Source: Candidatus Bathyarchaeota archaeon (GTDB lineage Archaea; Thermoproteota; Bathyarchaeia; Bathyarchaeales; Bathyarchaeaceae). From it: a stretch of 38,941 bases of DNA. The notes under the pieces are model-generated. The model was not told the DNA's origin. It worked only from the letters and a program-made list of their open reading frames with translations, and searched no databases. Position numbers and translations under genes: made by a program. Where the stretch lies: positions 1 to 38,941 of the forward strand of contig JAUWZP010000009.1 in the NCBI GenBank assembly GCA_030615265.1, written 5' to 3'. Shown one piece after another: positions 1 through 38,941 of the stretch; position 1 is the first letter of the stretch, and every line of letters starts with the position of its first letter.

Positions 1-446
1 CCAATCATCACCGCTTTTTTGTCAAAGTAGGAAAGCCCCGGCGCCACCTTCCGAGTGCATGCCACGCGAGTCTTATAGCCAGCCTTGCGAATTTTTTCCA
101 CAAGTCCGTTGACTGCAGTGGCTATTCCACTCATTCTGGACAGTAGATTGAGCAGTGTTCTCTCTATTGAAAGCAAGGTTCGGGCGTCTCCCACAATTTT
201 CAATATGACTGTTTTTTGCTTCATTTTGGAACCGTCGGACACAAGCGGGTTGACTTGAAGCCCGAAGCTTTCTAGAAATATCATTGCTTCTTCAATTCCA
301 GCAATTACTCCGGGTTCTTTCACTAGAACTTTTGCTTCCACAATCGTTCCAGACGGAATAATAAGCGATGTGGTTATGTCGCCTTGGCCCACATCTTCCT
401 CTACAAACTTGAGAAACTTTTCTTCTAGAACTCTTCTAGGAATCAC
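1..446 (-). CDS. nadC: Quinolinate phosphoribosyltransferase (NadC), 3' part cut by window edge
   Basis: Makes nicotinate mononucleotide from quinolinate and PRPP in de novo NAD synthesis. The visible N-terminal ~148 residues contain the family pattern ERTLLNLLSRMSGIAT and the PRPP/substrate stretch CTRKVAPGL followed by DKKAV, matching the usual TRKT-PGL motif. The reading frame opens with GTG at 446; the ATG at 448 is followed directly by a stop in its own frame. The start overlaps the end of the upstream AMMECR1 gene by 11 nt, so the two are probably co-transcribed and translationally coupled. The C-terminal half lies beyond base 1. With nadM at 2562 it gives two NAD-pathway genes in the neighbourhood. 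Confidence 0.9.
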   Translation of the reverse strand, partial: MIPRRVLEEKFLKFVEEDVGQGDITTSLIIPSGTIVEAKVLVKEPGVIAGIEEAMIFLESFGLQVNPLVSDGSKMKQKTVILKIVGDARTLLSIERTLLNLLSRMSGIATAVNGLVEKIRKAGYKTRVACTRKVAPGLSYFDKKAVMI

Positions 447-1074
447 ATGGGTTCCCGCCGATTTCTTTCAACACTATCTCGCCGTTGGGAGTTTTCTCCT
501 CGAAAATTATAGCTTGAAAAGTGTATATCTTCGTTTCGTCCAATAGCCATGAGTCGGGGGGCAAACCAGCCTTCATGCAGCATTGGCAGAGAAAGGTTTC
601 TTCGTCCCATTTCCATTCAACTGGCACTTGGGGAAGCAGCAGGCCTTTGCTGAAGCTTCTTTCCACTATTAATCCGTCTTGACCGACTTTTATCTTTGAG
701 CAGTACTCTTTTGGGTTCTGTGCTTCAACTTGCTGGGGCGGTGTTAGAACGCTAACTTCGAAAACCACATGGTTAAGCTCGTCAAGCGAGAGAGATGGAA
801 ACCGTGGGTCTTGCGTTGCCGAATTTATAGCTGACTCGATAACCGCTTGGACAAGCAGCGTGGTTGGATAAGGAAAGCCGATGCAGCCTCTCAGTTTCTT
901 CTTGTCATGGCTAGCCTTGTTGATGGTAACGAAAACTCCGCAATGCTCTTTAAGTTTCGAAGAAACATTGGGAGGCACAGTCAAGACTTTCCCGTCTTTT
1001 AGATAGTTTTCCACAGCCCTACGCGCAAGTTTAACGAGAAATGTGCCTTCTTCAAGAGTTAACTGAAACTGCAT
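436..1074 (-). CDS. AMMECR1-domain protein
   Basis: A 212-residue AMMECR1/DUF51 family protein of unknown biochemical function that is conserved in archaea and eukaryotes. The family hallmark LRGCIG is at residues 61-66, followed by a typical domain body (DPRFP, ELNHVVFEVSVL) and a C-terminal segment with the PQVPVEW pattern and CQCC cysteines near residues 162-165. Length is normal for archaeal members. It lies 102 nt downstream of the proteasome gene on the same strand and overlaps nadC, so a psmB-AMMECR1-nadC transcript is plausible. Confidence 0.9.
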   Translation of the reverse strand: MQFQLTLEEGTFLVKLARRAVENYLKDGKVLTVPPNVSSKLKEHCGVFVTINKASHDKKKLRGCIGFPYPTTLLVQAVIESAINSATQDPRFPSLSLDELNHVVFEVSVLTPPQQVEAQNPKEYCSKIKVGQDGLIVERSFSKGLLLPQVPVEWKWDEETFLCQCCMKAGLPPDSWLLDETKIYTFQAIIFEEKTPNGEIVLKEIGGNPCDS

Positions 1075-1176
1075 GAAGTTGCCTCTGTTAACCGAAGTCG
1101 AACTATAGTTATTAAAACTTTAGACTTACGCTTATTATTATCGAAACAAAAAGTAATGCAGCTTCTGCTGAAGATG

Positions 1177-1800
1177 TTAGAATTTCATGGATTCTTCTCG
1201 CATTCCCTCTTTTGTTAGGATCATGATGTCTACGCCGTCTCCACTCATCACGTCTCGGCTTATCGCTGACTTTACAGCTCTTATCGCGAGGTCTTTTGCC
1301 TCGGCTGTGCTTAGTTCCTCCTTGTATTCCTGCTCCAAAACGCCAACGGCAATCTCTGCTCCCGAGCCCACAGCCGCGAACTTGTCGGGTATGACCGAAC
1401 CTAAAACGTCCAGCACATAGAGCGAAGGTCCTTCGTCGTCCATGCCGCCGACAATGGTTTGAGTTATTAACGGAACCAGTCGCCGACCGAAAAGAAGGTT
1501 GGACATCACCTTGGCTACAGACCTCACGGACATCGGGCGTCCAGCATCCATACTGAACAGTTTCGCGTAGGCTCCCACTTCTCGCACAAGAATCTGCATG
1601 TCGGAGATTAAACCTGCACAAGCGGCGCCAATGTGGTCTGTAAGCTTAAAAACTTTTTTGCCAACTCGGCTCATCACCATATAGCCGTAGGAAACCCTCT
1701 TCTCAGAAGCCAGTATCACACCGTCGGAACAGACTAGACCTATGGTGGTGGCGCCTGGAACAAACATGTAAGGCGATTGTTGGGCTTTCTCCAATTTCAT
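1177..1800 (-). CDS. psmB: Proteasome beta subunit, apparently lacking the catalytic threonine
   Basis: A 20S core particle beta subunit of 207 residues. The N-terminal nucleophile hydrolase fold is clear: DGVILASEKR near 26-35, the SRVGKKV segment carrying Lys33, and GSGAEIA with a downstream SGDGVDI. Counting back from the Lys33 and Glu17 equivalents places position 1 of the mature chain on the Ala in PGATTIG, where active beta subunits have GTTT. It therefore looks non-catalytic, as reported for one of the two beta subunits of Sulfolobus. A catalytic paralogue is expected elsewhere in the genome. Function as a structural or regulatory ring subunit is inferred. First of a likely three-gene minus-strand unit. 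Confidence 0.9.
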   Translation of the reverse strand: MKLEKAQQSPYMFVPGATTIGLVCSDGVILASEKRVSYGYMVMSRVGKKVFKLTDHIGAACAGLISDMQILVREVGAYAKLFSMDAGRPMSVRSVAKVMSNLLFGRRLVPLITQTIVGGMDDEGPSLYVLDVLGSVIPDKFAAVGSGAEIAVGVLEQEYKEELSTAEAKDLAIRAVKSAISRDVMSGDGVDIMILTKEGMREESMKF

Positions 1801-1946
1801 GTTCCCCTTGCTGTTTCAAGCATTATACACTGGGAGACTTTTAAACTTAATTATCAGTTCTTAAAGTTTAACGTCTTGAGCTAGAGTGGCTTTGCTAACA
1901 AGTTATATTAGGAATTGGAAATGTTAAGGGTAAACGAGGAGTTTGC

Positions 1947-2525
1947 ATGATTCACATTTACCGCAAAAACATGGGTGAGATGTGGTTTGCAGCCGCCATC
2001 AGAGACGAAGCGATAATTGCCACAACCTTCGCGCCAAAAGGAAAGGAGGTTTTAGAGCATCTGTTAAAAAGCCTCCCCTACCGCATGCCTTTTCAGATGG
2101 CAAAGAAACTAACACCATTCTCCGAGAAGGTTCTGTCAGCTTTAAAGTCAATCTTTGATGGAAAAAACGCGTCCTCTAACTTCAGGTTAGACATGAAACA
2201 CCTGTCCGATTATACCCAAAAAGTGCTCAGATGCGTCTCTATGGTCCCAGTTGGCTACGTAACTACATACGGCGCAGTAGCAAAGGTTATGGGCGGTAGC
2301 CCTAGGGCTGTGGGACGAGTTATGGCGACTAATCCCTTTCCACCTCTTGTTCCTTGCCACCGTGTTGTGCGGTCAGATTTCACTTTGGGAGGCTTTGGCC
2401 TAGGCTTAGCTGTCAAGTGGGAGATTCTTCAGAATGAGAATCGAGGCCACCGGGAAGATATGAAAATTCAAGTGGATGGCAAAAGCTTATCTCTTTTCCC
2501 AATCAATTTCCTTCGAAAAGACTGA
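1947..2525 (+). CDS. ogt: Methylated-DNA--protein-cysteine methyltransferase
   Basis: Suicide repair protein that transfers alkyl groups from O6-alkylguanine to its own cysteine. The active-site signature PCHRVV is at residues 136-141, with Cys137 as acceptor. The preceding TTYGAVAKVMGGSPRAVGRVM is the recognition-helix region with the intercalating Arg. At 192 residues it carries a divergent N-terminal domain followed by the conserved ~85-residue DNA-binding domain and a ~30-residue tail. It is followed 36 nt later by nadM on the same strand. Confidence 0.93.
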   Translation: MIHIYRKNMGEMWFAAAIRDEAIIATTFAPKGKEVLEHLLKSLPYRMPFQMAKKLTPFSEKVLSALKSIFDGKNASSNFRLDMKHLSDYTQKVLRCVSMVPVGYVTTYGAVAKVMGGSPRAVGRVMATNPFPPLVPCHRVVRSDFTLGGFGLGLAVKWEILQNENRGHREDMKIQVDGKSLSLFPINFLRKD

Positions 2526-2561
2526 TAACAGCGGTTAAGTCTCTTAGGGAGAAAGCTTGTT

Positions 2562-3086
2562 ATGGTGAAACGTGGTCTCTTCGTTGGCAGGTTTCAGCCA
2601 ATCCATAAAGGACATGTGAAAGCCATAAAGGACATTCTGAAACAAGTAGACGAGCTGGTAATTGTAATCGGTAGCGCCCAGTACAGCCATGGAGCAGATA
2701 ATCCCTTCACAACAGGCGAACGCATAACGATGATACGCAGAGCTCTGGAAAGCGAAAACATTCCGTTAACGCGTTGCTGGATTGTGCCCGTGCCCGACCT
2801 TCACATACACATGATCTGGGTCTCAGAAGTCACGGGTTACTCGCCGATATTTGACATCGTATACACAAACGAGCCCCTCACGCGAAGACTGTTCATTGAA
2901 GCCGGCGTCAAAGTTGAACCCGTGCCTTTCCATAAGCGAAAGATCTACTCATCCACAGAAATCCGAGAACGCATGCTGAAAAACAAGAGCTGGAAAGAGC
3001 TAGTTCCAAAAAGCGTAGCACAGTTCATCAAAGAGATCAAAGGCATAGAAAGAATTCAAGACTTAGCTAGAACCGATAAAGTTTAA
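2562..3086 (+). CDS. nadM: Nicotinamide-nucleotide adenylyltransferase (archaeal NadM)
   Basis: Joins NMN and ATP to form NAD in the cytoplasm. The nucleotidyltransferase Rossmann signature GRFQPIHKGH is at residues 9-18, and the second signature is near YSSTEIRERM toward the C-terminus. The GSAQYSHGADNPFTTGERI stretch is typical of the archaeal family. At 174 residues the length is as expected. The ATG sits just after the ogt stop, so the two genes may share a transcript. Together with nadC it covers two steps of NAD synthesis in this locus. Confidence 0.95.
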   Translation: MVKRGLFVGRFQPIHKGHVKAIKDILKQVDELVIVIGSAQYSHGADNPFTTGERITMIRRALESENIPLTRCWIVPVPDLHIHMIWVSEVTGYSPIFDIVYTNEPLTRRLFIEAGVKVEPVPFHKRKIYSSTEIRERMLKNKSWKELVPKSVAQFIKEIKGIERIQDLARTDKV

Positions 3087-3098
3087 CGACATCAAAAG

Positions 3099-3893
3099 TC
3101 AAGAAAGCGACAATTGAACCGCTTCTCCGATCTCCACTTTAAACTTTCTAGCCGCGTTACCTTGATTAACGGAAATCTCAAGAAAACCGTGGCTTCCAAT
3201 TAAAGCGAGAGGCTGCTTGGCTCTAACTTCCCCATAGGCATTGCAAAGCTTCAACTTTATTTTGTCTTCTTCAAGCTTGACATGGAGCATGTCGCCCTCT
3301 TTCATGCCTATTTTCTCTAGCTCCTTCAATGAAACGTTTGTAATGACATTGCCAAAGTCGTCTATGTGTAGGACTTCTCCCGCCAACACGTTTTTGCTTA
3401 AAGTTGGCTTCGCAAATTTAGGAAGCACGTAGTCATTGATTTCTGGACCGAATTCTGACGGAGCATGACCTTTTGCCAAGTGCGCTGCGGTTGGAGCGAA
3501 TATGTCTCTTCCATGGAAGGTTCGGGAGACTTGTGACAGCATAAATTGCTTGTTTGTAACATGATAAACGTGGCTTAACCCTTGTCTCTGCGCCGAAAGT
3601 ATGAGGAGTCCATTGTCTGGTCCCACGTAAAATGCACGCTGGGTTACCACGAGAATAGGACGCCTCTTCGTTCCTACACCTGGGTCTACAACAGCAACGT
3701 GAACAGTTCCCTCTGGAAAATATGATGCCGCAGAAGCCAGTATAACAGCGCCCATTCGAATGTTGAACTTTTCTATTTCATGGCTTATATCAACTATACG
3801 TGCTTCGGGACAAATAGAAAGAATCACCGCTTTCATTTCCGCCACATAAGGGTCTTTCAAACCGAAATCAGAGAGCAACGAAATAACTGTCAT
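3099..3893 (-). CDS. S-adenosyl-L-methionine hydrolase (SAM hydroxide adenosyltransferase, DUF62)
   Basis: A 264-residue member of the duf62/SAM hydroxide adenosyltransferase family, which splits SAM into adenosine and methionine. SDFG is at 8-11, VVDPGVGT at 68-75 and FHGRDIFAPTAAHLA at 126-140. Asp70, Arg77 and His127 fit the Asp-Arg-His triad described for the Pyrococcus enzyme. The C-terminal beta-barrel region includes HIDDFGNVITN. It is convergent with nadM, 12 nt apart, and diverges from the aminotransferase. Physiological role remains unclear for the whole family. Confidence 0.92.
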   Translation of the reverse strand: MTVISLLSDFGLKDPYVAEMKAVILSICPEARIVDISHEIEKFNIRMGAVILASAASYFPEGTVHVAVVDPGVGTKRRPILVVTQRAFYVGPDNGLLILSAQRQGLSHVYHVTNKQFMLSQVSRTFHGRDIFAPTAAHLAKGHAPSEFGPEINDYVLPKFAKPTLSKNVLAGEVLHIDDFGNVITNVSLKELEKIGMKEGDMLHVKLEEDKIKLKLCNAYGEVRAKQPLALIGSHGFLEISVNQGNAARKFKVEIGEAVQLSLS

Positions 3894-3967
3894 GTTTTCT
3901 CCCCATAAGATTAAATAAAGAGGGATTTTATGCTTAAATCTACCCTTTAAAACGGAGAGGGTTCAAC

Positions 3968-5116
3968 TTGAAGGAAGAAAGACAACTCATAATGTTGCCG
4001 GGGCCAACTAATGTTCCCGACCGCGTTATGCGAGCCATGATGAAACCCATAATCAACCACCGAGGACCAAAATTCGAAGCCTTATACGAGAGTATCATGG
4101 AAAACCTAAAATACGTTTTCCAAACCAAAAACGAAGCCTTCGTCCTAACTTCCTCCGGCACCGGCAGCATAGAATGCGCCTTCAGCAATTTAGTGAACTC
4201 TGGAGACAAGGTTGTTGTTCCAGTTTTCGGCTTTTTCAGCGAAAGGTTAAGGGAAACAGCAGTTCGTCGAGGCGCAAAGATCATTGAGGTTCCAGTGGAA
4301 TGGGGCAACGCACCTACAGCGGAGCAGATTAAGCAAGTCATAAAACATGAAGGCAACGTTAAGGCAGTAGCCATCGTTCACAACGAAACATCTACTGGCG
4401 TAACCGTGCGCGACCTGCCCAGAATTGGGAAGATAACCAAAGAGAACAATGTACTCTTAATTGTTGACGCCATTTCCATTCTTGGAGGAGACCAGCTGCC
4501 AGTTGACGACTGGAACATCGACGTCTGCTTTGCTGGAAGCCAAAAATGCTTAACGGGTCCGCCGGGAGTAGCGGTGATCTCAGTTAGCGACAAAGCATGG
4601 GAAGCCATAAAGCGAAATAATAACAGGCCATACTATTTTGACCTGATGAGAATACGAGAGTACAGCGCGAAAAAGGCAACTCCGTTCACACCAGCGATAC
4701 CCGTTTTTTACGCTTTAGACGAAGCCTTGAAAGTTATTCGTGAAGAAAGCTTAGAAAACAGGTTTAAGCGACATGCAACCTGTGCAAAGGCATTTTACAG
4801 TGGATTTGAAGCGTTGAAGTTGACGCCTTATCCGAAAGAGGATGTTCGCTCTAACACGGTGATCGTTGTTAACGTGCCTTCTAAAGTCAATTGCGAAATG
4901 GTTAGACAGGTCATGCGAGAACGCTACAGGGTACTCATAGCAGGCGGTCTGGGCAAACTCAAAGGGCAAGTTTTCCGAATTGGGTGCATGGGAATAATCT
5001 CACAGGCAGAGACTCTGGCAACAATTAACGCTTTAGAAAACGCATTAGCTGACTCAAACTTTCCAGTTGACTTCAGCGCTGGAGTCGAAGCGGCACGAAA
5101 GGGCTTTCAATCATAA
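3968..5116 (+). CDS. Class V aminotransferase (alanine-glyoxylate / serine-pyruvate type)
   Basis: A PLP enzyme of about 382 residues related to alanine-glyoxylate and serine-pyruvate aminotransferases. Family marks are LPGPTNVPDRV near 10-20, NHRGPKF near 30-36, SSGTGSIE at 62-69, the VDAISILGG block near 166-174 and the Schiff-base lysine in GSQKCL (Lys193). The C-terminus has RIGCMG. The frame opens with TTG at 3968; an ATG at 3992 just before LPGP is an alternative start and would trim eight residues. Amino donor and acceptor cannot be decided from sequence; glyoxylate or phosphoserine-related substrates are possible. Confidence 0.92.
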   Translation: MKEERQLIMLPGPTNVPDRVMRAMMKPIINHRGPKFEALYESIMENLKYVFQTKNEAFVLTSSGTGSIECAFSNLVNSGDKVVVPVFGFFSERLRETAVRRGAKIIEVPVEWGNAPTAEQIKQVIKHEGNVKAVAIVHNETSTGVTVRDLPRIGKITKENNVLLIVDAISILGGDQLPVDDWNIDVCFAGSQKCLTGPPGVAVISVSDKAWEAIKRNNNRPYYFDLMRIREYSAKKATPFTPAIPVFYALDEALKVIREESLENRFKRHATCAKAFYSGFEALKLTPYPKEDVRSNTVIVVNVPSKVNCEMVRQVMRERYRVLIAGGLGKLKGQVFRIGCMGIISQAETLATINALENALADSNFPVDFSAGVEAARKGFQS

Positions 5117-5185
5117 TTCCATGTATCAAAGTTGCAATGAATTGAGAGGTGCCTTTCAACATTTTACGCTTGTCCTCATGATTAT

Positions 5186-5971
5186 GTGGGAAACCTGTTG
5201 CAAAAAAGCGAAACTATTCCTTTAAAACGACTTCTTGAGAAAAAATATGTTGAAATTCTATGTTACCCGCGACATGACGAAAAAGAAGCTGAAAAGCGCC
5301 TTCGCGAACTGAAAAAACTCGGCGTCAAAGCACTAGAATTTGCAGGAGAGAAAAAGGCATTTGACGTATGCGTCTTAGGCAAGGGTTACGTTGGCATTGT
5401 AATAATAGCCCACACTGACATGGGAAAGGCAGCCCTAAAAATTCGTAGAATAGACGCTGACCGCGCTGGAATGCAACATGAGGCTGAAATGCTGAAAAGG
5501 GCAAATGACGTTGGTGTTGGACCGAAACTGCTCGGTGTCACTGGAAACTTTCTCCTAATGCAGTTCATCAAAGGGAAACAGCTCCCGAAATGGGTTGAAA
5601 CCCTGAAAGGACGCGGAACAAAAACTAGAATTCGCAAAGTCTTGCATGATATTTTGGAACAATGTTATCGGCTTGACAAAGCTCACTTGGACCATGGGGA
5701 ACTAAGTCATGCCCCCAAGCATATTATCGTCTGTGCTGACAACTCGCCGTACATAGTGGATTTTGAAACCGCCAGCGTCAACCGAAGAGTCTCAAATGTG
5801 ACATCTATCTGCCAATACGTCTTCATAGGAAGCCAACTCGCAAAAACAATGAAAAAGAGGCTAGAAGAGGTTAACACTGAAACACTAGTACATGCCTTAA
5901 AAGCTTACAAGCAAGAACCGACAAAAGAAAACTTTGAAAAAGTCCTTGTTGTATGCGGCTTGCAAAGCTAA
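5186..5971 (+). CDS. Predicted protein kinase of the COG2112 type
   Basis: A 261-residue kinase-like protein resembling the archaeal COG2112 group of predicted Ser/Thr kinases. A glycine-rich loop (GKGYVGIV near 66-73) precedes ALKIRR with the ATP-anchoring Lys, then HEAEML as the C-helix Glu. The catalytic-loop region reads HGELSHAPKHIIV rather than HGD, and the metal loop reads DFETAS rather than DFG. These departures are seen directly; whether it phosphorylates protein is not. Starts with GTG. About 70 nt follow the aminotransferase stop. Confidence 0.8.
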   Translation: MGNLLQKSETIPLKRLLEKKYVEILCYPRHDEKEAEKRLRELKKLGVKALEFAGEKKAFDVCVLGKGYVGIVIIAHTDMGKAALKIRRIDADRAGMQHEAEMLKRANDVGVGPKLLGVTGNFLLMQFIKGKQLPKWVETLKGRGTKTRIRKVLHDILEQCYRLDKAHLDHGELSHAPKHIIVCADNSPYIVDFETASVNRRVSNVTSICQYVFIGSQLAKTMKKRLEEVNTETLVHALKAYKQEPTKENFEKVLVVCGLQS

Positions 5972-6036
5972 GTTAGGCACTTAACATTTCAGAAGTGGCT
6001 AATCATGACAGATTCCTTATAGCGGAATATTAATCT

Positions 6037-6519
6037 CTAAAGGCTAAAAAGTTCTTTTATTTTTCTTTCCTTTTTAACATCTAGGGCTTTTAGTCCTCTC
6101 TTCATTGCCAGATCTATGAGCTCTTTATCTGCACTTAAAAACACGTCGCCGCCACAGTATATGCATGTTTGAATCTGCAGAGCATCAGCCTCGTAAATGT
6201 GTTGACGCAAGATTAGAGGCCAGGAATCGACAAGAATTGGAGTTACAACGGGAACAACTTCTAGTACCTTTAAACGTGCCATTCTTGCCATTTCACTCGC
6301 GAAGTTCTCTAAAGCCGTTTTGAATTCGTCTTCAGCAAGCCAGCCTCTCCTAAGCTTTTCATCTAAGACGCCCAGCACTTCGCCAAAATTCCAGATAGAA
6401 GTCGCTAAGCAGATTTCACCTGCTTCGCCTTTATCAAACACGAGGTCAACTGAAGAACTACCGGGTTCACTCACATATCTCTTTACTATGACACTACTAT
6501 CCAGATAAGGCTTCAGCAA
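6037..6519 (-). CDS. vapC: PIN-domain ribonuclease, VapC-like toxin
   Basis: A 160-residue PIN-domain protein, the nuclease half of a type II toxin-antitoxin pair. The four acidic positions expected for a PIN active site are present: Asp7 (YLDSSVIVKRY), Glu47 (NFGEVL), Asp112 (YEADALQI) and Asp131 (LSADKEL). Its start lies 23 nt inside the 3' end of the upstream antitoxin gene, typical of coupled vapBC expression. RNA target unknown. Confidence 0.88.
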   Translation of the reverse strand: MLKPYLDSSVIVKRYVSEPGSSSVDLVFDKGEAGEICLATSIWNFGEVLGVLDEKLRRGWLAEDEFKTALENFASEMARMARLKVLEVVPVVTPILVDSWPLILRQHIYEADALQIQTCIYCGGDVFLSADKELIDLAMKRGLKALDVKKERKIKELFSL

Positions 6520-6784
6520 TGCGTCTACCTCGCATCTCCCGAATGATGAGCTCTGATGGCAAACCTCGAAGCTTAGGGCGTTCTCGCTTTATCACATCTA
6601 TAGAAACTGCTTTTGTCTCAATGTCTAGTCTTTCAAAGGCTAACTCAACCTCTTCCCCAACTAAAGAAAATCGAAGTAGATTCTCAACTTCGTCACTTAA
6701 CTTTCTGAGAGTCCCATACTTTCTTAAAACAGCCTCTTTGAACTTAGCCCACAACTCTTCGTCTAAATACAAGCTTACCTTCAA
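6497..6784 (-). CDS. vapB: Antitoxin of the VapBC-like pair
   Basis: A 95-residue protein that precedes and overlaps the PIN toxin. The N-terminus (MKVSLYLDEELWAKFKEA) has the strand-helix pattern of ribbon-helix-helix DNA-binding antitoxins, and the acidic, flexible C-terminal half probably wraps the toxin. It belongs to no subfamily I can name with certainty. A short palindrome lies immediately upstream between a TATA-like box and the start, which fits autorepression by the toxin-antitoxin complex. Confidence 0.75.
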   Translation of the reverse strand: MKVSLYLDEELWAKFKEAVLRKYGTLRKLSDEVENLLRFSLVGEEVELAFERLDIETKAVSIDVIKRERPKLRGLPSELIIREMRGRRIAEALSG

Positions 6785-6804
6785 CTATACCACTAAACAA
6801 GTTA

Positions 6805-6826
6805 ACCAGTAAACTGGTATTTAAAT
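6805..6826 (-). promoter_or_regulatory. vapBC promoter with operator-like palindrome
   Basis: ACCAGT-AA-ACTGGT forms a perfect inverted repeat at 6805-6818. On the minus strand a TTTAAATA-type TATA box overlaps 6819-6826, so the palindrome sits between the TATA box and the antitoxin ATG at 6784. A protein bound there would block transcription initiation; autoregulation by VapB is inferred. Confidence 0.55.
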
Positions 6827-7049
6827 CTAGTTGAAACTCTTGATGCCAAAAGTGATGCTGTTCTTCGAGGAACTAGTGAATTACACAAAAGGGTTCTGAA
6901 AAATTCTGATGACTATCCATGAATTCTTTTCCAGATACCATCTATGTACTATATATCGACCAGCATAGACTATAAGGAACGAATGGTGCTTGAATCATTA
7001 AGTCGAGAGGGATAACGCGTTTCTAACCAAAATTAGGCTGCGACCATTT

Positions 7050-7289
7050 TCATCTCCTTAACAGAAAGGCGTTAAGTCTAACTTTGGTCTTCAGCGCAGT
7101 CTTCATTATGGAGTTGCTCGCCCTGTAATAGGCCACATACAAGGTCAGCTTTGGGCTTCGGTTAATCAGGTTCAGCTTCCAAAGTTTCTCTATGCTTTGA
7201 ATTTGCCGTTCCTGTAATGCCACGATGCTCCAAACATCCATATATGTCATGAAAACGCCTCGTTCTCCAATGGTTAACTGAAATAACAT
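7050..7289 (-). CDS. Hypothetical small protein (doubtful)
   Basis: A 79-residue frame with ATG start and a TATA-like ATATATTAAG about 15-20 nt upstream on the minus strand. No family is recognised. It has no clear membrane segment; the C-terminal half is basic. The stretches on both sides (6827-7049 and 7290-7544) hold no other convincing gene, only AT-rich sequence. Could be a decayed gene or chance. Confidence 0.3.
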   Translation of the reverse strand: MLFQLTIGERGVFMTYMDVWSIVALQERQIQSIEKLWKLNLINRSPKLTLYVAYYRASNSIMKTALKTKVRLNAFLLRR

Positions 7290-7544
7290 GTATATGATAT
7301 CTTAATATATCAGTTGTTACGCGGGCTGAAACGTTCCATAAACCACAATATATCTAGAAAAGCCCATATCCTCGGCAATCAATGAAAGCTTTTTGTAAAC
7401 ATCGTTAGCGCCCCCATCCATAGGCAAGAAACAAAAGAAGCATGTGAAGGTGGCTCATGGACTCGCTACATGAAAGGTTTATTGTGAATAATTGTGAATT
7501 GTTAAGACCAAAAGGATACAAAACAAATGCAAAGTCAAAAATTC

Positions 7545-7778
7545 TTACAAGCCCTTCTTGAGCGCTTCCTTTTCCTCCTCTAGTGTTAACGCCTCTAAAA
7601 CAAGGAATATGTCCTTTCCCTCTTGAAGTAGCCGCCAGATGCGTCCTCCTTGGGCATTCATTCTAGCCAGCTTACGCATGGGCACGCTTTCTATGCGGCT
7701 TCGAGTTTTAATATAATCTTTATCGCCAACGCGCTGAACGTAACCTGATCTGCTGATTTTCATTCTAATTTTCTCCGG
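7545..7778 (-). CDS. Conserved-looking small basic protein next to L14e
   Basis: About 77 residues starting at the ATG at 7778 (MPEKIRMKISRSGYVQ). A longer frame opens with GTG at 7811, but the TATA box TTATATAG at about 7822-7829 with a purine-rich BRE before it would place the transcript start near 7798, inside that extension. The protein is basic in its first half and ends in an acidic EEEKEALKKGL helix. No domain recognised. It occupies the place downstream of L14e where the pseudouridine synthase gene truB/cbf5 is often found. Confidence 0.55.
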   Translation of the reverse strand, partial: PEKIRMKISRSGYVQRVGDKDYIKTRSRIESVPMRKLARMNAQGGRIWRLLQEGKDIFLVLEALTLEEEKEALKKGL

Positions 7779-7899
7779 CATTCGAAACCAGCCCGAGATA
7801 GGAATGTACACCTACACTATATAATTCCTTTCGATTAGACAACGCAACAGGCTCTGAAACAACTAGGAATTAAGCGATGAGGAAACTCAGAATAAGGAG

Positions 7900-8178
7900 T
7901 CATAGCTTAATCTTGACTGGTTCACGCAGAAAGTTGAGTGTTTCTTCGTCTAATGCCTTCATTACTTCTTCGTCGCTTTCTCCGCGTCCGATGTCAGCTT
8001 TCTTCTCGGTGGGCTCAACATGGTCAACGTTAACTCGTCTGCGCTTGACACCGTTTACCTGCTTCGGTCCAGTTACCAAGAGGAAATTCTTGTCAATAAC
8101 ATCGACGATAATGCATTTCTTTCCAGCTTCTCGTCCGACAATCTTCACGCATATCATGCCTACTTTAAATACTGGCAA
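7900..8178 (-). CDS. rpl14e: Ribosomal protein L14e (eL14)
   Basis: A 92-residue large-subunit ribosomal protein with the KOW-type beta-barrel start (KVGMICVKIVGREAGKKCIIVDV) and the LVTGPKQVNGVKRRRVNVDHVEPT stretch characteristic of archaeal L14e. It follows cmk on the minus strand by 75 nt and is part of the conserved archaeal L34e-cmk-L14e order. Confidence 0.93.
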   Translation of the reverse strand: MPVFKVGMICVKIVGREAGKKCIIVDVIDKNFLLVTGPKQVNGVKRRRVNVDHVEPTEKKADIGRGESDEEVMKALDEETLNFLREPVKIKL

Positions 8179-8253
8179 CTCAGCGACTCCTTTGTGCTTT
8201 TTGAAGCATAACAGATTTCACTGAACACACTTATAACTGCATCTCCTTTGCAT

Positions 8254-8844
8254 TTAGCCGCGTTTTGCAAAAACTAAATGGTCAATCACTAGGCAAAGGG
8301 TTTGAAAGACTTCTTCAACACCTAGTTGGTTCACGTCGAGAATCAAGTTGAAGGGTGAAAAATCTTCTCCTAGTTCAAAGCCATAAAGTTTACGATAGAT
8401 TTCTCGGGTTCGTTCATCCTTCTCTTTAACCGCTTTCGTTGCCTCCTCAACGCTTAGACCGTCGCGTTCTTTTAGCCGGCGAACCCTCACTTCAGGTGAA
8501 GCCTCCAACCAGATTTTGAAGCCTCTTTCAAACAGCCACGGCATGGTCCAGCTGTCTAAGAGTACATTTCCGCGCTTTGCGCATTTGAGAAGCTGCTCAT
8601 CCACCTGCTTGTCGAACCTTGGGTCTTTGAGGCGGTATTCCAGAAACTTTGTGCCCTCGCTTGTTTCCCACCAGCCTCTTTCTTGTGACACGTACCCCAT
8701 CTTAAGGGCTAACTCTTTAAGCGCCATTCCACCCGACAAATATTTCAAGCCATATTTCTCTGCTAGGCGCCTTGCCACAGTGCTCTTTCCGCATCCTGTC
8801 AATCCAGCTACACAGATCACAACTTTTCTCTTGTCGTTGCTCAT
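8254..8844 (-). CDS. cmk: Cytidylate kinase
   Basis: Phosphorylates CMP and dCMP with ATP. The P-loop GLTGCGKST is at residues 14-22, followed by the conserved GGMALKELALKMG motif that replaces the classic CMP-binding region in archaeal enzymes, and RRLKERDG in the lid. At 196 residues it is a normal length. Its ATG overlaps the L34e stop by 4 nt, indicating coupled translation with the ribosomal operon. Confidence 0.93.
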   Translation of the reverse strand: MSNDKRKVVICVAGLTGCGKSTVARRLAEKYGLKYLSGGMALKELALKMGYVSQERGWWETSEGTKFLEYRLKDPRFDKQVDEQLLKCAKRGNVLLDSWTMPWLFERGFKIWLEASPEVRVRRLKERDGLSVEEATKAVKEKDERTREIYRKLYGFELGEDFSPFNLILDVNQLGVEEVFQTLCLVIDHLVFAKRG

Positions 8845-9116
8845 ACTGGCCGCTCTCTAACCGCAAGCTTAAGCAAGTCTTTTAGACATGCGTGACAAAG
8901 CTGCCCACCATGCATGCGCTGTACTCTCTTTTGGCTGGCTGTCAACTTACCCATTTTAGATTGTGCCAACCCTGGAATACCCGACAAAACTCGACTGCAT
9001 CGGGCGCATCGAGGAGCACCAGTCTTTTCCTTTTTGTAATGCATAGTAGCGCCGCCACCAGGCAACCGCTTTGGAGAGCGCTTTCTACTTCTTGTACGCT
9101 GAGCAGGTCTAGGCAT
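8841..9116 (-). CDS. rpl34e: Ribosomal protein L34e (eL34)
   Basis: A 91-residue zinc-ribbon ribosomal protein. The N-terminus PRPAQRTRSRKR is typical; the ribbon cysteines are the CARC pair near residues 37-40 and the CHAC pair near 78-81, with GIPGL and QKRVQRMHGGQLC between. It starts one base after the DUF106 stop and overlaps cmk by 4 nt, so it lies in a tight operon. Confidence 0.94.
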   Translation of the reverse strand: MPRPAQRTRSRKRSPKRLPGGGATMHYKKEKTGAPRCARCSRVLSGIPGLAQSKMGKLTASQKRVQRMHGGQLCHACLKDLLKLAVRERPV

Positions 9117-9117
9117 T

Positions 9118-9603
9118 TCACTCGGTTGCTCCTGGGGTTACGCCTAACGCTCTAGAAATCAGGGTCCCAGACCCAAAGGAACAAAGCAGATACCAATAAA
9201 ACAAGGGCATTTCAAATGCACCTTCTATCCACGGGATATATGCAACTGTTGTGCCGCCATAGAACCCTATCAAAAGTTGCCATATAAGGAAGAAGGGAAC
9301 CATGAAGATGAGGGAGACTTTCATCGATTGCCACATCATCTTTGACTGAAGCTTCAGAATGTGACGCTCTTTCTTTTTCACCTTTGCAAGAAGCTTTTTA
9401 TCACCGCTTTTTCTAGCCTTCTTGGAATCCGCGTTCCATCGAGCAACTTCTTTTCTCCAAGCGTGTAACTGCTTTCTATTGGTGAACAATCTATTGGCTA
9501 ACGCCGTGAGGAAAGAGAGTGACATGGAGATCAGTAGAATAAACAACGTGGAGTAGGGAATTGGCAGCAACCATTCGGGAAGTGAAGGAAACGCAGGAAA
9601 CAT
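9118..9603 (-). CDS. DUF106 membrane protein, Oxa1/EMC3-like insertase candidate
   Basis: A 161-residue protein of the archaeal DUF106 (COG1422) group, regarded as a relative of Oxa1/YidC, EMC3 and TMCO1. It shows a first membrane segment near 15-38, a strongly basic cytoplasmic coiled coil near 45-88 (DKKLLAKVKKKERHILKLQSKM), then two more segments near 93-112 and 130-150. This layout fits the family, which is thought to help insert short membrane proteins. The SD-like AGGAGAT precedes ATG 9603. It lies between secY and L34e, a conserved archaeal position. Confidence 0.88.
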   Translation of the reverse strand: MFPAFPSLPEWLLPIPYSTLFILLISMSLSFLTALANRLFTNRKQLHAWRKEVARWNADSKKARKSGDKKLLAKVKKKERHILKLQSKMMWQSMKVSLIFMVPFFLIWQLLIGFYGGTTVAYIPWIEGAFEMPLFYWYLLCSFGSGTLISRALGVTPGATE

Positions 9604-9729
9604 ATCTTGATCTCCTATCCAATAGCTTTAGAGATTATTTTCGTTTCTTTACTTGTTCACATTTAGGCATTTAACCATTTTCATAGATACATACATATTT
9701 TCCTCGAGCCTAGTTTACACTAGCCTTAG

Positions 9730-11166
9730 TCAGCCTCCGAAGAAGCGGCGTATGGCTGGATACATCTCTGCAGCTCGTTCTTGCATTAGAACCTGATAAT
9801 ACTGATAGAGAATTCCAACCGAAAGCAGAATGCCCATTCCAGTTCCAAACACACCGAAGAAGTCTGCAACAGCCGCGATGAGTCCAACTATTGCACCGCC
9901 TAAAACCGTAACTACCGGAATGTAACGCTTCAGAACCATTTCAATAGACTTTCCAGACCTTCTGAACCCAGGAATCTGCATACCCGAGTCTACAAGTTGC
10001 TTAGCCACAGTGGAAGGACCAAGTCCTCCAACTTCAAGCCAAGTCAAAGAGAAGACAACGCAGAAGGCAACCATTATACCTGTGAACACCAAGGCTTTAA
10101 GAGGATCGCTTATTACAGCATCGATGCTTCGAGGCGCTAACACGTAATAAACCAGTCCTCCAATGGGTTCTAACCCCTGCTCGCCTTGGCGGTACATGCC
10201 GAGGAGGTTTAGCCAGAAGTTGGTGTTTCCTTGATTGTAATTGCTCCAGAGAATTTGGGTTATGAAGTAGACGTTTGCAAAGAGGGCTGAGGCGAAAATC
10301 ACGGGCAGGTTGGAAACATAGAGCAGTTTGATTGGATAACGTCCTCTGTATCCACGGTAGCTTGCATGCGAAATGGGGAGTTCAACTCGTATACCCTCAA
10401 AATAGATTACAACTAAGAAAACAACGATTGTGGTGAAAAAGCCTAGCAGAGCTGGAAGATGACTTGGCATCCTAACAAAGGCACTCTGCAAGGTAAGTAG
10501 CCCATTTAGAGCACTGTAGATCAAATAAGGTATAGCCCCATAATAGTTAGGCGGGCTCTCGCCGGGTGCCGGAAAAATAGGAGACAAAGTGGACCATAAG
10601 ACGCTTTGAGCCACTCCCGCCAAGATGAACAGGCTGATGCCACTTCCGAATCCCCATCCCTTCTGAATCATTTCGTCTAAAAGCATAAGCACTAAACCAG
10701 CGACCAGAAGCTGAGCGAAAACAAAAACTGCTGCTCTCGGATCTAAGGCACCATAGACTCCGCCGATGATGTAAGCTGAAGCTTGAACACCGATCAAGAT
10801 GATGGTAAAGAACTTGCTGGCTACTGTGAAGAGTTCTCGGTCCTTTGGGTCAGAGAAGTTGCAGCCTATCATTCCGGAGCCAGCGAGTAACTGCAAGATA
10901 AGTCCAGCTGTTACGATTGGTCCGATTCCGAGTTCCATTAATGAGCCTCTTTGAGAAGCGAATATTACACGGAGGTATTGGAAGGGGTCTCCTTGTTCTC
11001 CTGTTTCTATTCCGTAGAGAGGGACCACGGTCATTACTAGGTAAAGGACAAGTGCGAGACCTGTCCAAAACAGTTTTTCGTTGAAGCCTACTCTGCGCTC
11101 GGGACGTTTCACTTCGAGCATAACTCTGGAAAACGGTTCGAATATAGAGAGGAATCTTCCAGCCAT
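9730..11166 (-). CDS. secY: Protein translocase subunit SecY
   Basis: Central channel of the Sec translocon, 478 residues with about ten membrane helices. The plug and helix 2 region (GIETGEQGDPFQYLRVIFASQRGSLMELGIGP is the relevant block near 50-80), the long loop with YRGYRGRYPIKLLYVSNLPVIFA near 267-289 and the C-terminal cytoplasmic loop with SGMQIPGFRRSGKSIE near 390-405 are diagnostic of archaeal/eukaryotic SecY/Sec61 alpha. It lies 45 nt downstream of L15 on the same strand. The next gene is DUF106 after a 126-nt gap that holds its SD but no adenylate kinase. Confidence 0.97.
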   Translation of the reverse strand: MAGRFLSIFEPFSRVMLEVKRPERRVGFNEKLFWTGLALVLYLVMTVVPLYGIETGEQGDPFQYLRVIFASQRGSLMELGIGPIVTAGLILQLLAGSGMIGCNFSDPKDRELFTVASKFFTIILIGVQASAYIIGGVYGALDPRAAVFVFAQLLVAGLVLMLLDEMIQKGWGFGSGISLFILAGVAQSVLWSTLSPIFPAPGESPPNYYGAIPYLIYSALNGLLTLQSAFVRMPSHLPALLGFFTTIVVFLVVIYFEGIRVELPISHASYRGYRGRYPIKLLYVSNLPVIFASALFANVYFITQILWSNYNQGNTNFWLNLLGMYRQGEQGLEPIGGLVYYVLAPRSIDAVISDPLKALVFTGIMVAFCVVFSLTWLEVGGLGPSTVAKQLVDSGMQIPGFRRSGKSIEMVLKRYIPVVTVLGGAIVGLIAAVADFFGVFGTGMGILLSVGILYQYYQVLMQERAAEMYPAIRRFFGG

Positions 11167-11211
11167 TCCTTACGCTTCTCCTCTTATTAAGGCAAATTAT
11201 GTTCTCCGTAA

Positions 11212-11691
11212 TTAATTTTTTTGAGCCTCATTTGGCTGTGTTTTTGTTTTCTTCTGCTTTTGGAGAATTTGTCCGCCAGTCTCTTTTATTTTTCGAGCTG
11301 CGGTTTCAGAACAAGATGGAATTTTCACTGTTACGGCTTGAATTATTTTTCCAGTTCCCAGAAGCTTGTGGTATCCCAGTTTTTCAAGGTCGAGGAAAGC
11401 CTTACCCCCTTTCTTCCTTAGTTGTTTTTCCATAGAAAGCTTCTCTACAAGCTCATCGAGTTGTCCCACATTGATCACGTTGATTTCGCCCTTGAGGCTC
11501 TTTAGTGATGTAAAGCCTTTTTTCCCGAAGTATTTTGGCTCGTACTTTATCACATAAGTCCATAAGTGTTTGTGGCGTCCAACCTTTCGATGGCCCTTGA
11601 CGCCTGATTTTCTATGCTGTCCCACTTGACCCCATCCATGGAGCCGGGAGCCACGCATCTTTCTAGTTTTTCGTAGCTTGTGAGGAGTCAT
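11212..11691 (-). CDS. rpl15: Ribosomal protein L15 (uL15)
   Basis: A 159-residue large-subunit protein. The N-terminus with KLRKTRKMRGSRLHGWGQVGQHRKSG is the glycine-rich, basic L15 hallmark (residues ~4-30), and the C-terminal half contains the IIQAVTVKIPSCSETAARKIKE region typical of archaeal L15. First gene of the visible spc-cluster remnant; upstream L30 and S5 are not present, and a divergent flavodoxin gene lies there instead. Confidence 0.95.
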   Translation of the reverse strand: MTPHKLRKTRKMRGSRLHGWGQVGQHRKSGVKGHRKVGRHKHLWTYVIKYEPKYFGKKGFTSLKSLKGEINVINVGQLDELVEKLSMEKQLRKKGGKAFLDLEKLGYHKLLGTGKIIQAVTVKIPSCSETAARKIKETGGQILQKQKKTKTQPNEAQKN

Positions 11692-11828
11692 TGCGCTTCA
11701 CCGTTTGCCATAGAGATTGCAAAGGGTTCCTTTTTTACTTTGTTCCTTAAACTGGCTTTTCGAAGCCTTTTTCTAAGGCAACCTTAAAAATTAAACGCCG
11801 TATTAAATAGGAATTGGAGAGTTGAAAC

Positions 11829-12269
11829 GTGCCAAAGTTACTCGTAGTGTATGATAGCCAAACTGGGAACACCGAGAAGATGGCTAAGGCGGTGGCTGAA
11901 GGAGCCGAGTCTGTATCGGGCGTTGAGGTTATTGTGAAATATTATGTGCAACCCAAAGAGTTAGAGGAAGCTTCTGCAATAATCTTTGGCTCCCCAACAT
12001 ATCACCATGATATGACTCTGCCGATAAAGCATATTCTGGAAGAGGCGTCTAAAGCTAACGTCAAGTTGCAGGGCAAGATCGGAGCAGTCTTCGGTTCTTA
12101 TGGTTGGAGCGGTGAAGCTCCAAAACTGATTCTAGAAGTGTTAAAGAACAGGTTTGGCATGGAAACCATAGACTCAGAACTGACAATGCTTTACACTCCG
12201 GACAACGACGGACTAGCAAAATGCCGGAACCTTGGCAAAACCGTGGCAGAAAAAATCGTTAACAAATAA
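11829..12269 (+). CDS. Flavodoxin-like protein
   Basis: A 146-residue flavodoxin-fold protein. The FMN phosphate loop SQTGNTEKMA lies at about 10-19, GSPTYH near 54-59 is the second FMN-contacting loop, and GSYGWSGEAPK near 94-104 the third. It lacks a fused metallo-beta-lactamase domain, so it resembles the detached C-terminal domain of FprA/flavodiiron proteins or a stand-alone electron carrier. Starts with GTG. Divergent from L15; the SWIM gene follows after 38 nt and may be co-transcribed. Confidence 0.9.
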   Translation: MPKLLVVYDSQTGNTEKMAKAVAEGAESVSGVEVIVKYYVQPKELEEASAIIFGSPTYHHDMTLPIKHILEEASKANVKLQGKIGAVFGSYGWSGEAPKLILEVLKNRFGMETIDSELTMLYTPDNDGLAKCRNLGKTVAEKIVNK

Positions 12270-12307
12270 GACAGACAGCGTCTCTACAGTGGGAAAGGAA
12301 CTGAAAG

Positions 12308-12775
12308 ATGACTGAAAAGAGGGGCAAAGCAGGAGTTTCTGAAGTTGAAACGCTTGAAAATGTTTGCAAAGAGGTGCAAGCAGACGGTCGAATCAGCGAC
12401 GTTCATCGTGACAAATTGTCGTCTATGTTTGGTCAGCGATTAGAAAAGGCTTTAGAAGCATTGGAAGAGAGTAGAGTTAAAAAGTATGTGTTTCAGCCAA
12501 GCGGAAGAATAGTCTGGATTGTAGTGGGCAAAGGAAGAGAATACCTTGTCATGCCAGCTGTTGAATACTGCACCTGCTACGACTTCTACTTTCAGTTTCA
12601 TCAAGGCCACTTGTGTTATCACATAATTGCGCAGAAACTGGCTGAAGCAACAGGCCAATTCGATTTAATTGAAGACGACGACCAGCTGTTTGACATCCTT
12701 ATAAAAGAGTGGAAAGCCACGGAAGTTAGAGTTGCAAAAAAGCATGAATCAGTTGCAGATGAGAGCATAACTTAA
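12308..12775 (+). CDS. SWIM zinc-finger protein
   Basis: A 155-residue protein with a C-terminal SWIM domain: Cys88, Cys90, Cys103 and His105 fit the CxC-x(n)-CxH pattern, preceded by the beta-strands VKKYVFQPSGRIVWIVVGKGREYLV. An N-terminal helical region (about 1-55) is acidic/basic mixed. Archaeal SWIM proteins have been linked to Sws1, a partner of Rad51 paralogues in recombination, but that assignment is inference here. It follows the flavodoxin gene by 38 nt. Confidence 0.85.
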   Translation: MTEKRGKAGVSEVETLENVCKEVQADGRISDVHRDKLSSMFGQRLEKALEALEESRVKKYVFQPSGRIVWIVVGKGREYLVMPAVEYCTCYDFYFQFHQGHLCYHIIAQKLAEATGQFDLIEDDDQLFDILIKEWKATEVRVAKKHESVADESIT

Positions 12776-12821
12776 ATAACCATGAACTTCAGAATAATGG
12801 AGACACAGAAAGGAGAGGCTT

Positions 12822-12944
12822 ATGGACCCTGGAATATTCTTTGAAAACGTTTTCATAACAATTTTGATAGCCTTAACCTTTATCACAATAGTTTTAACCT
12901 TCCTCTACATGACCTTCACAAGAGAAGAAACCGAAACAAGCTAA
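12822..12944 (+). CDS. 40-residue single-pass membrane peptide
   Basis: A short reading frame with a strong Shine-Dalgarno AGGAGAGG at 12811-12818, three bases before ATG 12822. The peptide begins MDPGIFFENVF, has one hydrophobic helix of about 22 residues (ITILIALTFITIVLTFLYMT) and ends with an acidic RREETETS-like tail. The good ribosome site, 46-nt spacing from the SWIM gene and clear membrane segment argue for a real gene. Function unknown; small peptides of this form often bind a larger membrane partner. Confidence 0.6.
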   Translation: MDPGIFFENVFITILIALTFITIVLTFLYMTFTREETETS

Positions 12945-13081
12945 ATCTTGCGTGTTTTCTCGTCGGTTCCATGTAATCTGGATTTCAGTAATCCGTTATT
13001 CGCATGTGTTCGAAACTTTGTATCGACTATATCAGGACAATCTACACATAACTACTCGCGCCTAACTTATCTTTGCCAAAG

Positions 13082-13093
13082 AGATAAATATCT
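13082..13093 (+). promoter_or_regulatory. Palindrome overlapping the TATA region of the MazG-TIR gene
   Basis: AGATA-AA-TATCT is a perfect inverted repeat about 40-50 nt before the GTG start at 13132 and overlaps the likely TATA element. It may simply be a symmetric TATA box or an operator; nothing further can be seen. Confidence 0.3.
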
Positions 13094-13131
13094 AATAACG
13101 TAAGCTTCACAGAAATTGAGAGGCTTCCACA

Positions 13132-14181
13132 GTGGACTATGAGAAATGGTCACTAAATGCTTGGAAGAACATGTTTAAGGAAATCTACGAAGATCGAAAT
13201 CTTCCATTTACCCCGGATCAAGTTCTTCACAGGTTAATTGAAGAAACCGCTGAGTTAGTGAAACCTATTCTAACAGTGAACATTAAAGACATTCAGTGGC
13301 ATCTAGCAGATGTAATCGCTTGGGTTTGCGCCTTCGCTACCAAGTATGACATCGATCTGGACGAAGTAATGTTCAGCAAATATGTGGAGAAAACCCCTGG
13401 GAAACCACCGGGGCAAACACCATTATCAACGTTTGCAGTAATCGGAAGAGGACGCCCGGAGAATCTTGAAGACTGGCAAAGCCTGCTGAATCATCTCTAC
13501 CGAGAAGAAAACGAAAACAATCCACCGACATTAATGCTCCTAAGACTCATGCAGGACATAGGAATTACCTCGAGAAAGCTTAGAGCCAGAGAGAACCCGA
13601 AGGAGATAAGGAATAAACTCGTCGGCATTCTCGGGTGGACCATCGCTATTGCCAACAAGTTCCAAATACCATTACATGAAATTACCTGGAACAAATACTC
13701 CAACATGTGCTGGAGATGCCAAGGCAAGCCCTGCAGATGCTTTAAGCTAGCGACACTTTTCATCAGCTATTCTGAGGAGACCGCGGAACAGATGAAGATG
13801 ATACGAAGGATGCTCGATGAATCTAATCTGAAAGCAAAGATACTCGAAGATTTGGGTTCGGCATTTCGAAGAAATAGAGTCGTTGAAGCGTTCAATGCTA
13901 TAAGTGAGTCCGACGGGGCAATAGTGCTGCTGGGGAAAGAGTGGAGCGCCAACGTTAACGCTGAACTTATTGAAATCTTTAGAGCGTTCGATAAGGGCAA
14001 TGTGAAAATATACGCAAAGGCTGTTTCGGACTCTGAGAGAGACCCTCGACTCAAGGACTTACTAAAGGATGTCGAACAGTTGCACGAAATCTACTACTAT
14101 CCCGACGATGAGAAACTTCAAGAAATAGTCATGAATAATCTAACTGATAAGCTGAGAGAACTCCACGAGTTGACAAAGTGA
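13132..14181 (+). CDS. Tandem MazG-like / zinc-knuckle / TIR-like fusion protein
   Basis: A 349-residue three-part protein. Residues ~1-85 form a MazG-like all-alpha NTP-pyrophosphohydrolase unit with Glu38/Glu41 (EETAE) and Asp60 (HLADV); the fourth usual acidic residue is His57. Residues ~110-190 repeat the fold in degenerate form (LVGILGWTIAIANKF). A four-cysteine knuckle follows (Cys193, 196, 201, 203: CWRC...PCRC). Residues ~205-345 look like a TIR or TIR-like Rossmannoid domain: TLFISYS strand, GAIVLLGKEW, and NAELIEIF with Glu278 at the place of the NADase glutamate. GTG start with GAGAGG upstream. I infer a nucleotide-sensing or NAD-consuming conflict protein; a nucleoside deoxyribosyltransferase-like fold is the alternative for the C-terminal part. 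Confidence 0.7.
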   Translation: MDYEKWSLNAWKNMFKEIYEDRNLPFTPDQVLHRLIEETAELVKPILTVNIKDIQWHLADVIAWVCAFATKYDIDLDEVMFSKYVEKTPGKPPGQTPLSTFAVIGRGRPENLEDWQSLLNHLYREENENNPPTLMLLRLMQDIGITSRKLRARENPKEIRNKLVGILGWTIAIANKFQIPLHEITWNKYSNMCWRCQGKPCRCFKLATLFISYSEETAEQMKMIRRMLDESNLKAKILEDLGSAFRRNRVVEAFNAISESDGAIVLLGKEWSANVNAELIEIFRAFDKGNVKIYAKAVSDSERDPRLKDLLKDVEQLHEIYYYPDDEKLQEIVMNNLTDKLRELHELTK

Positions 14182-14342
14182 AAAGCCAATAGTGAGACAT
14201 TAGTTGAGTATATGTCTCATATTTGCGTGTAAGGAAACCTTTTGAACTAGCCATGTGTTACCCTTTCATAAGCGTTTCAGCATCATGACTTTTTACTTAC
14301 TCGATAAGACCTGATGATGAATTCCTGCGGCTCTTGAAAAAG

Positions 14343-14446
14343 TGCCGGGGGCGGGATTCGAACTCGCGACTTCTGGGCGTGGCCCCTTTTTCTCACGCAC
14401 TCCAGATTATGAGTCTGGCGCCCAAACCAGGCTAGGCTACCCCGGC
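14343..14446 (-). tRNA. tRNA-Met (CAT), elongator type, with a 29-nt intron in the variable loop
   Basis: Acceptor 14440-14446 pairs perfectly with 14344-14350; discriminator A at 14343; CCA not encoded. D-stem GCCT/GGGC, anticodon stem CCAGA/TCTGG with loop CTCATAA (anticodon 14409-14411), T-loop TTCGAAT with one A-C mismatch in the T-stem. The variable region is 34 nt long. Cutting 14371-14399 leaves the normal loop AGGTC, and the junctions form a bulge-helix-bulge: 4-bp CTGG/CCAG between 3-nt bulges AGT and AAG, with a GCGTG/CACGC intron hairpin. The intron is thus at position 45/46. The anticodon stem lacks the three G-C pairs of initiators. Confidence 0.9.
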
Positions 14447-14568
14447 TGTTCAATCCCCGTTATTTTGACTATGAAGGGTTAAATTAAGGCTTTTTGTTCA
14501 ACTGTTTTGTCTTCTGGATAATCGTTTTAAGCTCTTAACGTGAAATGTCAATGAAAGGTGAAAACACA

Positions 14569-14802
14569 ATGAGTGGCCCAGTTAAAGCATACTTTATGGC
14601 TATTGTGAAGCGCGGAACCGAACATGAAGTTGCTGAAAAACTTAGAAATATTGACGGAGTCACAGATGTTCTCGTCACGTATGGAATGTGGGATATCATA
14701 ATTCGCATAGAAACTGAAAACCTGCCAAAACTTGACACGATTATCACTGACATGCGCAAAATCAACGAAATAACGCAGACAGCCACGCTAGTAGGCGCCT
14801 AA
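14569..14802 (+). CDS. Stand-alone Lrp/AsnC-type ligand-binding (RAM) domain protein
   Basis: A protein of about 77 residues made only of the AsnC/Lrp effector-binding fold (beta-alpha-beta-beta-alpha-beta: VKAYFMAIVKRGTEHEVAEKL, VLVTYGMWDIIIRIETEN, TDMRKINEI). No DNA-binding helix-turn-helix is present. Start chosen at ATG 14569 because GGTG at 14557-14560 is a suitable ribosome site; an ATG at 14545 would add eight residues. Such small RAM proteins probably bind amino acids and oligomerise with full Lrp regulators. Confidence 0.85.
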   Translation: MSGPVKAYFMAIVKRGTEHEVAEKLRNIDGVTDVLVTYGMWDIIIRIETENLPKLDTIITDMRKINEITQTATLVGA

Positions 14803-14928
14803 CATTCAAAGCAAACACTGCTTTTAACCCAAGACTACAACCCTACCTCATCGAGTCCGCTACTCTGCTTTTCCGCCTCTACAAGCTTTATAATATACAT
14901 CAGCATTGACTTTTGATAACGAAAACAG

Positions 14929-15050
14929 GGGCCCGTTGCCCAGTCAGGATTAAGGCGCCGAATTGCCCCAGAAAAAGCAATGTGCAAGCCTCCGAACATC
15001 CGATGGAAGAAAGCCGGAGACCAGGGGTTCAAATCCCCTCGGGCCCGCCA
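14929..15050 (+). tRNA. tRNA-Arg (CCG) with two introns, integration-site candidate
   Basis: Acceptor GGGCCCG pairs with 15040-15046, G discriminator and encoded CCA (15048-15050). D-stem GCC/GGC with an Arg-like GGATTAA loop; T-stem AGGGG/CCCCT. Intron 1 (14961-14987, 27 nt) interrupts the anticodon stem at 29/30: bulges CGA and AAG flank a 4-bp GCGC/GTGC helix, with an ATTGC/GCAAT intron hairpin. Intron 2 (14996-15011, 16 nt) is at the canonical 37/38 site with bulges GAA and AAA around CTCC/GAAG. Joined exons give a CCGGC/GCCGG stem and loop CTCCGAA, anticodon 14992-14994. An integrase gene begins 440 nt downstream. Confidence 0.9.
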
Positions 15051-15099
15051 ACTACAGCGAGCGGATTCGTCTACTTACCAAGAACTTTTCATCTGATTT

Positions 15100-15393
15100 C
15101 TATTCCTCAAAAATCATTCTAACTATTCGCGCAAATCGATATTCTTTTCTCCGTCCTCTTTCATCCTCAATTACATGCCTCTGAAGTCTGGGACGCATAG
15201 CCGGACGAAGACCGAAAATTCTCGACAAAGCACTGTCTACCGTGCTCTCAGCTAGACCTGTGCGGGCCGCTATCTCTCTTGAGGTGAACCATTTACCGTG
15301 GTTACTTCTTAGGAAGAACCATGCTGTGAAGGCTCTGTTCCGTTCATGTCCTAAACTGTCGAAGTTTGGTGTATCAGGAGGCGCTTGGGACAA
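15100..15393 (-). CDS. Winged-helix DNA-binding protein divergent from the integrase
   Basis: A 97-residue winged-helix protein: AFTAWFFLRSNHGKWFTSREIAARTGLAESTVDSALSRIF gives the helix-turn-helix (residues ~22-62), and RKEYRFARIVRM the wing strand. The frame opens with TTG at 15393; no in-frame ATG is better placed. It diverges from the integrase across a ~97-nt region packed with TACC/GGTA repeats, so it is probably the local regulator of element genes and of itself. Confidence 0.75.
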   Translation of the reverse strand: MSQAPPDTPNFDSLGHERNRAFTAWFFLRSNHGKWFTSREIAARTGLAESTVDSALSRIFGLRPAMRPRLQRHVIEDERGRRKEYRFARIVRMIFEE

Positions 15394-15400
15394 AGTCCTA

Positions 15401-15483
15401 TACCCAAAGGGTAAGACATATAAACCACCTTATATTATTTGGTATTGTATACCTTTTCGGTAAGAGGACAATACCCCAAGGGG
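15401..15483. promoter_or_regulatory. Cluster of four operator-like inverted repeats in the integrase/regulator promoter
   Basis: Four short inverted repeats of TACC/GGTA type lie between the two divergent genes: TACCC-AAA-GGGTA (15401-15413), GGTAT-TGT-ATACC (15441-15453), TACC-TTTTC-GGTA (15450-15462) and CCCC-AA-GGGG within ATACCCCAAGGGGAA (15474-15483). A TTATATTAT TATA element lies at about 15430-15438. The first repeat is close to the regulator start and the last abuts the integrase SD, so a single dimeric repressor could silence both genes. The winged-helix protein at 15100 is the obvious candidate. Confidence 0.6.
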
Positions 15484-15490
15484 AAGCAAC

Positions 15491-16708
15491 ATGCCTGGAA
15501 AAGCCTTTGGAAAATTCCATCCTGAAGAACCGTTGGCCTTGCGGAGGTTCGAGATCTGTTTCAAAATTCAGTCTCGTAAAGGAGCAGCCAGTTGGAAGAG
15601 TTGTTATCCCAGCGTTCAAAACTTGTTGGATCATCTAAGTAGGTATACTCAGAGCGAGAGCTCTAGGGAAAAGTACCTACGTCACCTTCTACAGTTTCAT
15701 AGATGGTCCAGCCTTGGCCCTGAACAGTTGGTTGAACTTCCTAAGCGGAGAGCTCAACTGCTAATTCAGGGTTTTGCCGACGAACTTGCGGCAAAGGACA
15801 GGAGCAAAGCCTACGTAAATTCTGTGATCAAAAGGCTCAGAACGTTCTTCCGAGTTAACGGTTACATCGGCAACCATAAGCTAGAGGTTCACAGTTACTT
15901 CGTGCCAACACGTTACAGAAAAGTCCCAGAGTATATTCCTACTAAGACTGAGGTCTTCGCCATGGCGGATGCCGCTGGCAGTCGAAGAGACAGGGGGATC
16001 ATCCTAACATTATGGAGTAGTGGCTTGCGGGTATCCACGCTTTGTTCTCTGAACTATGGCGATGTCATGGATGAGTTGGAGAGAGGTGAGCCCTACGTGA
16101 TGATGCAGGTCAATCCCGCTATGAAAGAAAGGGTACCTGACGCCTGCAAAGGTCAGATCCCATATTACACATTCATTTGGTCGGAGGCGGGCGAGGCGCT
16201 TAGGAGCTACTTGGCAGAGAGAAGGGAAAAATACGGGAAGATAGCTCCAGATGACCCCTTGTTCCATTCTGATTGGACACTCTGGAACAGGGAGGAAAGA
16301 TCCAAGCGGAGACTAGGCAGGCGTGCAGTTGGGTTGATAGTTAAGAGGGCTGCCAAGTTTGCAGGGATCCATCAATGGAAGCATGTAACACCTCATACTC
16401 TGCGTAAATCATTCGAGTCGGCGTTAAGAAGCCCTACTGTCGATGGTGGGAGGTTGGACAAAGGTACCCAAGAGTTTTTTATGGGTCATATTCTTCCAGG
16501 AACCCAAGATGTATACTACGATAAGACGAAGGTCGACTTCCATCGAGAAGAATATGCCAAGCTGGACTTTTCGAGGAGTGGGATATTGAAGAGGAAAACA
16601 GTGGATAAGCTTATAGATATGGCAAAGTTGGAGGGCTATCTTAGTGACAGTTGGCTGTTTGTTGCTAAGGTTAGCGACAATAGAGTAGTTGTTAGGAGGA
16701 GTACCTGA
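15491..16708 (+). CDS. Tyrosine recombinase / integrase
   Basis: A 405-residue site-specific recombinase. An N-terminal SAM-like core-binding region (about 40-125) precedes the catalytic domain: Arg180 in SSGLRVSTLCSL, HTLRKSF with His302 and Arg305, the GHILPG histidine 333, and the nucleophile at Tyr342/343 (DVYYDKT). All catalytic positions are present, so it may be functional. Start ATG 15491 follows AAGGGGAAGCAAC. It lies 440 nt after tRNA-Arg, the usual arrangement for an archaeal integrative element whose att site is the tRNA 3' end; I could not find the matching second att copy in this window. Confidence 0.9.
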   Translation: MPGKAFGKFHPEEPLALRRFEICFKIQSRKGAASWKSCYPSVQNLLDHLSRYTQSESSREKYLRHLLQFHRWSSLGPEQLVELPKRRAQLLIQGFADELAAKDRSKAYVNSVIKRLRTFFRVNGYIGNHKLEVHSYFVPTRYRKVPEYIPTKTEVFAMADAAGSRRDRGIILTLWSSGLRVSTLCSLNYGDVMDELERGEPYVMMQVNPAMKERVPDACKGQIPYYTFIWSEAGEALRSYLAERREKYGKIAPDDPLFHSDWTLWNREERSKRRLGRRAVGLIVKRAAKFAGIHQWKHVTPHTLRKSFESALRSPTVDGGRLDKGTQEFFMGHILPGTQDVYYDKTKVDFHREEYAKLDFSRSGILKRKTVDKLIDMAKLEGYLSDSWLFVAKVSDNRVVVRRST

Positions 16709-16750
16709 AAAATGATTGGGATGGATCCCTGTAAGGGTTTGGTATACCCA

Positions 16751-16761
16751 TGCATGCATGC
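16751..16761. repeat. TGCATGCATGC repeat, copy 1
   Basis: Exact 11-mer inside a 17-nt alternating purine-pyrimidine run (16749-16765), in the gap between the integrase and the next gene. Confidence 0.6.
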
Positions 16762-16883
16762 GTATCTGTCACTGAATCTCATAAAACTTCATTTGAACAC
16801 AAGATTTTACCTTTCATCTATCATTTGCCTATTCAACTTGTCGTTCACTTGTTTTTTGAGCATTTGTTTTCTACCTTTGAACA

Positions 16884-17384
16884 ATGAAAGAGGTTGAAAT
16901 GATTATGGGTCGACTACAAAAGAAGAAGATCGACAAAATCCTACAGATGTTAGGACAAAATTTCACTGGCTTGGAAATATCAAAGGAAGTTGGATGTTCC
17001 ATCTCAACTGTTTACAGGATTAAAAAAATGCATGCATGCATTACGCCCAAATCGGTCGAGAGTTCCAATTATCGAATCAATGTAGAGTTGGCTAAAGCGC
17101 TTTGTGATGTGCTCTTAACATTGGAGTTTTTGCCATTTCTTAGTGAAGAGAATATAGGATGTATGACAAGAGACATTGCTAAAAACTTGATCACCAGGTT
17201 AGCTGAAATAGACCCTAAATTGGTAAGAAGTGTGTTAGAGGATTCCAGTTATTATGATTATCTTAGACCTATTATCATCGCAAAACCTGTGGAACTGGAG
17301 CAGCAGGATATTTTCTTTCGCAGGGAATGGATCGAGCTACTGAGAAAGTATTGGCCCGATATTTTGGCCGAATTTATCGTGTAA
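16884..17384 (+). CDS. Helix-turn-helix protein of the mobile region
   Basis: A protein of up to 166 residues with an N-terminal helix-turn-helix of the resolvase/homeodomain-like type (KIDKILQMLGQNFTGLEISKEVGCSISTVYRIKK, residues ~14-47; quoted as a region). The rest is helical with no recognised domain. ATG codons at 16884, 16899 and 16905 are all possible; AAAGAGG at 16887-16893 best serves 16899 or 16905. Copy 2 of the ATGC repeat lies inside the coding sequence just after the DNA-binding helix and encodes MHACI. Likely a regulator or recombination accessory of the element. Confidence 0.65.
   Translation: MKEVEMIMGRLQKKKIDKILQMLGQNFTGLEISKEVGCSISTVYRIKKMHACITPKSVESSNYRINVELAKALCDVLLTLEFLPFLSEENIGCMTRDIAKNLITRLAEIDPKLVRSVLEDSSYYDYLRPIIIAKPVELEQQDIFFRREWIELLRKYWPDILAEFIV
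17029..17039. repeat. TGCATGCATGC repeat, copy 2 (inside a coding sequence)
   Basis: Exact 11-mer within ATGCATGCATGCAT at 17028-17041, immediately after the helix-turn-helix codons of the gene at 16884. Confidence 0.6.
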
Positions 17385-17476
17385 AGGTAGTGGAATATGC
17401 TGTCTTTGCATGCAGTGTCCAACATTTGTGCACAAAAAAGCCGCACACGCGGACAAAAGGAGGTGATTGAAAGGTT

Positions 17477-17671
17477 ATGAATCGTTCTACTGAGTCTGAG
17501 CTAGTAAAGGTATGTTTTCGAGTTGACAAACAGACTTGTGATAAGATCCAAGATATTGTGGAAACATTGGGTATCCCGCAACATGAGATTCTGAAAAGAA
17601 TTCTTGAAAACTCGGAATCTATGAAAATCTTTGAAAACGCAACTAAGCACATGAAAAAACTGAGCAAATAG
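17477..17671 (+). CDS. Small RHH-like protein
   Basis: A 64-residue protein preceded by an excellent Shine-Dalgarno, AGGAGGTGA at 17458-17466, ten bases before the ATG. The pattern VKVCFRVDKQTCDKIQDIVETLGIPQHEILKRIL (residues ~10-43) reads as strand followed by two helices, as in ribbon-helix-helix DNA-binding proteins. A weak CCGC/GCGG hairpin precedes the ribosome site. Probably another small DNA-binding protein of the integrated element. Confidence 0.6.
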   Translation: MNRSTESELVKVCFRVDKQTCDKIQDIVETLGIPQHEILKRILENSESMKIFENATKHMKKLSK

Positions 17672-17751
17672 TTGTGGGCGTCGTTGATGGCGCCACGCAA
17701 GAGTCTTTTGGAAACTCGCTTAGAAGATATGAAGTGCAGGGGATTGGGTAT

Positions 17752-17776
17752 GAACCCTCCCTACAGTGGAGATATC
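17752..17776. repeat. tRNA T-arm-like direct repeat, copy 1
   Basis: The block starting GAACCCTCCCTACAGTGG and ending GATATC matches 24800-24823 with one substitution and one extra base, in the same orientation. On the minus strand it carries GGGAGGGTTC, the first part of a tRNA T-arm, followed by a degenerate acceptor-like CCCCTGCA. No 5' half of a tRNA is present. The stretch 17672-17986 otherwise holds no convincing gene. Confidence 0.5.
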
Positions 17777-17986
17777 TCCCGATTCCCTCCCCGCAAACCC
17801 CCTATTTTTCAGCTTTCGCCTTTGGTCATGCGCGGCTATCGAGCATCTTAAACTGACCACTTAAAGGCTTGGAGAGATTGCGAAAACAGAAGGGATTTAA
17901 AAGAAGCATGACCATGGTACAAACCGGAAATACTACGAGCGCTTGGTTAGCCCACTATCAGCTTTCATAGCATGCATACATGCAGC

Positions 17987-18121
17987 ATGGTTCCAGACAG
18001 ATTTGTGGATGTGTTTCAGGGACGAGCACCGAAGGGTATTCTTGCTAAACACTACACTGGAAAAGGACTTGAGAGACTTAAAAGAATACATCGGAAAGCA
18101 AATCTAAAGGTAATAGACTGA
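17987..18121 (+). pseudogene. C-terminal fragment of a second archaeal integrase
   Basis: The frame reads VPDRFVDVFQGRAPKGILAK then HYTGKGLERLKRI and a stop. FxQGRxPxxxLAKHY is the C-terminal pattern of archaeal plasmid/virus integrases of the pNOB8/SSV kind, with the nucleophilic Tyr in HYT. Only 44 residues remain open; the frame is closed by TAG at 17948-17950 and no R or HxxR box precedes it. It is thus a remnant, or the int(C) piece of an integrase split by integration. It lies 210 nt from T-arm-like repeat copy 1. Confidence 0.6.
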
Positions 18122-18128
18122 TCCAAGA

Positions 18129-18557
18129 TTATGTTTGTCCGAATTTGTAGGGCAACAAATCTGAAATGACGTATTTCTTCAATTTTCCATCGTCCGAAAG
18201 AATCACTTTAGTGTTAGTCCCATAATCGCTTATTAATTCCCGACAAGCACCACAAGGTGACACTATTCTGATTTCTTTGCCTTTTTCACGTAGATTTGGG
18301 TGTTTAACGGCTACGATGGTATCAAACTCATTCTCCCCCTCAGAGATGGCGCTTCCTATTGCAATTGCTTCTGCACAAATAGCTACTCTTCCAACATTCG
18401 TTTCAAGATGAACAGCAACGAAAATCTTACCTGATTTTGTGCGCAAAGCAGCGGCAACATGATGCTTTTTGTGTTTATAGTACTTCGAAATAGTATCTTT
18501 TGCCGCCTGAACTAGTTGCTTATCTTCGACTGTAAGTGGCAGAGCTTTCTTAATCAT
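18129..18557 (-). CDS. Cytidine deaminase-superfamily protein
   Basis: A 142-residue zinc deaminase of the CDA / blasticidin-S deaminase type. The zinc and proton-shuttle motif reads Cys61-Ala-Glu63 and the second half PCGAC at 101-105 (Cys102, Cys105). First ligand Cys instead of His places it with tetrameric CDA/BSD enzymes. Substrate may be cytidine, deoxycytidine or a nucleoside antibiotic; sequence alone does not decide. It diverges from the small gene at 18642 and lies next to other nucleotide-linked genes of this accessory region. Confidence 0.88.
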   Translation of the reverse strand: MIKKALPLTVEDKQLVQAAKDTISKYYKHKKHHVAAALRTKSGKIFVAVHLETNVGRVAICAEAIAIGSAISEGENEFDTIVAVKHPNLREKGKEIRIVSPCGACRELISDYGTNTKVILSDDGKLKKYVISDLLPYKFGQT

Positions 18558-18565
18558 TCCTTATT

Positions 18566-18610
18566 CACACGTGTGTACTAACGCACTTTCGCAATAATAG
18601 CTTTATATGG
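18566..18610. promoter_or_regulatory. Divergent promoter with CACACGTGTG palindrome
   Basis: One TTTATATG/CATATAAAG TATA element at 18601-18610 can serve both the deaminase gene (minus) and the small gene at 18642 (plus). A perfect 10-bp palindrome CACACGTGTG at 18566-18575 lies around the expected start of the deaminase transcript, 9 nt before its ATG. Operator function is inferred. Confidence 0.4.
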
Positions 18611-18641
18611 AGTATTCTCAGTCTATAAATTCCATAACTGA

Positions 18642-18926
18642 GTGCAAGTTAAGAAGGATGAAGAAAGCCGTGTGCGCATGTCCAAAATGTTAAAACTACA
18701 CTCACAAGTACTTTCACTGAGGAGATTTATGAATATGGAAGAAGATGAATTTAGAGAAGCTATTATTGGATATATGGCACTGATGACGAGTACCCTAGAG
18801 AAGATATCAGAGCATCTGGATTATATCGGAACTCGTCTTAATGCAATACACACGCAATTGGTTCGGCAACCTGCTTTGGAAGAGCAACGTTCAAAATCGC
18901 TCGGGCGAGGTACTGCTGCTAAATAG
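18642..18926 (+). CDS. Small helical protein, unknown
   Basis: About 94 residues starting at GTG 18642, some 32 nt after a TATA box, so possibly a nearly leaderless transcript; an in-frame ATG (MSKMLKLH) lies 12 codons in. Residues ~20-75 are strongly helical with heptad-like hydrophobics (LEKISEHLDYIGTRLNAIHTQL), suggesting a coiled coil. The tail is basic and low-complexity. No family recognised. Confidence 0.5.
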   Translation: MQVKKDEESRVRMSKMLKLHSQVLSLRRFMNMEEDEFREAIIGYMALMTSTLEKISEHLDYIGTRLNAIHTQLVRQPALEEQRSKSLGRGTAAK

Positions 18927-19060
18927 ACATTGTGTGTTTTATTCTGCGAACGCGTTCATTTCTCCCTGACGCTCGAAAGATGTTTCCTCAATTCCAAGTA
19001 GACTTCGGAGCCGTAGTCTTTCTCTTGGATGTTAACAAACTTCATCTTGACAATCATTGA

Positions 19061-19762
19061 TCAAGGGGGTGAGGGCTTTGGCTGCGTAAGATACCAAATC
19101 AACAGACTTATGATAACCGTAGAAATGCTCGCAACAAGAATAGATATCACACTAGTTTTGAATTTCTCTAGACCTCTGAGCCTCTTTTCATGTTCTCTGA
19201 GTCTTGGTTGAAGATATCGGATTATTGAGGCGATAGCCAAGCCATATTTCTTTCTTATTTCTTCTATGATTATTGGCCCTTCTATTGGTTGGGCAGGTAG
19301 CGGAGCAACAAGTGGCGGTCTTGGTCTGAACTCTAAGCCTGCAGGCGGGTTATCGTATTCGAAGAAAATAACATTGCAAATGCGCTGTCCATGTTTGAGA
19401 GTCATTGGAGTGTCAGAATCATTGGAGAATGTCAGCGTGAGCTTGTCGCGAAACATAGGGTCGATTTTTGTCCCAAGATTTGTCAACCCACCCCAAAGAA
19501 GGCTTATTCTCGTAGCTATAAAAGCAATCATGTTATCTTGCATTTTCAATTTCTCCAAGCTTTCGACCGCAAATCTCTCTCTAGGAGGAATTTTCACCGA
19601 CTTGCCTTGCTTTAGCCTTATCTCTTCACCGGAATTTAGTAACCATATTTTTTCCCCTATTCTTAGATCGTACCCGACGGGAGTTAAACAAGGCTCGCCC
19701 CCAAAAGGATCCAAGAGTTTAGTGTTGAGTTTTGTTATGTCAGTTTTTGTTAAGATCTTCAT
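19061..19762 (-). CDS. Membrane-tethered dUTPase/dCTP-deaminase-fold protein
   Basis: About 233 residues from ATG 19762 (MKILTKTDI, the usual dCTP deaminase opening); GTG codons at 19771 and 19768 are alternatives. Residues ~1-140 have the trimeric dUTPase-like fold: PVGYDLRI, ATRISLLWGGLTN, then GTKIDPMFRDKLTLTFSN, then HGQRICNVIF. The deaminase Glu expected in the ITLE-like strand is Thr here, so deaminase activity is doubtful. A Pro-rich linker (~142-160), a helical/coiled segment (~165-203) and one membrane helix (~204-224, VISILVASISTVIISLLIWY) follow, ending in a short PKPSPP tail. A tethered nucleotide sensor or pyrophosphatase is possible. Confidence 0.75.
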   Translation of the reverse strand: MKILTKTDITKLNTKLLDPFGGEPCLTPVGYDLRIGEKIWLLNSGEEIRLKQGKSVKIPPRERFAVESLEKLKMQDNMIAFIATRISLLWGGLTNLGTKIDPMFRDKLTLTFSNDSDTPMTLKHGQRICNVIFFEYDNPPAGLEFRPRPPLVAPLPAQPIEGPIIIEEIRKKYGLAIASIIRYLQPRLREHEKRLRGLEKFKTSVISILVASISTVIISLLIWYLTQPKPSPP

Positions 19763-19816
19763 AAACACCACTCAATTGCACAATGACACTCTTCCTGTAG
19801 AGAGTATATACATTTT

Positions 19817-20140
19817 TTGGCAACCCTAGGGGCAACTGTAATAAGTCTAATTGAAATATACAAAACCAATGCTGATGAACTCTTGCCGAGCAAAGGAAAA
19901 GCAAAGGAGAAACATCGCATATGTTTCAAAAGGGTTTTTACAGGTTCGTTTATGTTCACTTCAGGTATTGCAATATGGTACAATATCATGGCCAGCAAGC
20001 TTATAGAAGCTCTCCACACAGATTGGCAACCGATTGCTCACGGCATTGCTTCATCAATTCTTGTTCTCTGGATCTTCGCGGGCTTTTGGCTCTTAATATA
20101 TGGATTGTCCACACCTTGCCCAAAGCCGCTGGAATATTGA
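19817..20140 (+). CDS. Two-helix membrane protein divergent from the dUTPase-fold gene
   Basis: A frame of up to 107 residues opening with TTG; the true start is uncertain because no ATG precedes the first membrane helix. Two hydrophobic segments are seen near 39-60 (FTGSFMFTSGIAIWYNIMAS) and 75-98 (GIASSILVLWIFAGFWLLIYGL), with a basic stretch before the first. It shares a 54-nt divergent intergenic region with the membrane-tethered nucleotide-binding protein, hinting at a functional pair. No family recognised. Confidence 0.45.
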   Translation: MATLGATVISLIEIYKTNADELLPSKGKAKEKHRICFKRVFTGSFMFTSGIAIWYNIMASKLIEALHTDWQPIAHGIASSILVLWIFAGFWLLIYGLSTPCPKPLEY

Positions 20141-20214
20141 AGCTTCTGCACACGCGCGCACAAGGGAAAAGTTAAACAAGCCGGAATAGAATGGGGTAGT
20201 GGAGATGCAGGAAC

Positions 20215-20430
20215 ATGACATGTGTTGTCTGCCCAAAATGTCGAAATCAAAAAGTGACGCAAGATCCAAACAATCATAGAAACTTCAATTGCTCCAGATG
20301 TGGCAAGTTTGTACTTTTGCCGGTGGAACCTGAAAGCGAAGATCTGTCTGCTATATGGGACTATTTGATACAAGCTGGAAAGCATTTGAAAGGGTTGGAG
20401 CAATCGGAGATACTTAAACGCTCACGATAG
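20215..20430 (+). CDS. Small zinc-ribbon protein
   Basis: A 71-residue protein with a zinc ribbon formed by CPKC near residues 6-9 and CSRC near 26-29, spaced 16 residues apart. The C-terminal half is helical and acidic/basic mixed. ATG follows a GGAG site. It may bind nucleic acid or act as a partner of neighbouring genes; nothing more specific can be said. Confidence 0.6.
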   Translation: MTCVVCPKCRNQKVTQDPNNHRNFNCSRCGKFVLLPVEPESEDLSAIWDYLIQAGKHLKGLEQSEILKRSR

Positions 20431-20472
20431 ATCTCACATGCGCCTAATAACCTGTTAGGCTCTTATCTCATG

Positions 20473-20483
20473 TGCATGCATGC
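20473..20483. repeat. TGCATGCATGC repeat, copy 3
   Basis: Exact 11-mer in a 16-nt alternating run (20469-20484). The intergenic region 20431-20671 holds nothing else recognisable except the promoter of the following operon. Confidence 0.6.
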
Positions 20484-20671
20484 AAAACGCTACAGATTTG
20501 AACTAGCATTCTACAATGTGAAGTTTGTTGAGAAACGTCGGGGAATTGCGTTTCGTGCAGACTAGGTGACGTTGTATCTTTTGCTGAAGAAAGAAACGAG
20601 TCGAATGATTGGGAAAGCTAGTGTTTGCGCAAGATAAATAAAACGTTAGGTCTAATAATTGGTTGATTAGT

Positions 20672-21604
20672 ATGAGTGACAATTCTCAGTTTTCTTTAGA
20701 CAATCTTTTGGTTGAAGAAGAAGAGGTTAGGCCACCGGTTATTATGCCAGTTACTGTACTCGTTTGCGAAACTGAATATGACGAGCTGAAAGATTTGAAG
20801 GTATTCCAAAACGAAATCAAAAAGAAGCTTCTCGAAGATTATGGTTTCCGAAAAGGAGAGCGAAGAAAACGGAGAGAGGGTTTTCTTGATTTTAGTGCAT
20901 CTGGAAGGATAATCACGTGCATATATGCGAGAGAGACTCCGATGAGAATTGACTATGAGAAGGGCGATTTGAAAATAAACACAGCAAGACTTCGGACAAT
21001 TAGTCCTTCCTATCGAGTTAGAGTTATCGTCTATATAACAAAAACAAAAGCTAGAGTTGTACTTTTTGGTGGACATGACAGAATCGCAGCTTCAGCTCTT
21101 AGACTGGTAAACTACTGTATTAGAGGGGCTTTGAAAGGAAGTTTCAACACTTACCAACCTGCATTTTCCAAGGAGGAGATGGACAAAATACGTTCGCATT
21201 TTGGTGTGGAAATTCAATATGTTTTCCTTTCCCCTGGACAAAGTGAAAAACTGAAGAAGTTTGCAAGGAAACGTATTGCAGGAGAAATCAAGGAAATCCT
21301 TCAATACTTTGTGCGAGCTAAGTTTTCAGGCTATCGTGTAGTGGCTTCGCCTGTTGTGCTAGATCTGATTGAGGAAGGAAAGATTTCGATTCTTGAGGTA
21401 GAAGGAAGTCTGAGCTTCATGGGTGTGGGAATCACTACACGAGTATCAGCCAGTGGAAGGATAACGTTTTTTGTACCTGAACTCATCATTGGAAGGAACC
21501 AAACAGCCTATGGAATAGCAGAAGAATTATACAAGAGGATCGTATCTCAAAGGACTGGTGCAAAACAGCTTAGAATGGAGGAGTTTTTCCCTGGATCGGC
21601 CTAG
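20672..21604 (+). CDS. Uncharacterised protein A of a two-gene operon
   Basis: About 310 residues from ATG 20672 (GGTTGAT lies just upstream; a TTG at 20663 would add three). The N-terminus is acidic (EEEEVRPP), followed by an alpha-beta region with VTVLVCETEYDELKDL, a run of basic residues (RKGERRKRREGF) and strands around ASGRIITCIYAR and YRVRVIVYITKTKARVVLF. A second part (~165-300) is helical then beta, with the motif ASGRITFFVPELIIG echoing ASGRIITCIYA of the first half, perhaps an internal duplication. No family recognised. Its end overlaps gene B. Confidence 0.65.
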   Translation: MSDNSQFSLDNLLVEEEEVRPPVIMPVTVLVCETEYDELKDLKVFQNEIKKKLLEDYGFRKGERRKRREGFLDFSASGRIITCIYARETPMRIDYEKGDLKINTARLRTISPSYRVRVIVYITKTKARVVLFGGHDRIAASALRLVNYCIRGALKGSFNTYQPAFSKEEMDKIRSHFGVEIQYVFLSPGQSEKLKKFARKRIAGEIKEILQYFVRAKFSGYRVVASPVVLDLIEEGKISILEVEGSLSFMGVGITTRVSASGRITFFVPELIIGRNQTAYGIAEELYKRIVSQRTGAKQLRMEEFFPGSA

Positions 21605-22991
21605 TTCTGAATTGTCTCTGGATACTCTTCTTTCAATGTTAAGTGAGAAAGATTTTAGAGATATAACATTCTGCAAAAGATTAATAAAGCGAGCCTTTCG
21701 TGAGAAGAACCTTCGATTACTCAAGAGTTTATTGAATAAGGTAAGTGCTCTATTCATTTTTTCTGCTGAAGAATTCAGGAAAGAAATCATCGAGTTTGTT
21801 TATTCCGAAATGAATTCGTGGACGTTTGAGGAAATCCTTGATGTTTGTAAAGAATCAGTCCTGGGCAATGTTATAACAGTATGTTATTTCATGAGGAAAG
21901 TCGGCGTCATAACATTAGAGAAGCTAGAAGTGTTTGTAGCTTTGTCGAAATTGGATTACATTGAAGATCCTCTGACTTTCAACTTCATTCCTACGAAAGA
22001 AGTGCTTATTCTGGATTTAAACGAAAGAGTGAACTCCTTGATTAAGGCTCCAACAATCGAAAAGGCTATTGAAGTTTGCGAGCTTTTTTTCATTAATGGA
22101 AGATTAGAGAAATCAAAAGATACGATATCCGGAATGTTGCTTCTCTATGAGAACTCTAAACGACCAGAACAGAGATTCAAAGGAAGTATAATCTCAGCAT
22201 TACTCTCTAAGAGATTAGATATGTTTCTGAGTCTTATTAAGAGAGTCTACAAAGATATAGAAGACAAAAAGGGAGTTGTCAAACACTATATAGAAATCTT
22301 TGATTTGCTTGTCAGAGTTGGAGTTCCTGTTTTCTCTGACTTCAACAATTACCACGTTGAGTTCGATAAGTTTTACAATGACAATTTCTATTTTGCACGA
22401 TTGTTGGACAAGTCAGGAAATGAACGTTTAATCTTTCCATTTGAGCAGATCGATGTTGTGCAGGTACAACAGATATTCGACCTAGAGACTGAAGCCTTTG
22501 TGACACCAAAAGGAAGAATAGGAAAGGTAATGCTCAACGGTGTCTATTCTTTTAGAAAAATCCGTGAAATTACTGAAGTTACTAATGAGCAGGTAGAGAT
22601 TACCAAGAAAATGTTAGAAGATGAAATAGAAGAGAAAATGCGAGGAATATTGCAGGATCAGAATATTACTTCTCATAGCCCCGCAGAAAAAACAGATGTT
22701 TATGAACATAAGCTGTTTGTTAACAATGAGAGTGACCTTAGAGATGTTGGCATAATCATTAAGGGAAGAGGATATCCTAAGATTTCTCTACATAATGTAG
22801 CTTCTAATATTCTTAAGGCTGTGGACTTGCCTGTTCAGATAGTTTTTCTCATTCACACAGGAATTCTTCTAGATGAAGCAAGGGAGAAATTCACAAATCA
22901 ATGTGATCGAGCAAAGAAAATGCATTGTGTCGTTGATCCTGTAGATTTGACAAAATTGCTGGTCGCGTACAGAAAACTTCCAAATGAGTGA
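21558..22991 (+). CDS. Uncharacterised protein B of a two-gene operon, largely helical
   Basis: Up to 477 residues; the frame opens with GTG 21558 inside the end of gene A, with an ATG at 21636 as an alternative. Residues ~25-250 are helix-rich and resemble an alpha-alpha repeat without a named signature. The C-terminal ~100 residues (DVGIIIKGRG, IVFLIHTGILLDEAREKF, MHCVVDPVDLTKLL) recall the late strands and helices of restriction-endonuclease-like (Mrr-type) domains, but the ExK pair is not evident, so a dead nuclease fold is only a hypothesis. The 47-nt overlap suggests co-translation and a complex with A. Confidence 0.65.
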   Translation: MQNSLEWRSFSLDRPSSELSLDTLLSMLSEKDFRDITFCKRLIKRAFREKNLRLLKSLLNKVSALFIFSAEEFRKEIIEFVYSEMNSWTFEEILDVCKESVLGNVITVCYFMRKVGVITLEKLEVFVALSKLDYIEDPLTFNFIPTKEVLILDLNERVNSLIKAPTIEKAIEVCELFFINGRLEKSKDTISGMLLLYENSKRPEQRFKGSIISALLSKRLDMFLSLIKRVYKDIEDKKGVVKHYIEIFDLLVRVGVPVFSDFNNYHVEFDKFYNDNFYFARLLDKSGNERLIFPFEQIDVVQVQQIFDLETEAFVTPKGRIGKVMLNGVYSFRKIREITEVTNEQVEITKKMLEDEIEEKMRGILQDQNITSHSPAEKTDVYEHKLFVNNESDLRDVGIIIKGRGYPKISLHNVASNILKAVDLPVQIVFLIHTGILLDEAREKFTNQCDRAKKMHCVVDPVDLTKLLVAYRKLPNE

Positions 22992-23117
22992 TGCATTGGA
23001 ACTATTTCCAAGTTGATATAACATCCCCAAAAAAGATTGCAGGGCCTATTAACGTGACACAAGAGACATCGAACTTTTCTTTGGATTTTTTCTTATATAG
23101 AATTATATATAGGATTT

Positions 23118-23128
23118 TGCATGCATGC
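23118..23128. repeat. TGCATGCATGC repeat, copy 4, at the udg start
   Basis: Exact 11-mer lying between a TATA-like ATTATATATAGG (23102-23113) and the udg ATG at 23143, a position where a bound protein could interfere with transcription. Confidence 0.6.
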
Positions 23129-23142
23129 ATCGATGATGAAAC

Positions 23143-23742
23143 ATGTCGAAAAAAGAGGTTATGGAAACAGTTGCAAATGAGGTTAAAGCCTGTCGAAAAT
23201 GCAGGTTAGGAGAGACCAACACAAACGCTGTTCCAGGCGAAGGAAGCTTGGACGCCACGGTACTGTTTATAGGCGAAGCCCCAGGCTATTGGGAAGATGT
23301 AAAAGGAAGACCTTTCGTTGGTACAGCTGGCAAGCTTCTAGACGCCTTGCTGCGCGAAATCAATCTTTCTCGAAGCACAATCTACATAACCAATGTGGTT
23401 AAATGTAGACCTCCAAAGAATCGAGCCCCCTCGCCAATTGAGGTGGAAACCTGCACACCTTATTTGAAACATCAAATCAAAACTGTTCAGCCAGAAATCA
23501 TAGTAACTCTGGGCAGACACGCCACTTCTTTCATTCTCTCCGAGTCGGGGATTAAAGAAGCTGTGAGCATAACGAAGCTTCGTGGAAAAGTATATTCTGT
23601 AAAGCTTTTCGGGGTGCCAGTTTCGGTGCTTCCAACTTTTCATCCGGCTGCAGTTTTGTACAACGCCAAATATAGGGATCCTTTAGAGCATGATTTTCAG
23701 CTTTTGGAGTCCTTAATAGAGAAATCTCGGCAAGGGTACTAA
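23143..23742 (+). CDS. udg: Type-4 uracil-DNA glycosylase
   Basis: Removes uracil from DNA in base excision repair. The 199-residue protein has family-4 motifs GEAPG at 44-48 and HPAA at 167-170, and four cysteines (17, 20, 88, 104) positioned to bind a 4Fe-4S cluster. Length is normal. ATG 23143 lies ~30 nt after a TATA box, so the transcript may be nearly leaderless. It lies next to dUTPase-like and cytidine-deaminase genes, all linked to uracil in DNA or nucleotide pools. Confidence 0.95.
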   Translation: MSKKEVMETVANEVKACRKCRLGETNTNAVPGEGSLDATVLFIGEAPGYWEDVKGRPFVGTAGKLLDALLREINLSRSTIYITNVVKCRPPKNRAPSPIEVETCTPYLKHQIKTVQPEIIVTLGRHATSFILSESGIKEAVSITKLRGKVYSVKLFGVPVSVLPTFHPAAVLYNAKYRDPLEHDFQLLESLIEKSRQGY

Positions 23743-23762
23743 TGAGTTAGTGATGCCTCAGG

Positions 23763-23807
23763 GTATGTATACATGCGCACACAAAATTCAATGAACATGT
23801 ATGCATG
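23763..23807. repeat. Pair of alternating purine-pyrimidine tracts
   Basis: A 21-nt run at 23763-23783 (including GTATGTATACATGCGCAC) and a 13-nt run at 23795-23807 (ACATGTATGCATG). They lie in the 327-nt gap between udg and the methyltransferase remnant, which contains no gene. Confidence 0.45.
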
Positions 23808-23922
23808 GCAAAAAAGGGGAGTTTGCGGGAGAAGTTCCGAACAAATTCGGGTGCTGATATCACATAGCGAAAGCCGCTTTTCATATGTAAATTTGATTAG
23901 GGTTTTAATGTTGATTATTGCT

Positions 23923-23938
23923 GTTAAACCTCTTTAAC
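23923..23938. repeat. GTTAA/TTAAC hairpin, copy 1
   Basis: GTTAAA-CCTC-TTTAAC, six perfect pairs, followed by GG. Similar hairpins occur at 26772, 32792 and 38807. Confidence 0.45.
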
Positions 23939-24069
23939 GGCGGAAGTCACTTTGCACCTTAAAAACAATGCGGTCTGATGAAACCTTAAAAGATGAGCTT
24001 TTGCCAGCGCCGTTTCTCTTGAGTTGGGCAGAAGATCATGGTTGCTTGATGTCACAGATAGAGTTTCTA

Positions 24070-24626
24070 TTAACGTTTGACGGCTTTTAGAATGATGGTG
24101 GGGGATTTGTCTGGATCTATGAAATGTATCAGTTTATGTTCCATTTTGAGAAATAGTGAGGGTTGCCTCTTCATTGCGCCAGTGATTGCTTTTTCGCCAT
24201 TTAGTAACAACTTCATTAGCAAACCGTCGCCCTTTATTTCTACGTCTCCATAGCCGCTTTTCTTGAATAGAATACGCAGCTCTTTTACTGTTGGCCAATG
24301 GGTTGGTATTCCTAGCCTGATTTCAATGGTTTCTTTCGTAATATCACATGGAGGATACTCCCATGTTTTGTGTCCCTTCTCAGCAAACTCTGCATCGCCA
24401 GAAACGTCTTTGGCAATTTTACCCTTTGGGTCCAAAATATGAGAGGTGGTTATGTGGTTCCGTCTAGAGTCAAACACTTTCAAAAGATGCCTGATGGGAG
24501 AATCGCATAATCCAGAAACACAAGGTTAGCAACACCGTACTTCCAAAAATTCGGATTACTAGAGTCCTTTATTTTTTCGTCCCATTCAGGACCATAATAC
24601 GGAGGAAACTTATCTAACTTTTCCAT
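24070..24626 (-). pseudogene. Broken SAM-dependent methyltransferase
   Basis: An N-terminal piece of 48 residues starts at ATG 24626 (MEKLDKFPPYYGPEW, then NFWKYGVANLVFLDYA) and stops at 24480. A C-terminal piece of about 137 residues continues at 24483-24070 in another frame, ending in SPTIILKAVKR, the usual last strand of class I methyltransferases. The SAM-binding glycine motif expected between them is missing, so the gene has lost its central part and is frameshifted. The C-terminal frame begins only with TTG and has no ribosome site of its own. Confidence 0.6.
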
Positions 24627-24782
24627 CGCCTAAGACCTAACTTCCATATGATAATTACTGAATAAAATTACTTTTCTTACGTAATCACTAAAAGAGTTTG
24701 GTGCAGGGGGTTAGGTTTAAAACTCGGTTTAAATCATTGTTTTTTCATGGACCCAGAAATCCAATTGTAAATTCATTTGAGG

Positions 24783-24823
24783 TGCCTGTGGTGGGATTCG
24801 AACCCTCCCCACAGTGAGATATC
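24783..24823. repeat. tRNA T-arm/acceptor-like direct repeat, copy 2
   Basis: On the minus strand this holds GGGTTCGAATCCC (a perfect T-loop) followed by ACCACAGGCA, like the 3' end of a tRNA, but no 5' half exists within 120 nt. CTGTGG just before and CCACAG just after the T-arm pair, so the piece folds as a minihelix. Its 24800-24823 portion repeats 17752-17776. It may be an att-site scar of integration into a tRNA gene. Confidence 0.5.
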
Positions 24824-24890
24824 CCTAAAAATTAACGAGAGAAACAGAAAATCAATTAAGTGCAAAAAGTGAACCCTAAAGAGGGAAATC

Positions 24891-25466
24891 ATGTCACTCA
24901 TACCAGAGTTTGAGTTAGGCCTGTGGAACGCCTGGATTTTCATCCTTCTCGTTTTTATTATTCCCCATTTGTTTCTTAATAAATATTGGAAAGCGAGAGG
25001 TTGGGATGAGGAGGCGAGGAGTTATAATAAAAAGGAGAAGAAACTCGGGAACATCTTAACGGTGATTTTTTTTGCTTCAGTTATTTATGGTGTTTTCTTG
25101 CCGCTGAAACTATGGACAGCCTGGTTCTATGTTGGATTGTCTATTTATTTACTGGGTATGATTTTTCTCACTATGGCAACGCTAAATTTTGCTACTACTC
25201 CGTTGGATAAACCAGTCACTAAAGGGGCTTACCACATTTCAAGACATCCCTTGAGCTTTAGTGGCTTCTTGACGCTCATAGGCATGGGCATAGCCTGCAT
25301 TTCCTGGATTTTTCTGCTATTAGCAATAGTATTCATAATTCTGATGAACACTTTGGTAATTCCCGAGGAACGCTGGTGCCTTGAGAAGTATGGTGATGAA
25401 TATCGAGAATATATGAATAGGACCCCAAAATGGATAGGAATACCGAAATCAGAGAAAAGAGAGTAA
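24891..25466 (+). CDS. Isoprenylcysteine carboxyl methyltransferase-family membrane protein
   Basis: A 191-residue integral membrane methyltransferase of the ICMT/PEMT family. Hydrophobic segments lie near 12-32, 53-70, 77-97 and 120-150. The catalytic C-terminal signature is complete: GAYHISRHPLSFSGFL near 112-127 and PEERWCLEKYGDEYREYMNRTPKWI near 156-180. Methyl acceptor in archaea is unknown; lipids and small molecules are possible. ATG follows GAGGGAAATC. It is an isolated gene. Confidence 0.88.
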   Translation: MSLIPEFELGLWNAWIFILLVFIIPHLFLNKYWKARGWDEEARSYNKKEKKLGNILTVIFFASVIYGVFLPLKLWTAWFYVGLSIYLLGMIFLTMATLNFATTPLDKPVTKGAYHISRHPLSFSGFLTLIGMGIACISWIFLLLAIVFIILMNTLVIPEERWCLEKYGDEYREYMNRTPKWIGIPKSEKRE

Positions 25467-25518
25467 TATCTACCAATACTTTGCTAGTTAATCGATAGAC
25501 ATGTGGATTGCTGAATTG

Positions 25519-25911
25519 TCAAAGCAGTTTTTTGTATAACTCCCCCGTAACCTTAGGGACGGACATTTTTTGTATAACTCCTCCCCAACCTTCTACAACC
25601 TTGCCATTAACTATGCGAAAGATGTTAACGGATGCTAATTCAATCTTCTTGCCAGTAGGGTCTGTTGCCGTATTTTTAAAACGAACCCAAACCTTATCCC
25701 CTCCAGCGATTACGTCCTCAATAGTCTTATACAAATCGGGAAAGTCCTTGAAAGCCATAGTATAGAATTGTTTGACATTTTCCCGATCTCTTAACTGATT
25801 GGTATGGTCAACATAATTTGATGCCATTAACTCGTCTAGTACGCCTAGGTTTCGCTTATTGAATTCTTGAGTCAACCTGCGAACAATCGCCTTATTCTCT
25901 TCTAATGACAT
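25519..25911 (-). CDS. SnoaL-like / NTF2-fold polyketide-cyclase family protein
   Basis: A 130-residue protein of the SnoaL-like ester-cyclase group. It shows the N-terminal helix EENKAIVRRLTQEFNKRN, ASNYVDHTN near 29-37, and the strand GGDKVWVRFKNTATDPTG with FRIVNGKVVEGWG. The His in YVDHTN is a typical pocket residue. Specific substrate unknown. It follows the SRPBCC gene by 22 nt and has its own ribosome site, so both are likely one transcript. Confidence 0.85.
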   Translation of the reverse strand: MSLEENKAIVRRLTQEFNKRNLGVLDELMASNYVDHTNQLRDRENVKQFYTMAFKDFPDLYKTIEDVIAGGDKVWVRFKNTATDPTGKKIELASVNIFRIVNGKVVEGWGGVIQKMSVPKVTGELYKKLL

Positions 25912-25933
25912 AGAAAATCATCCCCTTTGACTA

Positions 25934-26407
25934 TTATTTCTCCAGAATGCTTTTCAAGTTCTTTAGTGATCTCTCATAATCTTTTATGCCCATTCTCAAT
26001 ATCAATGGTTCAATGATCTTTCCAAGAATCCCCCAAGGCATTTCAGGAACGCCCACAAGAGTGAGTCTAGTTCCTCCATCAACGGGTTCCAAGATATATG
26101 TTATAAGAACGGCCATTGTTCCACGGTACACCTTTTCCCATAATCGATGCGTAATCTTCTCGTTTTCGAGACTCTCTGTGATTTCAAAATGGCAATTAAT
26201 TGGTTCCCCTTGTTTCGGAGGTATTCCGTGAGCAGTTGCACCCATTCGATACTTGTCTTTGGGAGTACTCACTTCGGAAGTGTACTCCACGCTCTTCATC
26301 TCCTTCTCGAATCCTAGTTGCCATTCTAGAAGTCTGTCTAAAGCGAGCATTTCCCAGACCTTCTCTGGTGAAGCTTTGATTTCAATTGACCTTTCTACTC
26401 TACCCAA
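25934..26407 (-). CDS. SRPBCC (START/Bet v1-like) ligand-binding protein
   Basis: A 157-residue helix-grip protein: VERSIEIKASPEKVWEMLALDRLLEWQLGFEKEMKSVEYTS at the N-terminus (region 3-43) and GGTRLTLVGVPEMPWGILGKIIEPLI at the C-terminus are typical of the polyketide cyclase/dehydrase SRPBCC group. Starts with TTG 26407, backed by a strong SD GGAGGGTGAT. Probably binds a hydrophobic small molecule and is co-expressed with the downstream SnoaL-like gene. Confidence 0.85.
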   Translation of the reverse strand: MGRVERSIEIKASPEKVWEMLALDRLLEWQLGFEKEMKSVEYTSEVSTPKDKYRMGATAHGIPPKQGEPINCHFEITESLENEKITHRLWEKVYRGTMAVLITYILEPVDGGTRLTLVGVPEMPWGILGKIIEPLILRMGIKDYERSLKNLKSILEK

Positions 26408-26459
26408 AACATCACCCTCCTTTTATCAATCCTAATTTTCTCTTTTTGACATTTAATAT

Positions 26460-26478
26460 TTGGTACGAAAAATACCAA
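26460..26478 (-). promoter_or_regulatory. Operator-like inverted repeat upstream of the SRPBCC-SnoaL operon
   Basis: TTGGTA-n7-TACCAA, six perfect pairs, directly upstream of the minus-strand TATA element ATATTAAA (26451-26458). Position at the BRE suggests a regulator binding site. Confidence 0.4.
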
Positions 26479-26514
26479 TTTTATTAAAAACCCACAAGTC
26501 TTGTGCAAATTTAG

Positions 26515-26539
26515 TGCGGGGGAAGGGATTTGAACCTTT
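26515..26539 (-). repeat. tRNA-Leu-like 3' end fragment
   Basis: On the minus strand a T-arm AAAGG-TTCAAAT-CCCTT with one mismatch is followed by CCCCCGC and A, as at the 3' end of archaeal tRNA-Leu genes that begin GCGGGGG. No 5' half is found in the next 150 nt. The 26408-26842 gap otherwise contains only this fragment, the SRPBCC promoter and the hairpin at 26772. Probably an integration scar. Confidence 0.45.
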
Positions 26540-26771
26540 GAATCTTTTTACCTGTCTTGTATGTTTTGATGCCTTTTTTGAGTAGGATTTCTATGATGTG
26601 GCTTACTAATGGCCGCACTTTATGAGCTGTTCTTGGCTTTCTCCATTTCTAACGCAAGATTCTCTTGAATTCCTCGAATACTGTTTGTCTATGGTTTCTG
26701 CTATCTCGATTCCTGTTCAAATTTGAACTTTCTCTTCGGCATATAGTTTTTTGTGTCAGTTTATTTCGCTG

Positions 26772-26810
26772 TTAATTGGAATTAACGGAAATAGCGCATG
26801 CGTGCGCATC
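26772..26810. repeat. GTTAA/TTAAC hairpin, copy 2, with adjoining GCGC/ATGC tract
   Basis: GTTAATT-GG-AATTAAC (26772-26787, seven pairs) followed 7 nt later by the 16-nt alternating tract GCGCATGCGTGCGCAT (26795-26810). It lies just past the stop of the STT3-like gene. Confidence 0.5.
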
Positions 26811-26842
26811 GTGGCCACACCAAACAAAACTTTGAGAAAGCC

Positions 26843-27547
26843 CTACGGATAGTCGATTTGGTATATTTTGCCTTTGTCGTTGTCGAAAAGTTTGGTGAAG
26901 TGTTGTGGATGCAAAGTGTCGTCAAATATAAGACGCAACAGGATCGCTTGAGAGCCGAGCTCTGTAGGTTGATAGTTGTCGTCCTGGAGTATTAGATACT
27001 CCGTTCCATTATATCCGGCAATTTCAGCAATCCAATGAAACTTTTGCAGATCGTCGGGTGTGAAAACCAGCGCGTATGATACGTTGTACTTTCTCATAAT
27101 GGGCAGCGACTGCTCCTCTGGCAACATGAATATCCTTGCCAAATCATGGATCCTTTCTGATGAACCCCACGTTCCAAAAAGCTGTGCTCCCAAGTTACGC
27201 AATGGATTTCGAGTTGACCCAACAGTGTACCATATATCTCTTGACGGATAAGCTTCGATAACTTCTCTATGGCTCCATTCTCTAACCGCTCGACCATAAT
27301 CCCACCAGCAGAGTATCATGGAATCGGGTGGTGTGAGTTGCTTGAGTTGAGCAAAGGCTTCTGGCATGCCTTCTTGCTTTGAGAAGTATTCGAGGACAGC
27401 ATCTTCTCTTGCTCGTTCGCGGATGCCGAAGTCGATTCTCAGGACAAGCAACAGTAAAGTAGGAATCAGAATGACGGTGGCGAGTATAACGACAAAACGC
27501 TTAGTACGCCAAAATCCTCTTTTCATGAGCGTGATTCTCCTCCTCAA
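26843..27547 (-). CDS. Stand-alone STT3/AglB-like WWDYG ectodomain, membrane anchored
   Basis: A 234-residue protein with basic N-terminus, one membrane helix at ~18-37 and an extracellular domain whose WWDYG at 81-85 is the acceptor-binding signature of oligosaccharyltransferase STT3/AglB. The following IARIF/EEQSLPIMRKYNVSYALVFTPDDLQKF region is also typical of the AglB C-terminal domain. The 13-helix GT-C catalytic part with its DxD motifs is absent, so it cannot transfer glycans by itself. It is the last gene of a three-gene minus-strand unit after the ABC ATPase (13 nt gap). A role in substrate capture or surface protein handling is speculative. Confidence 0.75.
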   Translation of the reverse strand: MRRRITLMKRGFWRTKRFVVILATVILIPTLLLLVLRIDFGIRERAREDAVLEYFSKQEGMPEAFAQLKQLTPPDSMILCWWDYGRAVREWSHREVIEAYPSRDIWYTVGSTRNPLRNLGAQLFGTWGSSERIHDLARIFMLPEEQSLPIMRKYNVSYALVFTPDDLQKFHWIAEIAGYNGTEYLILQDDNYQPTELGSQAILLRLIFDDTLHPQHFTKLFDNDKGKIYQIDYP

Positions 27548-27560
27548 TACGGACTTCAGA

Positions 27561-28448
27561 TTAGGTAACGACTCCCATACGGTGTAGCTCTTCGTCGAGA
27601 CTGGTTTTCGTTTGCTTTAGATTCTGCCTCCTCTCAACATATTCGTCACCACTTATCTTGCCAGCTTTGAAGTCTTCATCAAGCTTTACCAGTTGTGCTT
27701 CGATGTCTGCTATCCTTGCTCTGAGTTGGTCCACGTATGAGATCGCCCCTTCCTCTTTCACGATTTGCGCCGGGGTAAGTGCTGCTTTGATCGTGCCGTC
27801 CTCTATTTTCAGTATGCGATCTGCTACTCGTGCTACCTTAGGGTCGTGGGTCACCATTATGACGGTCTTGCCGAGTTCTTTATTCACTTTCACCAAGAAA
27901 TCAACGACAATCTTTGCAGTGACCGTGTCTAATTCGCCCGTCGGCTCGTCTGCCAACAAAACTGGTGCATCGTTTGCCAACGCTGCAGCAATGGCTACCC
28001 GTTGCTGCTCGCCACCACTCAGCTCATCTGGCTTATGGTTGGCACGTTCTGTCAAGCCCACTGTCTCTAGCAGCTGTTTAACTCTTTTACGACGGGACCC
28101 ACGAGAAGCCCCCATCGCTATCATGGACAACTCGACATTTTCAGCGGCGGTTAGCGTTGGAATTAAGTTCAGGGTTTGAAAAATATGACCTACGCTTTTC
28201 CTCCGAAAATCTATTAACTGGGAAGGCTGTAATGCTGTGACTACAACATCGCCTACTTGAACGTAGCCCGCTGTCGCTTGATCCAGTCCACCGATTATGT
28301 TGAGCAGTGTAGTTTTACCGCTCCCACTCGGCCCAATAACAGAGACCATTTCTCCTTCTTTTACTTCCATACCTAAGCCTCTAAGGGCTTGAACTTCAAC
28401 GTTTCCCAAGCGGTACACTCGGATCAAATCTTTCACTAGCACTTTCAT
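27561..28448 (-). CDS. ABC transporter ATP-binding protein, MacB/LolD type, with coiled-coil tail
   Basis: ATPase partner of the FtsX-like permease. Walker A GPSGSGKTT, Q-loop Gln in HIFQTLN, signature LSGGEQQ, Walker B VLLADEP and H-loop THD are all present. The LolD/MacB-type stretch LIDFRRKSVGHIFQTLNLIPTLTAAENV is clear. After the ATPase (~225 residues) comes an extra ~65-residue helical tail with AGKISGDEYVERR, similar to SHOCT-like oligomerisation motifs. Start taken at ATG 28448; a TTG at 28457 overlaps the permease stop. Likely powers a mechanotransmission exporter or lipoprotein-handling complex. Confidence 0.92.
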   Translation of the reverse strand: MKVLVKDLIRVYRLGNVEVQALRGLGMEVKEGEMVSVIGPSGSGKTTLLNIIGGLDQATAGYVQVGDVVVTALQPSQLIDFRRKSVGHIFQTLNLIPTLTAAENVELSMIAMGASRGSRRKRVKQLLETVGLTERANHKPDELSGGEQQRVAIAAALANDAPVLLADEPTGELDTVTAKIVVDFLVKVNKELGKTVIMVTHDPKVARVADRILKIEDGTIKAALTPAQIVKEEGAISYVDQLRARIADIEAQLVKLDEDFKAGKISGDEYVERRQNLKQTKTSLDEELHRMGVVT

Positions 28449-28453
28449 GCCTT

Positions 28454-31273
28454 TCAAGCTCTCACAATCCTTTCTAGTTTTGAAACATACCTTTTTGTGA
28501 TGGCAATTATCGGGAGTATTGAGGAGGCGAAAACTAAAACCAAGGATACTGACAGAATTAGTATGGCGTCTGGTGGAAATACCATGCGATGCGCCACGAG
28601 AGTGGGATATTGAGTTGTGTTAAGGGCAACTATACTGCCGTAGACTATAATTAGGCCGACCACGACACCTAATATGGCTGCGAAAACTACGATAGCTAGG
28701 TTTTCTGTGAGTAGCATTGTTATCAATTGTTTGAAAGAGAAGCCGCGAACGTTCATTATGGTTACTTCTTTCTTGCGCTCTTGCAAACTCACCAGCGCAA
28801 TCAGAGCTGTTGCTACTGAAGCTGCTGCTACTGCAAAGATTACTCCGATTCGTTGAACGTTTGTGGTGCCGCTCAATAGTAGATTGCTTTCTCGCTGCTC
28901 AAGCTGCTCTGCAACAGAGTAAACATAGCTAATATCGTCTAGGTTGAGAGCTCGAATCTGAGTAGCTACACTTGTTCCGTTCGCGTTCGGTTCAAGTTTG
29001 ACTAAGATTTTTCCAGATGCAAACACAGTGCTATCAAGAGTGTGATACAAGTTTGTGGGGACATATGACCAAAATGAGGAACTTGAGTAAGATTCGATAG
29101 GTCTAAAAACAGGTTGAGGCCCTCCACTGATTTCAGGGCCGAAAAATCCTACCATTTTTAGTTTTATCGTTGCGTAGCCGATGTCAAGAGTTATAAAGTC
29201 ACCGATTCCGAGGTCTAGGTTGCTCGCTATTGTCCGTTCCAAAATGATTGTGTTGTTGTCGATAGTTATTTGTTGAAATGCGGTTGTGACATCTTTTCCT
29301 GTAAACCATTCATTCTCATAATATGCTGTAGAAAGCCATTCTTGGGGATCTACAGCAACAAGTGATAGACTTTGGAAACTAGTTTGTCCATGGAACGAAT
29401 ATTCCAAGGTTGTAGATGCTACTCGCGGTAGTTTTGCTATTTCTTCCATAACTGCCGTGGCGTTAACTAGACTGGCCAGCGAGACGCTTATGTCTGCACC
29501 CACATTTGCTTTGACTTGGCGAATTACATAGTCCTCTTCACTGGCGAGGGCGCCAACCGTTTGAAAGCTATAGCCGATTATCAAGGCGATTAAGAAGGCG
29601 ACTGAGGCGGCCCTTGCTGGGTTTCTTCGCACGTTTTTTGTTGCCAACGTGCCCAAGTCTCCAAGAAATTTTGCTGTTCTTGTTACCAATTCTTGAAATC
29701 CTAAAGATCCACGGATGAAGATTTTTGTGAAACCCCAGAAGAAAAGTAATGGTCCGATAGGAGTTAGGATGCTATCGATGATTATCCATGCTCCCAACAG
29801 AATGATTAAGAATATGTTTGTCGTTGGCGGAGGCCTTCCCATAAAGTATTGCATCAAGTTAGGTATGCCCATAAAAAACATGCCTATTTTATAGCTACCT
29901 AGGAAAAGAGCCATCCAAGGCCATTTTTGCTTGTACGGTTTTGTCTCCTCTATATACATATACTCTTTCAAAGCATCTACAGCAGGCAGTCTTGCTGCTC
30001 TTCTGGATGGTCTAAAGGTCGAAAGAAGGGTTATGCCAGTGCTAAAAATAATCGATAAGATTACGACCTCTGGTGTTAATACTGGAGACACACCGCCAAA
30101 ATCGCCTCCTATCACAGTAACGAAGTAAGGGCTGAGTAAGAAGGTTAAACTAACGCCAATAAGGCCGCCAAAAATTCCAATCAACAACGATTCTGACAAG
30201 AATAAGCGGAAAAGCTGTCCAGAAGAGAAACCCTTAGCCGACAGTAAACCAATCTCCCGCCGCCTCAAGTTGAAAGACACATCTGAAACCGTCGTTCCAA
30301 CATACCATGCCACAAAGAACACAGGAAGCGCCACAACTAAGAAGCTGATCCTCATCCCTATGGAAAGAGCCTGGTACATATTCAAAGCATGTTGCAAATT
30401 GTTGTCAACGGCTAGGTCAAATTCTGCCACTGCATTGTCTATCTGCAGAATAATACGATTGATGGTTTCTTGTGAAGCTCCAATATCCCATGGATTTATT
30501 ACCGCTTCTCGGTTGAGAAATACTAAAATCTCCGTAGAAAAGGGGCCAGAAGATGTATTAAGTGTATAGATAGTGTCGAGAAGGTTGGCAAATGTTCTTT
30601 CCCAGCTTACAATAAGAAGGTTGCTGTAGTAAATTGGCCTAGCATTTTTCCCTACCGCGTTTATGTAAATTATCTGGCCGTCACCACCCCAATATTGTCT
30701 AGAAGCGAGGGCGTACGCTGTCTCGTCCAAATCCACAAAGCCTGCGACTTTAAGCTGCAAACTTATATTCTTCTCGCTCTGCGTGTAAGTCCAAAAAGTA
30801 AAGTTGAATGTCAAAACATCGTCAACCTTTAGTTTGTCTGCATCTTGAGAGCCAATCCACACGTAAGTCTCATTTTCTTGAAGCGAACTAGCACCAGATG
30901 TCACGTTCAAACCTCTGTGAACTCGCGAACCGTCAAGTATTCCCGCTATTTCGAAGGACGTATAATTTTTTTCAATTGTCTCTCTATACCAGTCAGCTCT
31001 AGAAATGACCTCTGTATCTACTACACCGTTAACTAAAGTAATCTTTTCAGCGGCAGTGGTCCAGTTGGCAGAAGTTAGTTGCGAGCCATACCACTTACTA
31101 GCGGTGATGTCTACTGGAACTCGACTTAGCTGCTGGTTCAAGGCCGCTTTGGCAGTTGTATCTGCACCAATGTTTATGCCCGCAAAAAAAGTAGATGCTA
31201 GAACAACGCCTAATAACAATGCAGCAAACAATCCTGGGGAACGAACAACTCTTTTCAAAGCATAGGAAAACAC
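28454..31273 (-). CDS. FtsX-like ABC permease, 939 residues, two FtsX domains
   Basis: Membrane subunit of a MacB/LolCE-like system. An N-terminal helix (~12-32) is followed by a large extracellular domain (~35-310), an FtsX domain (~320-425, with RRREIGLLSAKGFSSGQLFRLFLSESLL), two central helices around 470-510, a second N-helix (~555) with another extracellular domain (~575-790), and the final FtsX domain (~800-935, KKEVTIMNVRGFSFKQLITMLLTENL). Starts with GTG 31273. The duplication of helix-ectodomain-FtsX resembles DevC/LolCE fusions. First gene of the unit with the ATPase and the WWDYG protein. Confidence 0.9.
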   Translation of the reverse strand: MFSYALKRVVRSPGLFAALLLGVVLASTFFAGINIGADTTAKAALNQQLSRVPVDITASKWYGSQLTSANWTTAAEKITLVNGVVDTEVISRADWYRETIEKNYTSFEIAGILDGSRVHRGLNVTSGASSLQENETYVWIGSQDADKLKVDDVLTFNFTFWTYTQSEKNISLQLKVAGFVDLDETAYALASRQYWGGDGQIIYINAVGKNARPIYYSNLLIVSWERTFANLLDTIYTLNTSSGPFSTEILVFLNREAVINPWDIGASQETINRIILQIDNAVAEFDLAVDNNLQHALNMYQALSIGMRISFLVVALPVFFVAWYVGTTVSDVSFNLRRREIGLLSAKGFSSGQLFRLFLSESLLIGIFGGLIGVSLTFLLSPYFVTVIGGDFGGVSPVLTPEVVILSIIFSTGITLLSTFRPSRRAARLPAVDALKEYMYIEETKPYKQKWPWMALFLGSYKIGMFFMGIPNLMQYFMGRPPPTTNIFLIILLGAWIIIDSILTPIGPLLFFWGFTKIFIRGSLGFQELVTRTAKFLGDLGTLATKNVRRNPARAASVAFLIALIIGYSFQTVGALASEEDYVIRQVKANVGADISVSLASLVNATAVMEEIAKLPRVASTTLEYSFHGQTSFQSLSLVAVDPQEWLSTAYYENEWFTGKDVTTAFQQITIDNNTIILERTIASNLDLGIGDFITLDIGYATIKLKMVGFFGPEISGGPQPVFRPIESYSSSSFWSYVPTNLYHTLDSTVFASGKILVKLEPNANGTSVATQIRALNLDDISYVYSVAEQLEQRESNLLLSGTTNVQRIGVIFAVAAASVATALIALVSLQERKKEVTIMNVRGFSFKQLITMLLTENLAIVVFAAILGVVVGLIIVYGSIVALNTTQYPTLVAHRMVFPPDAILILSVSLVLVFASSILPIIAITKRYVSKLERIVRA

Positions 31274-31433
31274 CAGTTAACACCAGACAATTAACCAACC
31301 GATTGAAACATTATTTAAGGCTATACTTTAGAACAGAATCTCAAAATGCGGAAAAATAACTCTTTTGGTACGCTCTTTTACTAGTACATTCATTTACGAG
31401 TAATGATAAAAGCTTAGAAACGAATAACATCTA

Positions 31434-32090
31434 ATGGGATTCACGTTGAGGCTAACCAGAACTTTATTCGTATTCCTCTTAACCTTAATCCTGTTTTCGT
31501 CCTTGGTAACTCTAGTCTACTTGCAGAGAAACCGCGTCTTCTCAGTTGCTGCTCCAACATTTCCATATAATTCATTAATTATCCCTGCACCTCTTGTTTC
31601 CAGAGTAGCACATTTCGACAAACCTCCTCCTCTTAACCAATCAACGCGGATAGAAGTCTACAATTTTGTCAAAGCGAATCCGGGAATTCACTTTAGAGGG
31701 ATTTGCAATTTTATGAGCCTCTCCATAGGAGTAGCACAATATCATTTAGGTCTTCTCACCAAGGCAGGATTGATCTCCTTCTTTCGCGATGGACGATATA
31801 AGAGATATTTTCATTCCAAAAAATTTGGGGAGAGTCAGATGAAAATAATTTCTCTCTTAAGACACAAAACAGCAGGAAAGATTCTATCCATCCTATCAGA
31901 GAGACAGCAGCTCTCTCATAAGGATCTGGCTTCAAGACTTAGGATATCCTCTCAAGCCTTGACGTGGCAGATAAATCGTTTAAGGAAAATGGGGCTTATC
32001 GATTTTGTGAGGGAAGGGATGAAAGTGAGATATTTCCTAGACCAAGAAAACGCTGCTATAGTGAAGAGGTGTCTCGATTTCATAAGTTAG
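31434..32090 (+). CDS. Membrane-anchored regulator with two winged-helix domains
   Basis: A 218-residue protein: one N-terminal membrane helix (~9-31), a ~40-residue linker rich in Pro, then two winged-helix units. The first (~70-128) has ARsR/MarR-like FRGICNFMSLSIGVAQYHLGLLTKAGLISFFRDGRYKRYF; the second (~135-210) has LSHKDLASRLRISSQALTWQINRLRKMGLI. This archaeal type of membrane-bound transcription regulator likely senses membrane state. It diverges from the FtsX permease gene 160 nt away, so that operon is the probable target. Confidence 0.8.
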   Translation: MGFTLRLTRTLFVFLLTLILFSSLVTLVYLQRNRVFSVAAPTFPYNSLIIPAPLVSRVAHFDKPPPLNQSTRIEVYNFVKANPGIHFRGICNFMSLSIGVAQYHLGLLTKAGLISFFRDGRYKRYFHSKKFGESQMKIISLLRHKTAGKILSILSERQQLSHKDLASRLRISSQALTWQINRLRKMGLIDFVREGMKVRYFLDQENAAIVKRCLDFIS

Positions 32091-32103
32091 ATGTGTGATA
32101 CTG

Positions 32104-32619
32104 ATGCCATTTACGCCGTTTCATTTAGGTCCAGCTTTGGGTTTGGGGCTTCCCCTTAGAAGGTATGTGCATGTGCCGACGTTTATTTTAGCTAACGTAA
32201 TAGTTGATGTTGAATCTTTCTTAGTACTTTTTCTCGGGTTAAGATATCCTTTGCATGGATATTTTCATACATTCTTGCTAGCGTTATTGACAGGTCTTAT
32301 TCTTGGTTATGCTATGTTCCTTCTTGAGAGATTTTTCCAACCGCTTTATAAAGTGTTCTTTTTGGAGACAGCTGATAATTTGAATGTAAAATCTTTCGTT
32401 GTTGCTGGTGCTTTAGGCACAACACTTCATGTTTTACTGGACTCTCCGCTTTACACTGACATACGCCCATTTTACCCCCTGACAATAAATCCACTGTATA
32501 ATCCCACTTTATCATTAGAAGTCTACAGTGTTTGTGTGTGGATGGGCATCCTCGGAATAATATACTATGCAGGCTTACTAGCCTTCTCAGCTTATAAAAA
32601 ATCACATCAAAAGGCTTAA
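32104..32619 (+). CDS. YdjM-like membrane protein (putative metal-dependent hydrolase family)
   Basis: About 171 residues from ATG 32104 (MPFTPFHLGPALGLGLPLRR), a start that matches the family; a GTG nine bases earlier is also open. MPFTPFHxGPAL, then NVIVDVE and HGYFHTFL, are the conserved His/Asp positions of the YdjM/LexA-regulated membrane hydrolase-like group. Four or five membrane helices (22-48, 58-80, 102-118, 143-167). It follows the winged-helix gene by 13 nt and may share its transcript. Enzymatic activity is unproven for the family. Confidence 0.75.
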   Translation: MPFTPFHLGPALGLGLPLRRYVHVPTFILANVIVDVESFLVLFLGLRYPLHGYFHTFLLALLTGLILGYAMFLLERFFQPLYKVFFLETADNLNVKSFVVAGALGTTLHVLLDSPLYTDIRPFYPLTINPLYNPTLSLEVYSVCVWMGILGIIYYAGLLAFSAYKKSHQKA

Positions 32620-32684
32620 AAACTCAGGCTATACTGCAGGAGAACATTCTTTAACAGATTTTCATGTAGGTCACGTGGTTTGGT

Positions 32685-32834
32685 ATGCAGTTCTTCAAGG
32701 ATTTCTTTCACTGTTCGAAACAAGAAGACGTAAAGCATGTATACTGTGGTAGATGCGCGCAAAAAATATCCCAACTGGGAAGAACTCTTTTTCCGTTAAT
32801 AGAGATTAACGGATGCCTAAAGCTACGGATGTGA
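32685..32834 (+). CDS. Doubtful 49-residue Cys-containing ORF
   Basis: An ATG-started frame (MQFFKDFFHCSKQEDV, then YCGRC near residues 21-25) that could bind zinc via Cys10, Cys22 and Cys25. It spans the GTTAA/TTAAC hairpin at 32792 and lacks a clear ribosome site, so it may be chance. Otherwise the 32620-32931 gap holds only that hairpin, a short GCGCGC tract and the promoter of the next gene (CTTTATGAG about 32 nt before the ATG). Confidence 0.25.
   Translation: MQFFKDFFHCSKQEDVKHVYCGRCAQKISQLGRTLFPLIEINGCLKLRM
32792..32813. repeat. GTTAA/TTAAC hairpin, copy 3
   Basis: TCCGTTAAT-AGAG-ATTAACGGA, nine perfect pairs with a 4-nt loop, preceded by TTTTT. A short GATGCGCGCA alternating tract lies at 32752-32761. 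Confidence 0.5.
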
Positions 32835-32931
32835 GAGAAACTCCATTGCATTTGCAATAAAGAGCGTCTAACATAACCAGGAGAATTAAGAGAAAACACT
32901 TTATGAGCTGCAATCGTCCATATTCCTTCTT

Positions 32932-34725
32932 ATGAGCCTAAAAGAAAACATTGCCTTGCAAATGGTCAATGACATGTTCACGAGTCGCACAGCGCTAATT
33001 TCATTCTTGAGAGAAAGACTGAATCTGAAGCTTCCTAAAAATACAAAAACAGACGAAGTGATAAAACACATTTTAGAAAAAGGTAAAGAACAAGAGTTTT
33101 GCCAGGTCATTTTCAAAGATATAGGATTTGATGTCAGAGTCGATAATTTTGAGGAAGCATATGAGATCTACAAACTTTGGTTTTTGTTCACCTTCTTCAC
33201 AGTGAAAGAATTGGTTCAAATGGCAGAGGAACTTAGCAAGCAACAAACTAAGTGGAAGTTTAGAAGGAGAAACAGAAAGTCGCTGATTCAATCTATCATA
33301 GGAAATGCAACCGTTGAAGAAATCGAAGATTATGTCCAGAAAATAATTCGAAATAGGGAAATTCCTCGGATTCAAGCGAACAAGTTGGGGTGGATTTTAG
33401 GGCCAATAGGTCTTCTAAGGTCGACTGTTCAAAGAAAGCCCACTGTGATAGAAGACATGACAAAATTTCTGCTCAGACACGTTGATTATCCATCTCCATA
33501 TTTAGAATTCAAGGAAAAAGCCAAAGACAAACTTGACTTAACGATAAATAAACACGATCCGTTACTAAAAGAGAAAATATGCCAACTTATCTTAGCAACA
33601 CTAAGTGATGAAGAAATCTCTGAAATTTTCAACCAGCTCATTGATAAGGGTATCGGGAATATTCTATCCATCGAAAGATACTGGAATTTCGTCGCTACTC
33701 CCTTCGGTGTTTTCGAGCCTCCATATTCCGGAGAAAAGAACCTCGCTAAGTTAATTCTTAGAACATTCCGGGAAGAGGAATTACGTCCTCAAATAGAAGG
33801 CAGTGGACCTATAGAAGATCTGATACAGCAAAAATGCATAGTCGAGCCTCCAGATAAAATCTTGACGGAGTTTTTCGGTTCCGGACCTTACTTGACCAAA
33901 CTTGCCAAAAGAATCGGTTTGGTAGGTCTCCGTAAAATCGAGAATGAGAAGATATTCATACAATCAATACTCCTAAAACTTGGCTTTGACGTGCCTCCTG
34001 AACTTGAGAGTATAGTCAGCTTAGCTTCTAAATTACAAGGACATCTCAAAGAAGTTAAAAGCGGAGCCACGCTGGCTGAAGGTAAGTGGAATGCCGTTTA
34101 CAACTTTTTGGAAAGGATTTTGGAGGATCTTGTGCTGTTTCATGGAAGTGTTTTGCATGAACGAAAACTGAGGGGACTCGAAGAAGAGAAGCGGGAAGTA
34201 GAGATAAAGAACTGGATCAGAAAAACCTTCAAATTGAAGAAGCAATTCGACTACTTGACTCTTGGAGATCTGTGTGCATTGTTGGTAAATATGAATCGAT
34301 TCTCAAAGACTAATAGAAGGGTTCAGGGACTTATGAGCAAAATATTCATGCGAGTTCATTTTGTCAAAGAAGAACACCTTCAAGAATTGGATTTCATAAA
34401 AGGATGCCGAACAGAACTAACCAAGATACACCGGAAACGATGGAAGAAAAAATGTGAACAAAGGGAGGTTTTGGAAAGACTAACCGGCCTTTTAAGAGAA
34501 TGGATTTCTGAAAAAGGGCTATCAAGAACGTATCCACACGCAATACGACTTAAGGAGGAAGTGACAACTGAATTTGGTGTAAGGTACTATACAGTTGTTA
34601 ATGAAGAAGGGAGAGTTCTAAAGCTAAAGACCAATGAATTGATTATGGCAGAGGATATCTGGTTCATGATTGGACGAAACGACATGTTCCCAATTGACCC
34701 TGTTCTTGTAAAGAAATATTGGTAA
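32932..34725 (+). CDS. Large helical protein of unknown function
   Basis: A 597-residue, highly charged, mostly helical protein with no recognised domain, no membrane segment and no signal peptide. Several sections look like degenerate repeats of a helical unit with pattern (I/L)L..L.(D/E)EE(I/L)...(F/L) (around 90-130, 205-235, 275-300). A coiled-coil-like KR/E-rich stretch lies at ~415-440. The last ~60 residues turn beta-rich (VRYYTVVNEEGRVLKLK). TATA-like element 32 nt upstream suggests a leaderless mRNA. Isolated from annotated neighbours; large single-gene proteins of this kind in archaeal accessory regions can be defence or surface-associated, but that is not shown. Confidence 0.7.
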   Translation: MSLKENIALQMVNDMFTSRTALISFLRERLNLKLPKNTKTDEVIKHILEKGKEQEFCQVIFKDIGFDVRVDNFEEAYEIYKLWFLFTFFTVKELVQMAEELSKQQTKWKFRRRNRKSLIQSIIGNATVEEIEDYVQKIIRNREIPRIQANKLGWILGPIGLLRSTVQRKPTVIEDMTKFLLRHVDYPSPYLEFKEKAKDKLDLTINKHDPLLKEKICQLILATLSDEEISEIFNQLIDKGIGNILSIERYWNFVATPFGVFEPPYSGEKNLAKLILRTFREEELRPQIEGSGPIEDLIQQKCIVEPPDKILTEFFGSGPYLTKLAKRIGLVGLRKIENEKIFIQSILLKLGFDVPPELESIVSLASKLQGHLKEVKSGATLAEGKWNAVYNFLERILEDLVLFHGSVLHERKLRGLEEEKREVEIKNWIRKTFKLKKQFDYLTLGDLCALLVNMNRFSKTNRRVQGLMSKIFMRVHFVKEEHLQELDFIKGCRTELTKIHRKRWKKKCEQREVLERLTGLLREWISEKGLSRTYPHAIRLKEEVTTEFGVRYYTVVNEEGRVLKLKTNELIMAEDIWFMIGRNDMFPIDPVLVKKYW

Positions 34726-34795
34726 GGTAGAGACTTCCGTTACTTAGTGTTAACAGCAAAACACGCAAAAGGTAGAGCCAATATAGTGAGGGAAT

Positions 34796-34945
34796 ATGAC
34801 AGAGAGCGAACTTGAAAAAGATCCGGAGTTTAAACGTTGGATCGAGAAAGTTGGAATGAAATGGAGAGACTACCTTCAATCGGAAGAAAATGTTAAGCGT
34901 GAACTACGAGACGAGTATAGACGAGCGCATGGCATTCCATACTAG
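34796..34945 (+). CDS. 49-residue charged protein
   Basis: Short frame from ATG 34796 (MTESELEKDPEFKRWIEKVG, ending YRRAHGIPY) with GTGAGGG a few bases upstream. The protein is predicted helical and rich in Glu/Lys/Arg, with the look of a compact, conserved archaeal small protein rather than noise. It follows the 597-residue gene by 70 nt. Function unknown. Confidence 0.5.
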   Translation: MTESELEKDPEFKRWIEKVGMKWRDYLQSEENVKRELRDEYRRAHGIPY

Positions 34946-35008
34946 GGTTAGGTAAACCACAAAAAAAAGGGGAAGATGAAGCTGAAAAGAGAAAGGAGAA
35001 GCTGCCCT

Positions 35009-35230
35009 TTAGATGAACACTTCTATGCCTTGTTTCTTTGCTTCTCTTCGGATTCTATGAAAGTGATATACGGTTACGCCGAGGACACTCCACAATCCAA
35101 TGTTCGCGAGGAAAGCCCTAACCGGATTTCCCTCTCCCAAAGGGAAATACATCAGTAGGAAGCCTAAGAGCAGAACGACAATTTCGAGGCGTTCTATTTC
35201 TCTCAGTTTGGCTATGACTTTTCTGTTCAT
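35009..35230 (-). CDS. Small two-helix membrane protein
   Basis: 73 residues with a charged N-terminus (MNRKVIAKLREIERLE), two hydrophobic helices at ~17-31 and ~38-57, and a basic C-terminal helix (HRIRREAKKQG). It starts 12 nt after the secreted-protein stop on the same strand and is the last member of the three-gene unit. No family recognised; probably a membrane partner of the upstream gene products. Confidence 0.65.
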   Translation of the reverse strand: MNRKVIAKLREIERLEIVVLLLGFLLMYFPLGEGNPVRAFLANIGLWSVLGVTVYHFHRIRREAKKQGIEVFI

Positions 35231-35241
35231 GGCGTTATCAC

Positions 35242-36444
35242 CTATATGGGGCCGTCTATTGGCGTCTTCATGTTGTAGCCGTTGATTTCGAAGGTGAAGT
35301 AGGCGACTTCGTCGATGTTTGGAACGGTGAATCTTAGGTCTATCGTTTGCTCCGGGATCAAGTCAACTCTTGCGTCGTCGTCATGTAACAACATTTCCTT
35401 TATGTCTCCAAGCTCGCTGTGGGCCGCTTTTGTTAGATGCGTCTCGTGCATTTCACCATCAGAGCCCACTACGTAAAGTTTGACGTTGTCAATGTGGCTT
35501 GTAAACTCGTCGAGTTCCCTGAGAGACAGCTTGTAGGAGTTTTTATCCGGCACAAGTGTTTCTCCTATTGTATGTTGAAGGGTTATGTCTGAATCGGCAT
35601 GAATATTCAGGAGTGCTTCTTCAACGTATTGTGAACCATCCCAAACAAACAATTTTGGACATCCGCCGCCGCCATAGCCGCCGCTACCAGTATCCACGCT
35701 GGAGCTTGTGTCACCTTGTTCGACAGTGAGCCTGCAATCGGTGTCTGCAGGGACGTCATCGCCTATGCAGAAGCCAATTGTTTTTCTTCTTGTAGGTGGA
35801 TCGGATACCACATGCCAATATAGGTCAAAGATAACCCAGATTAGAACGTGATGCCCCTCGTGAGGTTGCGCGGCGTCGTTTGGCACTCCCATGCTCCCAG
35901 CACCTTCCGCGTATGTTGAACCCCACAGCCAATTGTCATTGTAATCAACTACTAAATGGCTTAGATGCATATATGTTCCGTCGTCCACTGGATATTTAGT
36001 GTAATCTGCTGTGAACGATGAGTCAGGAGTAGAAACGGTAGCGCCAATACTGACTGGACCATAGCCTCCAGTTAGCGACCACGAAACTTTCCATCCACGC
36101 TGTTCTACTGACACTGGATACCACCTCTTCCACGTCACATAGTTAATGTCTCCACAAGTGTCGTCTCTGAAATAAACCGAGACGCTAAAAGCTGAGGGCC
36201 ACACATGGACCAATATAGGTTCCCACCAGTCTTTCTGGCTGACATAGAATTTTATTGCGAATTCTTCGCTTGCGGTTGGGTATGTGGGATCGAATGGCAC
36301 TATCGGAAAGTATTCAACGTAGACTTCGCATTCATCATCAACGTATCTTTCATAACCACTTGAAACAGCAGAGACAGGGTTCGTTTGGAAAGCTATTGTT
36401 GTAATCACTAATAACGCTAACAACAATAGAGCAGTTTTCTTCAT
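35242..36444 (-). CDS. Secreted beta-rich protein with signal peptide
   Basis: About 400 residues from ATG 36444, which overlaps the upstream stop as ATGA and is preceded by GGAGGATGAG. A Sec signal peptide (MKKTALLLLALLVITTIAF, cleavage likely after VSA) leads into a beta-rich ectodomain (~25-255), a short Gly-rich linker (SGGYGGGG) and a C-terminal domain beginning CPKLFVWDGSQYVEEALL, a pattern found in archaeal and bacterial surface proteins with propeller or adhesion-like domains. No C-terminal membrane anchor is visible, so it is likely released or held by the two neighbouring membrane proteins. Confidence 0.8.
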   Translation of the reverse strand: MKKTALLLLALLVITTIAFQTNPVSAVSSGYERYVDDECEVYVEYFPIVPFDPTYPTASEEFAIKFYVSQKDWWEPILVHVWPSAFSVSVYFRDDTCGDINYVTWKRWYPVSVEQRGWKVSWSLTGGYGPVSIGATVSTPDSSFTADYTKYPVDDGTYMHLSHLVVDYNDNWLWGSTYAEGAGSMGVPNDAAQPHEGHHVLIWVIFDLYWHVVSDPPTRRKTIGFCIGDDVPADTDCRLTVEQGDTSSSVDTGSGGYGGGGCPKLFVWDGSQYVEEALLNIHADSDITLQHTIGETLVPDKNSYKLSLRELDEFTSHIDNVKLYVVGSDGEMHETHLTKAAHSELGDIKEMLLHDDDARVDLIPEQTIDLRFTVPNIDEVAYFTFEINGYNMKTPIDGPI

Positions 36445-36911
36445 ATTTTTCTCATCCTCCATTTTTTGAGGGGTTCTCTTAAAGACTGGATGGCGAAAAC
36501 CCATGCAATTAGTGTAACAATATTAATCGCCCAAAGAATTCCATGTTCTAACTGTGTACGCCGAAAATCCGGATAGTATCTCACCTGAAGGAAATAGAAA
36601 TCGTCGAAGAACTTTATGGTTATATCATAGCTTTTTGAAGGATTAGAAACGTTCTTTAGCCAGGAATAGGCTGAATCATATTTTTCAATCTTCATACCAG
36701 TGCGGATAGTGTCACATGCGATGACGTAGTCCATGACCCTTACTCTGAAATCATTATCTTCCGTCACATCTACATAGTCGTTTGGAATTTCCCATTCTGA
36801 CAATTTATAGGCGTTCAAGAACATGGACGACGGAATGTAGTGGAATTGGTAGTTATAGGCTACAACCGTAAGAGTTAAGGAAGCCAAAAGCATTAGATTA
36901 CCAATCTTCAT
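36441..36911 (-). CDS. Membrane protein with extracellular domain, first gene of the surface operon
   Basis: 156 residues: an N-terminal signal/anchor (~3-20), an extracellular alpha-beta domain of ~100 residues, and a C-terminal membrane helix (~124-143) with basic cytoplasmic tail (REPLKKWRMRKI). AGGGG precedes ATG 36911. The stop overlaps the start of the secreted-protein gene by 4 nt. No family recognised. Its 5' leader contains three hairpins. Confidence 0.7.
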   Translation of the reverse strand: MKIGNLMLLASLTLTVVAYNYQFHYIPSSMFLNAYKLSEWEIPNDYVDVTEDNDFRVRVMDYVIACDTIRTGMKIEKYDSAYSWLKNVSNPSKSYDITIKFFDDFYFLQVRYYPDFRRTQLEHGILWAINIVTLIAWVFAIQSLREPLKKWRMRKI

Positions 36912-36938
36912 TTTTTCAACCCCTTTTGTTCTCTTTCT

Positions 36939-36988
36939 GCCCTTCGCTTAGGGCCAGGCGGTGACACGCCTCTAGAGTAGTCAACTCT
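36939..36988 (-). promoter_or_regulatory. Three-hairpin leader upstream of the surface operon
   Basis: Read on the minus strand: AGAGT-n5-ACTCT (36974-36988), AGGCG-n6-CGCCT (36956-36971) and GCCCT-n6-AGGGC (36939-36954), followed by a purine-rich stretch and the SD of the gene at 36911. The first two are enclosed by a short GCC/GGC helix. A TTAATAGTTTAAG element near 37000 could be the TATA box. Structured 5' UTR is inferred; it matches no riboswitch class I know. Confidence 0.4.
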
Positions 36989-37092
36989 GGCTTAAACTAT
37001 TAACGGCAACCTATTATTTTGTAGTTTCAGAAGTTTATTAAGGTTGTGTATGTTTGGGTATAAGTGTGGATAATGTAAATGAGGAGATGATG

Positions 37093-37260
37093 ATGAAAGA
37101 GAACGAGATGCCAAAGAAAAGAGTTTATGCAACGATTCGAGAGGATTTAGTTGAGTGGATGGACCAGGAAGTTGAAAAGTTGAGGTTTGCCTCTCGAAGT
37201 CACGCCATAGAATACGCCTTAGCCAAATTGAAAGAGGGGAAGGACCGCAAAGAGGGCTAG
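37093..37260 (+). CDS. Ribbon-helix-helix (CopG-like) DNA-binding protein
   Basis: About 55 residues with the RHH layout: strand KKRVYATIREDL, helix VEWMDQEVEKL, turn RFASRSHAIEYALAKLKEG. Of three consecutive ATG codons, 37093 has GAGGAG at the best distance; a longer frame opens with TTG 37054. It lies head-to-head in position with the tail of an integrase remnant (8 nt apart, convergent), so it may belong to a decayed mobile element. Confidence 0.75.
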   Translation: MKENEMPKKRVYATIREDLVEWMDQEVEKLRFASRSHAIEYALAKLKEGKDRKEG

Positions 37261-37268
37261 TCTTTCAG

Positions 37269-38011
37269 TTAGGTAAAGCTCTCCGAAAGTCTTTTGTCAA
37301 CTTCACGCTTTACAGCGCGCAGCTCCTCTAAGGAACGGTTAACCTCTTCGTATTCTGTGTGAATTTGTTTCCGTAGCTCCTTGAGTTCTCCTTTTAAAGG
37401 GTTAAAGAAATCACTGATTACTAACTGCAGCTCTTCTTTCGTAAGTGCCTTAAGGAATTCAATGATCTCGGTTTTTTCTGAGGCTATGATCTTGTCAAGT
37501 GGCATGGTTTTTCGTTCAACCATTTTGGAAGCTTGCTTCCTTGTTAAGACTACGCCACAACGCGCACAGAAACGGTGAGTGGGAGCGTTTTCATGGCCGC
37601 AACGCCAGCATTCTTTTGGTGCCAAAGGTGAAGGTCCTAGCTTCTCCGGTTCCATAGGCTTCTTACCATGCGCTTTCAAATATCGTCGTCCAGATCTTTT
37701 CCGGCTAGGTGTATGTATACTGCTGCCATTCCGCTTGAAGGTGTCCATCCGGCAAGAACCTTCAATTTCTGTTCTGGTAAGATCTTCGCCCATTCTGTTA
37801 GGCTTGCATGACGTAGATAGTTTGGTCGCAAGGGCTTCTTTAAACCGGTCCTTCGCTTCAACCTTTTGATTAATCTGTAAAGTCCGTTATACCCTAGAGC
37901 TTGTGGGATCCCCTTTTTAACAATCCACAAAGGGCTGGATCGGCCGCGCATTTTTTTGGGGTGTAAGTTTCGGTTAATACGCAGTAACAGAATCGTTAGG
38001 ATTGCAAGCAA
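37269..38011 (-). pseudogene. Frameshifted remnant of a tyrosine recombinase with zinc ribbon and coiled-coil tail
   Basis: The upstream frame (38011-37676) carries the catalytic C-terminal part: YNGLYRLIKRLKRRTGLKKP, LRHASLTEWAKILPEQKL, LAGWT and the nucleophile in VYIHLAGKDLDDDI, then a stop. The downstream frame (from ~37683 to 37269) resumes at LKAHGKKPMEP and continues with a zinc ribbon (CWRC...CARC) and a coiled coil. A single missing T in the ATTTG run near 37680 explains the break. The first catalytic Arg and whole N-terminal half are absent, so it is a remnant. The frameshift itself could be a sequencing error. Confidence 0.75.
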
Positions 38012-38060
38012 ATCACAAGTGCTTCATTTCCCATGCCGGTTGGCTGCGCGCGAAAAAAGA

Positions 38061-38068
38061 ATTTAAAT
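38061..38068 (+). promoter_or_regulatory. TATA box of the methyltransferase gene
   Basis: ATTTAAAT preceded by the purine-rich GAAAAAAG (BRE). It lies ~27 nt before ATG 38093, which predicts a leaderless transcript and decides that start over the ATG at 38033. Confidence 0.6.
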
Positions 38069-38092
38069 CTTGGATTTTTCCTAAATGTTTCT

Positions 38093-38776
38093 ATGCACAA
38101 GGGTACCTATTACCGAGAGAAACTTTCAGCTGACAGACTCCTTAGATGTTATGAAATAGCTCCTCCAAGGATCAAACAATATCTTAATGCAGAAATACAG
38201 TTCGTCATTTCCAACCTTAGAAATACTGGTTTGGTTCTCGAACTCGGATGCGGCTACGGTAGAGTTATGAAAGCGATATCCCAGTTTGTTTCATGGATTA
38301 TTGGAAACGACATTTCAAAGGAAAGTTTAGACCTTGTGACATCATACATGGAAGATTGCCGAAACTACGCCGTATTCTTGATGGATGCATCTCAGATGTC
38401 ATTCCGTTCTTGTACTTTTGACGCTGTGGTTTGCATTCAAAACGGCATATCCGCATTTAGAGTTAACAAAAAACATCTCATCGCTGAATCTATAAGAGTG
38501 ACAAAAGATAATGGAGTTATTCTCTTTTCAAGTTATTCACCGAAAGCATGGCAAGCCCGTCTGAAATGGTTTAGGAGGCAATCACAGTTCGGCCTTATAG
38601 GAGAAATAGATAAGGAGAAATCGCACAACGGAACAATTGTGTGCAAAGATGGTTTCAAAGCTACAACCATTAGCAACGGTCAATTCGTTGAGTTGTTCGA
38701 CGCATTTGATTTGAACGCCTCCATCATTGAAGTGGACGAATCCAGCATCTTCTGTAAAGTGATTAAAGAGAAATAG
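38093..38776 (+). CDS. Class I SAM-dependent methyltransferase
   Basis: About 227 residues from ATG 38093 (MHKGTYYREKLSADRLLRCY). SAM-binding motif I ELGCGYGR is at ~50-57, motif II GNDIS near 71-75, an acidic/Asn stretch LMDASQMSFRSCTFDAVVCIQN gives motifs III-IV. The C-terminal beta part ends in FCKVIKE, typical of small-molecule methyltransferases of the Methyltransf_11/25 kind. The 38033 ATG would add a Cys/Lys-rich extension overlapping the promoter and is rejected. Substrate unknown. Confidence 0.88.
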   Translation: MHKGTYYREKLSADRLLRCYEIAPPRIKQYLNAEIQFVISNLRNTGLVLELGCGYGRVMKAISQFVSWIIGNDISKESLDLVTSYMEDCRNYAVFLMDASQMSFRSCTFDAVVCIQNGISAFRVNKKHLIAESIRVTKDNGVILFSSYSPKAWQARLKWFRRQSQFGLIGEIDKEKSHNGTIVCKDGFKATTISNGQFVELFDAFDLNASIIEVDESSIFCKVIKEK

Positions 38777-38781
38777 CCTAT

Positions 38782-38846
38782 TGCGCGCGCAAGCTCTGCA
38801 GAACTCTTCGGTTAATGGCGCTTAACCGAAATGCGCGCGCGTATAT
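38782..38846. repeat. Composite repeat: GCGCGCGC tracts around a GTTAA/TTAAC hairpin, copy 4
   Basis: TGCGCGCGCA (38782-38791), then TTCGGTTAA-n6-TTAACCGAA (38807-38830, nine perfect pairs), then ATGCGCGCGCGTATAT (38831-38846). It follows the methyltransferase stop by 5 nt and could serve as a terminator, but no T-tract follows directly. The remaining 95 bases end with a minus-strand frame KEKTPKKK-stop from the edge to 38914, possibly the tail of a gene beyond the window. Confidence 0.5.
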
Positions 38847-38941
38847 CATAAAGTACGGAAAGGAAAAAAAATTGGATATGAAAAGAATAGATGTTAGCTT
38901 GTGAGCCTAGTATCTATTTCTTCTTGGGGGTCTTCTCTTTG

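Follow-up and report, generated by a model that had tools for sequence, protein, structure and literature searches.

A tandem MazG–zinc knuckle–TIR-like fusion protein encoded at a variable, tRNA-linked site in a bathyarchaeal genome

The gene and its insertion site

The stretch of Candidatus Bathyarchaeota DNA considered here (38,941 nt; hereafter, the window) includes ORFs for SecY, an L15-like ribosomal protein and a proteasome-like subunit, sequences that, when read, mark it as archaeal. On the forward strand, positions 13132–14181 correspond to an ORF with a GTG start that encodes a protein of 349 residues, as reported in a first-pass annotation of the same DNA; upstream of the GTG, the frame stays open for only four more codons (353 residues in all). 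A TATA-like sequence, gATAAATATc, can be read on the same strand at positions 13083–13092, 40–49 nt before the start codon, and the gene likely has its own promoter. From N- to C-terminus, the single chain comprises a MazG domain (MazG1), a second MazG copy (MazG2) and a zinc knuckle, followed by a domain of TIR-like type. Profile comparisons support this composition, which the first-pass annotation had read correctly.

Examination of the corresponding region in two congeners, G001 and G002, revealed an empty site. Where the window contains some 1.4 kb with the MazG-TIR gene alone, the congeners contain approximately 62 nt, the segment absent from both extending roughly from position 12945 to 14325. 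The surrounding genes, namely those for SecY, L15, a flavodoxin, a SWIM protein, a 40-residue membrane peptide and a tRNA, are kept in both congeners at 78–88% nucleotide identity, with the gap lying between the membrane peptide and the tRNA. As such, the gene is accessory, whether it was gained in the lineage of the window or lost in a line shared by the congeners, and the empty site agrees with accessory, mobile behavior. The 40-residue peptide bordering the segment (12822–12944, +; MDPGIFFENVFITIL...) contains one likely membrane helix, is unannotated and is conserved in the two congeners.

On the other side, the segment is bounded by an intron-bearing tRNA gene (14343–14446, −; Rfam, 55.1 bits) with a CAU anticodon as judged by eye, kept in G001 and G002. 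This is followed by a second tRNA gene with a long insert (14929–15047, +; Rfam, 36.3 bits), kept in G002, and by a gene encoding a tyrosine integrase (15491–16708, +; Pfam Phage_integrase, 2.2e-11). The first pass had already noted both insert-bearing tRNA genes (104 and 119 nt by Rfam) and the integrase; the second tRNA was missed by ARAGORN in its bacterial setting and found by Rfam. The integrase yielded no tblastn match in the syntenic place in G002 (L118), from which an AsnC-like gene is also missing. Because no duplicate of the tRNA 3′ end occurs anywhere in the window, the integrase cannot be credited with having moved the MazG-TIR gene.

The site had been described as a typical place for defense genes. 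That part of the description which concerns a tRNA-linked, variable position holds, given the empty site in both congeners; the neighbors, however, offer no such indication, since a PADLOC scan of ten window proteins gave no match, and the one homologue described below lies amid housekeeping genes. Further along the window, a protein of the dCTP deaminase/dUTPase family with a likely C-terminal membrane helix (19061–19771, −) is encoded near a cytidine deaminase (18129–18557) and a uracil-DNA glycosylase (23143–23742).

Distribution of the fusion protein

A search for homologues with the same domain order returned one, encoded in another class of the phylum (G350:C12:45379–46398) and sharing 45% identity with the window protein over residues 2–346. 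This was exactly the only full-length match in a phylum-wide search of 398 genomes, and the same copy was again the sole match among TIR-bearing proteins when a second draw of the phylum was searched with a MazG-only profile. No second full-length copy was detected in 257 genomes of the window's own class, either in a full-length search or in a TIR-only search of that set, no further copy appeared in 40 genomes of the homologue's class, and none of full length in 44 and 81 genomes of two further classes, the genome sets of these separate searches overlapping. Relatives were likewise absent from the viral contigs, genome contigs and phages searched, while matches among plasmids were limited to MazG-like proteins at 25% identity. 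Both source assemblies are multi-contig and probably metagenomic, and these two sequences are all that are known. The full-length homologue from another class, with its identical domain order, shows that the fusion did not arise through misassembly.

Identity between the two proteins differs along the chain, amounting to 57% in MazG1, 58% in MazG2, 67% in the knuckle and 28% in the TIR-like domain. The far greater conservation of the MazG half would fit a constrained ligand-reading module joined to a fast-evolving effector. That the fusion is instead selfish cargo, or is decaying in hosts where no function of it is under selection, is considered very improbable. Such a fate could be read from the existence of only two known copies, the rapid evolution of the TIR half and the insertion by a tRNA near an integrase, yet the frame is open in two classes, and identity of 45% overall and 57–67% in the MazG and knuckle segments across these classes requires long purifying selection.

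The genomic context of the homologue did not bear out the idea that such proteins are encoded near defense genes. Rather, with ORFs judged by eye, the G350 copy sits between housekeeping genes, its neighbors resembling diphthine synthase, an aldolase and aldehyde:ferredoxin oxidoreductase.

MazG copies, zinc knuckle and TIR-like domain

MazG1 spans residues 1–87 (13132–13392, +). The Pfam MazG model (PF03819) matches residues 26–88 (E 1.2e-7; 32.3 bits against a cut-off of 22), and the closest solved structure is that of SSO3215 (PDB 1vmg; E 5e-7). The EETAE and LADV motifs singled out in the first pass were located at E37–E41 and L58–V61, respectively. To consider the state of the metal site, 48 MazG domains were aligned, 40 from standalone archaeal MazG-knuckle proteins and eight from tandem proteins. 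The four acidic positions corresponding to E38, E41, E57 and D60 (window numbering) are kept in the 40 standalone domains. In MazG1, three of these ligands (E38, E41 and D60) are retained, but the third is His57 (codon 13300–13302) in both fusion proteins, a replacement that had been overlooked when the acidic motifs were first described.

A linker of residues 88–108 (13393–13455, +), delimited by pairwise alignment and 53% identical to that of the homologue, leads to MazG2, residues 109–191 (13456–13704, +). The proposed degenerate repeat is genuine, as the local alignment of MazG1 and MazG2 scores 101 (BLOSUM62), whereas none of 1000 shuffles exceeds 50 (25 ± 4.4); in the homologue, the two copies score 70 against a shuffle maximum of 49. 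By alignment, the ligand columns of MazG2 are occupied by D142, I145, K161 (arginine in the homologue) and a glycine at the aspartate position, such that the metal site is lost and MazG2 is, judging from these columns, a pseudo-domain. Neither copy thus presents the four-acidic-ligand pattern ExxE...ExxD. With His57 in MazG1 and no metal site in MazG2, each chain combines an altered pocket with a partner domain that is dead. Membership in the MazG family is assigned by homology, and canonical catalysis is not claimed.

The 3/16/3 spacing of the ligands in archaeal MazG proteins is also that of Mycobacterium tuberculosis MazG, the correspondence being one of spacing. There, Mg2+ is coordinated by E119, E122, E138 and D141, and the E138A variant retains 20–40% of activity (PMC10014863). 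Because His57, by this spacing, falls at the position of E138, MazG1 may be a weakened enzyme or a binder.

MazG2 is followed by the zinc knuckle (residues 192–206; 13705–13749, +), seen earlier as CxxC-x4-CxC and here placed at C193-x2-C196-x4-C201-x-C203, with all four cysteines invariant in the homologue. The knuckle is absent from MazG1, whereas MazG2 ends in KY...C193-C196-C201-C203, as do archaeal MazG-knuckle proteins. These standalone proteins (SSO3215/1vmg-like) share the MazG fold, the KY..C-x2-C-x4-C-x-C ending and roughly 20–37% identity with each half of the tandem, but differ from the fusion in having one domain, a full acidic site (E38/E41/E57/D60) and no TIR domain. MazG matches (E ≤ 1e-10) were found in 115 of 257 genomes of the class, and the window genome itself also encodes an ordinary standalone MazG-knuckle protein.

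The C-terminal region (residues 207–349; 13750–14178, +) contains a FISYS strand. Pfam TIR_2 matches residues 210–308 of the window protein at E 0.0025 and 18.7 bits, below the curated cut-off of 28 bits, and the homologue has no Pfam TIR match; for these reasons, the domain is termed TIR-like. When the C-terminal domains of the two fusion proteins were compared with 18 archaeal TIR domains using hhalign, an E-value of 2.7e-6 (probability 88%) was obtained, as opposed to 0.41 for a reversed TIR alignment and 0.17 for a flavodoxin alignment. Similarly, an HMM of the 18 TIR domains placed the window protein and the homologue immediately after the TIR loci, ahead of every remaining frame in a set of 1375, albeit with weak E-values (0.019 and 0.14, respectively). 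These comparisons back the earlier assignment of the region from FISYS to ELIE. Glu278 (codon 13963–13965), proposed in the first pass as the counterpart of the catalytic residue of TIR NADases, indeed aligns with the catalytic glutamate column, which in TIR domains belongs to the helix following core strand three, and is retained within the ELIE motif of the homologue; the BB-loop region has diverged. Single-sequence AlphaFold modeling gave a pLDDT of 44 for the full protein and 49 for the TIR part, the latter consisting of alternating strands and helices, and fold searches with these models, whose confidence is too low to bear out any fold, returned no matches. Overall, the profile comparisons make it highly probable that the C-terminal domain is a TIR domain.

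Another match to this region, between residues 204–311 and ferritin-like YciF (PDB, E 3e-4, two-sequence profile), was rejected as an artefact. YciF is all-helical, and the TIR comparison beat both the reversed and the flavodoxin controls.

TIR domains and deoxyribosyltransferases have a common fold. As such, a housekeeping or metabolic enzyme was considered, in which a C-terminal nucleoside deoxyribosyltransferase-like domain would serve nucleotide clean-up together with base exchange or salvage. The position of the homologue amid housekeeping genes is in line with this, as are the genes for cytidine deaminase, the DCD/dUTPase protein and uracil-DNA glycosylase 4–10 kb downstream in the window. 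Nonetheless, the N-terminal strand is of the TIR-type FISY form, the Pfam, hhalign and HMM rankings favor TIR, no deoxyribosyltransferase model was matched by the domain in these same comparisons, and a very patchy distribution with an empty site in congeners is atypical of a metabolic gene. An enzyme of this kind is thus held to be improbable.

Alternatively, the protein could itself degrade dNTPs or modified nucleotides as an active nucleotide pyrophosphohydrolase, its TIR-like domain acting only in oligomerization or localization. Phage MazG enzymes hydrolyze dGTP and dCTP (PMC6850273), MazG1 retains three of the four Mg ligands at the exact spacing, and the activity remaining in the M. tuberculosis E138A enzyme, altered at the His57 position, is compatible with turnover (PMC10014863). 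Opposed to this are the histidine as third ligand in both proteins, the dead second copy, the retention of Glu278 although the TIR-like domains are only 28% identical, and the standalone MazG-knuckle protein already present in the window genome. This possibility is deemed unlikely.

A putative nucleotide-gated TIR effector

The first-pass annotation had proposed a single-gene system in which the MazG part senses and the TIR part executes. This sensor-effector arrangement is the best-supported reading, because one MazG metal site is mostly kept, the TIR glutamate is retained at 28% identity, the fusion is very rare and the congeners present an empty site; the roles of sensing and execution, and with them ligand binding, coupling between the domains, NADase activity and antiviral action, are what we infer from these features. 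More precisely, the gene may encode a mobile conflict protein, probably antiviral, in which a nucleotide-binding module derived from MazG controls a TIR effector, a proposal to which somewhat less than an even chance is given. In such a protein, the MazG1-MazG2 pair would stand in for a MazG homodimer in pseudo-symmetric form, and its one nucleotide pocket would bind, or turn over only slowly, a nucleotide, deoxynucleotide or altered nucleotide that becomes more or less abundant upon infection. Ligand binding would then alter assembly of the protein via the knuckle hinge, bringing TIR domains together, and Glu278 of the assembled TIR would cleave NAD+, leaving the cell arrested or killed. Against a conflict protein stands the fact that no known defense gene was recognized beside the window copy (PADLOC, ten proteins) or its homologue (by eye).

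KomB and KomC of the Kongming system are HAM1-like and SIR2-like, respectively. In that system, dITP, made by KomA and a phage kinase, binds KomB, upon which KomC is activated and NAD+ is depleted (PMC12948488). The likeness to what is proposed here, namely a nucleotide-binding protein gating NAD+ depletion, is one of functional analogy and not of membership, since Kongming relies on separate genes, whereas the MazG-TIR protein is one chain without partner genes. Indeed, no KomA, KomB or KomC neighbors were found in the window ORF lists, nor was there a PADLOC match, although the version employed (2.0.0 of 2023) may lack Kongming.

Archaeal TIR proteins can be glutamate-dependent NADases, as is TcpA (PMC10937652). 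TcpA and the TIR-STING proteins of CBASS resemble the fusion in their TIR domain with a conserved catalytic glutamate, used alone or with a sensor, but no MazG-type sensor fused to a TIR domain is described in the literature covered. A MazG-type domain is also found in Atd1, a phage anti-defense pyrophosphatase that opposes TIR-STING defense (PMC10419184); in contrast to the protein considered here, Atd1 is phage-encoded, acts against defense and is unfused. No description of a MazG-TIR fusion was found in the literature covered, which left out most subscription journals. The fusion is a new combination of known parts.

Should the TIR domain instead make a signal, nucleotide sensing would lead to a cyclic ADP-ribose isomer that acts on an unlinked effector, following Thoeris-like logic. 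Several prokaryotic TIR proteins make such isomers (PMC10022894). On the other hand, the ten window proteins gave no match to a Thoeris or other effector in PADLOC, and the gene is solitary, likely with its own promoter; this version is accorded a low probability. Partner effector or CD-NTase genes of Thoeris or CBASS were found neither among those ten proteins (PADLOC) nor beside the homologue (by eye).

Returning to the gated effector, a more specific and more tentative proposal is that the duplicated MazG, with its Glu-to-His pocket and dead copy, serves as a receptor for nucleotides and acts as the direct switch of a TIR NADase, a new one-protein defense design. If so, house-cleaning nucleotide enzymes would have given rise to immune sensors twice independently, once in Kongming and once here in archaea. 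The trigger sensed by prokaryotic TIR proteins is often unknown, whereas here a sensor candidate is covalently joined. Given that the MazG family has known ligands (NTPs and modified dNTPs), trigger and effector could be addressed in one purified protein. Confirmation would tie nucleotide-pool surveillance to NAD+ depletion within one archaeal polypeptide, in parallel to Kongming via a different enzyme family.

Three tandem MazG proteins without a TIR domain are encoded in the same class, in genomes G038, G010 and G236. Like the fusion, they comprise two copies, one degenerate and one with an intact site, together with knuckles; they differ in lacking the TIR domain, in that the dead copy is N-terminal and in having knuckles on both copies. 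In a tree of 50 MazG domains, the ten tandem domains split from the 40 standalone domains with support of 99/94, with long branches and few columns. In the flanking stretches examined, no TIR genes were seen beside these tandem MazG genes, nor MazG genes beside other archaeal TIR genes.

The gene for the G038 protein (L053:5604–6593) has radical SAM, NUDIX and dCMP deaminase-like genes as neighbors, along with, by eye, DNA methylase-like genes; genes judged by eye to be McrB/McrC-like lie 6–9 kb away, and this locus may be an uncharacterized nucleotide-based defense island. The G010 gene (L054:10242–11138) is followed by genes for a methyltransferase, a radical SAM protein and a dTMP kinase (NCBIfam, above cut-off). 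The G236 protein (L108:9338–10390; 350 residues), whose N-terminal copy is degenerate, matched nothing in Pfam at E ≤ 0.01. The surroundings of the G038 and G010 genes suggest that tandem MazG proteins, as a group, are part of nucleotide-linked accessory systems. A radical SAM protein encoded next to a tandem MazG gene without TIR was considered as a viperin (PADLOC pVip, 3e-19) and rejected, as its score with the NCBIfam viperin model (51 bits) falls short of the cut-off of 180 bits and is exceeded by that with a tungsten-cofactor maturase model.

Elsewhere in the window, two overlapping ORFs of 313 and 477 residues (20663–22991, +) are without Pfam or PADLOC match, and palindromic motifs of the TGCATGCATGCA type are repeated between genes across positions 16744–23816 (at 16744, 17029, 20473 and 23118).
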